Assembly (NCBI GenBank): GCA_007128005.1
Contig: SKYF01000165.1
Coordinates: 1 to 44,419, forward strand
From: Bdellovibrionales bacterium
GTDB taxonomy: Bacteria > Bdellovibrionota > Bdellovibrionia > Bdellovibrionales > UBA1609
DNA: 44,419 nt
Reading direction: 5' to 3'
The notes beneath the pieces were generated by a model. It ran no database searches. It was not told the origin of the DNA and saw only the letters and a program-made list of their open reading frames with translations. Positions 1-44,419 of the stretch are shown here, piece by piece. Both the position numbers and the translations under genes were made by a program. Every line of letters starts with the position of its first letter. Within the stretch, counting starts at the first letter, position 1.

Positions 1-2
1 CG

Positions 3-1070
3 GAGACAAGTGGAGAGTTTGGAGGTTTAGGCATTGAAATCACGGTCAAAGATGAAGTCCTGACGATCATTTCCCCTATTGAAGATACTCCCGCAGCAAA
101 GGCAGGTCTTCAGGCCGGGGATCGGATTGTGAGTATCAACGGTGAGTCTACGAAGGGTTTGAACCTAGTAGAAGCTGCTCAGCGTATGAGAGGTGATATG
201 GGCTCTAGTGTGACTTTGGGAATTATGCGCGAGGGTCTCAGTGAGTCCAAGGACTACGTGATTCACCGAGGAAGAGTGAAGGTTCGGTCGGTGAGATTTT
301 CCGACTTAGAGGACGGTTACGCTTATGTTCGATTGACAACTTTTATTGAAAACACGGCGCGAGACTTGGAACGAGTGCTGAGGAGTCATGAAAAGAAAAA
401 TGGAGGTATTAGGGGGCTAATTTTAGATTTGCGACGCAACCCTGGGGGGCTTTTGGAGCAGGCAGTTAGGATCTCAGATATGTTTCTTGAAGAAGGTGTT
501 ATTGTTAGCACCAAAGGCAGGAACAAGATGGAACAAGAAGTCCGCCATGCGAGAGGTCCCGCAAACTTTGCAGGCTTTCCCATTGTGGTGCTGATTGATG
601 AGTATTCGGCTAGCGCCAGCGAGATTCTAGCCGGGGCTTTACAGGACAACAAACGCGCTCTTGTAATGGGGCAAAGAAGTTTTGGTAAAGGAAGCGTGCA
701 GTCTGTGGTGAAACTAGGTGACGGTTCAGGCCTAAAGTTAACTGTGGCTAGATACTACACTCCCAATGGACGCTCTATTCAAGCAGAAGGGATTGCTCCT
801 GATGTGGAAGTAGCGGCAGTCAATATGGCAGCCCTGGAAAGAGCAAAAAGCCGAGGTCCTGTGCGCCGGGAGCAGGATGTGGTGGGGCATTTGCAAGGAG
901 AGCCCCAAGTGTCTGGCAAGGAATCTCCGTTGCGGAGAAACTGGTGGAGAGGGAGGGAGCGAGAGTCCACACCCTTACCCTTGAGTGAAAGAGAAAAACT
1001 TCTCCAGGAGGACTATCAATTGACCCAGGCCTTCAACTACTTAAAGGCCTTTCAGGTTATGAACAACTAA
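3..1070 (+). CDS. ctpA: C-terminal processing protease, S41 family (CtpA/Prc type), 5' end missing
   Basis: Serine protease that cleaves envelope proteins near their C-termini. The frame is open to the left edge of the window, so the N-terminus (normally a signal peptide) is cut off; the track's start at 129 is only an internal GTG. The visible part opens in a PDZ domain (GEFGGLGIEI, then AAKAGLQAGD), followed by the S41 catalytic domain with DLRRNPGG, the nucleophile motif SASASE and the Lys-containing FGKGSVQ. A hydrophilic C-terminal tail of about 90 residues follows the domain. It converges on trigger factor with only 18 bp between stop codons. The family is certain; substrates cannot be inferred. 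Confidence 0.93.
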   Translation, partial: ETSGEFGGLGIEITVKDEVLTIISPIEDTPAAKAGLQAGDRIVSINGESTKGLNLVEAAQRMRGDMGSSVTLGIMREGLSESKDYVIHRGRVKVRSVRFSDLEDGYAYVRLTTFIENTARDLERVLRSHEKKNGGIRGLILDLRRNPGGLLEQAVRISDMFLEEGVIVSTKGRNKMEQEVRHARGPANFAGFPIVVLIDEYSASASEILAGALQDNKRALVMGQRSFGKGSVQSVVKLGDGSGLKLTVARYYTPNGRSIQAEGIAPDVEVAAVNMAALERAKSRGPVRREQDVVGHLQGEPQVSGKESPLRRNWWRGRERESTPLPLSEREKLLQEDYQLTQAFNYLKAFQVMNN

Positions 1071-1088
1071 GGGAAAAAAGAGAAATTC

Positions 1089-2372
1089 CTAGGAAATGAT
1101 TTTCGCTTTTTCAATAAGATGGTTAATGACCTTCTCCTCGGTGATCTGAAAGGCAAGACGCGGAAGTCGACCCTGTTCTTCATAGAACTCTTGAATTCGA
1201 CTTATTTCGATTCCGGTTTGTTGAGCATATTCCATCAGCTTTTGAGTTAGATCATCTATTGTGGCCTTTAAGTTCAATTGATTGGCCAAGGTGTCTACCA
1301 AAAAGGTCGACTGAACCATCAAAGAGGCAGACTCCTCAAAGTCCGAGTTCCATTTTTGTCGATATTCATCAAACTGCTCTGGAGTAAGCCCCTGATCACT
1401 CATGCGCTTTCGTACGTCTTCAATAATCATCTCTTTTTGCTCTTGACGAAGGCTTTCAGGGACTTCTACGGGGTTGGCCTCGACCAGAGCTTTGATAATT
1501 TGATTCCGCAAGTCCTCCTTTATGCGCTTTTCCTCTCGGGCAAGAAAGTCTTTGCGAATATCCTCTTTGAGAGCTTCCAAGTCGGCAAATTCTCCGACTT
1601 TTTTGGCCAATTCGTCGTTGAGTTCGGGTACATCCTTGGCCTTTATTGACTTTAGGGTCACTTCAAAGCGAATGGCTTGTCCGGCTAAATCCTTATTGTG
1701 ATAGTCCTCAGGGAAAGTGAGATTCAAAGTTCTCTGCTCACCGGCCTTCATGCCGATGACACCCTCTTCAAAGCCGGGGATAAAGCTCTTGGACCCAATT
1801 TCGAGCAAATGCCCATCAGCTTGGGCTCCCTCCAGGGGCGCCTCGTTGACAAAACCCTTAAAATCAAGTTCGGCAATGTCGCCCTCTTTGAGGGGACGGT
1901 CTTCAAAAACAGGTTTCATCTCAGCTTGGCTTTGGCGGATATTTTCTAAGACTTCATCTACCTTGCTTTCATCCACCTGAGGAGTTTCCTTTTTTATCTC
2001 AAGTCCTTCAAACTTCTGAATGGTCACTGTGGGGCGAACCTCTAGCTCAGCTGTAAAAGTAAAGCCTTGGTTTTCCTCAATGCCCTTTTCAAAGTGGATT
2101 TTGGGCAAGCCAATGGGCTCCAGTGAGTGCTGCTCAAGAGCTTTGCTGTAATGCTCAGACACCAACTCTTGCAAGACTTCTCCTTTGACCCTGTCTCCGT
2201 ATAGACTTTTGACCTTGGTTAAAGGGGCTTTGCCTTTGCGGAAGCCCTTGATTTCAGCGTCGCGTTGAATCTCTTTATAAACTTTATCAAATCCAGCTTT
2301 GACCAGGTCAGAGGGAAGCTCGATGCTGAGTTTGCGCGCCAGTCCACCGAGTGTGTCCATAGAGGATTTCAT
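1089..2372 (-). CDS. tig: Trigger factor, ribosome-associated chaperone and prolyl isomerase
   Basis: Binds ribosomal protein L23 at the exit tunnel and shields nascent chains; also a peptidyl-prolyl isomerase. At 427 residues it is the usual family length. The N-terminal ribosome-binding loop signature GFRKGKAP is at residues 43-50, an FKBP-like PPIase domain follows around residues 160-250, and a helical chaperone C-terminal domain completes it. The ATG has an AAGGAG ribosome binding site six bases upstream. In many proteobacteria tig directly precedes clpP-clpX-lon; here it is on the opposite strand and separated from clpP by about 7 kb, which points to a local rearrangement. Confidence 0.97.
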   Translation of the reverse strand: MKSSMDTLGGLARKLSIELPSDLVKAGFDKVYKEIQRDAEIKGFRKGKAPLTKVKSLYGDRVKGEVLQELVSEHYSKALEQHSLEPIGLPKIHFEKGIEENQGFTFTAELEVRPTVTIQKFEGLEIKKETPQVDESKVDEVLENIRQSQAEMKPVFEDRPLKEGDIAELDFKGFVNEAPLEGAQADGHLLEIGSKSFIPGFEEGVIGMKAGEQRTLNLTFPEDYHNKDLAGQAIRFEVTLKSIKAKDVPELNDELAKKVGEFADLEALKEDIRKDFLAREEKRIKEDLRNQIIKALVEANPVEVPESLRQEQKEMIIEDVRKRMSDQGLTPEQFDEYRQKWNSDFEESASLMVQSTFLVDTLANQLNLKATIDDLTQKLMEYAQQTGIEISRIQEFYEEQGRLPRLAFQITEEKVINHLIEKAKIIS

Positions 2373-2382
2373 AAAAACTCCT

Positions 2383-2412
2383 TTGAGATTAGAGGTATTT
2401 AACGCATATCAT
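2383..2412 (+). promoter_or_regulatory. Candidate sigma-70-type promoter for the ArsA/Get3-like operon
   Basis: TTGAGA (-35) and TATCAT (-10) are separated by 18 bp, each 5 of 6 matches to consensus, 23 bp before the first ATPase start codon. The -35 lies within the leader of the divergent tig gene. It is placed by eye only. Confidence 0.45.
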
Positions 2413-2434
2413 GTATAGGGAACGGGTGGCTTAA

Positions 2435-3328
2435 ATGCAACAAAAGATTGTTCTAGTAACAGGCAAGGGTGGAGTCGGGAAATCCTCTGTGGCTGCGGGT
2501 CTGGCGTTAAAAGAGGCCCGCAAGGGGCGACGGGTTCTATTGGCCGAGCTCGGAGAGCGCAGTTATTTTTCTGAGCTTCTTCCCTCCGGTCCTATGGAAA
2601 TTTCCTATCAGGCTAAGGCCATAGAATCTGGCTTGGAGCTGGTAAAATGGGACGGAGAGTCCTGTCTCAAAGAGTATTTATTTCACTACATTCCCATTCG
2701 CAGGGTTGTGGATTTGTTTTTTGAAAACCCGGTGATGAAGGCTCTGGTTCAGGCTGCTCCGGCCCTAAAGGAATTGGCTATCCTAGGCAAAGCGACCAGT
2801 GGCAAAAGGAATGTGGGCCCGGCATTTGATTATGATGTGGTTGTGGTGGATAGTTACGCCACGGGTCATTTTCAGGCCTTGGTGCGGGCTCCTCAGGGGA
2901 TGGCCGAGGCCATCGGTTTTGGTCCCATGGGAGAACAGAGCCGGTCCATAGAGAGGTGGATTTGTGATCCTGAGTTCTGTCAGATTGTTATTGTGGCTTT
3001 GCCCGAGGAACTGCCGGTGGTGGAAGCCTTGGAGTTGTCTGAGTCCGTTCAGGCCGATTTGGGGCAAAAAGTTGAATTTGTTCTCAATAAAGTTTGGCCC
3101 AAGACCTGGAGAGCGGAGGATATCCAGGCTCTAGGCCGTTTGCAGAGTTTGGAGTGGCCTCAGGGGCTCAGTGATTTTAGAGAAGTACTCGCACAGTCTC
3201 TTGGTCAACAATGCCAGTACCTGGACCAGCTTTCAACACGAGGCCGCGTCCATAGCCTCCCTTGGCTTCTTGAGCCCAGCTCTTGGGGTCTGTTAAAATC
3301 TCTATCCCAGCAGCTGGAGGATCTTTGA
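2435..3328 (+). CDS. ArsA/Get3-like ATPase, first subunit of a coupled pair
   Basis: P-loop ATPase of the SIMIBI/ArsA-Get3 group, 297 residues. The deviant Walker A GKGGVGKSS near the N-terminus keeps the signature lysine, and switch-II-like DSYATGHFQALVRAP resembles the DTAPTGH motif of Get3 and ArsA. There is no signal peptide, so it is cytoplasmic. Its TGA overlaps the TTG start of the next gene, which encodes a second ATPase, so the two should be made in equal amounts and probably form a heterodimer. Paired ArsA-like ATPases are known elsewhere, for example mycobacterial Rv3679/Rv3680 (BagA/BagB). Roles in anion export, tail-anchored protein delivery or regulation all remain open; no arsenic genes are nearby. 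Confidence 0.85.
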   Translation: MQQKIVLVTGKGGVGKSSVAAGLALKEARKGRRVLLAELGERSYFSELLPSGPMEISYQAKAIESGLELVKWDGESCLKEYLFHYIPIRRVVDLFFENPVMKALVQAAPALKELAILGKATSGKRNVGPAFDYDVVVVDSYATGHFQALVRAPQGMAEAIGFGPMGEQSRSIERWICDPEFCQIVIVALPEELPVVEALELSESVQADLGQKVEFVLNKVWPKTWRAEDIQALGRLQSLEWPQGLSDFREVLAQSLGQQCQYLDQLSTRGRVHSLPWLLEPSSWGLLKSLSQQLEDL

Positions 3329-4455
3329 GTTCGTTTTTTAAGTCTGAAAAAGTGATTGTCTGTGCAGGAAGTGGTGGCGTCGGAAAGACCACAATTGCTG
3401 CTTGCTTAGGGATTGGCTTTGCCCGAAGAGGGAAAAGGGTGTTGGTGTTGACTATCGACCCGGCCCGCCGTTTAGCATCGGCTCTGGGCTTGGATATGAA
3501 CGATTTGGGTTCTTTAGTTGAGGTGAAAGTCCCAGGTCAGAGCTACAAGGGCGAACTCTTTGCCTCAATGATTCAACCCCAAGCGGTCTTTGATGAGTTT
3601 GTGCGCCAGCGGGCTTCGTCAGCTCAAGCTGCAGAGAAGTTAATGCGCAACAGTCTCTATCGACAGCTCGTGAGCAGCCTGAGTGGCTCTCAGGAATTTA
3701 CCTCCCTGGAGCGACTGCTGTCGGCTGTCCAGTCAGAGCGCTACGACATTGTGATCTTAGACACCCCGCCAACTCAGCATGCAGTGGATTTTCTCAGAGC
3801 CCCGGAGCGCATCTATTCGCTCTTTCAGGAGTCTGTCACTAAGTGGTTTGCCGCGAAGAGTACTGAGTCCGGAGGCACAGTAAAGACTCTTTTGGGGAAG
3901 GTGGTAGAGCGTGGCACTCACACGGCTTTGCGAGCCCTGGAAAAGATCACTGGATCTGCCTTTGTCGGTGAGCTGGGAGAATTTTTTGCTGCCATGGCGG
4001 ACTTACAGGACCAGGTCAGTGCACGAAGCATAGAGGTCCACAGGCTGTTGACGAGTGAAGCTACGAGCTTTGTTCTCGTCACAGGCTTTGATCACTCTAA
4101 GCTTGTAGAGGCTAAGGATTTTTTTGTTGAACTAAAGAGGGGTGGCTATCGGCTTTCGGGAGTGATTGTGAACAGGAGTCAGCCGGCATGGCTAGAGCTT
4201 GAGCCTCTGCAGGCCAATCTAGCGGACAGAGCCCATAACTTGTCGGTACCCCATATAGAGAGGAGATTTCTTCAACTCTATCAAGAACTTCAGGGCTACT
4301 ATTCATTGAGAAAAGACACCTACCTCAAATTTGAAACAGGGCTGAAGGGGGAGGTGGCCTATTGCCTGATGCCAGAGCTGAAGGAAGTAGTTTATGGTTT
4401 AGAGGGACTTGAGTCGATGAGCTCTATCCTAGAGACAAAGATGGCCTGGGAGTAA
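3325..4455 (+). CDS. ArsA/Get3-like ATPase, second subunit of a coupled pair
   Basis: Second ATPase of the pair, 376 residues from the chosen TTG start. That TTG overlaps the previous stop (TTGA) and has GGAGG four bases upstream, which is better than the track's TTG at 3283. Walker A reads GSGGVGKTT: the signature lysine of deviant Walker A proteins is replaced by serine, although the nucleotide-binding lysine is present. TIDPARRLA and DTPPTQHAVDFL (switch II) are typical of ArsA. Since the signature lysine normally reaches into the partner's active site, the pair looks asymmetric. Cytoplasmic; the real substrate is unknown. Confidence 0.86.
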   Translation: MSSFFKSEKVIVCAGSGGVGKTTIAACLGIGFARRGKRVLVLTIDPARRLASALGLDMNDLGSLVEVKVPGQSYKGELFASMIQPQAVFDEFVRQRASSAQAAEKLMRNSLYRQLVSSLSGSQEFTSLERLLSAVQSERYDIVILDTPPTQHAVDFLRAPERIYSLFQESVTKWFAAKSTESGGTVKTLLGKVVERGTHTALRALEKITGSAFVGELGEFFAAMADLQDQVSARSIEVHRLLTSEATSFVLVTGFDHSKLVEAKDFFVELKRGGYRLSGVIVNRSQPAWLELEPLQANLADRAHNLSVPHIERRFLQLYQELQGYYSLRKDTYLKFETGLKGEVAYCLMPELKEVVYGLEGLESMSSILETKMAWE

Positions 4456-4479
4456 GATGAATGTGAGTAAGATGAATGT
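4450..4479. repeat. Perfect 15-bp tandem duplication across the ATPase stop codon
   Basis: GAGTAAGATGAATGT occurs twice head-to-tail. The first copy includes the TAA stop of the second ATPase, so the duplication only lengthens the gap to the TPR lipoprotein gene. It is probably a replication-slippage product. Confidence 0.85.
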
Positions 4480-4494
4480 GAGGGGGGAGCGCTC

Positions 4495-5658
4495 GTGAAG
4501 ATTGTTATGGGAGCTTTTGAAGGGAAATTTGTGTTTCTGATGGTTTGTGCCCTCTGTGTAGCCTTATTGAGCTCGGGCTGTGCCCTGTCGGGCAAAGGAA
4601 AGCCCTCTCAGGAGGAGGGTGTAGTCTTGCCGCCAGAGGCTGTTGACCAGTATGAAGCGGGAATGTCTGCCTTAGAAAATGAGGACTATGCTCAAGCTGC
4701 TCAAATTTTCTCGGATATTCTAAGACGATATCCTGGTAGCCAGTTTGATCTGGTTTTAACTTATAACTTGGCAGCGGCTCAAGAGGGGCTCAGGGACTGT
4801 GAGCCGGCTCGTCAAAACTATTTAACAGCTGCGCGCAGTGCTCGAAGCCGCAATGCCCGCATAGAAGCCCTGAGCTTCTATCGACTGAGTTATGTCTATG
4901 AGTGCTTGGGACAGGAACAGAGGGTTATTGCAAGTTTATTGGATGCTCGCAATCGTGGTGAAGCTCTTCCAGATGAAGTTCGCCTGACAGAGATCCCTGC
5001 GCGACTGGCAGTGACCTATGCTCGAATTGGTGAAATAGAGATCGCAGAGCAGTATTTTCGTGAAGCCGACCAGGGAATTCAGCAGCTCATTGCCAGGGCT
5101 TCTAACCAAAAAGAGCTTGCCGATCAACTGGCAAGAACTCTGTATCACATGGGAAGAATGTCTTTGGGAAATCGAGAGCATGTGGATTTGCCTGCAGCTA
5201 AGGAGGACTTAACAACACTCAGTCATCTCCAGAAGTATCTGCTGCGCTCTGTGGAGCTCAGTATTCGGCCATGGTCTGACCTAGCCGCAACCAATATTGA
5301 TCAAGCCTATTCTCATATATGGCAAGTTGCTCAAGTTTTAAAGCCCGATCCTGGCCTAGAGGGAGCCTTAGCTCGACAGAACTTGCGCCACAAGCAGGTG
5401 GCTTTACTCACAGAGGCCTACCGGGTCTTAAAGCAACTGAAGCTTGCTCAATTCCCAGACCCCAGCCCTCCAGCATCTGTAACTAGGCTTCAGGCCCAGC
5501 TCACCCAACATGAACAGCGGATGAGTCAGGCCCTGGTTCGCCTTGGTGTGAAGACTCTTCCCACGGCTGAGGCTGAACGACGTGAGGGTTTAAGGCGAGA
5601 TGGTCGAATTCGAGCTACAGAGAAGAGTCCCCTAGAGCAGAGGAGAGAGAAGCCATGA
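4495..5658 (+). CDS. TPR-repeat lipoprotein
   Basis: A 387-residue protein starting at GTG, with a G-rich ribosome binding site just upstream. It has an N-terminal hydrophobic segment ending in a lipobox (LLSSGC), so it is probably anchored by a lipidated Cys on the periplasmic face of a membrane. The body is helical with TPR-like units (for example YEAGMSALENEDYAQAA and YARIGEIEIAEQYF), and the C-terminal tail is charged. TPRs imply a protein-binding scaffold role. The stop overlaps the glutamate-cysteine ligase start (ATGA), so the two are translationally coupled, although a functional link is not obvious. No enzyme motif is seen. Confidence 0.8.
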   Translation: MKIVMGAFEGKFVFLMVCALCVALLSSGCALSGKGKPSQEEGVVLPPEAVDQYEAGMSALENEDYAQAAQIFSDILRRYPGSQFDLVLTYNLAAAQEGLRDCEPARQNYLTAARSARSRNARIEALSFYRLSYVYECLGQEQRVIASLLDARNRGEALPDEVRLTEIPARLAVTYARIGEIEIAEQYFREADQGIQQLIARASNQKELADQLARTLYHMGRMSLGNREHVDLPAAKEDLTTLSHLQKYLLRSVELSIRPWSDLAATNIDQAYSHIWQVAQVLKPDPGLEGALARQNLRHKQVALLTEAYRVLKQLKLAQFPDPSPPASVTRLQAQLTQHEQRMSQALVRLGVKTLPTAEAERREGLRRDGRIRATEKSPLEQRREKP

Positions 5659-6911
5659 TTCAGGATGCAATTCACCGGGCTATTTTGCGACACATTGATG
5701 ATGTACAGGAGTGGTTTAGAGAGCAAAAAAAATCAGCTTTTTTGCCCTTTTATTCTAGCTTTGATTTGCGGGATTCTAGTTTTAAAGTGGCGCCAGTGGA
5801 TGCCAATGCTTTTCCAGCGGGATTCAACAACATTTGTCAGGTGGATAAAGAGAGTGCTGTAGATTTGGTAAAAACTTACCTGTCTACTCATTATCCTGAG
5901 CTCAAGAAGGGGATACTTCTTTTGACCGAGGAGCACACGCAAAACCCCTATTACTGGGACAACGTGGTCGCTTTGAAAACTCTTCTAGAGCAGGCCGGTC
6001 AAAGGGTTGTTTTGGCGATTCCTGGCCAGGAACCAGGAAAGCAAAAACTTAAAAGTGCCTCTGGATACGAGGTGGAACTGTATCATGCTCTACGCCAGGG
6101 GGAATCTGTGCAGGTCAATGGCTTTGAGCCGGAGCTTATAATCAGCAATAATGATTTTTCACAGAGTTATGAGAACTGGATCGAGGGGCTTCAGACTCCG
6201 ATCAATCCACCCCACACCATGGGCTGGCACAGACGCAGAAAGGACCAATTCTTTTCAGTGTACAATGGGCTTGCAGAGAGTTTTGCAAGATTAATTGATA
6301 TCGATCCCTGGTCCTTGCAAATAGAAACGCGGCTATTTAAGAACTTTGATTTGACGGAAGAAAACACAAGAGCTCTTTTGGCAGAACAGGTGCAATCTTT
6401 GATCTCTGATCTGGAAAAGGCTTACGAGGCGAGGGGCATTCGCCAGAAGCCTTTTGTGTATATCAAAAACAACTCTGGAACCTATGGCTTGGGAGTGATT
6501 CATACCCACAGTGCCGAGGAGATTCTCAACTGGAGCTACAAGGCCAGGAAAAAAATGAAGGCGGCAAAAGGGGGAGGCGGAATCAGGGAGGTTATCCTTC
6601 AGGAAGGGGTAGCTTCGGTGGTTCGTGCTGATGAGTTTACGGCAGAGCCAGTCATATACATGGTAGGCTGTGAACTGGCGGGTGGGTTTTTGCGCAGTCA
6701 CAGTGGCAAGGGGGCAGAGGAGAGCCTCAATAGTCCTGGTGCTGTCTATCGAAGACTGTGTGTCTCTGATTTGCAGGTAGATGTGGAAGGGGCTCCGATG
6801 GAAAATGTCTACGGTTGGGTGGCGCGACTGAGTTTTCTGGCCGTGGCCAAAGAGCTCCAGGTTATAACTGGGTCTACAGCTCTTGGTAGGCCACCTTCTG
6901 GGACCACATGA
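5655..6911 (+). CDS. gshA: Glutamate-cysteine ligase, 'ferrooxidans' type (TIGR02049-like)
   Basis: First step of glutathione synthesis: ATP-dependent joining of glutamate and cysteine. The 418-residue sequence matches the minor, proteobacterial/Acidithiobacillus-type GshA family and not the E. coli type; recognisable stretches include VDANAFPAGFNN and PFVYIKNNSGTYGLGV (ATP-grasp-like glycine-rich region). Cytoplasmic. The ATG overlaps the TPR lipoprotein stop codon. Its 3' end overlaps the convergent hypothetical gene by 38 bp. No gshB is in the window, so the second step must be encoded elsewhere. Recognition is from memory of the family; a profile search would settle it. Confidence 0.8.
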   Translation: MIQDAIHRAILRHIDDVQEWFREQKKSAFLPFYSSFDLRDSSFKVAPVDANAFPAGFNNICQVDKESAVDLVKTYLSTHYPELKKGILLLTEEHTQNPYYWDNVVALKTLLEQAGQRVVLAIPGQEPGKQKLKSASGYEVELYHALRQGESVQVNGFEPELIISNNDFSQSYENWIEGLQTPINPPHTMGWHRRRKDQFFSVYNGLAESFARLIDIDPWSLQIETRLFKNFDLTEENTRALLAEQVQSLISDLEKAYEARGIRQKPFVYIKNNSGTYGLGVIHTHSAEEILNWSYKARKKMKAAKGGGGIREVILQEGVASVVRADEFTAEPVIYMVGCELAGGFLRSHSGKGAEESLNSPGAVYRRLCVSDLQVDVEGAPMENVYGWVARLSFLAVAKELQVITGSTALGRPPSGTT

Positions 6912-7560
6912 GTTTAAGGGGCTGGGCCCGATAGCGCAACAGGGACTCCCATTCGATCACAATTCCCTGGTGATATTCGCCGGTTTTATAGTGTCGGAAA
7001 GAGTAAACCTCCCACTCTGAGGGCAAAGTGCCACCCAGGGACTCAAAGCGCAAAGTGATGGGATCCGGCGTGCTCATAAAGGTGTACTCGTCAGCAAGCT
7101 GTGGAGTGTTGAAGATCTCAGCAATAGGAACATAGAGAGGTTGGATTTGAGAGAAATCTGGGGATAGCCGACAGGTCCCATGCAAAATCATTTTGGGAAC
7201 CTGTCCGGAGTGGGCAACCCCGATGGCCCTAAAAACCACTTCGATGCGGTCGTGGAGTTGGCAAGACAGAGCAGCTTGACCGTCAGGGGCATTCAGGGCG
7301 TAGTTGCCGAGCTGAATGGAAAAGCCCTGGGGGTCCGAGTTCAACTGAGCAGCCTGAGAGAGCTGCCTCTCTGAGGCGATCTTTAGGTCGCGACCATCCA
7401 GACGCACAAAGTTGAGGCCTTGGTCAATGGAGGCGGGAACCCGTTGTCCTCCCACATAGACATAGATTTTCTGACTGCCAAATTGGTTGGGTATCCAAAC
7501 CCCTAAAAGGAGAACTCCTAAAATCAATCCGAAGGACATGATCTGAAGTCTTGTTGTCAT
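6874..7560 (-). CDS. Hypothetical membrane-anchored or secreted protein
   Basis: A 228-residue protein I do not recognise. It begins with one hydrophobic segment (FGLILGVLLLGVWI) that is either an uncleaved anchor or a signal peptide without an obvious cleavage site, followed by a mostly beta-like soluble region that would face the periplasm. GAGG lies nine bases before the ATG. Two Cys (in ALSCQLH and GTCRLS) could pair outside the cytoplasm. It follows pepA on the same strand with a gap of 115 bp and converges on gshA, overlapping it by 38 bp. Confidence 0.7.
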   Translation of the reverse strand: MTTRLQIMSFGLILGVLLLGVWIPNQFGSQKIYVYVGGQRVPASIDQGLNFVRLDGRDLKIASERQLSQAAQLNSDPQGFSIQLGNYALNAPDGQAALSCQLHDRIEVVFRAIGVAHSGQVPKMILHGTCRLSPDFSQIQPLYVPIAEIFNTPQLADEYTFMSTPDPITLRFESLGGTLPSEWEVYSFRHYKTGEYHQGIVIEWESLLRYRAQPLKLMWSQKVAYQEL

Positions 7561-7675
7561 CGTCCATTACCTCGCAAGGTGAAGAGCTTAAAATCTTGGC
7601 GAAAATAGGGAACTCGTATCCCTTTTGTCTCTTCTCGGCAGCCTCACTCTCCAACTTAAAGCCCAGAGGTGTTTT

Positions 7676-9262
7676 TTAAAACTGTCGAGCGAGCTCGACA
7701 AAGGTCCGAATCATGACACCAGAGGCACCCTTTTTAGGACAGTAGGAGAGACGGCTTCCAATGTTCCAGGCTGTCCCTGCCACGTCAAAATGGGCCCAGG
7801 GAATGTCTGCATCAACAAATTGTTCGAGAAAGGCCGCGGCCGTGGCGCTTCCTGCTCCTCGGGAGGAAGAAATGTTGCTGAGGTCGGCAAAGCTGCCCTT
7901 GATATCTTCCACATGGTGGTCCGTCAAAGGCATGGGCCAAACGAGCTCACCACTCTGCTTAGAGGCGCGTTGGATCTTATCTATGAGCTTTTCGTTTCGG
8001 CTATACACTCCCGTATGGGTATTGCCCAGGGCAACGACCATGGCCCCAGTGAGAGTGGCTGCATCTATAATGGCCTGAGGCCTCTGCTCACTAGCATAAC
8101 TCAGGGCGTCGGCCAAGATCACACGGCCCTCGGCATCAGTATTGTTCACCTCAATTGTTTTGCCGTTGCGAGCCTTTAAAATGTCTCCAGGCTTGTTGGC
8201 CATAGGACCGAGAGCATTTTCAGTTGCGGGAACAAAACCCATCACATTGACTTTGAGCTTGAGTTTGGCGATGGCGATAACAGTGGCAATGACATTTGCT
8301 CCTCCACACATATCATACTTCATTTCTTCCATACCTTGGGCCGGCTTAATACTGACTCCTCCCGTGTCAAAAGTGAGCCCTTTGCCTACAAAGCAGAGGG
8401 GCTTTTTCTGAGTTCCAGCTCCCCGGTATTCCATGATGATAAAGCGAGGCTCTACTCCACTTCCCAGAGAAACACCCAGCAAACCGCCCATGCGCTCCCT
8501 TTTGATCCGAGCTCTGTCCCAGGTGGTGACCTTGACTCCGGTGCCCTTGGCCATTTTGACAGTCTCTTCTGCCAAAATCTGTGGGGTCATCAAGTTGCCG
8601 GGAGTGTCTCCCAAGCGGCGGGCAAAATGAGTGCAGTCCGAAAGAATCTCAGCTTCGTGCAGGGCCTTTTCCCATTGAGCGGAGCCGGGACCCAAAAGTT
8701 CGATCTGTTTTGGCCCTTGAGTGTTAGAATTTACTTTAGAATCCTTACTTTTGGCCTTGCTCTTAAACTCATCGAAGGAATAGCTGGCCAATCTCAAGCC
8801 CTCGGCGAGGGATTGAACCAGCTCAGCCCCGGTTTTGCTCCCAGCCAATTTGCTCCAATTGCTTGTGAAAATAGATGCTGAGGAAATCTTATGGGCCTTG
8901 AGTTGGGAGTAAAGGGCTCCTCCGACACTGCGAAAGCTCTCCGCGTCAACCTTGTCTTTTGGACCAAGTCCGATCAGGCATAAGCTCTTGCCGCTCTCCA
9001 AGCAGGAGCGATAGACGAGGCACTCTTTTGTGGAGGCCTGAAATAGGTTTTTTTCAAGGGCTTTATTGAGGAGAGAAAGGGCTCCTTCCTCAAGATTTGG
9101 AAACTGAGAGGCAGAGAAATGAACTTTGGTCTGGGAGGTTTTTGCTGCGCGGCGTTCTTTGCGGGTCGACTTGTCTTGTTTTGAATCAGAAAGCTGTGGG
9201 ACCAGCAGGACTAAGGACTCGGATTCAGTGGCAAGGTTTTTTTTCTGCAAGAATACTCTCAT
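7676..9262 (-). CDS. pepA: Leucyl aminopeptidase, M17 family
   Basis: Di-metal cytoplasmic exopeptidase that removes N-terminal residues, 528 residues, slightly longer than the usual ~500 because of a Lys/Ser-rich insert near residues 165-185. The N-terminal domain (about 1-190) is diverged; the catalytic domain carries the full M17 set: VGKGLTFDTGG (Lys294, Asp299), KYDMCGGANV, and NTDAEGR at 374-380 including the catalytic Arg. AGGAG lies six bases upstream of the ATG. It is transcribed away from clpP; both act late in protein breakdown, since ClpXP and Lon release peptides that aminopeptidases finish. Confidence 0.95.
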   Translation of the reverse strand: MRVFLQKKNLATESESLVLLVPQLSDSKQDKSTRKERRAAKTSQTKVHFSASQFPNLEEGALSLLNKALEKNLFQASTKECLVYRSCLESGKSLCLIGLGPKDKVDAESFRSVGGALYSQLKAHKISSASIFTSNWSKLAGSKTGAELVQSLAEGLRLASYSFDEFKSKAKSKDSKVNSNTQGPKQIELLGPGSAQWEKALHEAEILSDCTHFARRLGDTPGNLMTPQILAEETVKMAKGTGVKVTTWDRARIKRERMGGLLGVSLGSGVEPRFIIMEYRGAGTQKKPLCFVGKGLTFDTGGVSIKPAQGMEEMKYDMCGGANVIATVIAIAKLKLKVNVMGFVPATENALGPMANKPGDILKARNGKTIEVNNTDAEGRVILADALSYASEQRPQAIIDAATLTGAMVVALGNTHTGVYSRNEKLIDKIQRASKQSGELVWPMPLTDHHVEDIKGSFADLSNISSSRGAGSATAAAFLEQFVDADIPWAHFDVAGTAWNIGSRLSYCPKKGASGVMIRTFVELARQF

Positions 9263-9276
9263 AAAAACTCTCCTAT

Positions 9277-9306
9277 TTGACGATATCTAGTAGCACAGGG
9301 CATAAG
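9277..9306 (+). promoter_or_regulatory. Candidate sigma-70-type promoter for clpP-clpX
   Basis: TTGACG, an 18-bp spacer and CATAAG, ending 39 bp before the clpP ATG, within the divergent pepA-clpP gap. The -35 is a 5/6 match, the -10 only 4/6. No heat-shock-type element was recognised. Confidence 0.35.
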
Positions 9307-9345
9307 TCTCATAAAGGACAAAAACGGATAAACAATGAGGTCAGC

Positions 9346-9969
9346 ATGGCATTAGTTCCCATAGTCATTGAACAAACCCCAAGGGGAGAGCGAAGTTACG
9401 ACATCTATTCCAGGCTTTTAAAGGACCGAATAATTATTTTGGGCACTCCCGTGACCGACGACATTGCCAATAGCATTATTGCTCAAATGTTTTTCTTAGA
9501 AATGGAGAACCCAGAAAAAGACATCCATCTTTATATCAATTCACCAGGAGGAAGTGTGACAGCGGGCCTGGCAATTTATGATATTATGCAGTTTATAAAG
9601 TGTGATGTGAGCACCTATTGCATAGGGATGGCAGCTAGCATGGGCTCTTTGCTGCTTGCCGCGGGGGCGGCTGGAAAAAGATATGTTTTGCCTCATTCAC
9701 GGGTTATGATTCACCAGCCTCATATTATGGGTTCTGGTATTTCAGGCCAAGTGAGTGACATTGAAATTCAGGCCAAAGAGATGATTAACACAAAGCGGCG
9801 ACTAACAGAGATTTATGAGGTCCACACGGGCAGGGACTACGACAGTTTAGCTGTGGCGATGGATCGAGACCGCTATATGAGTGCCGAGGAGGCTGTGGAC
9901 TTTGGCCTGGTAGACCATGTTGTGAAAAGAAGAAAGTCAACCCAGCAGCAGGGGAGTGAGAAATCATGA
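9346..9969 (+). CDS. clpP: ATP-dependent Clp protease proteolytic subunit
   Basis: Serine peptidase that forms the 14-subunit chamber used by ClpX/ClpA. The start is placed at the ATG giving [10 protein letters not shown], which matches the family N-terminus and follows a GAGG; the track's start 69 bases upstream adds a non-homologous stretch. The 207-residue length is typical. The catalytic triad is visible: Ser98 in GMAASMGS, His123 in SRVMIHQP and Asp173 in AVAMDRD. The last codon overlaps the clpX start (ATGA), so the two are translationally coupled. A propeptide is not evident. Confidence 0.97.
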
Positions 9970-11291
9970 GTAATACCAAGAAAAGTGGTGGGTCGGGATA
10001 TGGAACTCTCTGTTGCAGTTTCTGTGGCAAAAGCCAAAAGGAAGTTAAGAAGTTAATTGCAGGACCTGGAGTCTACATTTGCGATGAGTGTATTGACCTG
10101 TGTAACGATATCATTGCAGAGGAAAGGGGGCGGGAGGAGAACACTCGTGATTCTCTCGCAGTGCCAAAGCCTGCGGAAATCAAAGCTTACCTAGATGACT
10201 ATGTGATTGGTCAGCATAAGGCCAAAAAAGCTCTATCAGTGGCGGTTCACAATCATTACAAAAGAGTCAATGCGGCCGGAAAGGGGCGCAAAAAAGATGA
10301 TGTGGAAATCTCCAAAAGTAATATTCTTCTCGTGGGCCCCACGGGTTCAGGCAAGACCCTACTTGCACAGACAATTGCCAAAATCCTCAATGTGCCCTTT
10401 GCCATGGCAGATGCAACGGCCCTCACTGAAGCCGGCTATGTGGGTGAAGATGTCGAGAATGTGATTTTGAGTTTATTACAGGCTGCTGACTATGATGTGG
10501 AGAAAGCGCAAAGGGGAGTTATCTATATCGACGAGATTGATAAGATAACCAGAAAGTCGGAAAATCCATCGATCACCCGTGATGTCAGTGGAGAAGGGGT
10601 GCAGCAGGCCTTGCTTAAAATTCTGGAGGGGACAGTGGCAAATCTACCCCCTAAAGGTGGAAGGAAACATCCTCAGCAAGAGTTTATTCAGGTCAACACG
10701 GCCAATATTTTGTTTATTGTTGGCGGGGCCTTTGTGGGCTTGGAGAAAATTGTCGAGCAGAGGATTTCGAATAAGTCCATGGGCATTGCTGCAGACATCA
10801 AGACCAAAGAGGAGCGCCTGCGAGAGGATGAAAATCTTCTTCAGCGGATGGAGCCAGATGATTTGGCTCGTTATGGCTTGATCCCAGAGTTTATAGGTCG
10901 TCTTCCCGTGGTTGCGGTCCTAGACCCCCTGGATGAAGAAGCACTCATGGATATTTTGGTGAAGCCTAAAAATGCTCTGACGAAACAGTATCAAAAGCTC
11001 TTTGATTATGAGAATGTCGATTTAAAGTTTGAGGACGATGCTGTGCGTGCAATTGCCCAAGAGGCCATTAAGCGCAACACAGGTGCTAGAGGACTTCGCG
11101 GCGTCATAGAGAATGCTATGCTTGAAGTCATGTTCGAAATTCCTTCCAAGGCCAACGTAAAGGAATGTATAATTACCAAAGAGGTCATCACTCTTGGTGA
11201 AAGACCTCAATTGGTGTTAGGACATAAGGCAGAGAGCGGTTCAGTGGCCGTTGAGCCAGGCAGTGGAAGCGATTCAGCAGAGAGCGCCTGA
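9966..11291 (+). CDS. clpX: ATP-dependent Clp protease ATP-binding subunit ClpX
   Basis: Hexameric AAA+ unfoldase that feeds substrates to ClpP. The N-terminal C4 zinc-binding domain uses CSFC (17-20) and CDEC (39-42). Walker A GPTGSGKT is at 124-131, the pore loop AGYVGED follows, then Walker [10 protein letters not shown], and the sensor/arginine region [14 protein letters not shown]. The 441 residues include a Ser/Glu/Gly-rich C-terminal tail of about 25 residues beyond the usual end. It is coupled to clpP by ATGA overlap and followed by lon after 46 bp. Confidence 0.97.
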
Positions 11292-11337
11292 GCCCAAGTA
11301 GAGTCAGAACCGCTTCTTGCATGCGAAGGAGCAGCAT

Positions 11338-13788
11338 ATGACTCATGGCGTTGGAGAGCAGTTCAAGAATCTTCCTCTTTTACCCCTGCGGGACTTGATC
11401 ATTTTCCCCCATATGATGATGCCTCTGTTTGTCGGTCGAGAAAAGAGCATCAATGCTCTCGAAGATGCTATGAGCAAGCAGACAGACATTGTCTTGGCGG
11501 CTCAAAAAGATGCCAAAACCAACAATCCGGAGCCTAAAGACGTCTACTCCGTGGGAACCTTGGGGACTATCATTCAGCTTCTTCGCCTTCCTGACGGCAC
11601 TGTGAAAGTTTTGGTAGAGGGAAAAAAGCGAGTTGAAATAAAAGATTTTAAACAAATAGACGGCTTCTTTTTGGTCGATGCCCAAGAGATTGTTGAGGCC
11701 ACGGCCAATGAGGTTGAGGCCAGAGCACTGATGCGCTCAGTGAAATCGACCTTTGAAACCTATGTTAAACTCAACAAGCGGATTCCCCCAGAAATCCTTA
11801 TGCGAGTTTCCACCATCGACGAAGTCGGGGAGCTTGCTGACATTATCGTGGCTCAACTGAACCTCAAGCTTGAGGACAAGCAGCGTCTGCTAGAGATCTT
11901 TGATCCCGGCAAGAGGCTTGAGGAGTTGCTGAACCTGATGACGGGCGAGATTGAGATTCTCGAAGTTGAGAAGAAAATTCGTAACCGAGTCAAGAAGCAG
12001 ATGGAGCGCTCCCAGAAAGAGTATTATCTAAATGAGCAGATGCAGGCCATCCAGAAGGAATTGGGGGAAAAGGATGACTATCAAGCTGAGTTGATGGAGC
12101 TGGAAGAGCGAGCGGCCAAAATGCACTGGAGTAAGGAGGCTGGAGATCGCTTTAAAAAAGAGCTTAAAAAATTACGAATGATGTCGCCCATGAGTGCTGA
12201 GGCCACAGTTGTGCGCAATTATATCGATTGGATGTTGGACCTACCTTGGTATGAGTATGCCGAGGAAAAACATGACTTGGCTGAAGCCGAGCGGATTTTA
12301 GATGAGGATCATTGGGGCTTAGAAAAAGTCAAAGAGAGAATTTTAGAGCATCTGGCCGTGCAGGCTTTAACTGACAAGCTCAAGGGGCCAATTCTCTGTC
12401 TGGCAGGCCCTCCTGGAGTGGGAAAGACCTCCTTGGCTCGTTCAGTGGCTAGGTCTTTAAACCGACCCTTTGCCAGAGTTTCCCTTGGCGGTGTGAGAGA
12501 TGAAGCGGAGATCCGCGGACATCGCAAGACCTATGTGGGAGCTATGCCGGGAAAGATCATTCAATCCTTGCGCAAAGTGGATAAGGGCAATCCATTGCTG
12601 CTTTTGGATGAAATTGACAAAATGAGTATGGATTTTAGGGGAGACCCTTCGGCCGCTCTTCTTGAGGTCTTGGATCCTGAGCAAAACAGCACTTTTCAAG
12701 ATCACTACTTGGAGCTGGATTACGACCTATCTCAGGTTATGTTTATCACCACGGCCAACTCTCTTCACCCAATTCCCCGTCCTCTTTTGGACCGAATGGA
12801 GATCATTCAACTTGAAGGTTATATCGAGAGCGAGAAATACAATATCGCCGACAAGTATCTCATTCCAAAGCAGATTGAAGCCCATGGGCTTGGACCTTAC
12901 AAGGTGAGCTTCACCGAGGCTGCCGTCAGGGAGATGATCCGCTCCTACACCAAGGAGGCTGGGGTTAGGAATTTGGAAAGACAGATTGCCACTGTCTGCC
13001 GCAAGCTGGCCAAAGATATTGTGCGCCTGGAGAGTAAAGCTGCCGGTTCGGCAAAGGGACAGGGCAAAAAGGGATCCAAGGCCCATCAAGTCACCCCCAA
13101 GAGAGTCATTGAGCTTTTGGGTCCTCAAAAGTACCGCTATGGAAAAATTGAAGGAAGCAACGAATTGGGTCTTACCAATGGTTTAGCTTGGACAGAGGTT
13201 GGAGGGGATCTGCTGGTTGTCGAGGCCTCTGTGGTTCCAGGCAGGGGTAAGTTCACTATTACGGGCCAGCTTGGCGACGTGATGAAGGAGTCCTGCGCTG
13301 CGGCCATGAGTTATGTCCGTTCGAGAGGGCCTCTTTTTGGTTTTGATCGGGAGTTTTACTCGAATATTGATGTGCATATCCACGTGCCAGAAGGGGCTAT
13401 TCCCAAAGATGGTCCTTCGGCAGGAGTGGCTTTAACAACCAGCATTGTTTCGGCAATCACTAAGATCCCTGTCAAAAAGACAGTGGCGATGACTGGTGAG
13501 ATCACTCTCCGCGGAAGGGTGTTAGCCATTGGCGGCCTTAAGGAGAAAATTTTGGCGGCCCATCGTGGAGGAATAAAAACCGTGATTGCCCCCAAGGAGA
13601 ACGAGAAAGACTTGAAAGACATTCCTAAAGAGGTTTTAGGTGAGCTGAAGGTTATCTTGGTGGATCATGTGGATCAGGTTTTGGTCAACGCCCTTGATAT
13701 TAAAAATGCCAAGGAACTTTTTAAGGTTCGCAGTGAGCGTCAAATGGGCTTGAGAGCTCAGTACACCGGACACACCCTGCAGCATTGA
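11338..13788 (+). CDS. lon: ATP-dependent protease Lon
   Basis: Cytoplasmic AAA+ serine protease for misfolded and regulatory proteins, 816 residues. The ATG at 11338 has AAGGAG six bases upstream, better than the track's TTG 21 bases earlier. The substrate-binding LON domain ([15 protein letters not shown]) comes first, then a helical region, Walker A GPPGVGKT at 357-364, Walker [10 protein letters not shown], and the protease domain with Ser694 in KDGPSAGVA and Lys737 in GGLKEK, 43 residues apart as in E. coli Lon. An inserted basic, Ser/Gly-rich loop ([15 protein letters not shown]) precedes the protease domain. It is followed by a strong terminator, so it ends the clpP-clpX-lon unit. Confidence 0.97.
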
Positions 13789-13885
13789 TTCACTTTGGGT
13801 TGACGAAAAAGACATATTCTGTCAGAAATTTTTACATTATTTCGACAGTTTTTTACAGGTCTTTTAAGATCCCCTAAAGTGAATC
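13787..13885. repeat. Inverted repeat bracketing the lon terminator
   Basis: GATTCACTTT (13787-13796, overlapping the lon stop) and AAAGTGAATC (13876-13885) are exact reverse complements; the pairing continues as GGG with CCC if bulged bases are allowed. The lon terminator hairpin lies inside, so the whole intergenic region can fold as one nested structure. It may be an operator, an RNA structure or chance. Confidence 0.5.
13819..13854 (+). terminator. Intrinsic terminator after lon
   Basis: CTGTC-a-GAAAT pairs with ATTTC-GACAG (10 bp with one bulged base, 9-base loop) and is followed directly by six T. It lies 31 bp after the lon stop and 44 bp before the regulator gene. Confidence 0.75.
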
Positions 13886-13897
13886 CCAGGAGAGAGG

Positions 13898-15022
13898 GTG
13901 GCAGAAGTTCAAGTGAAATCACAGGCCTCTTTGTATGAGTTGGCTCAGTTGTACTGTGAGCGCGGTGATTTATTGATAGCTCTAGAGAAGTTGAAAGAGG
14001 CTGCGGCGACCTATAGATCTCAGCAAGACTTCGCGAACTTTTTAAAATGTCAAAATATGCTTCTGAGGATCTATGCGGAGCTTGAAGATCATAAAGCTAT
14101 CAATTCCACCAAGGAACTTTTGCAAGACTTGGTCATTAAGGAAGAGCTTGAACTCAGTTCTAAGACTTACTACAGCTTAGCTCTTTGTGCCTCCTATAAG
14201 AGGCAACACAAGGTTGCTCAGGAGTATTTGGAAAAAGCCCTGGCCTTGGCTTTGGAAAAGGATAGCAAGGAGGACATTTGCTACGCCATTCATGGTCTGG
14301 CCTTGGTTTACTATGCGCAAAAACGCTACGAGGATGCGCTGAAGGAAGTCTATAATCTTCAGGTCTTTTTTCAGCTTCTGCCGCTGCCAGAGCTTATGCT
14401 CTCCAGCCGAATCCTCAATGGGCTTATCGTCAGGGATATGGGGCAAAAAGAGCAAGCCTTGGATATTTTTTGGCAGTGCTACGACATTGTAAAGTCGCAG
14501 AAAAACCTCTACACCTACCTACATCTACTCTATTCCATGGGCTCGACCTACCAAGATATGGGTCATCACGATCTGGCCCGCATTTATTTGATGCTGGCGA
14601 AAAGGTCTATTGATCCAGAGAATTTGCGTTATCTCAGTCGTCGAGTGGATGCTCGCTTGGCCGCGATGGGAGATGCCGATCAATCTGACTACGACTTGGT
14701 TTTCGACAGGTCTTCAAACTCTTTGATTGAGAGGAAGAAGGGAAAAATTGATTTTAAAAACCAGTTTATCTTGCTGGACTTGCTAAGGCTTTTCTTGCGC
14801 AACCCGGGCGAAGTTCACTCTAAAGAGGCTTTAGTTAAAAAAGTGTGGCGTCAGGACTACGACCCAGCTGTCCATGACAATAAAATCTATGTAACTATTA
14901 AGCGCCTCAGAAAAATGATTGAACCGGATTATGACAAACCGAAGTATATCTTTCGGGCAAAAAATGGCTACTATTTGAGTAAAAATACTAAGGTGTTATT
15001 TCAGGCAGAGGGCACTCAATGA
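13898..15022 (+). CDS. TPR protein with C-terminal OmpR-type winged-helix domain (regulator)
   Basis: 374 residues, GTG start with AGGAG a few bases upstream. Residues about 5-260 are helical TPR-like repeats (LYELAQLYCERGDLLIALEKL, ALALEKDSKEDICYAIHGLA). Residues about 275-365 form an OmpR/PhoB-type DNA-binding winged helix, with ends such as HSKEALVKKVWR and VYVTIKRLRKMIEPD-like spacing, here IYVTIKRLRKMI followed by the hairpin FRAKNGYYL. Unlike response regulators it has no receiver domain, and the DNA-binding part is last, not first as in SARP regulators. TPRs probably sense a protein or peptide partner. It overlaps the next gene (ATGA), suggesting a shared function. Targets are unknown. 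Confidence 0.82.
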   Translation: MAEVQVKSQASLYELAQLYCERGDLLIALEKLKEAAATYRSQQDFANFLKCQNMLLRIYAELEDHKAINSTKELLQDLVIKEELELSSKTYYSLALCASYKRQHKVAQEYLEKALALALEKDSKEDICYAIHGLALVYYAQKRYEDALKEVYNLQVFFQLLPLPELMLSSRILNGLIVRDMGQKEQALDIFWQCYDIVKSQKNLYTYLHLLYSMGSTYQDMGHHDLARIYLMLAKRSIDPENLRYLSRRVDARLAAMGDADQSDYDLVFDRSSNSLIERKKGKIDFKNQFILLDLLRLFLRNPGEVHSKEALVKKVWRQDYDPAVHDNKIYVTIKRLRKMIEPDYDKPKYIFRAKNGYYLSKNTKVLFQAEGTQ

Positions 15023-15525
15023 GAATGCAAATAGTGATTTTGATTCTAGTGCTGATTGGGGTGTCTGGAGGCAAGGCTCAGGCTCAGTTTGATGACCCGC
15101 TTCCTTGGCCCTGGGGCTCGGAGTGCCCATTCCCTTGGAGCCAACTCACTGGATTGTGGCAGATTACGAATACTGAAGCCGGTGGCTACTTTTATTTTCA
15201 TCTCGAGGGTCATTTTGACCCTGGAGAAAGGCCGTTGTTGAGGATTTGGAGATACACTTCGGAAGGCCTCTTACAGTCCTATGGTCGCACTCATGTGGAC
15301 TGGAATGAAAAGGTGGTACAAATCACTTTAGGGCCCGCCCGCGACTCAGTCATCAGCTATCAAATGATTTTACGCAGTTATCCCAATCACTCTATAAGGG
15401 ATGGGAGACGGGGAAATTGCTACAGTGTGGGCGGTCAAGTCATGGTCTTTACTCTTAGGAAAATCGTTGATGGCAAGTCTGTGGACCTGCACTACAGGCT
15501 CAACCGCATAAGGTTTTCTCCTTAA
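15019..15525 (+). CDS. Small secreted protein coupled to the TPR-winged-helix regulator
   Basis: 168 residues, unrecognised. It starts with a clear signal peptide (hydrophobic IVILILVLIGV, probable cleavage after AQA), so the mature protein of about 145 residues is exported. The mature part is rich in aromatic residues and Pro at its start (DDPLPWPWGSECPFPW), has a beta-strand-like pattern suggestive of a lipocalin-like or small barrel fold, and has two Cys that could form a disulfide. The ATG overlaps the regulator's stop, so the regulator and this protein are co-translated. No terminator with a T-run follows. Confidence 0.72.
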   Translation: MRMQIVILILVLIGVSGGKAQAQFDDPLPWPWGSECPFPWSQLTGLWQITNTEAGGYFYFHLEGHFDPGERPLLRIWRYTSEGLLQSYGRTHVDWNEKVVQITLGPARDSVISYQMILRSYPNHSIRDGRRGNCYSVGGQVMVFTLRKIVDGKSVDLHYRLNRIRFSP

Positions 15526-15567
15526 GGGCAAAGGGGGGGGATAACGCCCGTGGTCAACAAAAGAGTC

Positions 15568-15596
15568 TGGACAGTAAAGGGATAATTCAATATCTA
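15568..15596 (+). promoter_or_regulatory. Candidate promoter for tRNA-Val
   Basis: TGGACA and TATCTA with a 17-bp spacer, about 35 bp before the mature tRNA 5' end. The -35 matches 5/6, the -10 only 3/6, so this is weak support. Confidence 0.3.
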
Positions 15597-15631
15597 AGTG
15601 CTTCCAGTTTCATGGATAAGCATGATCCTTT

Positions 15632-15707
15632 AGGGCCTTAGCTCAGTTGGTAGAGCGCCACCCTTACAAGGTGGATGTCGTCGGTTCGACCCCGGCAGGC
15701 CCTACCA
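15632..15707 (+). tRNA. tRNA-Val, anticodon UAC
   Basis: Complete cloverleaf: acceptor stem AGGGCCT/AGGCCCT, D-arm GCTC..GAGC, anticodon stem CCACC/GGTGG around loop CTTACAA (anticodon TAC, reading GUA and related Val codons), T-arm with TTCGACC, discriminator A and genome-encoded CCA. It is 76 nt in all. It stands alone between the small secreted protein gene and the convergent ABC exporter operon; no integrase or attachment-site duplication is seen beside it. Confidence 0.96.
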
Positions 15708-15731
15708 CCGCGGTCTTTGATGTGTCCAGGG

Positions 15732-16472
15732 TCAATTCCATACAAGAACCTGCTCGCGGCGGTATCCCACCAAAGTGAAGATTAAAAACAGGATAGAAAA
15801 CCCAAAAACAATGATCAGACTCTCCCAGGGGTAGTTTTGACTGGCAGGAGCAGTGGATGCCCAGACGAGCTCTCCATAGTGACGAGTGGGTGTCCACTGA
15901 CTCGCCCGGTGAAGAGCCTCGGGCAGCATCTGTGGGGGGGTGAGAAGGCCTCCGATGTAGGACAAAGGCAAGTAAATCAAATTTGCTAAGGGCAGAGCGG
16001 TCTTTTCGCTGACCCAATAGCCAAAGGCTATCCCCATGGGGGCGAAGCACAAGCAGCCAAGGATCAGGGTTCCATAGAGCTGAAAGAGCTCCATAGCACT
16101 CCAGGTCGCTGGAGTCAGCCACAGCCCGAGCAAAATCACCAGGCTTGCACTGAGCAATCCGATGAGGGTGGCAATCAGAGCCCGAGTCAGCAGTGGGAAC
16201 CATGGGGGAGCGGGAAGAGTGCGCACGTAGAGGGTCCATTTGCTGGCTCTGTCCTGGGCTGTGCCAATTCCAAACTGGAAAAAGACAACACCAAAGATGG
16301 CAAAAGCACAAAAGGAGCCGGTCATAAAGGTGGCTTGGGATGGATCTTGGCTTTCAGGTACGGCAAACAAAAAATAAAATAGACTGGGAAAGGCAAGGGT
16401 GGGGATGGTGTAACCAGGCTGTCTCAGTAGCTCAATGAGCTGAAAATAGAAGCTGTGGGCTAAGAGTTTCAT
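15732..16472 (-). CDS. ABC-2 type transporter permease
   Basis: 246 residues with about six membrane-spanning segments (for example FLFAVP, AFAIFGVVFFQF, ALIATLIGLLSASLVILLGLWL, LANLIYLPLSYIGGLL, LIIVFGFSILFLIFTLVGY). The pattern and length match ABC-2 export permeases of the Nod/DrrB group. Its ATG overlaps the end of the ATP-binding gene by 4 bp, so the two form an exporter. Substrate unknown; antibiotics, lipids and polysaccharides are all possible for this family. It sits next to, but divergent from, the carotenoid operon. Confidence 0.85.
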   Translation of the reverse strand: MKLLAHSFYFQLIELLRQPGYTIPTLAFPSLFYFLFAVPESQDPSQATFMTGSFCAFAIFGVVFFQFGIGTAQDRASKWTLYVRTLPAPPWFPLLTRALIATLIGLLSASLVILLGLWLTPATWSAMELFQLYGTLILGCLCFAPMGIAFGYWVSEKTALPLANLIYLPLSYIGGLLTPPQMLPEALHRASQWTPTRHYGELVWASTAPASQNYPWESLIIVFGFSILFLIFTLVGYRREQVLVWN

Positions 16473-17335
16473 TGACCCTTCTCCGTTAAATGCATGAAGG
16501 CCTCCTCGATAGAAGGTGGGGAAACCTCCAGTTGGGAAAACTCAATTTGCTCCTCAAACAATTTTTTGAGCAGGCGCTCAGGGGCAGGGTCATAGCAACT
16601 GTAAAAGGAGTCCCTTTCGCGAGTCCAAGAGGCATCCAGTGCCTCTAGGTCCCGTGAGCATCGGAGTCTTACCGACCTAGACCGAAGCAGAGACCGCATA
16701 TCTTGAGGAGTGCTTTCCGCTAAGAGTTGGCCCTGATGAAGAATGATAAGCCGGTCGCCGAGCCGCTCGGCTTCATCCATTTGATGAGTGGAGAAGAATA
16801 AGGTGGCCTTCTCTCTGGAGATGTAGTCAGTTGCAAAATCATAAAAGCGATGGCGGTTTTCCAAGTCCACTGCCGTTGTCGGTTCATCTAGGATCACGAC
16901 TTGAGGGCGACCTAAGAAAGCTAATGCCAAACCCAGTCTTCTTCGCTCTCCTCCACTGAGTCCTCCAGTCTGTCGATCCAACAGGTGTTTTAAGCTGAAG
17001 GCCTCAGCAAGCTCCTCTTTTTTGAGGGGCTCTGGGTAATGCTTTGCCACCCAGTTCATAACCTCTGAAACTCGAGAGTAAGAGGGGAACTCACTTTCCT
17101 GAAGACAGAAGCCCACCTGAGACTTTAGCTCTGGATGCCCAACGGGCAGATCTAAAATGTGAATATTTCCTGAAGAAGCTCTGCGAAAGCCACAGAGTAA
17201 AGAAATCAGTGTGGACTTGCCGGCCCCATTGGGCCCAAGCAAGGCCACCTTTTCTCCCGAGGGCAGAGAAAAGGACAGGCTCTTCAAAGCGACTCTGTTG
17301 TGAAAGCTTTTACTTAAATTTGTGATTTTGATCAC
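16469..17335 (-). CDS. ABC transporter ATP-binding protein
   Basis: Nucleotide-binding subunit, 288 residues from the chosen GTG (MIKITNLSKSF), which has GGGAG eight bases upstream; the track's TTG start is 21 bases earlier with no good ribosome binding site. Walker A GPNGAGKST, Q-loop FCLQES, signature LSGGERRRLG, Walker B VVILDEPT and the switch His in STHQMDE are all present. The C-terminal 75 residues follow the DrrA/NatA-like pattern. It pairs with the downstream permease through a 4-bp overlap. A TGTGA-N6-TCACA palindrome covers the start codon. Confidence 0.92.
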   Translation of the reverse strand: MIKITNLSKSFHNRVALKSLSFSLPSGEKVALLGPNGAGKSTLISLLCGFRRASSGNIHILDLPVGHPELKSQVGFCLQESEFPSYSRVSEVMNWVAKHYPEPLKKEELAEAFSLKHLLDRQTGGLSGGERRRLGLALAFLGRPQVVILDEPTTAVDLENRHRFYDFATDYISREKATLFFSTHQMDEAERLGDRLIILHQGQLLAESTPQDMRSLLRSRSVRLRCSRDLEALDASWTRERDSFYSCYDPAPERLLKKLFEEQIEFSQLEVSPPSIEEAFMHLTEKGQ

Positions 17336-17338
17336 AAA
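17319..17338. promoter_or_regulatory. CRP/FNR-like palindrome over the ABC ATPase start codon
   Basis: TTTGTGAT-TTTG-ATCACAAA is a perfect palindrome with 8-bp arms and contains TGTGA-N6-TCACA, the CRP half-site spacing. It covers the GTG start of the ABC ATPase gene and lies 120 bp before crtE. Binding there could block the exporter genes or act on the crt promoter, but part of the sequence also encodes the conserved IKITN residues, so chance is possible. Confidence 0.4.
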
Positions 17339-17457
17339 ACGAACTCCCAAAGACAAGTTTCAACCATTGAAGCTCCCAAGAACAAAAATGTCATGAAAAA
17401 AAGTTGGACATTCCCATGATTTTGAATAGCCTATGAGACCAGTTTTGGGGGGGTGGG

Positions 17458-18507
17458 ATGTCTGAAACCTGGAGTTCATTCAGTGGAGCTGGTGAGCCTG
17501 AATTTAAAGGCTTGGTTTTGGATCAAGTCGAAGAACTTATGGCGGACAGTCTTCATCGACTCAAGACCCATCGTTTGGCCCAACTCAGCCTTGAGCATTT
17601 AAGCTCAGGAGGCCGGCGATTGAGAGCTCGACTGGCTCTGGATGTGGGCAAAGCCCTAGGCGTAGAGACTCACCTCAATGTGTCATGGGCTGCTGCCTGT
17701 GAGCTTCTTCACAATGCCACTTTGGTATTAGACGACATTCAAGATCAAGATGAGGAAAGACGTGGGCAGCCCACTTTGTGGGCTAAGCACGGCTTGCCTG
17801 CAGCCCTCAATGTGGGAGAGCTGCTTTTGATGCTTCCCCATTGGATCATCAAGCAGATGCATCTGCCTGCGGAGAGACAAGTTGAGCTGTTGGGAAAAAT
17901 GACTGACACCTGCATCTGCCTGGTCTCTGGACAGATGGATGAGACCACGCTTCAAGATCAACTGGAGAGGGTTGACCTTTGGCAGAGTTACTTAGAGGCA
18001 ATCAGTGGAAAAACTTCCCCCCTTTTTGAGCTCCCTGTTTGGGGAAATGTCTTTATTGCAACGGGGGATGTCGCCCTCGCCCAGCGCTGGGCACAACCCT
18101 TTCGTCACTTTGGCGTCGTCTTTCAACTGGCTGATGATCTGGCGGATGTTTTGGGAAAAAAGGAAGGACGCAGGCGGGGGGCTGACCTCATGGAGGGCAA
18201 AGTGTCTGCCTTAATTCCTCTCTATCTCAAAGATCGACCCGAAAAGACGCAGGAGCTAAAGCGGTTCCTGCAAACAGATCGAGGACAATTGGATACTAAG
18301 ATCATCAATTATTGGCTGGAGGAATTCGAATCCCAGGGAATCTTTGATGAGCTTCATGCTCGAATACTCTACTGGCTCAAATCATTTGGACAGAGTTCGC
18401 TTCGCCAGGAGCAGCCAGAGGTCTATCAAATAGGTGTTTTTTACCTTCGCCAAGTTTTATCAACTTTTGGTTACAGTCAGGATGAGGATTTTTATGGCAT
18501 TTTATAA
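17458..18507 (+). CDS. crtE: Polyprenyl synthetase, probably geranylgeranyl diphosphate synthase
   Basis: Condenses IPP with allylic diphosphates to supply the C20 precursor of carotenoids. 349 residues. GGRRLR (51-56) precedes the first Asp-rich motif DDIQD (92-96), and the second, DDLAD, is at 226-230 within FQLADDLAD. The ATG follows a run of G (GGGGGGGTGGG), an unusual but usable ribosome binding site. It is the first gene of a four-gene operon: its last 14 bases overlap the crtI start. Chain length cannot be read with certainty, but the next gene products use C20 units. Cytoplasmic or membrane-associated. Confidence 0.88.
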   Translation: MSETWSSFSGAGEPEFKGLVLDQVEELMADSLHRLKTHRLAQLSLEHLSSGGRRLRARLALDVGKALGVETHLNVSWAAACELLHNATLVLDDIQDQDEERRGQPTLWAKHGLPAALNVGELLLMLPHWIIKQMHLPAERQVELLGKMTDTCICLVSGQMDETTLQDQLERVDLWQSYLEAISGKTSPLFELPVWGNVFIATGDVALAQRWAQPFRHFGVVFQLADDLADVLGKKEGRRRGADLMEGKVSALIPLYLKDRPEKTQELKRFLQTDRGQLDTKIINYWLEEFESQGIFDELHARILYWLKSFGQSSLRQEQPEVYQIGVFYLRQVLSTFGYSQDEDFYGIL

Positions 18508-20098
18508 TACTGAGTTTCAAGCTGAATTTGGAAAGAGTTCTACGCGAGCAGTTGTTATTGGGACTGGTTTTGGCGGGCTAGCTGCAGCGATCCGGCTGAG
18601 GGCAAAGGGCTATCAGGTCACCATGGTCGAAGGGACTGACCAGCCGGGGGGAAGAGCATCTGTTTTTAAAAGAGATGGTTTTACTTTTGATGCCGGACCA
18701 ACCGTGATCACGGCTCCCTACCTTCTTCAAGAGCTGTTTACTTTATTGGGAGAGGACTGGCAGGAGTTTTTTTCTCTAGTTCCGATTGATCCCTTTTACC
18801 GGATTGTCTTTCATGACGGCAGTCACTTTGACTATGTGGGTGAGGAGGACAGAATTTTAGAGAACATCCGCAGTCTTAGCCCTCAGGATGTCGATGGCTA
18901 CCGTAAACTTGCTGAGCATTCCCGGCGTATTTTTGACGTAGGCTATACAAAGCTTGCAGATAAACCCTTTGAGAAATGGACAGATATGCTCAAAGTGGCT
19001 CCTGATATGATTCGCCTGCAGAACTATCAGAGCGTTTACGGTCTGGTCAGTCGATATATCAAAGACGAAAGGCTGCGTCAGGCCTTTAGCTTCGAGCCCT
19101 TATTGGTGGGAGGAAACCCATTTACTACAACTAGTATTTACTTATTGATTCATTGGCTTGAGAGAAAGTGGGGAGTGTGGTTTGTAAAGGGAGGCACAAC
19201 TGCTTTGGTGCAATCCATGGTGAGGCTGTTAAAAAAGCATCATGTAGACATTCAGTTGAGCTCTCCCGTACATAAAATTCGCGTTGAAAAAGGGAAGGTC
19301 CAAGGAGTTGAAATTGAGGATGGTCGATTTATTCCCGCTGATCTTGTGGTGTCCAATGCAGACCCCATGAGAGTGTATGGGCAGATGATTGATACTCAAT
19401 GGCTGAAAAAGCACAGTCCAAGGAGACTGGCCCGGAAAAAGGCTTCGATGAGTCTATTTGTAGCTTATTTTGGAGCAAAAAAGACTTATCCGGACTTAGC
19501 TCATCACACAATTCTGTTGGGGCCGCGATACAAGGGTCTGCTTAAGGACATCTTCTCTAAAAGGGTTTTGGCGGATGATTTTAGCCTCTATCTTCATGCG
19601 CCCACCCGCACGGATGCCTCTCTGGCTCCCGAGGGCCACGAGTGTTTTTACGTGCTGTCGCCTGTACCCAACAACCTTAGTGGGATCAATTGGCAAGAAG
19701 AGGGAGAGAGATACTGTGAAAAGATTTTCAATTGGCTGGACAAAAACCATTTGCCCGGTTTGAAGGCCAATCTCATTTCAACATCCTTTGTCTCGCCCGA
19801 CTATTTTGAAAGGAACCTGCGCTCTCACCAGGGGTCCGGTTTTGGTTTAGAGCCAAATTTTCGTCAGTCAGCTTATTTTAGATTTCACAACCGCTCAGAG
19901 GATGTGGAGGGCTTGTACTTTGTGGGAGCCAGCACTCATCCGGGGGCGGGAGTTCCTGGGGTGTTGAACTCGGCCCGGCTTTTGGACAGACTGATTCCGC
20001 AGGTTCAGGATTTAGGGAGATCAACCTTCCGAGGAGCAGCGGATGCTGTTCAAGAAATGGGTGGACCAAAGAGGGGAGATGAGCTTGCAGCCCCGTGA
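18494..20098 (+). CDS. crtI: Phytoene desaturase (CrtI type)
   Basis: FAD-dependent desaturase converting phytoene towards lycopene. The start is placed at ATG 18494, where GAGG lies six to seven bases upstream, giving 534 residues; the track start 60 bases earlier lies inside crtE. The N-terminal dinucleotide-binding motif VVIGTGFGGLAAA is followed by PGGRAS and DAGPTVI, and the C-terminal family signature GASTHPGAGVPGV is intact. It overlaps crtE by 14 bp and crtB by up to 56 bp. The number of desaturation steps cannot be deduced, but context (lycopene cyclase) favours lycopene as product. Confidence 0.93.
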   Translation: MAFYNTEFQAEFGKSSTRAVVIGTGFGGLAAAIRLRAKGYQVTMVEGTDQPGGRASVFKRDGFTFDAGPTVITAPYLLQELFTLLGEDWQEFFSLVPIDPFYRIVFHDGSHFDYVGEEDRILENIRSLSPQDVDGYRKLAEHSRRIFDVGYTKLADKPFEKWTDMLKVAPDMIRLQNYQSVYGLVSRYIKDERLRQAFSFEPLLVGGNPFTTTSIYLLIHWLERKWGVWFVKGGTTALVQSMVRLLKKHHVDIQLSSPVHKIRVEKGKVQGVEIEDGRFIPADLVVSNADPMRVYGQMIDTQWLKKHSPRRLARKKASMSLFVAYFGAKKTYPDLAHHTILLGPRYKGLLKDIFSKRVLADDFSLYLHAPTRTDASLAPEGHECFYVLSPVPNNLSGINWQEEGERYCEKIFNWLDKNHLPGLKANLISTSFVSPDYFERNLRSHQGSGFGLEPNFRQSAYFRFHNRSEDVEGLYFVGASTHPGAGVPGVLNSARLLDRLIPQVQDLGRSTFRGAADAVQEMGGPKRGDELAAP

Positions 20099-20984
20099 AA
20101 TTATGGCCCATCATGCGAAGTCCTTTTATTGGGCTTCGCAGTTCTTGTCCCCAGTGACTTTTGACCGAGTGGCCAGTCTCTATAGCTTTTGTCGCCACAT
20201 TGACGATGCGGTCGATAGGAACAGCCTTGAGGAGGGGCAGCGCCAGTTGACTCAGATTGGGGCTGAGATGCAGGGCCTTGAAGTGCCGCGAGCAGAGGTC
20301 AGAGCTCTATTGGATTTGATGGTGGAGACGAAAATTCCTGTGGAGTGGCCTCTTCAGCTCTGGTTAGGAGCAGAGTCGGACTTGACGGGTGTGGATATCC
20401 AAACTGAGGCAGACCTCCTAGTGTACTCCTACCGGGTGGCCGGAGTTGTAGGCCTGATGATGTGCCCTCTTTTAGGAGTTTATGATCGCAGAGCTTGGCC
20501 TTTTGCCATTGACTTGGGAATTGCCATGCAGCTGACCAATATTTGCCGAGATGTGGGAGAGGATGCGGAGATAGGGCGCAATTATCTTCCTGCGGAGTGG
20601 TGGCAGTTATCCGCAGGCAGATATCCTACTGTTGCCGATTTGGTTCCAAGAGCTGTGAATCTGGCTGAGATTTATTATGAAAGTGGACGACAAGGCTACC
20701 CCTTTATTCCCTGGCGGGAAAGGTTGGCAATTGCGGTGGCAGCTCGTGTTTATAGAGGTATAGGCCTTAAGGTTCTCAAGGACCCAGGTCAGGTCATGTC
20801 TAAGAGAGTTTATTTGACGAAGTGGGAAAAAATTTATTGGACTTTAGTTGGGCTCAAGGATTTTTTTGTGAGTTTGAGGCAAAGTGGGGTTGGGCAAGCA
20901 AGAGCCCATCAACAGCATTTGCATAAGACTTTGAGGAATCTTCCAGGAGTGGTCGAAGACAAACCAGTAGGAGTGCAGCTATGA
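20043..20984 (+). CDS. crtB: Phytoene synthase
   Basis: Head-to-head condensation of two geranylgeranyl diphosphates to phytoene. Both Asp-rich Mg-binding motifs are seen, DDAVD (54-58) and DVGED (170-174), with the squalene/phytoene synthase hallmark NICRDVGED. The chosen ATG has GAGGAG six bases upstream and gives 313 residues; an ATG at 20079 (MSLQPRE) would fit the family N-terminus equally well. The start lies inside crtI, and the stop overlaps the cyclase start (ATGA). Likely membrane-associated. Confidence 0.93.
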   Translation: MLFKKWVDQRGEMSLQPREIMAHHAKSFYWASQFLSPVTFDRVASLYSFCRHIDDAVDRNSLEEGQRQLTQIGAEMQGLEVPRAEVRALLDLMVETKIPVEWPLQLWLGAESDLTGVDIQTEADLLVYSYRVAGVVGLMMCPLLGVYDRRAWPFAIDLGIAMQLTNICRDVGEDAEIGRNYLPAEWWQLSAGRYPTVADLVPRAVNLAEIYYESGRQGYPFIPWRERLAIAVAARVYRGIGLKVLKDPGQVMSKRVYLTKWEKIYWTLVGLKDFFVSLRQSGVGQARAHQQHLHKTLRNLPGVVEDKPVGVQL

Positions 20985-21742
20985 CCTATGCTCAGTTTCA
21001 TCTTGTGTTCACAGTGCCTTTATTGGCCGTCCTATTTTTTTTGGCTCGTCGGACTTGGCAGCAACGGGAGGTTCAGTTTTTTTCAGGGCTGATATTTCTG
21101 AGCCTGATTGCCTTTGTCTATACCACTCCATGGGATAACTATTTGGTGTACAAAGGGGTATGGACCTATGAGCCACACAGAGTTTTAGCGGTGATTGGCT
21201 ACGTTCCCATTGAGGAGTATGCCTTTTTTATTCTGCAGACACTCATTACGGGAGTGGCTCTTTGGCTGCTGCGGCACCACTGGCGGGCGAGGACCCTGAA
21301 GCGACTCGTTGTATCCTCCTTTTTTATAAAATCCCTAGGGGTGGCCGTTTATTTGGGGGCGGCTTTACTAGGGGTTTTTCTATGGGGTCAGGAGTCCTGG
21401 ACCTATCTGTCCTTGATTTTGGTTTGGGCCTATCCAGTCTTGGCTTTTCAATGGGCCTATGGGGGAGACCAATTGGTCAAGGATTGGCCCTACTTTGTTG
21501 TGGGTGTTGGAGTTACGACTCTTTACTTTTGTATCGCCGATGCCATTGCAATTGGTTTAGGTGTATGGGAGATATCGACTCAATGGACATCGGGATGGGC
21601 CATTGGAATTCTGCCCTTTGAAGAGGCGTTTTTCTTTTTCACCACCAATTTATTAGTTGTGCAAGGTCTGTGGCTATTTTGGTGGGCCTGGGATCAAGGT
21701 AAAATCCCTGGTCAAGGCGAGCTTGTGAGGAAGCTCGCCTGA
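20981..21742 (+). CDS. crtYcd: Lycopene cyclase, fused CrtYc-CrtYd type
   Basis: 253-residue membrane protein built of two homologous halves, each about 100 residues with three or more membrane helices. The half-signatures are PWDNYLVYKGVW..PIEEYAFF in the first and GVWEIS..LPFEEAFFF in the second; PxEE is typical of this heterodimeric-type cyclase. In Gram-positive bacteria the halves are separate (CrtYc, CrtYd); fused forms occur in some other bacteria, archaea and fungi. Product would be beta- or gamma-carotene. No hydroxylase, ketolase or glycosyltransferase follows in the window. The final codons form a 9-bp perfect hairpin. Confidence 0.88.
   Translation: MTYAQFHLVFTVPLLAVLFFLARRTWQQREVQFFSGLIFLSLIAFVYTTPWDNYLVYKGVWTYEPHRVLAVIGYVPIEEYAFFILQTLITGVALWLLRHHWRARTLKRLVVSSFFIKSLGVAVYLGAALLGVFLWGQESWTYLSLILVWAYPVLAFQWAYGGDQLVKDWPYFVVGVGVTTLYFCIADAIAIGLGVWEISTQWTSGWAIGILPFEEAFFFFTTNLLVVQGLWLFWWAWDQGKIPGQGELVRKLA
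21716..21739 (+). terminator. GC-rich hairpin at the end of the crt operon
   Basis: GGCGAGCTT-GTGAGG-AAGCTCGCC, a 9-bp perfect stem ending at the cyclase stop codon. There is no T-run, so it may stabilise the mRNA 3' end or act with a termination factor and not as a classical intrinsic terminator. Confidence 0.4.
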
Positions 21743-21778
21743 GTGAGGCCACTGCCCCTGACTGTGCTGTGGACCACC

Positions 21779-22582
21779 TCAATCCAAAGAGCACAGGAAC
21801 TCGACTGTTGTAGCCAGAGCCTGTTCTACAAGATCTCTTTGCGTGAACATCAGGCGGTCAGCAGAATACTCTAAATCCGGGCCAAGAGGAGACCAATCCC
21901 CCGCCCTTCTGAGGAGAGCCTCAATTTCCAAAGCACGAGCCTCTGCATCCGGAGAAAATTCAGGGGGCAGATGATAGGAGCGGATGAGTTCCATAAGGTT
22001 AACATAAAGGGCAACCCAGGCCACACCTCGGACCATTGTTCCTCTTACTCTTCCTCCTCCGTAGATCTGAGGGTAGTGATGGAGGGCTTGCACCAGGATT
22101 ACTGAACCCATGGTCTTAAAGGCAGGGCCAATTCCTTGAGCCAACCTTTGCGAGCTCCGCGAGCTCTCCCCGGCTTCCTGAAGGCGGTCCAGCTCTTCTG
22201 TGAGGAGATTTGCGTAGGCCACATTCACACTGGGAAAGTAATCCAGGGGGAGCCACCGGTCACTGAGCCAGGAGCATTGAAAGTCTTCATAACTCGAAAC
22301 TAAAGAGGCCCTGGGGTATTCGCCGCTAGACTCGCAGATTGCGTAGTTAAAGAACTCGTCACGTAGATGCAAAATCAGACTGCGGCGAGTTCTCTGTAAA
22401 GAGGAGGTGTTGTAAAACTGAGCCTGCTGAAGCTGGGTTTGAGCTGGACTGTGAATCCAGTCATCTTGGGAGGGGCAGAGAACAAAATCCATCTCTTTAG
22501 CGTCGGCCTGAGCAGCGGGGCTGACATTGAAAAGACAAAAAATGCTAAAAGCCAAGTAAGAGGCTAGACTTTGCAACTTCAC
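21779..22582 (-). CDS. Hypothetical secreted protein
   Basis: Unrecognised. The start is moved to the GTG that gives MKLQSLASYLAFSIF, a clean signal peptide with probable cleavage after AQA; the track's TTG is 18 bases earlier and has no ribosome binding site. Mature protein of about 240 residues with four or more Cys (LCPSQ, AICESS, QCSWLS, FLCSLD), which could form disulfides in the periplasm, and a mostly helical C-terminal half. It converges on the crt operon with 36 bp between, and is divergent from another secreted protein gene. No enzyme motif seen. Confidence 0.68.
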   Translation of the reverse strand: MKLQSLASYLAFSIFCLFNVSPAAQADAKEMDFVLCPSQDDWIHSPAQTQLQQAQFYNTSSLQRTRRSLILHLRDEFFNYAICESSGEYPRASLVSSYEDFQCSWLSDRWLPLDYFPSVNVAYANLLTEELDRLQEAGESSRSSQRLAQGIGPAFKTMGSVILVQALHHYPQIYGGGRVRGTMVRGVAWVALYVNLMELIRSYHLPPEFSPDAEARALEIEALLRRAGDWSPLGPDLEYSADRLMFTQRDLVEQALATTVEFLCSLD

Positions 22583-22741
22583 AACTTCAGCCCTAGCCAA
22601 TGTGGCAAGGGGAATCTAGTTTTTTATTTGATTTGTAGAAAATACCTGGGGCCCGATGGGCCCACATCGAAAACTCTATGCATTGTCAGGCAGAGAGGTC
22701 TTTCGTAACTTCTCAGGGCAACAAATTAACGAGGGGGGCTT

Positions 22742-23851
22742 ATGTCCATAGGATTATTTTTTAATCGGGTTTTCATTCTGAGTGGAATTCTTTTTTTTGC
22801 TACTGGGGTTCAAGCCAAGCAGCTGGATTATAGGGGGGGATTTGTTGAGTACTCTGAACCCACTTATCTATTTTGTGATGGCAATGTGGAATTGGCCGAA
22901 CACTTGGCTCGGGGAGCAATCACGTCCCTGCAAAACATCCTTTTAGAGATCAATGAGCGCCATCCCATTCCTGATCTGGTGATGGACTATGACACCATTG
23001 TTCAGATGGACCGCCATGAGGATGAGATTGTCAGGTCAGTGGGCCGAATCAATGAGTTTATCGCAAAACAGAGGGAGCGCCGAGGGGGAGAGTGGGGTTG
23101 GCATCAACTCTGTCCGAAGGCCCTGGTGGTGGTCGGGGGGGCCAGCTTTGGCAAAAAGAGCTTTCTTGTGGCTCCTGGAGGCTCCGTAGCCATTGGTCTT
23201 GTAGTTATGCCCACCATAAAGTCGCGCTACGATAGTCGCACGGGAGAGTTTTTAGGTGCCTACTTCTCACCTGAGATGGCCATCGTGGGTTGGCCCAATG
23301 CCGATATTGGGTTGGGTATTGGTGAGAAGACATCTTCGGGCCGACTTTTTGGTGGATTTATTTGGGACATTGAGGATGTGATGGCGAAAGCTGAAGACTT
23401 TCACGGCTTTGCCATGGGTGGATCTGGAACGGCTGCAGGCCTACCCAGCCGCTTAGTTTCCTTGCCGATTCTCTCCGGCCTGAACACCTTCCTGGCGGGG
23501 CGTGGGGTGAATGTGAAGCTCGGTGGGGTCAAGCAGGTGTCTCGAGCTTCTGAGGCTCAGGTTGAGTTTGCTTATCTTCTATTTGGATCTAATCTCTCCA
23601 AGTTTACTCAGCCTCCAAGAGTTCGCTTTGAATCCCATGTCAACATCGCCTCAGTTCTATCTTTTGATAGTTTAATCAAAATGTTAGGCACTGCGGTTGT
23701 GGACTCAAGTCGACGCCAGGAGCAGGCTATTCAGGATGCCATTCGAAGAGCTGTTGAAGATGCACTGATTGACCCCGATATGCAACCCCGGCCTCCTGGT
23801 CGGGGAACGACAAATCCCCCAAGGCGAGGGGTGCAGGCGGAAGCTGAATGA
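22742..23851 (+). CDS. Hypothetical secreted protein
   Basis: 369 residues, unrecognised. A signal peptide (FILSGILFFATGVQA, cleavage likely after QA) precedes a mature region that contains long Gly-rich, beta-like stretches (VVVGGASFGKKSFLVAPGG, GWPNADIGLGIG), and a C-terminal helical then Pro/Arg-rich tail (RPPGRGTTNPPRRG). GAGG lies a few bases before the ATG. The beta-rich middle could be an outer-membrane or lipid-associated domain, but it has no C-terminal aromatic residue typical of a porin. Its neighbour upstream on the other strand is also secreted and they share a 159-bp intergenic region. Confidence 0.7.
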   Translation: MSIGLFFNRVFILSGILFFATGVQAKQLDYRGGFVEYSEPTYLFCDGNVELAEHLARGAITSLQNILLEINERHPIPDLVMDYDTIVQMDRHEDEIVRSVGRINEFIAKQRERRGGEWGWHQLCPKALVVVGGASFGKKSFLVAPGGSVAIGLVVMPTIKSRYDSRTGEFLGAYFSPEMAIVGWPNADIGLGIGEKTSSGRLFGGFIWDIEDVMAKAEDFHGFAMGGSGTAAGLPSRLVSLPILSGLNTFLAGRGVNVKLGGVKQVSRASEAQVEFAYLLFGSNLSKFTQPPRVRFESHVNIASVLSFDSLIKMLGTAVVDSSRRQEQAIQDAIRRAVEDALIDPDMQPRPPGRGTTNPPRRGVQAEAE

Positions 23852-23913
23852 TGCACTGAGTTCATGACAGCAAATAGCTTCTTTGTTAGCCTCGTTCCTT
23901 TAAGGAGGAAGTT

Positions 23914-24597
23914 ATGAGTTTCAAATGGATTTCTTTGTTAGGATTAGTGGCTCTTGTAGGTTGCACGGCTCAGGTGAGTGACGATCAGCTCAGGCAGTGG
24001 GTGATGGACAACCCCGAAGTGATTATGGACTCAGTCATGGCTTATCAGAGAGCCGAACAGGAGAGAAACCAGCCTCAGCCAGCTATGGTGAGCGAGTTTC
24101 GCAGACAGCTCTTTGAAAGCGCCTCAAGTCCTGTTGCAGGAAACCCCAAGGGCAAAGTGGAAGTGGCCTACTTCTTTGATTTCAACTGTGGTCACTGTGC
24201 TCGGCAAAGTGAGACGATCAACGCGGTTATCGAGGCCAACAATGACGTAAAAGTCGTCTATAAGAACTTTCCTGTTCTGGGGCCCTCATCTGAGCTTGCA
24301 GCTCGAGCCGCTTTGGCCGCTCACCAGCAAAACAAGTTTAAAGAGTTTTATTCTGAAGTTTATAAGACTCGTGAGAGAAGTCCAGATGCTTTTAAAGCCA
24401 TCGCTTCCCGTCTGGGCCTGGACGTGGCCAAGTGGGAACAGGACATGGACTCTGACAAGGTAAACCAAGAGCTTCAGGCAACCCGAGACCTGGCCCAGAA
24501 GATGAAGATTGGCGGGACACCATTTTTGGCCATTGCTCCCGACAAGGTCTTCCCTGGGCGGGTGGATGAGCTAAAAGCTGTCATTGAGAACCTCTAA
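23914..24597 (+). CDS. DsbA-like thiol-disulfide oxidoreductase lipoprotein
   Basis: 227 residues. Lipobox LVGC with Cys17 as lipidation site; a short helical segment, then a thioredoxin/DsbA fold with redox motif CGHC at 92-95 and the cis-Pro loop GGTPFL (Pro203). CGHC is more oxidising than thioredoxin CGPC. The N-terminal helical part and overall layout resemble Com1/BdbD-type DsbA proteins. It should form or exchange disulfides in secreted proteins, which fits the Cys-containing secreted neighbours. AAGGAGG lies upstream of the ATG. A weak hairpin with T-run follows the stop. Confidence 0.9.
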   Translation: MSFKWISLLGLVALVGCTAQVSDDQLRQWVMDNPEVIMDSVMAYQRAEQERNQPQPAMVSEFRRQLFESASSPVAGNPKGKVEVAYFFDFNCGHCARQSETINAVIEANNDVKVVYKNFPVLGPSSELAARAALAAHQQNKFKEFYSEVYKTRERSPDAFKAIASRLGLDVAKWEQDMDSDKVNQELQATRDLAQKMKIGGTPFLAIAPDKVFPGRVDELKAVIENL

Positions 24598-24629
24598 AAA
24601 CCAGTCAGTAAAAATGCCTGGCTTTTTTT
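24596..24629 (+). terminator. Candidate terminator after the DsbA-like lipoprotein
   Basis: CCAG..CTGG with flanking A-run and C-interrupted T-run (seven T). The GC core is only 4 bp, so the signal is weak. Confidence 0.4.
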
Positions 24630-24702
24630 GTCCGTGAGGCCCTTTTTTGTCACCTAAAGGGGCCTGAAATTGCTTCTAGAGTGTGAGAATTCCTTCTAAA
24701 TA

Positions 24703-24718
24703 TGGCACAGGCCTTGCT
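24703..24718 (+). promoter_or_regulatory. Sigma-54 (-24/-12) promoter
   Basis: TGGCAC-AGGCC-TTGCT: GG and GC are separated by exactly 10 bp, matching the RpoN consensus TGGCAC-N5-TTGCW at all the core positions. It lies about 40 bp before the coiled-coil gene's ATG, which puts the predicted transcript start near 24729, giving a leader of about 29 nt with AAGGA as ribosome binding site. An activator protein with an upstream enhancer would be required; none is encoded in the window. Confidence 0.8.
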
Positions 24719-24757
24719 GTACCAGTGGGAGTAGCAAAGCCCGAAAAGGAGTCTCTC

Positions 24758-25405
24758 ATGAAGAAGATTATTAGTTCCCTGAGTCTATTTTTAGCTGTGG
24801 TCTTTTCACTGCAAGTTCAAGCTAGGTCCATTGCCAGCATCCATGAGTTGGATTTTGACCTGGAGGCAGAAGAAATGCAGTTTTTTGATGCTCAGAAGCT
24901 CGAGGAAAGAGCTCGAGAGGAGGCCCTTGCTCTGGAGAGGGAGGCGGCCCGTCTGGAGAGAGAGATTAAGCGCTCTGAGCAAGAGAGAGGGCGGATTGGA
25001 ACCCGAGTTCAGAGGCTATCTCAACGCTACGATCAGAGCCTGGCAGTGTATCAACGCGTAGAGAAGAGGGCTCAGGCAGAGGAGCGCAGGTTGCGTCAGG
25101 CAGAGGCAGAGTTGAATAAAGTAGAAGCTCAAGTGGATAAGGTTGAGGCCCAGGCCATTCAGGCCAGAGAGCGACGTCAGGCCGCCGAGCAACGCATTGC
25201 TCAGGCTGAGCGGCGGACCGTTCAGCTTTACAAGCGTTTAGAGCAACTTAAGCGCCAACTGCAGGAGGAGCAGCAGCGGGCTCAGTCTCTGGGTCAAAGA
25301 GAGCAGCGGATTGAAAGGGAAAATCAGAGAGTTTCCCAACTGGTTGAAAGAGAGCGGCAGAAGCTTAACTTCTATTCCGAATCCGCTTTCGATAACTGGC
25401 AGTAA
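24758..25405 (+). CDS. Secreted coiled-coil protein
   Basis: 215 residues from the ATG with AAGGA seven bases upstream; the track start 75 bases earlier lies upstream of and inside the sigma-54 promoter and would not be transcribed in full. A signal peptide (ISSLSLFLAVVFSLQ, cleavage after VQA) is followed by an almost unbroken charged coiled coil from about residue 45 to 205, rich in Glu, Arg, Gln and Ala with heptad-like periodicity. There is no Cys in the mature part. Probably a periplasmic rod or scaffold. Its dedicated sigma-54 promoter suggests stage- or stress-dependent expression. It ends 1 bp from the convergent rnhA stop. Confidence 0.8.
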   Translation: MKKIISSLSLFLAVVFSLQVQARSIASIHELDFDLEAEEMQFFDAQKLEERAREEALALEREAARLEREIKRSEQERGRIGTRVQRLSQRYDQSLAVYQRVEKRAQAEERRLRQAEAELNKVEAQVDKVEAQAIQARERRQAAEQRIAQAERRTVQLYKRLEQLKRQLQEEQQRAQSLGQREQRIERENQRVSQLVERERQKLNFYSESAFDNWQ

Positions 25406-25406
25406 T

Positions 25407-26225
25407 TCAGATATCATCCTCAACGGGGCCGGTGTAATTCCAGCCACGCAGAATGCCCTGCTCCTCTTCAGCGGACTTGGCTTTTTTAAACAAGGCCCCC
25501 TTGCGGTTTTTTACTCTGGCCTCACACTGGCTCCAAGTCTTGTGTCTAAAAGCTCTGCCGTCCACAAGGCTCAAATAAGAGTGGGGCGGTTTCTTTTCTG
25601 TAGAACTAGATTTTGAGCTCATTGGGGGAAGGGAGGCCTTTTCAGGAACCACCGACAAGTCAATGGAATAGCCCTCGCTGGGCCCGGAGTAAAGGCTTGG
25701 CCAAAGCCCCTGACTAAATAGGACGGCAATTTGGTCACATCGCTCATTGCCAGGATTTCCGGAGTGCCCGCGCACATAGATCCAATGCACTGGAAGGCGA
25801 GACCTTTTCAATTTAAATATCAAGGCATCTAACTCTTGCCACAGGTCTTGGTTGAGGACGGGCTCTCCTTGACTGGAGACCCAGCCTCGTCTCTTCCAGG
25901 CAAAAATCCACTGGGTGATTCCCCTTATGATGTAAGTGGAATCCGTATAGAGGTTGATCTCTTGTTCGTGAATCTTTTCTGGGTGACTTTTTAGAGAGGA
26001 CTCGATTCGGCGCAAAGCCTCAATGCTTGCGAGCATCTCCATGCGGTTGTTAGTCGTCTGATGGTCCGCTCCCCCCAATTCGCAGACCTGGTTTAGCGAT
26101 GGAATTGAGAGGATTGCACCCCAGCCTCCGGGACCTGGGTTGCCTGAGCAGGCTCCGTCGGTGAAAACTGTGATATGCTGGTTCTGTTTAGCCGCGACGG
26201 TAGCCTCCTCCGCCACCTCCTCCAC
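25407..26225 (-). CDS. rnhA: Ribonuclease HI with C-terminal viroplasmin-like module
   Basis: Cuts RNA in RNA-DNA hybrids. The catalytic domain carries the complete set: Asp in TDGACSGNPGPGGW, Glu in NNRMEMLAS, Asp in YTDSTYII and Asp in NERCDQIA. After a Ser-rich linker comes an extra C-terminal segment of about 50 residues with KTWSQCEARV and GALFKKAKS..ILRGW, which resembles the Caulimo_VI/hybrid-binding domain that is normally N-terminal in RNases H1. The GTG start chosen has GGAGG eight bases upstream; other GTGs in the same stretch are possible. The 5' end overlaps the glycine-rich tail of the RRM protein gene by about 38 bp. Confidence 0.88.
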   Translation of the reverse strand: MEEVAEEATVAAKQNQHITVFTDGACSGNPGPGGWGAILSIPSLNQVCELGGADHQTTNNRMEMLASIEALRRIESSLKSHPEKIHEQEINLYTDSTYIIRGITQWIFAWKRRGWVSSQGEPVLNQDLWQELDALIFKLKRSRLPVHWIYVRGHSGNPGNERCDQIAVLFSQGLWPSLYSGPSEGYSIDLSVVPEKASLPPMSSKSSSTEKKPPHSYLSLVDGRAFRHKTWSQCEARVKNRKGALFKKAKSAEEEQGILRGWNYTGPVEDDI

Positions 26226-26505
26226 GACGAAAACCTCCACCTCCACCCTCGCGAGGAGCTTGGGGTCGAGCCTCAGCTACGGTGATATTGCGGCCATCAA
26301 GGTCCTTGCCATTGAAATGGGAGATGGCCTGCTCGGCCTCCTCGTCTGAAGACATCTCCACAAAGCCAAAGCCCTTTGAGCGCCCACTGTCTCGGTCGGT
26401 GATCACTCTGGCAGAGTCGACTTGGCCAACTTCAGAAAAGGCCTCTTTTAAAGATGAATCATCTGTTGAGTAGGATAGGTTGCCTACATAAAGTTTTTTA
26501 CCCAT
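26188..26505 (-). CDS. RRM-domain RNA-binding protein with Gly/Arg-rich tail
   Basis: 105 residues starting at MGKKLYVGN, with AAGGAG eight bases before the ATG; the track start 102 bases upstream lacks support. One RNA recognition motif: RNP2 LYVGNL and RNP1 KGFGFVEM. The tail is Gly/Arg rich (GGGGGFRRGGGGGGGYRRG), a pattern of bacterial glycine-rich RBPs often induced by cold. The last codons overlap the start region of rnhA, so both genes are probably expressed together; both act on RNA. Confidence 0.92.
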   Translation of the reverse strand: MGKKLYVGNLSYSTDDSSLKEAFSEVGQVDSARVITDRDSGRSKGFGFVEMSSDEEAEQAISHFNGKDLDGRNITVAEARPQAPREGGGGGFRRGGGGGGGYRRG

Positions 26506-26642
26506 TAGGTATCTCCTTAGGAACTGATAAGACTCCAAACCCAACTGCACCCCAACTGCGGGGAGAGCCAAGTTTGGCAAAAATAACTCTGCTTCAGACT
26601 TTACCATGTGATTTTAGCTCTTCGCCACTGAATTTTTAAGGC

Positions 26643-28520
26643 CTATCCGCGGCGGATAATGCTTCTCATATTGGCTTGCAGCACCTTTTTTCGCAGACGA
26701 ATATTTTGCGGGGTCACTTCAATCCATTCATCATCATCAATCCATTCGATGCAGCGCTCAAGAGTCATTTGTCTCAAGCCCCGAAGAGTCACATGGGCAT
26801 CGGAGCCCGCAGCCCTGACGTTGGTGAGCTTCTTCTCTCGACAGGCGTTGACGTTGAGGTCGTTTTCTTTGTTAAATTCCCCAATGATCATGCCCTCATA
26901 GACAGGTACCCCAGGGGGAGTAAAGAGAACACCCCGATCTTCTAAGTTCAATAGAGCGTACTCCATGGTGGTCCCGTCGCGGTCGGAGACCAGGGCGCCC
27001 CAGCTGCGGTGAAGCATCTCCCCCTTCCAAGGGACGTACTCGACAAAGCGGGAGCTAAAAATACCTTCTCCCCGAGTGGCGGTTAAAAACTTTGTGCGCA
27101 TTCCCAAAAGCCCTCGGGTGGGAATATCAAACTCCAGGCGAATGCGGTTTTGAGTGCCCTCAGGGCCCGACTGGGTTCCGCTAGGCACATAACTTACAAG
27201 AATGCCCTTACGCTCTTGAAACATTCTGGTGACCTCGCTGGCATAGCTTTCTGGAACATCCAAGGTGGCTCTTTCCAGGGGCTCGGTCTTTTGACCGCTT
27301 TCGTCCTTTTTAAACAGTACGGCTGGGCGGCCCACCATAAACTCAAGGCCCTCGCGCCGCATCTGTTCAATGAGGATGGCAAATTGGAGCTCTCCTCGTC
27401 CGAGAATGCGGAATTGGTCTGGCTGGTCAGTCTCTTCAAAGCGAATGGCCACATTGTGGAGAACCTCTTTGAGCAGTCGCTCTCTCAGCTTTCGCGACTG
27501 AACTGCCTCTCCTTCCCGACCGGAAAAAGGGGAGGTGTTGACTGAAAAGACCATGGCCAGGGTGGGGGGGTCGATCTCTATTCTGGGTAAAGTGGGAATA
27601 GCATCTTCTCCAGCCAAGGTGTCGCCAATCTGGATGTCCTCACAGCCGGCCACCACGGCAATGTCCCCGGCCTCAATCCTCTGTGTCTCAATCTGTCTGA
27701 GTCCGCTGTAGGAAAACAGTTTGGTGATGGTGAAAGTCTCCTTAATCTCCTGGCCCTGCTGATTTTGTCCTCTTCTCTGAATGCGGTCATTGGGCTGAAG
27801 GGATCCGGACAGAACTTTGCCAATGGCCAGCCGCCCGACAAAATCAGACCAGCCCAGGTTGGCCGTCATCATCTGAAGCCCGCCTAAGTCCTGAGTTTGA
27901 GGAGGGGCCAATCTTTCCACAATGACATCAAATAGGGGTTGGAGGGACCCCTGAATCTCGCCACTGATTAGGCGAGGCACATCGGTCCAATCAGGTGTGC
28001 ACCAACCATCTCTTGCGCAGGCGTAGAGGATAGGAAAGTCAGCCTGCTCCTCACTGGCCCCAAGATCGATAAAAAGATCAAAGGTCTGATTGACGACCTC
28101 AGCAACTCGTATGCCATCGACACATTCGGGGCGGTCCACCTTGTTGATGACCAGAACCACCTTTTTACCCTGTGACAGGGCCTTGTGCAGAACAAAGCGC
28201 GTTTGAGGAAGGGGGCCCTCGGCTCCATCTACAAGGAGAACCGCCCCGTCGACCATGCCTAGAATCCTCTCGACCTCACCCCCGAAGTCTGCGTGGCCTG
28301 GGGTGTCTACAATGTTGATTCGGGTGGATTTGTATTGGATGGCGGCATTTTTGGCCTGGATGGTGATTCCTCTTTCTCTTTCCAGATCCATGGAATCCAT
28401 AACCCGGTCTTCGACCACATCTCGTGACGAAAAGGTTCCAGCCTGTTTGAGCATATGATCTACCAATGTGGTTTTCCCGTGATCGACGTGGGCAATGATG
28501 CAGATATTTCGTAAATCCAT
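26643..28520 (-). CDS. typA: Translational GTPase TypA/BipA
   Basis: Ribosome-binding GTPase involved in ribosome assembly and stress adaptation. 625 residues, usual length about 600-615. G1 AHVDHGKTT, G3 DTPGHADFGGEVER and G4 NKVDRP are present, followed by EF-G-like domains II, III and V and the BipA-specific C-terminal domain (LNLEDRGVLFTPPGVPVYEGM). It begins 7 bp after the stop of the sensor kinase gene, suggesting co-transcription. TATCCG..CGGATA hairpin within its last codons is followed by TTAAAAATT and could help end transcription. Confidence 0.97.
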   Translation of the reverse strand: MDLRNICIIAHVDHGKTTLVDHMLKQAGTFSSRDVVEDRVMDSMDLERERGITIQAKNAAIQYKSTRINIVDTPGHADFGGEVERILGMVDGAVLLVDGAEGPLPQTRFVLHKALSQGKKVVLVINKVDRPECVDGIRVAEVVNQTFDLFIDLGASEEQADFPILYACARDGWCTPDWTDVPRLISGEIQGSLQPLFDVIVERLAPPQTQDLGGLQMMTANLGWSDFVGRLAIGKVLSGSLQPNDRIQRRGQNQQGQEIKETFTITKLFSYSGLRQIETQRIEAGDIAVVAGCEDIQIGDTLAGEDAIPTLPRIEIDPPTLAMVFSVNTSPFSGREGEAVQSRKLRERLLKEVLHNVAIRFEETDQPDQFRILGRGELQFAILIEQMRREGLEFMVGRPAVLFKKDESGQKTEPLERATLDVPESYASEVTRMFQERKGILVSYVPSGTQSGPEGTQNRIRLEFDIPTRGLLGMRTKFLTATRGEGIFSSRFVEYVPWKGEMLHRSWGALVSDRDGTTMEYALLNLEDRGVLFTPPGVPVYEGMIIGEFNKENDLNVNACREKKLTNVRAAGSDAHVTLRGLRQMTLERCIEWIDDDEWIEVTPQNIRLRKKVLQANMRSIIRRG

Positions 28521-28527
28521 TTTGTCT

Positions 28528-29523
28528 CTAGCTCTCCTTGGGCAATGACACTCTAAAGCAGGCTCCGCCCAATGGAGACCGACCTAGGCTGACAGACCCA
28601 TTATGAGCCTCAGCACACATTTTCACTGAAAACAATCCTAGTCCTCGCCCCTGCCCCTTAGAGCTCTTAAAGGGTGCAAAGACCTGCTCCTTTTCTACCT
28701 CTCCTATGCCAGGACCATTGTCATGCACTTCCACCAAGAAAGAGTCAGGGGCCTTAATTAGATGTACTTCAATTAAGCCCTGCTGTTCAAGGACAGCTTC
28801 TGATGCATTGAGGACTAAGTTGATCAGCATCTGTTGAATGAGCACTGGGTAGCTCAGATAAGGCTCTGGGGACTCCCCCAGGCTGTCCATTATTTTCACC
28901 TGAACTCCTCTTGTGTCCAACTGGTAGGACAGTAGACCGGCAACTTCTCTGGTCAGTTCGCGCAGATTGACAAAACTCTTTTCCCCAAAGGAGTTCTGTT
29001 CTCCCACATGGCGCATCTGATGGGCGAGCTGAGTCAAACTGTCCAAGCCCTTCAAAAGGCGCTCCACCTCAGATAGAAGAGGGTCTGGAGAGGTTGCCGA
29101 AGAAGCTTCTGGTGGCTGGTCCATAAGGCCTCTGAGCCTTTCAGCAATAAAGTTCATCGATTGTAGAACGTTGTTGTAGTCATGGGCTATGGAAGCCAGT
29201 GACAGTCCGGTTAGAGCCTGGGGCTGTGATTTCATCAGCAGCTTTTGGTTGGCTTGCAGTTGATGGCGAGCCCTCTGCCGGGAGATCAGACAGGACAGCA
29301 GTAGGCCAAACAACAGAATGGCTCCAAAGGCTGCCAAAGTCGTCGCCTGGGGGCCTTTGCGTATATTAAATTCATCAATAGTTTCAATGACTTCAGTAGC
29401 ATCGACGATCCACATATTACCCCAATAAAGGGAGGTAAAAGACAGTATGAAAAAAATGCCCGCAATAAGTAGGGCGGGAACAAGGGCTGGGATGACTAGG
29501 GTCTTAACGTGTTGTCTGCGCAC
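28528..29523 (-). CDS. Membrane sensor histidine kinase, orphan
   Basis: 331 residues with a GTG start of weak ribosome binding site. Two membrane segments (about residues 8-32 and 62-82) enclose a periplasmic loop of only about 30 residues, so a large sensor domain is absent. The phospho-acceptor box SIAHDYNNVLQ has His114; the N box NLVLNASEAV, G1 DNGPGIG and G2 GQGRGLGLF form a complete HATPase_c domain. The HD-x-NN-x-L type H box is shared with NtrB-like kinases. No response regulator is adjacent. Being upstream of typA with a 7-bp gap, it is likely in the same transcript. Confidence 0.88.
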   Translation of the reverse strand: MRRQHVKTLVIPALVPALLIAGIFFILSFTSLYWGNMWIVDATEVIETIDEFNIRKGPQATTLAAFGAILLFGLLLSCLISRQRARHQLQANQKLLMKSQPQALTGLSLASIAHDYNNVLQSMNFIAERLRGLMDQPPEASSATSPDPLLSEVERLLKGLDSLTQLAHQMRHVGEQNSFGEKSFVNLRELTREVAGLLSYQLDTRGVQVKIMDSLGESPEPYLSYPVLIQQMLINLVLNASEAVLEQQGLIEVHLIKAPDSFLVEVHDNGPGIGEVEKEQVFAPFKSSKGQGRGLGLFSVKMCAEAHNGSVSLGRSPLGGACFRVSLPKES

Positions 29524-29660
29524 AAAAACTTTCAGCTCTTGAAATCTTGATCAAGGCCCTTGCGAACTTGAATCTTTTCGGGTTTAAGAATGGCTTATAT
29601 GAAAACTGCCCAGATATTAGCGATGGGTTCTGTTTTTGGTCAATATTTAATGGAGGTTTT

Positions 29661-30797
29661 ATGAAGAGCATCCCTCGTCAGAGTTTTCGTGAGCTGGTTG
29701 AGCACAGCCAGGCCCCAAGTGTCAGTATCTATTCTCCCATGGTGGTCGCGGGCTCTGAAGTTCAACAAAACCCCATCCGTTTCAAAAACCTTCTCAATGA
29801 GGCCAAGAAGGTCTTAACTGAAGAGCAGCAACAGATGCTGGCACCTGCTGAAAAACTTCTGGAGGATCCCATGTTCTGGCAGCACCAGGGACCAGGTTTG
29901 GCCGTGTTTTTGGCCAAAGATTTTTTTAAGTACTACCAACTCCCTATGGATGTGAAGCCCCTGGTGCAAGTCAGTCGGCACTTTCACATCAGTCCTCTTG
30001 TTCGGGTGTTCAATGAGGACGGACAGTTTTACGTCTTGTCCCTAAGCATGGGGGGGGCTCACCTGTATCGAGCCTCTCACTTTGATCTGGAGGAGATGGA
30101 GCTGGGAGCCGCCGTGCCCAAGAGCCTGGATGAGGCCTTGGAGGGGCTGCAAAAGGAAAAGGCCCTTAACTATCATTCTCAGAACACAGGTGGAGGGGCT
30201 GAGGCCGTTTACCATGGCCATGATGACCCAAATGCCCACCGCCAGGATTTATTGCGTTGGTTCAGGCCTTTAGCTCAAGAAGTCAGAAGACTGCTCAATG
30301 AACAGGGAGGTGGTCCCTTGGTCTTGGCAGGGGTGGAGTATCTGCACCCCATTTTTAGAGAGGCCATAGATTACAGTGGTCTTACGGATACAGCTGTGAT
30401 GGGTTCAATTGAAGAAATGTCAGAAAAGGAGCTTTTGGAGAAGGCCTGGCCCTGTGTAGAAGAAGTGATCAAGTCCAGGGAGATGGCCACCTTGGAGAGA
30501 CTAAATAATTTATCGGGGTCGGGTAAGACCTCTGAGCAACTTGAGGAAGTAGTCAAGGAGTCTCTGCAGGGCCGTGTGGACACCTTGTTTTTGAGTCAAG
30601 AGCATCAGGTTTGGGGTCAGTGGCAGGAAGAATCTGAACCAAATAATTTTTCCTTTGAAACTGCCAACCCGCCTGCAGCTGAGGAGTTGATGAATCTGGC
30701 CGCCATTCACACTATCCGTAAAGGCGGTAAAGTGCATGTTGTGGCCCCAGAGCAGATGCCTAGAGGGGCTGGGATGGCAGCCCTGTTTCGCTACTGA
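29661..30797 (+). CDS. Bacterial eRF1-family protein (baeRF3-like)
   Basis: 378 residues from the ATG with TGGAGG four bases upstream; the track's start 114 bases earlier is not supported. The order of motifs PSVSIYSPM, IRFKNLLNEA, FWQHQGPGLAVFLA and FYVLSLSMGGAHLYRAS, then GPLVLAGVEYLHPIFREA, matches my memory of the bacterial archaeo-eukaryotic release-factor family group 3. Members resemble eRF1/Pelota middle and C-terminal domains and are predicted to act in ribosome rescue or termination; no bacterial experiment proves this for every group. Cytoplasmic. It ends by overlapping the mscS stop by 7 bp. Confidence 0.72.
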   Translation: MKSIPRQSFRELVEHSQAPSVSIYSPMVVAGSEVQQNPIRFKNLLNEAKKVLTEEQQQMLAPAEKLLEDPMFWQHQGPGLAVFLAKDFFKYYQLPMDVKPLVQVSRHFHISPLVRVFNEDGQFYVLSLSMGGAHLYRASHFDLEEMELGAAVPKSLDEALEGLQKEKALNYHSQNTGGGAEAVYHGHDDPNAHRQDLLRWFRPLAQEVRRLLNEQGGGPLVLAGVEYLHPIFREAIDYSGLTDTAVMGSIEEMSEKELLEKAWPCVEEVIKSREMATLERLNNLSGSGKTSEQLEEVVKESLQGRVDTLFLSQEHQVWGQWQEESEPNNFSFETANPPAAEELMNLAAIHTIRKGGKVHVVAPEQMPRGAGMAALFRY

Positions 30798-31903
30798 GTT
30801 TTTTCTGGAGCTTTTTCTGCCCCACCCTTGGAGAGGTCATTCACATAGACCGTGCGGGTGGGGTAGGCAAAGCCGATCCCCTTTTCGGAAAAAGTCTTAA
30901 AGAGTTCGAGATTGATGGCCTGTTGGGTGTCCATATAGGTCAAATAAATTCGGTCGCGAATATAGTAGACGACTTCAAAGTCCAGTGAGAAATCTCCGTA
31001 TTTAAAAAAGTGAGCTCGATCAAAGTGAGCCATGGGCTGCTTTTCAACAATTTTGCGCACGATCTCAGGAATTTCAGCAAGCTTATCGTAAGGGGTTTCA
31101 TAGAGGACTCCAAAATGAAAAACTGCTCGTCTCTCGTTCATACTCTGGAAGTTGCGAATTCGGCTTTGCAGTAAGTCTGAGTTGGAAAAGACCAAAAGTT
31201 CTCCGCTCAGACTGCGGACTCTTGTTGTTTTGAGCCCCACTCGCTCCACCGTTCCAGAGAAGTCTCCCACGACTAAAAAATCGCCCACTGCAAAGGGCTT
31301 GTCCAAAACGATAGTGAGAGAGGAAAATAGGTCGGAGAGAATGTTCTGCAGGGCCAGAGCAATGGCCACCCCGCCAATTCCAAGACCGGCAACTAGGGCC
31401 GTGATATTGATACCCATTTGATCCAGAGCCAACAACACCAAAAGTCCCATTAAGACAGACTTGGCAACAAAAGTCGCAAGCCCTAGAGCCGTGCCCATGG
31501 TGCGGTCATCCGGAGGGCGAGTCTCGCTGTAGACCTTCGCATAGTGATCAATAAGGCTGTTTGCCCAGATAATGATCTGTCCAAAGATGGCCAAAGTGGC
31601 GATAAGATCTATGACTTGTTGTGTTTTTTCAGGGATGGTCAAAAAATAGAGGGCTGAGTAAAGGGACAAAACAGCCAAGACCAAAAAGTATGTTCGCCTG
31701 GTCGCCGGGCGTAAGACTTTAAAGACGGGGTTTGTCTGTCGAATGGAGCCTGGTTGCCCCTCTCGTTGGAGCCAGTTGCGCGCTGACTTTAACAGGTAAA
31801 AACTCACAAGAAAAACCAAAAGCGCAACAAGCCAGGCCCAGATGCTGTTACCGGACAACTGATAGTCTTTAGACCATTGGTAATAGTTTAAAAGTGGCTC
31901 CAT
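30791..31903 (-). CDS. MscS-family mechanosensitive channel
   Basis: 370 residues from the chosen ATG (AAAGG about eleven bases upstream; the track's GTG start 9 bases earlier has a ribosome binding site that is too close). Five predicted membrane helices: about 20 near residues 22-41, 70-87, 99-122, 133-155 and the pore helix. The pore/helix 3 signature GLGIGGVAIALALQNILSD is followed by the MscS beta domain (VGDFLVVGDFSGTVERVGLKTT) and a C-terminal domain. It opens under membrane tension to protect against osmotic downshift, in the inner membrane. Confidence 0.92.
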   Translation of the reverse strand: MEPLLNYYQWSKDYQLSGNSIWAWLVALLVFLVSFYLLKSARNWLQREGQPGSIRQTNPVFKVLRPATRRTYFLVLAVLSLYSALYFLTIPEKTQQVIDLIATLAIFGQIIIWANSLIDHYAKVYSETRPPDDRTMGTALGLATFVAKSVLMGLLVLLALDQMGINITALVAGLGIGGVAIALALQNILSDLFSSLTIVLDKPFAVGDFLVVGDFSGTVERVGLKTTRVRSLSGELLVFSNSDLLQSRIRNFQSMNERRAVFHFGVLYETPYDKLAEIPEIVRKIVEKQPMAHFDRAHFFKYGDFSLDFEVVYYIRDRIYLTYMDTQQAINLELFKTFSEKGIGFAYPTRTVYVNDLSKGGAEKAPEKTQ

Positions 31904-31928
31904 CTGGTACACACCTTTCTGCTAAAAA

Positions 31929-32843
31929 TTAAAGGGGAGAGCCTAATAGGTCTTCCCTCAGATGCACGGGTTGAAAGCGTTTTTGAGCGCCTTCAGTTTC
32001 TTCAATCTCGCAAGCACAGTAACGATCATCGTGGGTCAAGAAAACCAGCCACTGTTCGGCAACAGCTCGCTGGTAGAGTTTGCGCTTTTCATCAATCAAC
32101 AGTTCGGGAAAGCGGTCATAACCCATCGTGATGGGCAAGTGGACCCAATGACGGCCAGGAATAAGATCCCCAGCATAAAAAATCCTTCTCGTCCTCCCGG
32201 TAAAAAGACTGTGCATTTGCCCGGGAGTGTGACCGTCGGAATAAATAAACTCTAAACATGGGTGAACCTCAGGGGGCAAAACCCCTTCTGGAGCCATTGG
32301 ACCCGAAACCAGGTGAAGTCGGCCACTGGCCTCAAGCTTGTCTGTGAGCCCGGGGATAAAGGAAGCCCTATCTCTGGGGTGGGGACTTAGAGCTCTCTGC
32401 CAGGCCTGCTCACCCACCAAATACTTTGCTCGCGGAAACAACAGTCGGTCCTGGCCATTTTCAATCTCCCGATAGGTGGGCAGAAGTCCCCCTGCATGAT
32501 CAAAGTGCAGATGGGAGAGAATTACGCAGTCGATATCTTCCTCTTTGAGGCCAAGGCTTTGAATGTTTTCGAGGAGTTGATGTTGATCAGGCTTTTGCAC
32601 TCCGAAGCGCTGGGCGAGTTTGGGCTCAAAAAAAGCCCCGATCCCCGTTTCACACAGAATCCGGAAGCCTTGGATTTCCACCAGGAGAGCTCGGCAGGCG
32701 AGGAGGATACGCCCCTGATCATCGGCCGGGCACCACTTTTCCCAGATGGCTCTTGGGGCGTTGCCAAACATGGCCCCTCCATCTAAGCGCTGGGGGTTGC
32801 CCTCTATGGATGTGACACGAAAATCAGCTGATTCTTGCTGCAT
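31929..32843 (-). CDS. MBL-fold metallo-hydrolase
   Basis: 304 residues. The two-metal motif is HLHFDH at residues 111-116, with further ligands in SDGHTPGQ, YAGDLIPG and LTHDDRY. The layout (long lid with LSPHPRDRASFIPG, HTPGQMHSLF) is close to N-acyl-homoserine lactonase-like and other lactonase/phosphodiesterase members, but the substrate cannot be read. No signal peptide, so cytoplasmic. It starts divergently from dps, and lies 25 bp downstream-to-start upstream of the MscS gene on the same strand. Confidence 0.87.
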   Translation of the reverse strand: MQQESADFRVTSIEGNPQRLDGGAMFGNAPRAIWEKWCPADDQGRILLACRALLVEIQGFRILCETGIGAFFEPKLAQRFGVQKPDQHQLLENIQSLGLKEEDIDCVILSHLHFDHAGGLLPTYREIENGQDRLLFPRAKYLVGEQAWQRALSPHPRDRASFIPGLTDKLEASGRLHLVSGPMAPEGVLPPEVHPCLEFIYSDGHTPGQMHSLFTGRTRRIFYAGDLIPGRHWVHLPITMGYDRFPELLIDEKRKLYQRAVAEQWLVFLTHDDRYCACEIEETEGAQKRFQPVHLREDLLGSPL

Positions 32844-32904
32844 AGCCCCTTAATACCATTTTGGGTCTCAAAGTAAATGTTTAAAGAAGCCAACATATTA
32901 GGTC

Positions 32905-32933
32905 TTGAGGAAGCTAAAGCAATGCGCCATACT
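32905..32933 (+). promoter_or_regulatory. Candidate promoter for dps
   Basis: TTGAGG, a 17-bp spacer and CATACT, 24 bp before the dps ATG. Each box matches 4/6. No OxyR or IHF site was recognised by eye. Confidence 0.35.
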
Positions 32934-32957
32934 GCGCGCTGAAAGAAAGGAGCATTT

Positions 32958-33428
32958 ATGCAGCCCAATATTGGTATTAAGGAGTCCGACCGTAAAACCA
33001 TTGCTGAGGGAGTGAGCCGAGTTCTTGCCGACAGCTACACCCTCTACCTCAAAACTCATAATTTTCACTGGAACGTCACCGGGCCCATGTTTCAAACGCT
33101 TCATGCCATGTTTGAGCAGCAGTACACTGAGCTTGCGGTGGCTGTGGATGATATTGCCGAGAGAATCAGAGCGCTTGGAGAGTTTGCCCCCGGCACCTAT
33201 ACAGAATTTGCCAAACTCAGCTCTGTTAAGGAAGCCAGTGGAGTGCCCTCAGCTCGTGAAATGATTGGTCAATTGTTAGAAGCCCATGAGACGGTGATTC
33301 GAACTGCTCGTGAGGTGATTCCCCACGCCGATAAGGCCAACGATGAGGCCACCTTAGATCTTCTCACTCAGCGCATTCAGCTCCATGAAAAGACTGCTTG
33401 GATGTTGCGCAGTCTGCTTGAGGAGTAG
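32958..33428 (+). CDS. dps: DNA-protection ferritin-like protein Dps
   Basis: 156 residues, AAAGGAG eight bases before the ATG. Four-helix bundle protein that binds DNA and oxidises iron with hydrogen peroxide. The first ferroxidase-centre segment [12 protein letters not shown] (His34, His37) is followed by [11 protein letters not shown] carrying the Asp/Glu ligands, as in Dps families that share the centre between subunits. It probably forms a 12-mer in the cytoplasm. Divergent from the MBL hydrolase and convergent with the AcuI-type gene. Confidence 0.95.
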
Positions 33429-33438
33429 GTCCCACAGC

Positions 33439-34446
33439 CTATTGGGCGATCTTTACCAGTCGACGAAGAGCAGTCTTGCGCAGGAGCATATTTTGGCTGG
33501 CCTGGGGAATATCCTCCAGGCTCAATGTCTCCTCAACAAAAGACTCTAGGTTTTTGGGTTTCCACTGTTGGGCTAAAAGCTTCCAGAGTTGAAGCCGCAA
33601 GGGCCGAGGAGTGTTGTTGGAGCTAATGCCTAGAAGGCTGACCCCTCGTAAAATAAAGGGCATCACCGTCATGTTGAGGTCACTGCCCCCAGCCAAGCCC
33701 ACACAGGCAATATTGCCCCAAAGTCCAATATGCCGGCTGAGTCCAGAGAGCAGTTCTCCTCCCACATTGTCGATGGCTCCGGCATAGAGAGCCTTTTCTA
33801 GGGGGCGGTGGCCAAAGTTAAGTGCATTGGGGGAGAGCACTTCAGCGGCCCCTAAATTTAATAAATTTTGTCTTTGGTCGGCTTTTCCGGAAACGGCAAT
33901 CACCTCGTAGCCTCTCTGTGCCAAAATAGAAACCGCAAAACTGCCCACTCCTCCGCTGGCTCCGGTGACCACAATAGGTCCCTTTTCCGGAGTCTGGCCG
34001 TTTTCTTCCATACGATATAGACTCAGGGCTGCTGTGAATCCTGCAGTCCCCAAAATCATGGCCTCTTGTGAGCTTAAGGTCTGGGGAAGCGCAACCACAG
34101 AGCTTTCAGGGGCTCGGACAATTTCTGCAAAGCCCCCATCTTGGTCCTCGCCCAGCCCACAGCCAGTGATAAGTACCTTTTGTCCCAGCTGAAACTCACT
34201 GCTGTGGCTTTCGATAACTTCTCCAGCCACGTCGATGCCCGGGATAAGGGGGTATTTTTTAAGAATAGGGGCTTTGCCAGTGACGGCCAGAGCATCTTTG
34301 TAGTTCAGGGAGGAGTACTCAGCTCGAATCACCACCTGACCTGGCTCCCCTGGCTTTTGACCAATTTGGTCGGAGTGCAAGAGTTCAATGGAAGCCGGAG
34401 CTTGGTCAAGGGCGTGAAGGCGCAATGCTTGGAAGGGTGATTTCAT
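33439..34446 (-). CDS. acuI: AcuI/YhdH-type quinone oxidoreductase (acrylyl-CoA reductase family)
   Basis: 335 residues, medium-chain reductase fold. SSLNYKDALAVTGK, PLIPGIDVAGEV, and the nucleotide-binding VTGASGGVGSFAV motif closely follow E. coli YhdH (AcuI), which reduces acryloyl-CoA with NADPH. The C-terminus (TVMPFILRGVSLLGI) also matches. There is no structural-zinc Cys cluster, as expected for the family. The start is uncertain: ATG at 34446 is used, and a TTG lies 6 bases upstream; neither has a convincing ribosome binding site. It ends 10 bp from the dps stop. Confidence 0.87.
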   Translation of the reverse strand: MKSPFQALRLHALDQAPASIELLHSDQIGQKPGEPGQVVIRAEYSSLNYKDALAVTGKAPILKKYPLIPGIDVAGEVIESHSSEFQLGQKVLITGCGLGEDQDGGFAEIVRAPESSVVALPQTLSSQEAMILGTAGFTAALSLYRMEENGQTPEKGPIVVTGASGGVGSFAVSILAQRGYEVIAVSGKADQRQNLLNLGAAEVLSPNALNFGHRPLEKALYAGAIDNVGGELLSGLSRHIGLWGNIACVGLAGGSDLNMTVMPFILRGVSLLGISSNNTPRPLRLQLWKLLAQQWKPKNLESFVEETLSLEDIPQASQNMLLRKTALRRLVKIAQ

Positions 34447-34485
34447 CCTCAAGGGTTTAGCACAACTTCACTCTTCAGACATGGA

Positions 34486-35580
34486 TTAGCGTTCGATGCG
34501 AAATTTTTTTCGCAATTCGATCGAGCCGCCGATTTTGGCGTGAGCGGTATAGGTTCCTGGAAGCCGTCGCAGTTGAGGTCGGGGCTCTGTGGATTTTATC
34601 AGGTGTCCGTTGGGAAGGGTGATGGTCCACTCGTAGAGTAGCTCGCCGGGGTCTTCTTGGGGGACCTCTGCGCTAAGTGTGACTTCCCTTGCGGACTGGG
34701 AGATGGGAACAGTGAGATGGAGGTCTGACAGGTGAGCCACTTGCGTGACGACGGCGTGAAAGGCCTGCCGGGCCACTTGACGGCTGAGGGCTGGCCGGGG
34801 GGCTTCGCCCTCCACTGGCGGATAGAAGTTGGGATCCAGAGGATGAGCTCGCCAGTCGCAGTGGATATGGGAGCGGTAGAGTTGGTAAAAGCTGGCCCCA
34901 TGTTCTAAACAGAGTTGGGCGAGAGTTTGCAAATCAGCGCCGGGAGAGTGAAAGTCGAGGGCATCCCCGTAGGTATGACGTGACCAGCGGGCTCCTCCCA
35001 CTCGTCCATTGTGGCCGGGACTTCGGTAGGCACTGGTGACTAAAATGGCCTGACCCAGTCGATTGCGGATCTCCTCAATGGGCAGCAGAGCTTGATTGGA
35101 ATAGAGGCCAAAGGCCCCCCGTCTGAGCCAGAGCAGTTCTGAGATCTGAAAATGAGGTGAGAGCCTGAGGTCCTCGGGCCAGCGTCCGATATCGAGCAGT
35201 CGCGAGGGGGGGCGGTATTGGTGAGGATCAAAACTGACTGGAAAGCCGGGATCTTGGTAGGGGTTCAGGTAGTGAAAGTCCCCGGCTTGAGGGTGTCTTT
35301 CCTGAACTTCGGTCTTGTCAAGGGTCTCAAGGCAGAGCCCCTGTTCATCTGGGCCGGGAAAACAGGCATAATCCACTTGGGGCAGGGGGAGAGGAGAAAG
35401 GCTGGGGGAGTCATCGGGTGCAGTGGGTGGATAGGCCTCATCTGGGCTATTTTCACTCTCCTGCCCCTGCTCGCCCCTAGGCGGGAGCTGAAGCTGGCTG
35501 GAGCTTTCGACGTCCATAGGAGCACAGCGGAGCAGCAGCCCTGCTGTGAGCAGGACTGTAAGGACCTTCACTTTTCTCAT
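34486..35580 (-). CDS. Lipoprotein with M15-type D-Ala-D-Ala peptidase domain
   Basis: 364 residues from the second ATG, which gives a compact lipoprotein signal (VLTVLLTAGLLLRC); another ATG lies 21 bases upstream. After a Pro/Ser-rich linker the M15-like peptidase core has TSAYRSPGHNGRVGG, the metal site SRHTYGDALDFH and HIHCDW. These are typical zinc ligands of VanY/DD-carboxypeptidase or phage endolysin-like hydrolases. A C-terminal beta-sandwich (about 85 residues, with VTLSAEV and YEWTITLPNG) looks Ig/PKD-like. Surface or periplasmic peptidoglycan processing is the expected role. Confidence 0.83.
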   Translation of the reverse strand: MRKVKVLTVLLTAGLLLRCAPMDVESSSQLQLPPRGEQGQESENSPDEAYPPTAPDDSPSLSPLPLPQVDYACFPGPDEQGLCLETLDKTEVQERHPQAGDFHYLNPYQDPGFPVSFDPHQYRPPSRLLDIGRWPEDLRLSPHFQISELLWLRRGAFGLYSNQALLPIEEIRNRLGQAILVTSAYRSPGHNGRVGGARWSRHTYGDALDFHSPGADLQTLAQLCLEHGASFYQLYRSHIHCDWRAHPLDPNFYPPVEGEAPRPALSRQVARQAFHAVVTQVAHLSDLHLTVPISQSAREVTLSAEVPQEDPGELLYEWTITLPNGHLIKSTEPRPQLRRLPGTYTAHAKIGGSIELRKKFRIER

Positions 35581-35638
35581 AAATAGAGTATGCTGCCTCA
35601 TACTTCATATGGACAAGCAAGGCCCTGGAGATCGGCTA

Positions 35639-35666
35639 TTGAAGGCTGCTGGATTTAGACTATAGT
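35639..35666 (+). promoter_or_regulatory. Candidate promoter for the nitroreductase gene
   Basis: TTGAAG, a 16-bp spacer and TATAGT (5/6 match), 20 bp before the ATG. A ribosome binding site (AAGGGG) follows. The upstream M15-lipoprotein gene is divergent. Confidence 0.5.
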
Positions 35667-35686
35667 CTGGGGTAAGGGGAGTCATT

Positions 35687-36289
35687 ATGGTGGATTCAAA
35701 AGTAGATGGGGAAGATTTTAAGGGCTTTGGGCCCGTTTTGAATGAGCTCATCAGGGCTCGGCGCACCCTTCAAGTATTTACGCCGGCACCCAACGATCCG
35801 GAGTTGATAGAAAGAGCCCTGGAGCTTGCCCTATGGGCTCCTAACCATCGGCTGACCTTTCCGTGGCGTTTTGTTGTGGTGGAAGATTCAACTCGCCAGA
35901 GGCTGGCAGATTTGGCCCTTGAACTCAAAAGGGCAGAGTCCAGCCAGAAGCTGTCAAAGGCTCAGGAGCTTGCCATTCGCAATAAAATACTAGAGCCAGC
36001 AGCTCTTGTAGGCCTGGGCTGCTTGAAAAATGCAGACCCTCTTGTTGAGCGGGAAAACTATGCCTCAGTGGCCTGCGGGGTGCAAAACATCAGTCTCTAC
36101 CTCTGGTCGCAGGGATGGGGCAGCAAATGGGGCACTGGGGCCCTGACCCGCCAGCCTCAGGTCTATGAGCTGTTCAATTGGAACCCTGACCAGGTAGAAA
36201 TTGTGGGTTTTTTGTGGGCAGGCCCTTATGACCGCTCTCCGAGGGTGCCCGAGCGCCCCTCCCTCGATCAATTTCTCGCTCGAGTTTGA
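35687..36289 (+). CDS. Nitroreductase family protein (YdjA-like)
   Basis: 200 residues with a GGGG-containing ribosome binding site seven bases before the ATG. RRTLQVFTP near the N-terminus contacts the FMN phosphate in this family; WAPNHRLTFPWRF and the conserved GWGSKWGTG loop support the nitroreductase fold. It is a flavoprotein using NAD(P)H, cytoplasmic, acting as a dimer; the natural substrate is unknown. Its 3' end overlaps the convergent hypothetical gene by 22 bp. Confidence 0.87.
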   Translation: MVDSKVDGEDFKGFGPVLNELIRARRTLQVFTPAPNDPELIERALELALWAPNHRLTFPWRFVVVEDSTRQRLADLALELKRAESSQKLSKAQELAIRNKILEPAALVGLGCLKNADPLVERENYASVACGVQNISLYLWSQGWGSKWGTGALTRQPQVYELFNWNPDQVEIVGFLWAGPYDRSPRVPERPSLDQFLARV

Positions 36290-36678
36290 GGAGAAGGAGG
36301 CCTGAGTTGAGCCACTGCTTTGAGGGGGGCAGGGACCTCAGTCATCTGGAGCTTCATTTCCTCAACCAGACGGGTTTTGGAAAAGCCCTTCTGTTTTATG
36401 GAGGAAACAAGCTCAAGTAGAGGGGCGTATTTGTAGGTCAGGTGCTTACCGGCCACTTGCAATTCAAAGGCGGATCGAGGAAGAGCTTTCAGTCGCGAGA
36501 CCTTGGAGATTGGAGCTTCATCTACGCCCAGGGTGAGGCCCCTGTGGTCAAAGGTCAGACACAGTAAGAAGCCGGCCCAATCCAAACTGACACCCATTTG
36601 GGGCATGGCAGCTACTGTACGTGGAGCATCCGTGCGTGCAGAAAAGTTTTGATTTTCAATTTGCAGTTGTATGGGCAT
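36268..36678 (-). CDS. Hypothetical protein
   Basis: 136 residues, unrecognised. The start is moved from the track value to the ATG with GGAGG seven bases upstream (MPIQLQIENQN). The sequence is soluble, with no signal peptide or membrane segment; it has a possible alpha/beta core and a helical, basic C-terminal part (KGFSKTRLVEEMKL) with a Pro/Arg tail. It overlaps the 3' end of the nitroreductase gene on the other strand. There is no clue to function. Confidence 0.65.
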   Translation of the reverse strand: MPIQLQIENQNFSARTDAPRTVAAMPQMGVSLDWAGFLLCLTFDHRGLTLGVDEAPISKVSRLKALPRSAFELQVAGKHLTYKYAPLLELVSSIKQKGFSKTRLVEEMKLQMTEVPAPLKAVAQLRPPSPQTRARN

Positions 36679-36881
36679 GGGAAAACCTCCGTTCATCGAC
36701 CTCGACCTTAAGCGCAAATTTAATCCCAACCCGAGACAAGATCAATTGGCTTTAACAGGGGGTCCAGCTGTGGTCTGGTTCTTCCTGGCAAATCTTCAGT
36801 TTGACCCAAATATCTGCGACATTAAGGTGTGTGAGAATGCGATTCGGGGGAAATTTAAAAACGGGCTTGAGGGGAGGTTCT

Positions 36882-37562
36882 GTGGGACTCAGACGCTTTG
36901 GAATTTTATTGGCTTTTTTAGTTACCTCTCCTTCAATTGTTTGGGCCCAGATGGCCCCTCGCCCCAACGTCGAGATGCGGGGTGTGGCGGGAAGCCTTGG
37001 GGGAGGCTACACCGACTTCTATGTGATTTCGCCTGCGCAGAACTTCAAATTGGATCGGGGCGTATTTTTGGCTGGAGCCGGTGAGAGGGGATTTAATTTT
37101 CTAAACCTTTATCTGACCTTTACCTTAAGCATGATGATTGCCGAGGGAGTGACCAACTACGACTACACGACTTTGAACAACCAAAACTACACTGCGACTG
37201 ATGTTCAGTTCCGCAGCAATATGCTTGAGGCCAACCTGGGGCTTAAGTTTAAGTTGATCGACAACTACTGGGTGAGGCCCTACGCCGAAGCGGGCGGGAT
37301 TGGTGGATACCATGAAGTCTCATACACCAACAAACAGGCGGAGCTCAGTGCCCAAGGTTCAGATTTTAAGCGCAAGGACGCGATCATGGGTGGAGGGCAC
37401 TACAAAGAGTTCGGGATTGAAGTGGACTTTAGTGAGGCCTTTGGCATCAAGGTCGCAGCTCGATTTTCAGAGTTTGAAACTAAGAAGCTAGAGACCTTGG
37501 CCAATCAGCCCATTCGGTTCAAAGCGGAGACCTACTATCTTTCGGCGCTTCGCAGTTTTTAG
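36882..37562 (+). CDS. Outer-membrane beta-barrel-like protein
   Basis: 226 residues from the GTG that follows GGGGAGGTTCT; this gives MGLRRFGILLAFLVTSPSIVWA, a clean signal peptide, whereas the track start adds unlikely residues. The mature protein alternates short polar/hydrophobic stretches typical of a barrel (LEANLGLKFKLIDNYWVRPYAEAGGIGGYHEV) and ends in SF, an aromatic C-terminal residue as in barrel proteins. The family is not identified. The final RSF-stop codons are duplicated right after the gene. Confidence 0.72.
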   Translation: MGLRRFGILLAFLVTSPSIVWAQMAPRPNVEMRGVAGSLGGGYTDFYVISPAQNFKLDRGVFLAGAGERGFNFLNLYLTFTLSMMIAEGVTNYDYTTLNNQNYTATDVQFRSNMLEANLGLKFKLIDNYWVRPYAEAGGIGGYHEVSYTNKQAELSAQGSDFKRKDAIMGGGHYKEFGIEVDFSEAFGIKVAARFSEFETKKLETLANQPIRFKAETYYLSALRSF

Positions 37563-37580
37563 CGGCGCAGTTTTTAACGT
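37551..37580. repeat. 15-bp imperfect tandem duplication spanning the OMP stop codon
   Basis: CGCAGTTTTTAGCGG is followed by CGCAGTTTTTAACGT. The first unit contains the RSF-TAG end of the gene; the second repeats it with TAA. It parallels the 15-bp duplication at 4450. Confidence 0.7.
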
Positions 37581-37759
37581 CGTAGCTTTTTCCTAGCATA
37601 GCGACTTTCGTAGCGTAGATAGAGAATTGCAGCGCCTGCTAGGAACAGAACTAGGACGCTGAGTTTTAAAAGTGCACTCTCAGGAACTGTAGGACTAACG
37701 AACCATGCTCCAGCTAGCAATGCAAAAGGCTTCATTTCGTATATTAAAGTTGGCAGCAT
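37574..37759 (-). CDS. Small membrane protein
   Basis: 61 residues. One hydrophobic segment near the N-terminus (KPFALLAGAWFV) and a stronger one at the C-terminus (LKLSVLVLFLAGAAILYL) followed by a basic tail RYESRYARKKLRR. The ATG has GGGGGA eight to nine bases upstream, so translation is plausible. The 'VPES-hydrophobic-Arg' end resembles sorting-signal tails such as PEP-CTERM, but no partner protein or exosortase is seen, so it is only a resemblance. Unrecognised; could also be a false ORF. Confidence 0.5.
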   Translation of the reverse strand: MLPTLIYEMKPFALLAGAWFVSPTVPESALLKLSVLVLFLAGAAILYLRYESRYARKKLRR

Positions 37760-37825
37760 ATGAATAATCCCCCTTTTAACTCATACTACACTGGACCAAA
37801 GTGAAATGGAAATTTTTTTGTTTAC

Positions 37826-37844
37826 ATGTCTCAAACTAAGACAT
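37826..37844. promoter_or_regulatory. Operator-like inverted repeat before the alpha/beta hydrolase gene
   Basis: ATGTCT-CAAACTA-AGACAT, perfect 6-bp arms with a 7-bp centre, 43 bp before the start codon and directly after TTTACA, a possible -35. The partner protein is unknown; chance is possible. Confidence 0.35.
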
Positions 37845-37887
37845 AGAGCTGTCTAATGATTTTTCAGTAGAAAAGGAGATTGACGCT

Positions 37888-38601
37888 TTGAAAGCTTTAA
37901 AAACCGAGAATTTAGGTTCTCTTGAGGTGTTGAGCACTGAAGCTGTCAGTCCGGACTCAAGGTCTTTAACGATCATTTTATTCCATGGCTTTGGAGCCAA
38001 TTGCCACGATCTCTTTCCTCTCAGTCAAGAGGTGAGGGTGCCTGCAAAAACCCAGTGGATTTTTCCCAACGGTCCCCTTGAAGTGGAGATCGGCCCTGGC
38101 TTTTACGGCCGCGCCTGGTTTCCCATTGATATGAAAGAGCATCAGCTGGCTCAGGCTCAGGGCCGCCAAGTAGACTACTCGACCAAGAGCTCAGCAAGAA
38201 TTCTTCCCGCCCGAGATAGAGCTTTAAAAATGTTAAAGGCCTTGAACCGGCCCATGGATCAAGTGGTCTTGGGAGGCTTCAGCCAGGGCGCGATGTTGGC
38301 CTTAGAGCTCACGTTGAGCTTGCCTCAGCCCCCCAGAGGCGTGGTCTTGCTTTCGGGCACGCTGATTGATCAGAGTTCTTGGGCTGAGAGAGCTCAGCGC
38401 CACCCAGGCTTGAGCTTCTTTCAAAGCCACGGGACAAAGGATCCCGTCCTTCCCTATTCCGGAGCCCAGGGCTTAGAGGAGCTCTTAAAATCCGCTCAAT
38501 GGCAGGGGAATTTGGTATCCTTTTCCGGAGGCCACGAAATCCCATTCACCGTGATCAAATCCCTCTCCCAGTTTCTCGGCGGGCTTTCGCCCTCTAGTTA
38601 A
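37888..38601 (+). CDS. Alpha/beta hydrolase, carboxylesterase/phospholipase family
   Basis: 237 residues starting at TTG with AAAGGAG about nine bases upstream. Nucleophile elbow GGFSQGA has Ser132, oxyanion-hole segment LFHGFGAN is near the N-terminus, and acid Asp185 (HGTKDPVLPY) and His216 (SGGHEIP) complete the triad. This is the acyl-protein thioesterase/phospholipase fold type. No signal peptide, so cytoplasmic. It converges on the VWA lipoprotein with a 9-bp gap. Confidence 0.88.
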   Translation: MKALKTENLGSLEVLSTEAVSPDSRSLTIILFHGFGANCHDLFPLSQEVRVPAKTQWIFPNGPLEVEIGPGFYGRAWFPIDMKEHQLAQAQGRQVDYSTKSSARILPARDRALKMLKALNRPMDQVVLGGFSQGAMLALELTLSLPQPPRGVVLLSGTLIDQSSWAERAQRHPGLSFFQSHGTKDPVLPYSGAQGLEELLKSAQWQGNLVSFSGGHEIPFTVIKSLSQFLGGLSPSS

Positions 38602-38610
38602 GAGGGGGGG

Positions 38611-39768
38611 CTAAATTTCGTCCTCATAGCAGGAGTATTCGAGAGTGTAGCTCCCTGATGGGAGGCCACTTGAAAATAACAGATTATTTTCTTCCACAGA
38701 AAAAGAAGTTTCCACAAGACCATCATTACTCATGATCTTCAGATCAATGGCTCCAGTCTCGCTCTTCTCTAAAGGTTCGCAGGCCAGCTTTGTCTCATAA
38801 GCCAGTTGTTTGACGAGGCTGCCTAGATCAGAAAGCTGTTGTCCGTAGTCTTCGGCACAGACAAGCCCCACGAGTCCACCGGTCTCATTGCTAAGTTCTC
38901 GGTAGGTGTTGCCCTCTCTAGCCGCTCTATGGGCTCCGGGACATTGACCTTGCTTATGAATAAAGGAGTTAAAGACAAATCTTTTTTCTTTTCCAAATTG
39001 GGACCTTACCTGCTCCAAAAGGTTTTCCGGGAGGCTCTTTTCAGGACTGTGACTTGTTGAGCAAACCCCGTTGCTACACTCGTCTTCATCGGAGATAAGA
39101 ACAACGGCCAATGCCGAATCCTGCCGGAAGAAAGCAGCCTGACCAATATCCGACGATCTTCTCTCGAGGGCTCGATAGGTGGCGCGTATGCCTCTTTCAT
39201 CCCCACTGCCCCGAGCTCCCATTTCAATGGCATTTGCCAGCAGCAGCTGGGCCTGACCGAGAGTAGAGGGGTCGTTCGCTCGGAGAATGGGCTGATGCTC
39301 TGAGGAGAGGAAACTGCGAAATTGACCATCACCCCAGCTCACTCTATGTCCCCTGCGGTCTCGGGTTATTTCATTGGGGTCCGTGGATGTCACCGCAATT
39401 TGCCAGTCAAGGCCCTCTAGATGATCTAAAAAACCGGAAATCCTTTCACCCATATTTTGTTGATACGCGGTCATAGACCCAGAGTTATCAATTACAAAGA
39501 GAATATCCAATGGCTTCTTGTCAATCTGAACCTGCTGTCGAATTTGGACTACGTTTCTCTCAGGAGGCTGTATAGCAGGAGGTAGGTTTAAGGGAGGGTT
39601 AGATGTATGGGTTGTATCTGAGATTGAAGCCCCTTGGCTGTCTTCAAGTGAAAGGACTTCAATGCTTGAAAATTGGACATCTGTGGCGCAATTATTGAAA
39701 AGCCAAAGTGGCACAAGAAGCGACAGGCTTAAAGCTGCCGTAAAATAGTGACGTTCTGAAATCCTCAC
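38611..39768 (-). CDS. VWA-domain lipoprotein
   Basis: 385 residues. N-terminal lipobox LFNNC (Cys27) after a hydrophobic stretch; a Pro-rich linker then a von Willebrand A domain with MIDAS motif DNSGSM (residues 94-99) and the family marker VVLISDEDEC. Several Cys in the second half may form disulfides. Metal-binding VWA domains mediate protein or surface adhesion. The 39769-39971 gap to the upstream PA14-like gene has two inverted repeats. Surface adhesion is an inference from family. Confidence 0.87.
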   Translation of the reverse strand: MRISERHYFTAALSLSLLVPLWLFNNCATDVQFSSIEVLSLEDSQGASISDTTHTSNPPLNLPPAIQPPERNVVQIRQQVQIDKKPLDILFVIDNSGSMTAYQQNMGERISGFLDHLEGLDWQIAVTSTDPNEITRDRRGHRVSWGDGQFRSFLSSEHQPILRANDPSTLGQAQLLLANAIEMGARGSGDERGIRATYRALERRSSDIGQAAFFRQDSALAVVLISDEDECSNGVCSTSHSPEKSLPENLLEQVRSQFGKEKRFVFNSFIHKQGQCPGAHRAAREGNTYRELSNETGGLVGLVCAEDYGQQLSDLGSLVKQLAYETKLACEPLEKSETGAIDLKIMSNDGLVETSFSVEENNLLFSSGLPSGSYTLEYSCYEDEI

Positions 39769-39918
39769 AAAGACCCCCTATTCAAATAATGTTCAGTGAT
39801 GGGAATTAAAAAGCTCTTACAGCATCATTGAAAGCAAGAGCTGTTCCCAATCAATGAGGCTTATTTTTGAATAGAGGCCCGAAAACTGTTTAATCGTGAG
39901 TTTGTGTATAAAAGTTCT

Positions 39919-39955
39919 CCGCCTCAAAATGAATCATTGGATCAAAATGAGGCGG
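39919..39955 (-). terminator. Inverted repeat after the PA14-like lipoprotein gene
   Basis: CCGCCTCA and TGAGGCGG, 8-bp perfect arms around a 21-base loop, followed on the minus strand by AGAACTTTTA. Could be a terminator for the PA14-like gene or a control element for the VWA gene. A second pair (AGCTCTT/AAGAGCT, 39812-39842) lies in the same gap. Confidence 0.4.
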
Positions 39956-39971
39956 GTCCGATTTTCCAACT

Positions 39972-41111
39972 CTATTGGACGTAGATCACCTTGGCTTCAC
40001 TGAGGGACTTGCCATAGGTCTCTGAGATAGAAACACCCTGGATCAAGTAATGGCTTCCGGGGGCAAGACCTTGCAAGAAGATAGAATGCTCTGTGCGCAG
40101 CACATTGTCGCTCAAGGTGAGGGTTTCGGCTCCATCCCCCATATTTACATAGCGAACCTGCGAGGTCGCAGGAATGTCTGTCGTCCAAGATACCTGCACG
40201 ACTCCATCAAGGAGGTCTTCTACTTGGAAGTTACTGATGATGGGAGCTTGACCATGGACACAGGGGTTGAACTGTGACTCCATGGGCAGGGCGTAATTGG
40301 CGGCATCAAGAGGTTTCCAGCCCCGATCCAGCAAGTCCAAGTAAGGCTGTCGGGGGGTGGAGTTGTTGTTGAAGTCAAAAAAGGTATTGTTTCCTGTCAC
40401 ACCACAAAGAGGGTCGGGCTCAGGGTTCAGACTGTCAACCTTGCGCCACATTGGAATCAGTGCAATGTGGTGTCTTGGGCCCTGGTAGTAATCGAGTTGT
40501 AAGAGGTGTTGCTCTCCCGCCTTCATTTCTATGACATCACCACATCCCATGCGAGTGGGGTGATTGTTGTCGTTGTTGACCACGTCCACCCATTCTCCGT
40601 TCTTTTGAAGACGTAAAATAGAGCCGTCGTCTGAAAGAACCGCCAATTGGTAAAGTCCTTCACTGTCGTCAGGGCCCAGGGTGAGACTGCTTGTGAAGCG
40701 AAGAGCAAACCACTCGTTTAAAACCTCTCCGTCATCGCGTTTGACAAGGTCTCCAGTTTCAGTGGGAAAGCCCAGAGAAAAGAGTCGAGTGGGAACATTG
40801 ATTTGGGAAAAAAACAGAGTCTGATCTGACTTCGTCCCCTCACTAAAATAGGGAGCGAGACTAGAAAATTTAGGCTGGCCCTCACTTCGATAGTAGAGTT
40901 CAGCTTTTAACCCCTTATCGAATGTCGTATCCGAGCCCCCATCAAAGGGGTCGCAGATAAGTTTGTTCATTGGGTAGAGGTTCACATCAAAGGAGCTATA
41001 GACAATGTTGGCATTGGAGTCCTCGGCAGCCTTGTCGAAGGGATCTTTGTAGGCTGTGCAGCCAATCAGAGTGGCCGTGAGTAGGCTGGCTGGAATAGAG
41101 ATATTTCTCAT
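39972..41111 (-). CDS. PA14/FN3-like lipoprotein
   Basis: 379 residues. Lipobox LIGC with Cys18. The middle (about 70-230) has a PA14-like pattern: GLYQLAVLSDDGSILRL, then LQLDYYQGPRHHIALIPMW, resembling carbohydrate-binding PA14 domains with an Asp-Asp pair. The C-terminal ~100 residues are fibronectin-III-like (NFQVEDLL, VQVSWTTDIPATSQVRY, GLAPGSHYLIQG). Probably binds glycans or cell-surface polymers. Its start codon has a G-run ribosome binding site directly after a terminator-like hairpin. Confidence 0.8.
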   Translation of the reverse strand: MRNISIPASLLTATLIGCTAYKDPFDKAAEDSNANIVYSSFDVNLYPMNKLICDPFDGGSDTTFDKGLKAELYYRSEGQPKFSSLAPYFSEGTKSDQTLFFSQINVPTRLFSLGFPTETGDLVKRDDGEVLNEWFALRFTSSLTLGPDDSEGLYQLAVLSDDGSILRLQKNGEWVDVVNNDNNHPTRMGCGDVIEMKAGEQHLLQLDYYQGPRHHIALIPMWRKVDSLNPEPDPLCGVTGNNTFFDFNNNSTPRQPYLDLLDRGWKPLDAANYALPMESQFNPCVHGQAPIISNFQVEDLLDGVVQVSWTTDIPATSQVRYVNMGDGAETLTLSDNVLRTEHSIFLQGLAPGSHYLIQGVSISETYGKSLSEAKVIYVQ

Positions 41112-41124
41112 ATTTTCCCCCTAC

Positions 41125-41153
41125 AAAAAAGGTTGAGTCCACAAACCTTTTTT
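41125..41153 (-). promoter_or_regulatory. Terminator-like hairpin in the PA14 gene leader (attenuator candidate)
   Basis: AAAAAAGGTT-loop-AACCTTTTTT, 10-bp perfect arms and a 9-base loop; on the minus strand it ends in six T, directly before GTAGGGGGAAAATATG. The stop end of the DUF5694-like gene is about 150 bp upstream, so it may be that gene's terminator or an attenuator of the PA14 gene. Confidence 0.6.
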
Positions 41154-41305
41154 AGAATTCCATAGAACTCAGCCGCCTCCCAGCAAATCTCACGGCCGTA
41201 GGCAAAATAGGACACTGGAATTTAGACACTTTTTAGAAGATCGAGGGAAGTCTCAAGTTATTGACAAACTCATTGACGCAATTGTTGCAAATGCTGCGAT
41301 CAGTC

Positions 41306-42130
41306 TCAGAGGTATTCATTCACATCAATCGCCCTCATATTTATATCGTTACTGAGCAGGTCACGGATGACAGCAATATGACCCTGTCCACCTATTACAA
41401 TTAGCCTTTCTCCAGGTTTTAAAAAAGTCTGAATCAGAGCAAGCATACGAAAATTACGATGCCACCAACTTGCGGAAGCGTCTGCTCCCGCAAAATTTGT
41501 ACCGGCGCCAGCAACGTTAGTGAGCAGATAAAACCCTTTGTTTAGATGGTCCATTCTTGGGCTATTGTATCTTTTTAGAAGCTCTTGGAGCGACATCGAG
41601 GCATGAGCTCTATTCTCTTCATTGACCATATTTTGGATACTCATGTTGAAATTTCTTTCAAGAATGGGCTCTTTTGCAAGTTGTTGGAGTAAGCGTTCTG
41701 ACTCCCATTTTATATCCCTGTGGTCAAATCCATGGACTTTATCTAAACCAGAATGTTTAGCAATGCGAAAACCAAGTTGCTCAATCTCATTAGGTCCTAG
41801 ATTGTGTTTACCTTCTCGATATTCGCTATATTTTAAATTAACTGCATCAGAGCTTTGGGGCTCAAACTCTAAGAGTATAAGGGTGGGCTTAAATTCAGCG
41901 ATCCTTCTTGCAAGCTCATCTAAGTAGATTTGCGAATCTTCGCTCATTACGTCTTTAACATGATTAAAGACTTTATCTTTTCCAGGATTTGCAAAATGAA
42001 AGGTGCTAAATAACATTATTTCGTAAGATTGATTTTCTAAGTGGTTGTTTTTATTAGTTCTAGTTGCGCAACCCAACCAGAGAAAACAAAAGATTAGAAG
42101 AGTAGGCAAAAGGCATTTATGCAGATTCAT
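41306..42130 (-). CDS. DUF5694-like lipoprotein
   Basis: 274 residues from the ATG giving MNLHKCLLPTLLIFCFLWLGC, a lipoprotein signal with lipobox LWLGC; the track's start adds residues from the previous gene. FSTFHFANPGKD, DELARRIAEFKPTLILLE, YSEYREGKHNLGPNEIEQLGFR and LIVIGGQGHIAVIRDLL match the pattern I recall for the DUF5694/TraB-like group. Function unknown. It starts 8 bp after the previous stop, indicating translational coupling. It is visibly AT-richer than its neighbours, consistent with later acquisition. Confidence 0.75.
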   Translation of the reverse strand: MNLHKCLLPTLLIFCFLWLGCATRTNKNNHLENQSYEIMLFSTFHFANPGKDKVFNHVKDVMSEDSQIYLDELARRIAEFKPTLILLEFEPQSSDAVNLKYSEYREGKHNLGPNEIEQLGFRIAKHSGLDKVHGFDHRDIKWESERLLQQLAKEPILERNFNMSIQNMVNEENRAHASMSLQELLKRYNSPRMDHLNKGFYLLTNVAGAGTNFAGADASASWWHRNFRMLALIQTFLKPGERLIVIGGQGHIAVIRDLLSNDINMRAIDVNEYL

Positions 42131-42138
42131 TGCATTTT

Positions 42139-42981
42139 CTATTCCTGAGTTGAGGGGTTTGCGGAGATCGCCTCTGGAGAGGTCTGACCCACATTTCTGC
42201 GCAACTGACACTGGTAGTGAGCCACGCCGCCGGGCCCCCCTCCTTGAGTCAAGCCAGTGCAGCTGATATCGGGGCCACGCTTTTCTGGGGCGGTCATATT
42301 GTCATGGAGAAGTCGGGCCTCCAGGCCAGTGAGGGTGACATTTATCAGTCCAGGCCGAGGTGAACTCTCGGAAGAGCTTGGAGGGTCCCATGTCAACCTT
42401 GGGCTTTGGTAGACACCTGAGGACGAAGCAAAACGGGTGGGAGAAAAGGGAAGGTCCACAAGCTCTCCAGATTTATAGTTGATGGCGACGCCGCATCTGT
42501 AGTTCCCAGAGGTGGAGGGGGCGTCTGAACTTGTCAGGGAAGTCTGTTGTTGGCAGGACAGGAGCTGGCTGCGTTTTTCTCGAATGACTAGGACTTCACC
42601 AGTTGCACTGGGCAGAGAAGCCTCTCTGGGCGATGCAATCATCTGCTCATAGAGGAATCGGGCATCCTCACCATGGAGAAAAATCGCTCCAGAGGCCCTA
42701 GGTGTGGGGCGATCTTGACGACTTATTTCCAAGGCGAGATTTTCTCCCAGGTACTGACCCCTAAGTATCAATTCTCCGTTGATATCAATAAAGTCTCCGG
42801 AATCTAGAGGTGAGAGGTCATTTTGCTTTTCAAGATTTAAAAAACTCAGTAGATATTTGCTGGAAGCCCCTCCGGGGCTAGAGCTTGTGGACTGATTCGA
42901 GTCAGAGCAGCCCACCGAAAGTGTCAGGCTGATCAGCACTGTCAGCAGGATGAAATGGTTTAAAGAGGGGGAGAGTCTCAT
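42139..42981 (-). CDS. Lipoprotein with internal Cys-pair repeat
   Basis: 280 residues, unrecognised. Lipobox LSVGC with Cys25, then a Ser-rich linker. Two modules share a pattern: GEDARFLYEQM, later Cys143 and Cys163 (SC..YRC), and GLEARLLHDNM with Cys241 and Cys258 (SC..YQC). Each is probably a small disulfide-bonded domain. It lies just upstream of and coupled to the DUF5694-like lipoprotein. A C-terminal Ser/Thr/Pro-rich tail ends the protein. Confidence 0.75.
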   Translation of the reverse strand: MRLSPSLNHFILLTVLISLTLSVGCSDSNQSTSSSPGGASSKYLLSFLNLEKQNDLSPLDSGDFIDINGELILRGQYLGENLALEISRQDRPTPRASGAIFLHGEDARFLYEQMIASPREASLPSATGEVLVIREKRSQLLSCQQQTSLTSSDAPSTSGNYRCGVAINYKSGELVDLPFSPTRFASSSGVYQSPRLTWDPPSSSESSPRPGLINVTLTGLEARLLHDNMTAPEKRGPDISCTGLTQGGGPGGVAHYQCQLRRNVGQTSPEAISANPSTQE

Positions 42982-43294
42982 TGCCTTTTCCTTTCAATTT
43001 TACATCCTCAAAGGCTTCAAAAAAGATGCCAAAAGCAGCTCGACTTTAACTGGATGAGATCAAACACAGGCGAGGCTCAGGTCTGCTCCGAGGTGAAAGC
43101 CTGCTGGCCCTTCGCTCAACAGGCCAATTTTTGGCACAGCCCCTACAGGGCATGGCATTCATTTAGTGACTGGCGCGAAACCGCCAAAGACAAGGCGCCC
43201 GGCTCAAATCGAACGCAGGCGTACTTGAGCGGTACGTTGGAGTGAGATTTGAGACGAGCAACGCTGTATTTGGCGGTTTCGCGCCAGTCACCAT
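42982..43294. other. Gene-free stretch holding a hairpin and a palindromic element
   Basis: This 313-base gap contains a weak hairpin (43099-43124) and, from 43160, the 126-bp palindromic element with its flanking repeats. No convincing coding frame is seen: the ORF-track lines here are shadows of the element. Confidence 0.6.
43099..43124 (-). terminator. Candidate terminator downstream of the porin-cytochrome genes
   Basis: On the minus strand GCCTGTTG-AGCGAAGGGC-CAGCAGGC then TTTC: an 8-bp stem with one mismatch. The T-run is short. Confidence 0.35.
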
Positions 43295-43297
43295 TTA
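43160..43297. mobile_element. MITE-like palindromic element (126 bp) with 6-bp flanking repeats
   Basis: Positions 43166-43188 and 43269-43291 are perfect 23-bp inverted repeats (beginning GTGACTGGCGCG). CATTTA directly flanks each end (43160-43165 and 43292-43297), as expected of a target-site duplication. The interior folds further: CTCAAATC/GATTTGAG (43203-43210, 43246-43253) and CGTAC/GTACG (43220-43224, 43232-43236) nest symmetrically. It has no coding capacity. A long structured intergenic RNA or terminator is the alternative. Confidence 0.6.
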
Positions 43298-43663
43298 GGG
43301 CTTTAGGGAGGCATAGTAGGCCGCAAGGTCCGCAATGTCCTGGTCGCTGAGTCCTGCTGCCATGGGTCCCATCAGCGGATCTTTGCGCTGGCCACTGCGG
43401 TAGGCCCTTAAGGTGTTGGCTAAGTAGACCTCTTGCTGGCCTGCCAGGTTGGGCCAAATGGGATTGGCACTGATCCCCTTGGGACCATGACAGGCCTGAC
43501 AGCTCACTGACTTGCGCTCCCCAGCCTGGATGTCACCCACCAAGGCGGCCGATCCCAAGCTCATGGTCTGGCCTTGGGTTAAGGCAAAGGCCCCCACCAG
43601 AGCCACGGATAAGCTTTGCACTGTTCGTACGAGGTTCCACTTTTTTGTTAGAGTCTTAGCCAT
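43295..43663 (-). CDS. Cytochrome c, class I
   Basis: 122 residues with AAGGAG nine bases before the ATG. N-terminal signal peptide ([17 protein letters not shown]) for periplasmic export. Single haem-binding motif CQACH at 55-59, and Met in PLMGPMAAG as the likely sixth ligand; C-terminal helix [12 protein letters not shown] is typical of c553-like small carriers. It follows the porin gene by 26 bp, so they are likely co-transcribed. The stop codon lies inside the CATTTA repeat next to the palindromic element. Confidence 0.9.
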
Positions 43664-43689
43664 AAATAGGTCTCCTTAATTGAATGATA

Positions 43690-44419
43690 TCAATAGCTGA
43701 CTTGCAGCATGGTCCAAAAGGCGTCCTGCAGGGAAGAGCCATCGGGATCACTCTGCGGGTGCCCTCCGCTGGCCATCTCGTAGCGGGCCCGTAAAATCGT
43801 ATTGCCCGCCACCCAGTGATTAAAACCCACCCCGTGGCGCTTAAAGGCGTCGGCGGGAAAGTTCTTGTCCAGCAGCATCTCGTCGTAGCGATAGATCAGC
43901 TCAAAGCGGGGGGTGATGGTATAAGCCAACTCAGTCTGTAGAGCTTGGGCTTGGGATTTGGCAAGGGCGTTGAGATAGTCTTCGTAAGAAGAATCTGGCT
44001 TTGTAGCCACCATGGCCTGCAGATCTGGATTGCCCTGATTCACATGTTGAGCGCCTACAAACTCCACACTGACAGTCATGGGCAGGCGCCCTTGAGTCCA
44101 GCGGGTGAGGGAGGCCAAGGCGTAGGCAGAAAAGGCCCAGGGGGAGTCCCCTTTTTCCTGAGCGGTGCTGTCAAAGCGCTCAAAGGAGGCTCCACTCAAA
44201 CCCAGCATCACTGGCAAGCCGGTCCAAGGGGAGTTCCAGCGCAAATTGGCCACAGCTCCATGCAGCCCGGATTGTCCCGCTCGCAAATTCCCCGCCGAGC
44301 CACTGCGGGCACTCACCGGCTCCCCATTGCTGAAGGCCAAATCGTAGTGGAGTTGGGGGCCCAGATCTCCGGCTATGGCAAAGCCCAATAAAAAGTCATT
44401 CCAGGTGCTCCGGGTGACA
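43690..44419 (-). CDS. Porin-like outer-membrane protein, 5' end missing
   Basis: The frame runs open past the right edge of the window (the track's TTG at 44388 is internal), so about 243 C-terminal residues are seen. Repeated beta strands (for example GPQLHYDLAFSNG, LQTELAYTITPRFELIYRYDEML, LRARYEMASGG) and the C-terminal LQVSY with a terminal Tyr indicate a beta-barrel. The arrangement resembles phosphate-selective O/P-type porins, but identity is not certain. It lies upstream of the cytochrome c gene. Confidence 0.75.
   Translation of the reverse strand, partial: VTRSTWNDFLLGFAIAGDLGPQLHYDLAFSNGEPVSARSGSAGNLRAGQSGLHGAVANLRWNSPWTGLPVMLGLSGASFERFDSTAQEKGDSPWAFSAYALASLTRWTQGRLPMTVSVEFVGAQHVNQGNPDLQAMVATKPDSSYEDYLNALAKSQAQALQTELAYTITPRFELIYRYDEMLLDKNFPADAFKRHGVGFNHWVAGNTILRARYEMASGGHPQSDPDGSSLQDAFWTMLQVSY

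Follow-up and report, generated by a model that had tools for sequence, protein, structure and literature searches.

Exported coiled-coil proteins are encoded together with ExbB, ExbD, TonB-like and TPR proteins in systems of the TonB2 type, where the gene order is DUF3450-ExbB-ExbB-ExbD-TonB-TPR. Gliding motors of the Agl-Glt type are found in Myxococcus xanthus (AglRQS and Glt), and Bdellovibrio carries agl/tonB-like operons; the genes for GltH, I, J and K are reported to be absent from that genus (PMC3169522). Expression of the four agl-type operons differs between stages: in strain HD100, Bd0412-Bd0420 is up-regulated 4-7-fold at 30 min of predation whereas the three paralogous operons are not (PMC2797640), and the Bd0411-Bd0421 proteins are most abundant between 45 min and 1 h (PMC12546842). 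Most of the attack-phase promoters that have been mapped belong to the FliA type, and it proved impossible to map starts for the growth phase (PMC3627812). In the literature searched, we found no description of a regulator of the prey-entry-induced agl-type operon, of sigma-54 control of one Agl paralogue, or of a coiled-coil partner of the kind considered here in the Agl-Glt system.

The DNA analysed here, referred to as the window (44,419 nucleotides; contig SKYF01000165.1 of the Bdellovibrionales assembly GCA_007128005.1, from a relative of predatory bacteria), contains a gene for an exported coiled-coil protein, for which a preliminary description had proposed a sigma-54 promoter. What the present analysis adds is that the putative enhancer motif of this gene is, on sequence evidence, common to a gliding-type motor operon.

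The coiled-coil gene and its promoter

The gene and its upstream region comprise the following features:

24601-24629, plus strand: probable terminator of the upstream DsbA-like gene, CCAG...CTGG followed by a T run (by eye)
24637-24653, plus strand: candidate enhancer-like site AGGCCCTTTTTTGTCAC, 49 bp before the -24 element (matrix p=0.002; enriched pentamer)
24703-24718, plus strand: predicted sigma-54 -24/-12 promoter TGGCACAGGCCTTGCT (exact consensus, kept upstream of orthologues)
24729, plus strand: predicted transcription start (from the -12 position)
24744-24751, plus strand: ribosome binding site AAAAGGAG (sequence)
24758-25405, plus strand: exported coiled-coil protein, 215 aa, apparently monocistronic (translation; 17-member family alignment)
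24758-24823, plus strand: signal peptide MKKIISSLSLFLAVVFSLQVQA followed by RS, cleavage after VQA at residue 22 (by eye)
24845-25399, plus strand: uninterrupted helix or coiled coil, residues 30-214 (AlphaFold2 and heptad period)

The proposed promoter with exact -24/-12 spacing is borne out, since TGGCACAGGCCTTGCT has no mismatch to the consensus, with its GG and GC exactly spaced, and is the sole site without a mismatch in the window. The distance to the gene, previously given as 40 bp, amounts to 39 bp between the -24/-12 site and the ATG at 24758, the good ribosome binding site is present as described, and transcription is predicted to start near 24729 because of the position of the -12 element. 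In the genome as scanned (2.57 Mb in 212 contigs) there are 5 perfect -24/-12 sites compared with 2 for a reversed control pattern, and a single perfect match, which might arise by chance, is therefore only moderate evidence when taken alone. At up to one mismatch the counts are 81 versus 21, and these comparisons with the reversed control indicate that sigma-54 promoters do exist in this genome, which encodes one copy of rpoN and 10 strong Sigma54_activat genes.

The gene, whose stop codon ends at 25405, lies between the probable terminator that follows the DsbA-like gene and an RNase H-like gene in convergent orientation, and is therefore probably monocistronic (a terminator scan with a loop limit of 8 did not call the CCAG...CTGG hairpin at 24601-24629). 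Its product had been described as an exported rod with one long coiled coil, and the present data agree: the signal peptide is recognisable by eye, the AlphaFold2 monomer model consists of one helix spanning residues 30-214 (mean pLDDT 85), and hydrophobic residues recur with a period of 3.50 in 16 of the 17 family members. Each of the 17 sequences in the alignment starts with a signal-like N terminus and contains both an acidic stretch and a long coil, at identities down to ca. 20%. The protein is accordingly modeled as a canonical unbroken coiled coil of ca. 170-185 residues and roughly 25 nm in length. No Pfam or NCBIfam family matches it, the weak hits being to other coiled coils, and membership of DUF3450 (PF11932) was rejected, with no match in the 17 members at a threshold of 0.001.

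Several other genes of the window were also recorded. Two exported proteins without a Pfam or NCBIfam match are encoded near the coiled-coil gene (22742-23851 and 21779-22600), the former being kept upstream in a sister species (L011). A compact, overlapping carotenoid cluster occupies 17458-21742 on the plus strand and encodes a polyprenyl synthetase, an amino-oxidase-type (CrtI-like) dehydrogenase, a phytoene synthase and a lycopene cyclase. The region 13898-15022 encodes a protein in which, unusually, TPR repeats come first and the winged-helix (Trans_reg_C) domain is C-terminal; a membrane-bound protein that resembles histidine kinases and contains a HATPase domain is encoded at 28528-29523 on the minus strand, with no obvious adjoining response regulator; and the gene for a protein of the baeRF (bacterial archaeo-eukaryotic release-factor) family at 29547-30797 adjoins one for an MscS-type channel.

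Conservation of the promoter and of an upstream palindrome

Orthologues of the coiled-coil protein were found in 17 genomes and then more widely by profile, while a search of genome contigs with the protein alone gave no match and a wider profile search outside its families returned mostly coil noise. Within the 200 bp upstream of 26 orthologous genes from other species, a -24/-12 site is present at up to one mismatch in 16 cases (0.1 in shuffled sequences) and at up to two mismatches in 21 (1.2 in shuffles); the species are related, so that neither these counts nor those for co-occurrence below represent independent events. Compared with the shuffles, this conservation is strong evidence for a working promoter, which on this showing appears both real and ancient.

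A palindrome was found when an enhancer-binding site was sought upstream, as the preliminary description had advised. It has the form GTG(A/C)C-N7-GTCAC, a 17-bp inverted repeat that precedes the -24 element by ca. 40-70 bp, and a conserved candidate copy lies at 24637-24653 in the window. In a pentamer count over the region 31-95 bp upstream, made without a matrix, separately for two promoter sets and at sites picked regardless of the palindrome, GTCAC/GTGAC is the most enriched pentamer both in the promoters of Agl-type operons (23 of 27, with 2.4 expected) and in those of the coiled-coil genes (13 of 24, with 1.7 expected). The plain pattern GTCACN36-66TGGCAYN5TTGC is found in 31 of 59 genomes, compared with 3 for the control; no fewer than 12 of its occurrences lie at the Agl operon and 3 at the coiled-coil gene. 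When the coiled-coil promoters are scored with a matrix derived from Agl promoters in other genomes, 26 of 29 reach p<=0.05, and the palindrome of the window has p=0.002 against shuffles; the enhancer matrices were, however, bootstrapped from one another, and it is consequently the pentamer and plain pattern counts, which alone are free of circularity, that carry weight.

On its own, at up to one mismatch, the palindrome is not above control genome-wide (64 per strand versus 144), and is as a consequence informative solely beside a -24/-12 site. Its distances to the -24 element cluster near 38-41, 48-50, 56-61 and 67-70 bp, in groups ca. 10 bp apart, a spacing which, when compared with uniform distances, is suggestive only. 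The 10 strong activators of the genome include two-component NtrC-type pairs, one FHA-type protein and one orphan, and one of the 10 genes adjoins flagellar rod genes; none of these candidates was linked to the palindrome, and tblastn searches with three of the activators against retrieved flanks of the motor operons detected no activator gene there. The conservation of the site, the presence of rpoN with 10 activators and the enhancer-like palindrome together argue strongly for the earlier view that a secreted coiled-coil protein has a dedicated RpoN promoter.

A motor operon with the same predicted promoter

The best other match to the enhancer and sigma-54 elements in the genome is located at C11:14465-14450, with GTGCCCTTAATTGTCAC 72 bp upstream. 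The operon that this match precedes encodes an AglR/ExbB protein (PF01618, MotA_ExbB, 1.7e-27; 86% identity to a Bdellovibrionales MAG protein), two ExbD/TolR proteins (PF02472, 1.9e-11 and 2.7e-13), a 941-aa TPR protein, a 100-aa exported protein, a GltG-like protein with an AgmX/PglI tail, a lipoprotein, an OMP-like barrel and a TPR protein. The GltG-like protein matches NF033760 with E=6.6e-39, its AgmX/PglI tail lying above the cut-off, and scores 134 bits compared with a cut-off of 650 for GltG itself. The coiled-coil gene is located outside this operon. The same promoter precedes the motor operon in many named Bdellovibrionales MAGs, and it distinguishes between paralogues: among the AglR/ExbB proteins, the site is present for 40 of the 46 members of one type and for none of the 29 of the other. 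In a tree of all 75 proteins, the label of having the site changes 5 times, compared with a mean of 25 for shuffled labels, and the 29 site-less paralogues form one well-supported group. In myxobacterial and other outgroup loci, nothing comparable precedes the ExbB gene, and sigma-54 control thus seems specific to Bdellovibrionales.

A third gene with both the enhancer and the sigma-54 site encodes a zinc-ribbon/TM/TPR protein (contig C80), for which the same promoter is seen in about half of the orthologues read. The regulon was assembled in this way from site searches and selected genome stretches. Just upstream of the zinc-ribbon/TPR gene, at 84-1150 (L106, G000:C80), lies a second ExbD-like gene pair. 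On the reverse strand of a further contig (L105, G000:C39), at ca. 3338-3759, the sequence TGGAACGCTTCTTGCT, with GTGGCCAGAATTGTCAT lying 59 bp upstream of it, is likely to be another promoter of the regulon; it precedes a gene for a membrane or exported protein cut by the contig end.

In the family to which the window belongs, the coiled-coil gene and the sigma-54 motor operon are found together in all 17 genomes that have the former, while among the 8 family genomes examined that lack it a clear motor site is present in none and a weak one in 1 (Fisher p 9e-7 or 1.7e-5, respectively, with relatedness ignored). For some of the family motor operons, a site with 2-3 mismatches was counted on account of the accompanying palindrome. 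In 2 of the 8 genomes without the coiled-coil gene (G006 and G013), the AglR protein is of the right type and the site is missing. Outside the family, several Bdellovibrionales, including the probable Bdellovibrio genome G048, have the sigma-54 motor operon with no coiled-coil gene detected. The coiled coil is therefore not a universal part, and the regulon predates it or extends more widely.

A proposed regulon and its alternatives

The conservation of the promoter, the common enhancer motif, the co-occurrence and the rod shape lead us to consider it likely that the coiled-coil gene belongs to a phase-specific sigma-54 regulon centered on one Agl-Glt-like motor, in which the coiled coil would serve as a periplasmic strut or adaptor. 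According to this proposal, RNA polymerase with sigma-54 would transcribe the coiled-coil gene from 24703-24718 in an rpoN-dependent manner, once activated by one bacterial enhancer-binding protein bound as a dimer to GTG(A/C)C-N7-GTCAC at 24637-24653. The same activator would turn on the C11 Agl-Glt-like motor operon and the zinc-ribbon/TPR gene, and the coiled coil would be produced only when the motor is produced, presumably in a prey or surface phase. The exported rod would be located in the periplasm in physical contact with the ion-driven motor, most likely as its strut, spacer or adaptor. We regard as possible, but hold more tentatively, the general statement that in Bdellovibrionales one Agl-Glt-type motor, separately from its paralogues, is under a dedicated prey-entry sigma-54 activator and, in part of the order, has an undescribed periplasmic coiled-coil part for force transmission or spacing.

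Three of the elements of this proposal can be read differently. That the -24/-12 match is due to chance or is a relic, with another sigma factor transcribing the gene, would be in keeping with the mere 5 perfect sites in the genome versus 2 in the reversed control, yet is extremely improbable given that the site is conserved in position among orthologues with protein identities down to ca. 20%, that a conserved enhancer motif lies upstream of it, and that a search upstream of the gene found no sigma-70-type promoter match. The helix might also be a monomeric single alpha-helix of the ER/K type, as the richness of the protein in E, K, R and Q and the lone helix of the AlphaFold2 model would allow, but the sharp hydrophobic period of 3.50 in 16 of 17 members is the sign of a heptad core and makes this very unlikely. 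The palindrome, being an unexceptional 17-bp inverted repeat to which none of the 10 activators was linked, could be the operator of an ordinary repressor or other regulator rather than a sigma-54 activator site; this appears unlikely in view of the preferred distances, ca. 10 bp apart, upstream of the -24 elements, of the 40-70 bp range that suits activator sites, and of the fact that the -24/-12 element and the palindrome are missing together from the second AglR paralogue type.

A more serious alternative accepts the promoter as real and common to the Agl-type operon, but sees the coiled coil as a general envelope protein of the same life phase, a periplasmic spacer or a peptidoglycan or outer-membrane tether, and not as part of the motor. 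The location of the gene outside the motor operon, the lack of a Pfam or NCBIfam domain, the occurrence of the motor operon without the coiled-coil gene in several families, and a straight rod of ca. 25 nm that fits the periplasm are all compatible with such a role. However, the association with the sigma-54 motor operon in 17 of 17 genomes, together with absence from the 8 examined genomes that have no clear one, is tighter than a general envelope function would need, and we consider this alternative a real possibility, though not the favored one. If the preferred reading of a motor-linked regulon is correct, the combination of sigma-54 element and enhancer that characterizes one paralogue type would constitute a direct, testable switch, and the common enhancer would point to further candidate parts of the motor, the coiled coil first among them.

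Comparison with known systems

Compared with classical NtrC-type promoters dependent on sigma-54 and an enhancer-binding protein, the locus has the same arrangement of a -24/-12 element with an upstream palindrome, in a genome that encodes rpoN and activators, but no match to a known activator site was obtained for the palindrome GTGMC-N7-GTCAC. The association of an exported coiled-coil protein with an ExbB/ExbD/TPR set is reminiscent of the TonB2-type systems, which differ in that here there is no DUF3450, the coiled-coil gene lies outside the operon and the operon has no second ExbB. The Agl-Glt systems of M. xanthus and Bdellovibrio share AglR/ExbB, two ExbD/TolR, TPR and GltG-like components with the C11 operon, and the Agl-Glt core complex has the same kinds of component (PMC3169522).

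In G048, nine minus-strand genes at 410-419 kb form an operon with a perfect sigma-54 site and an enhancer site, while a paralogue at 2.44 Mb has neither; no orthologue of the coiled-coil protein was detected in this genome. The operon is like Bd0412-Bd0420 of B. bacteriovorus HD100 in position and gene number, and by this match is presumably the counterpart of that operon. The special timing that the preliminary description had read from the promoter is in this respect plausible by analogy, through an operon with the same predicted control that is placed like one induced on prey entry.
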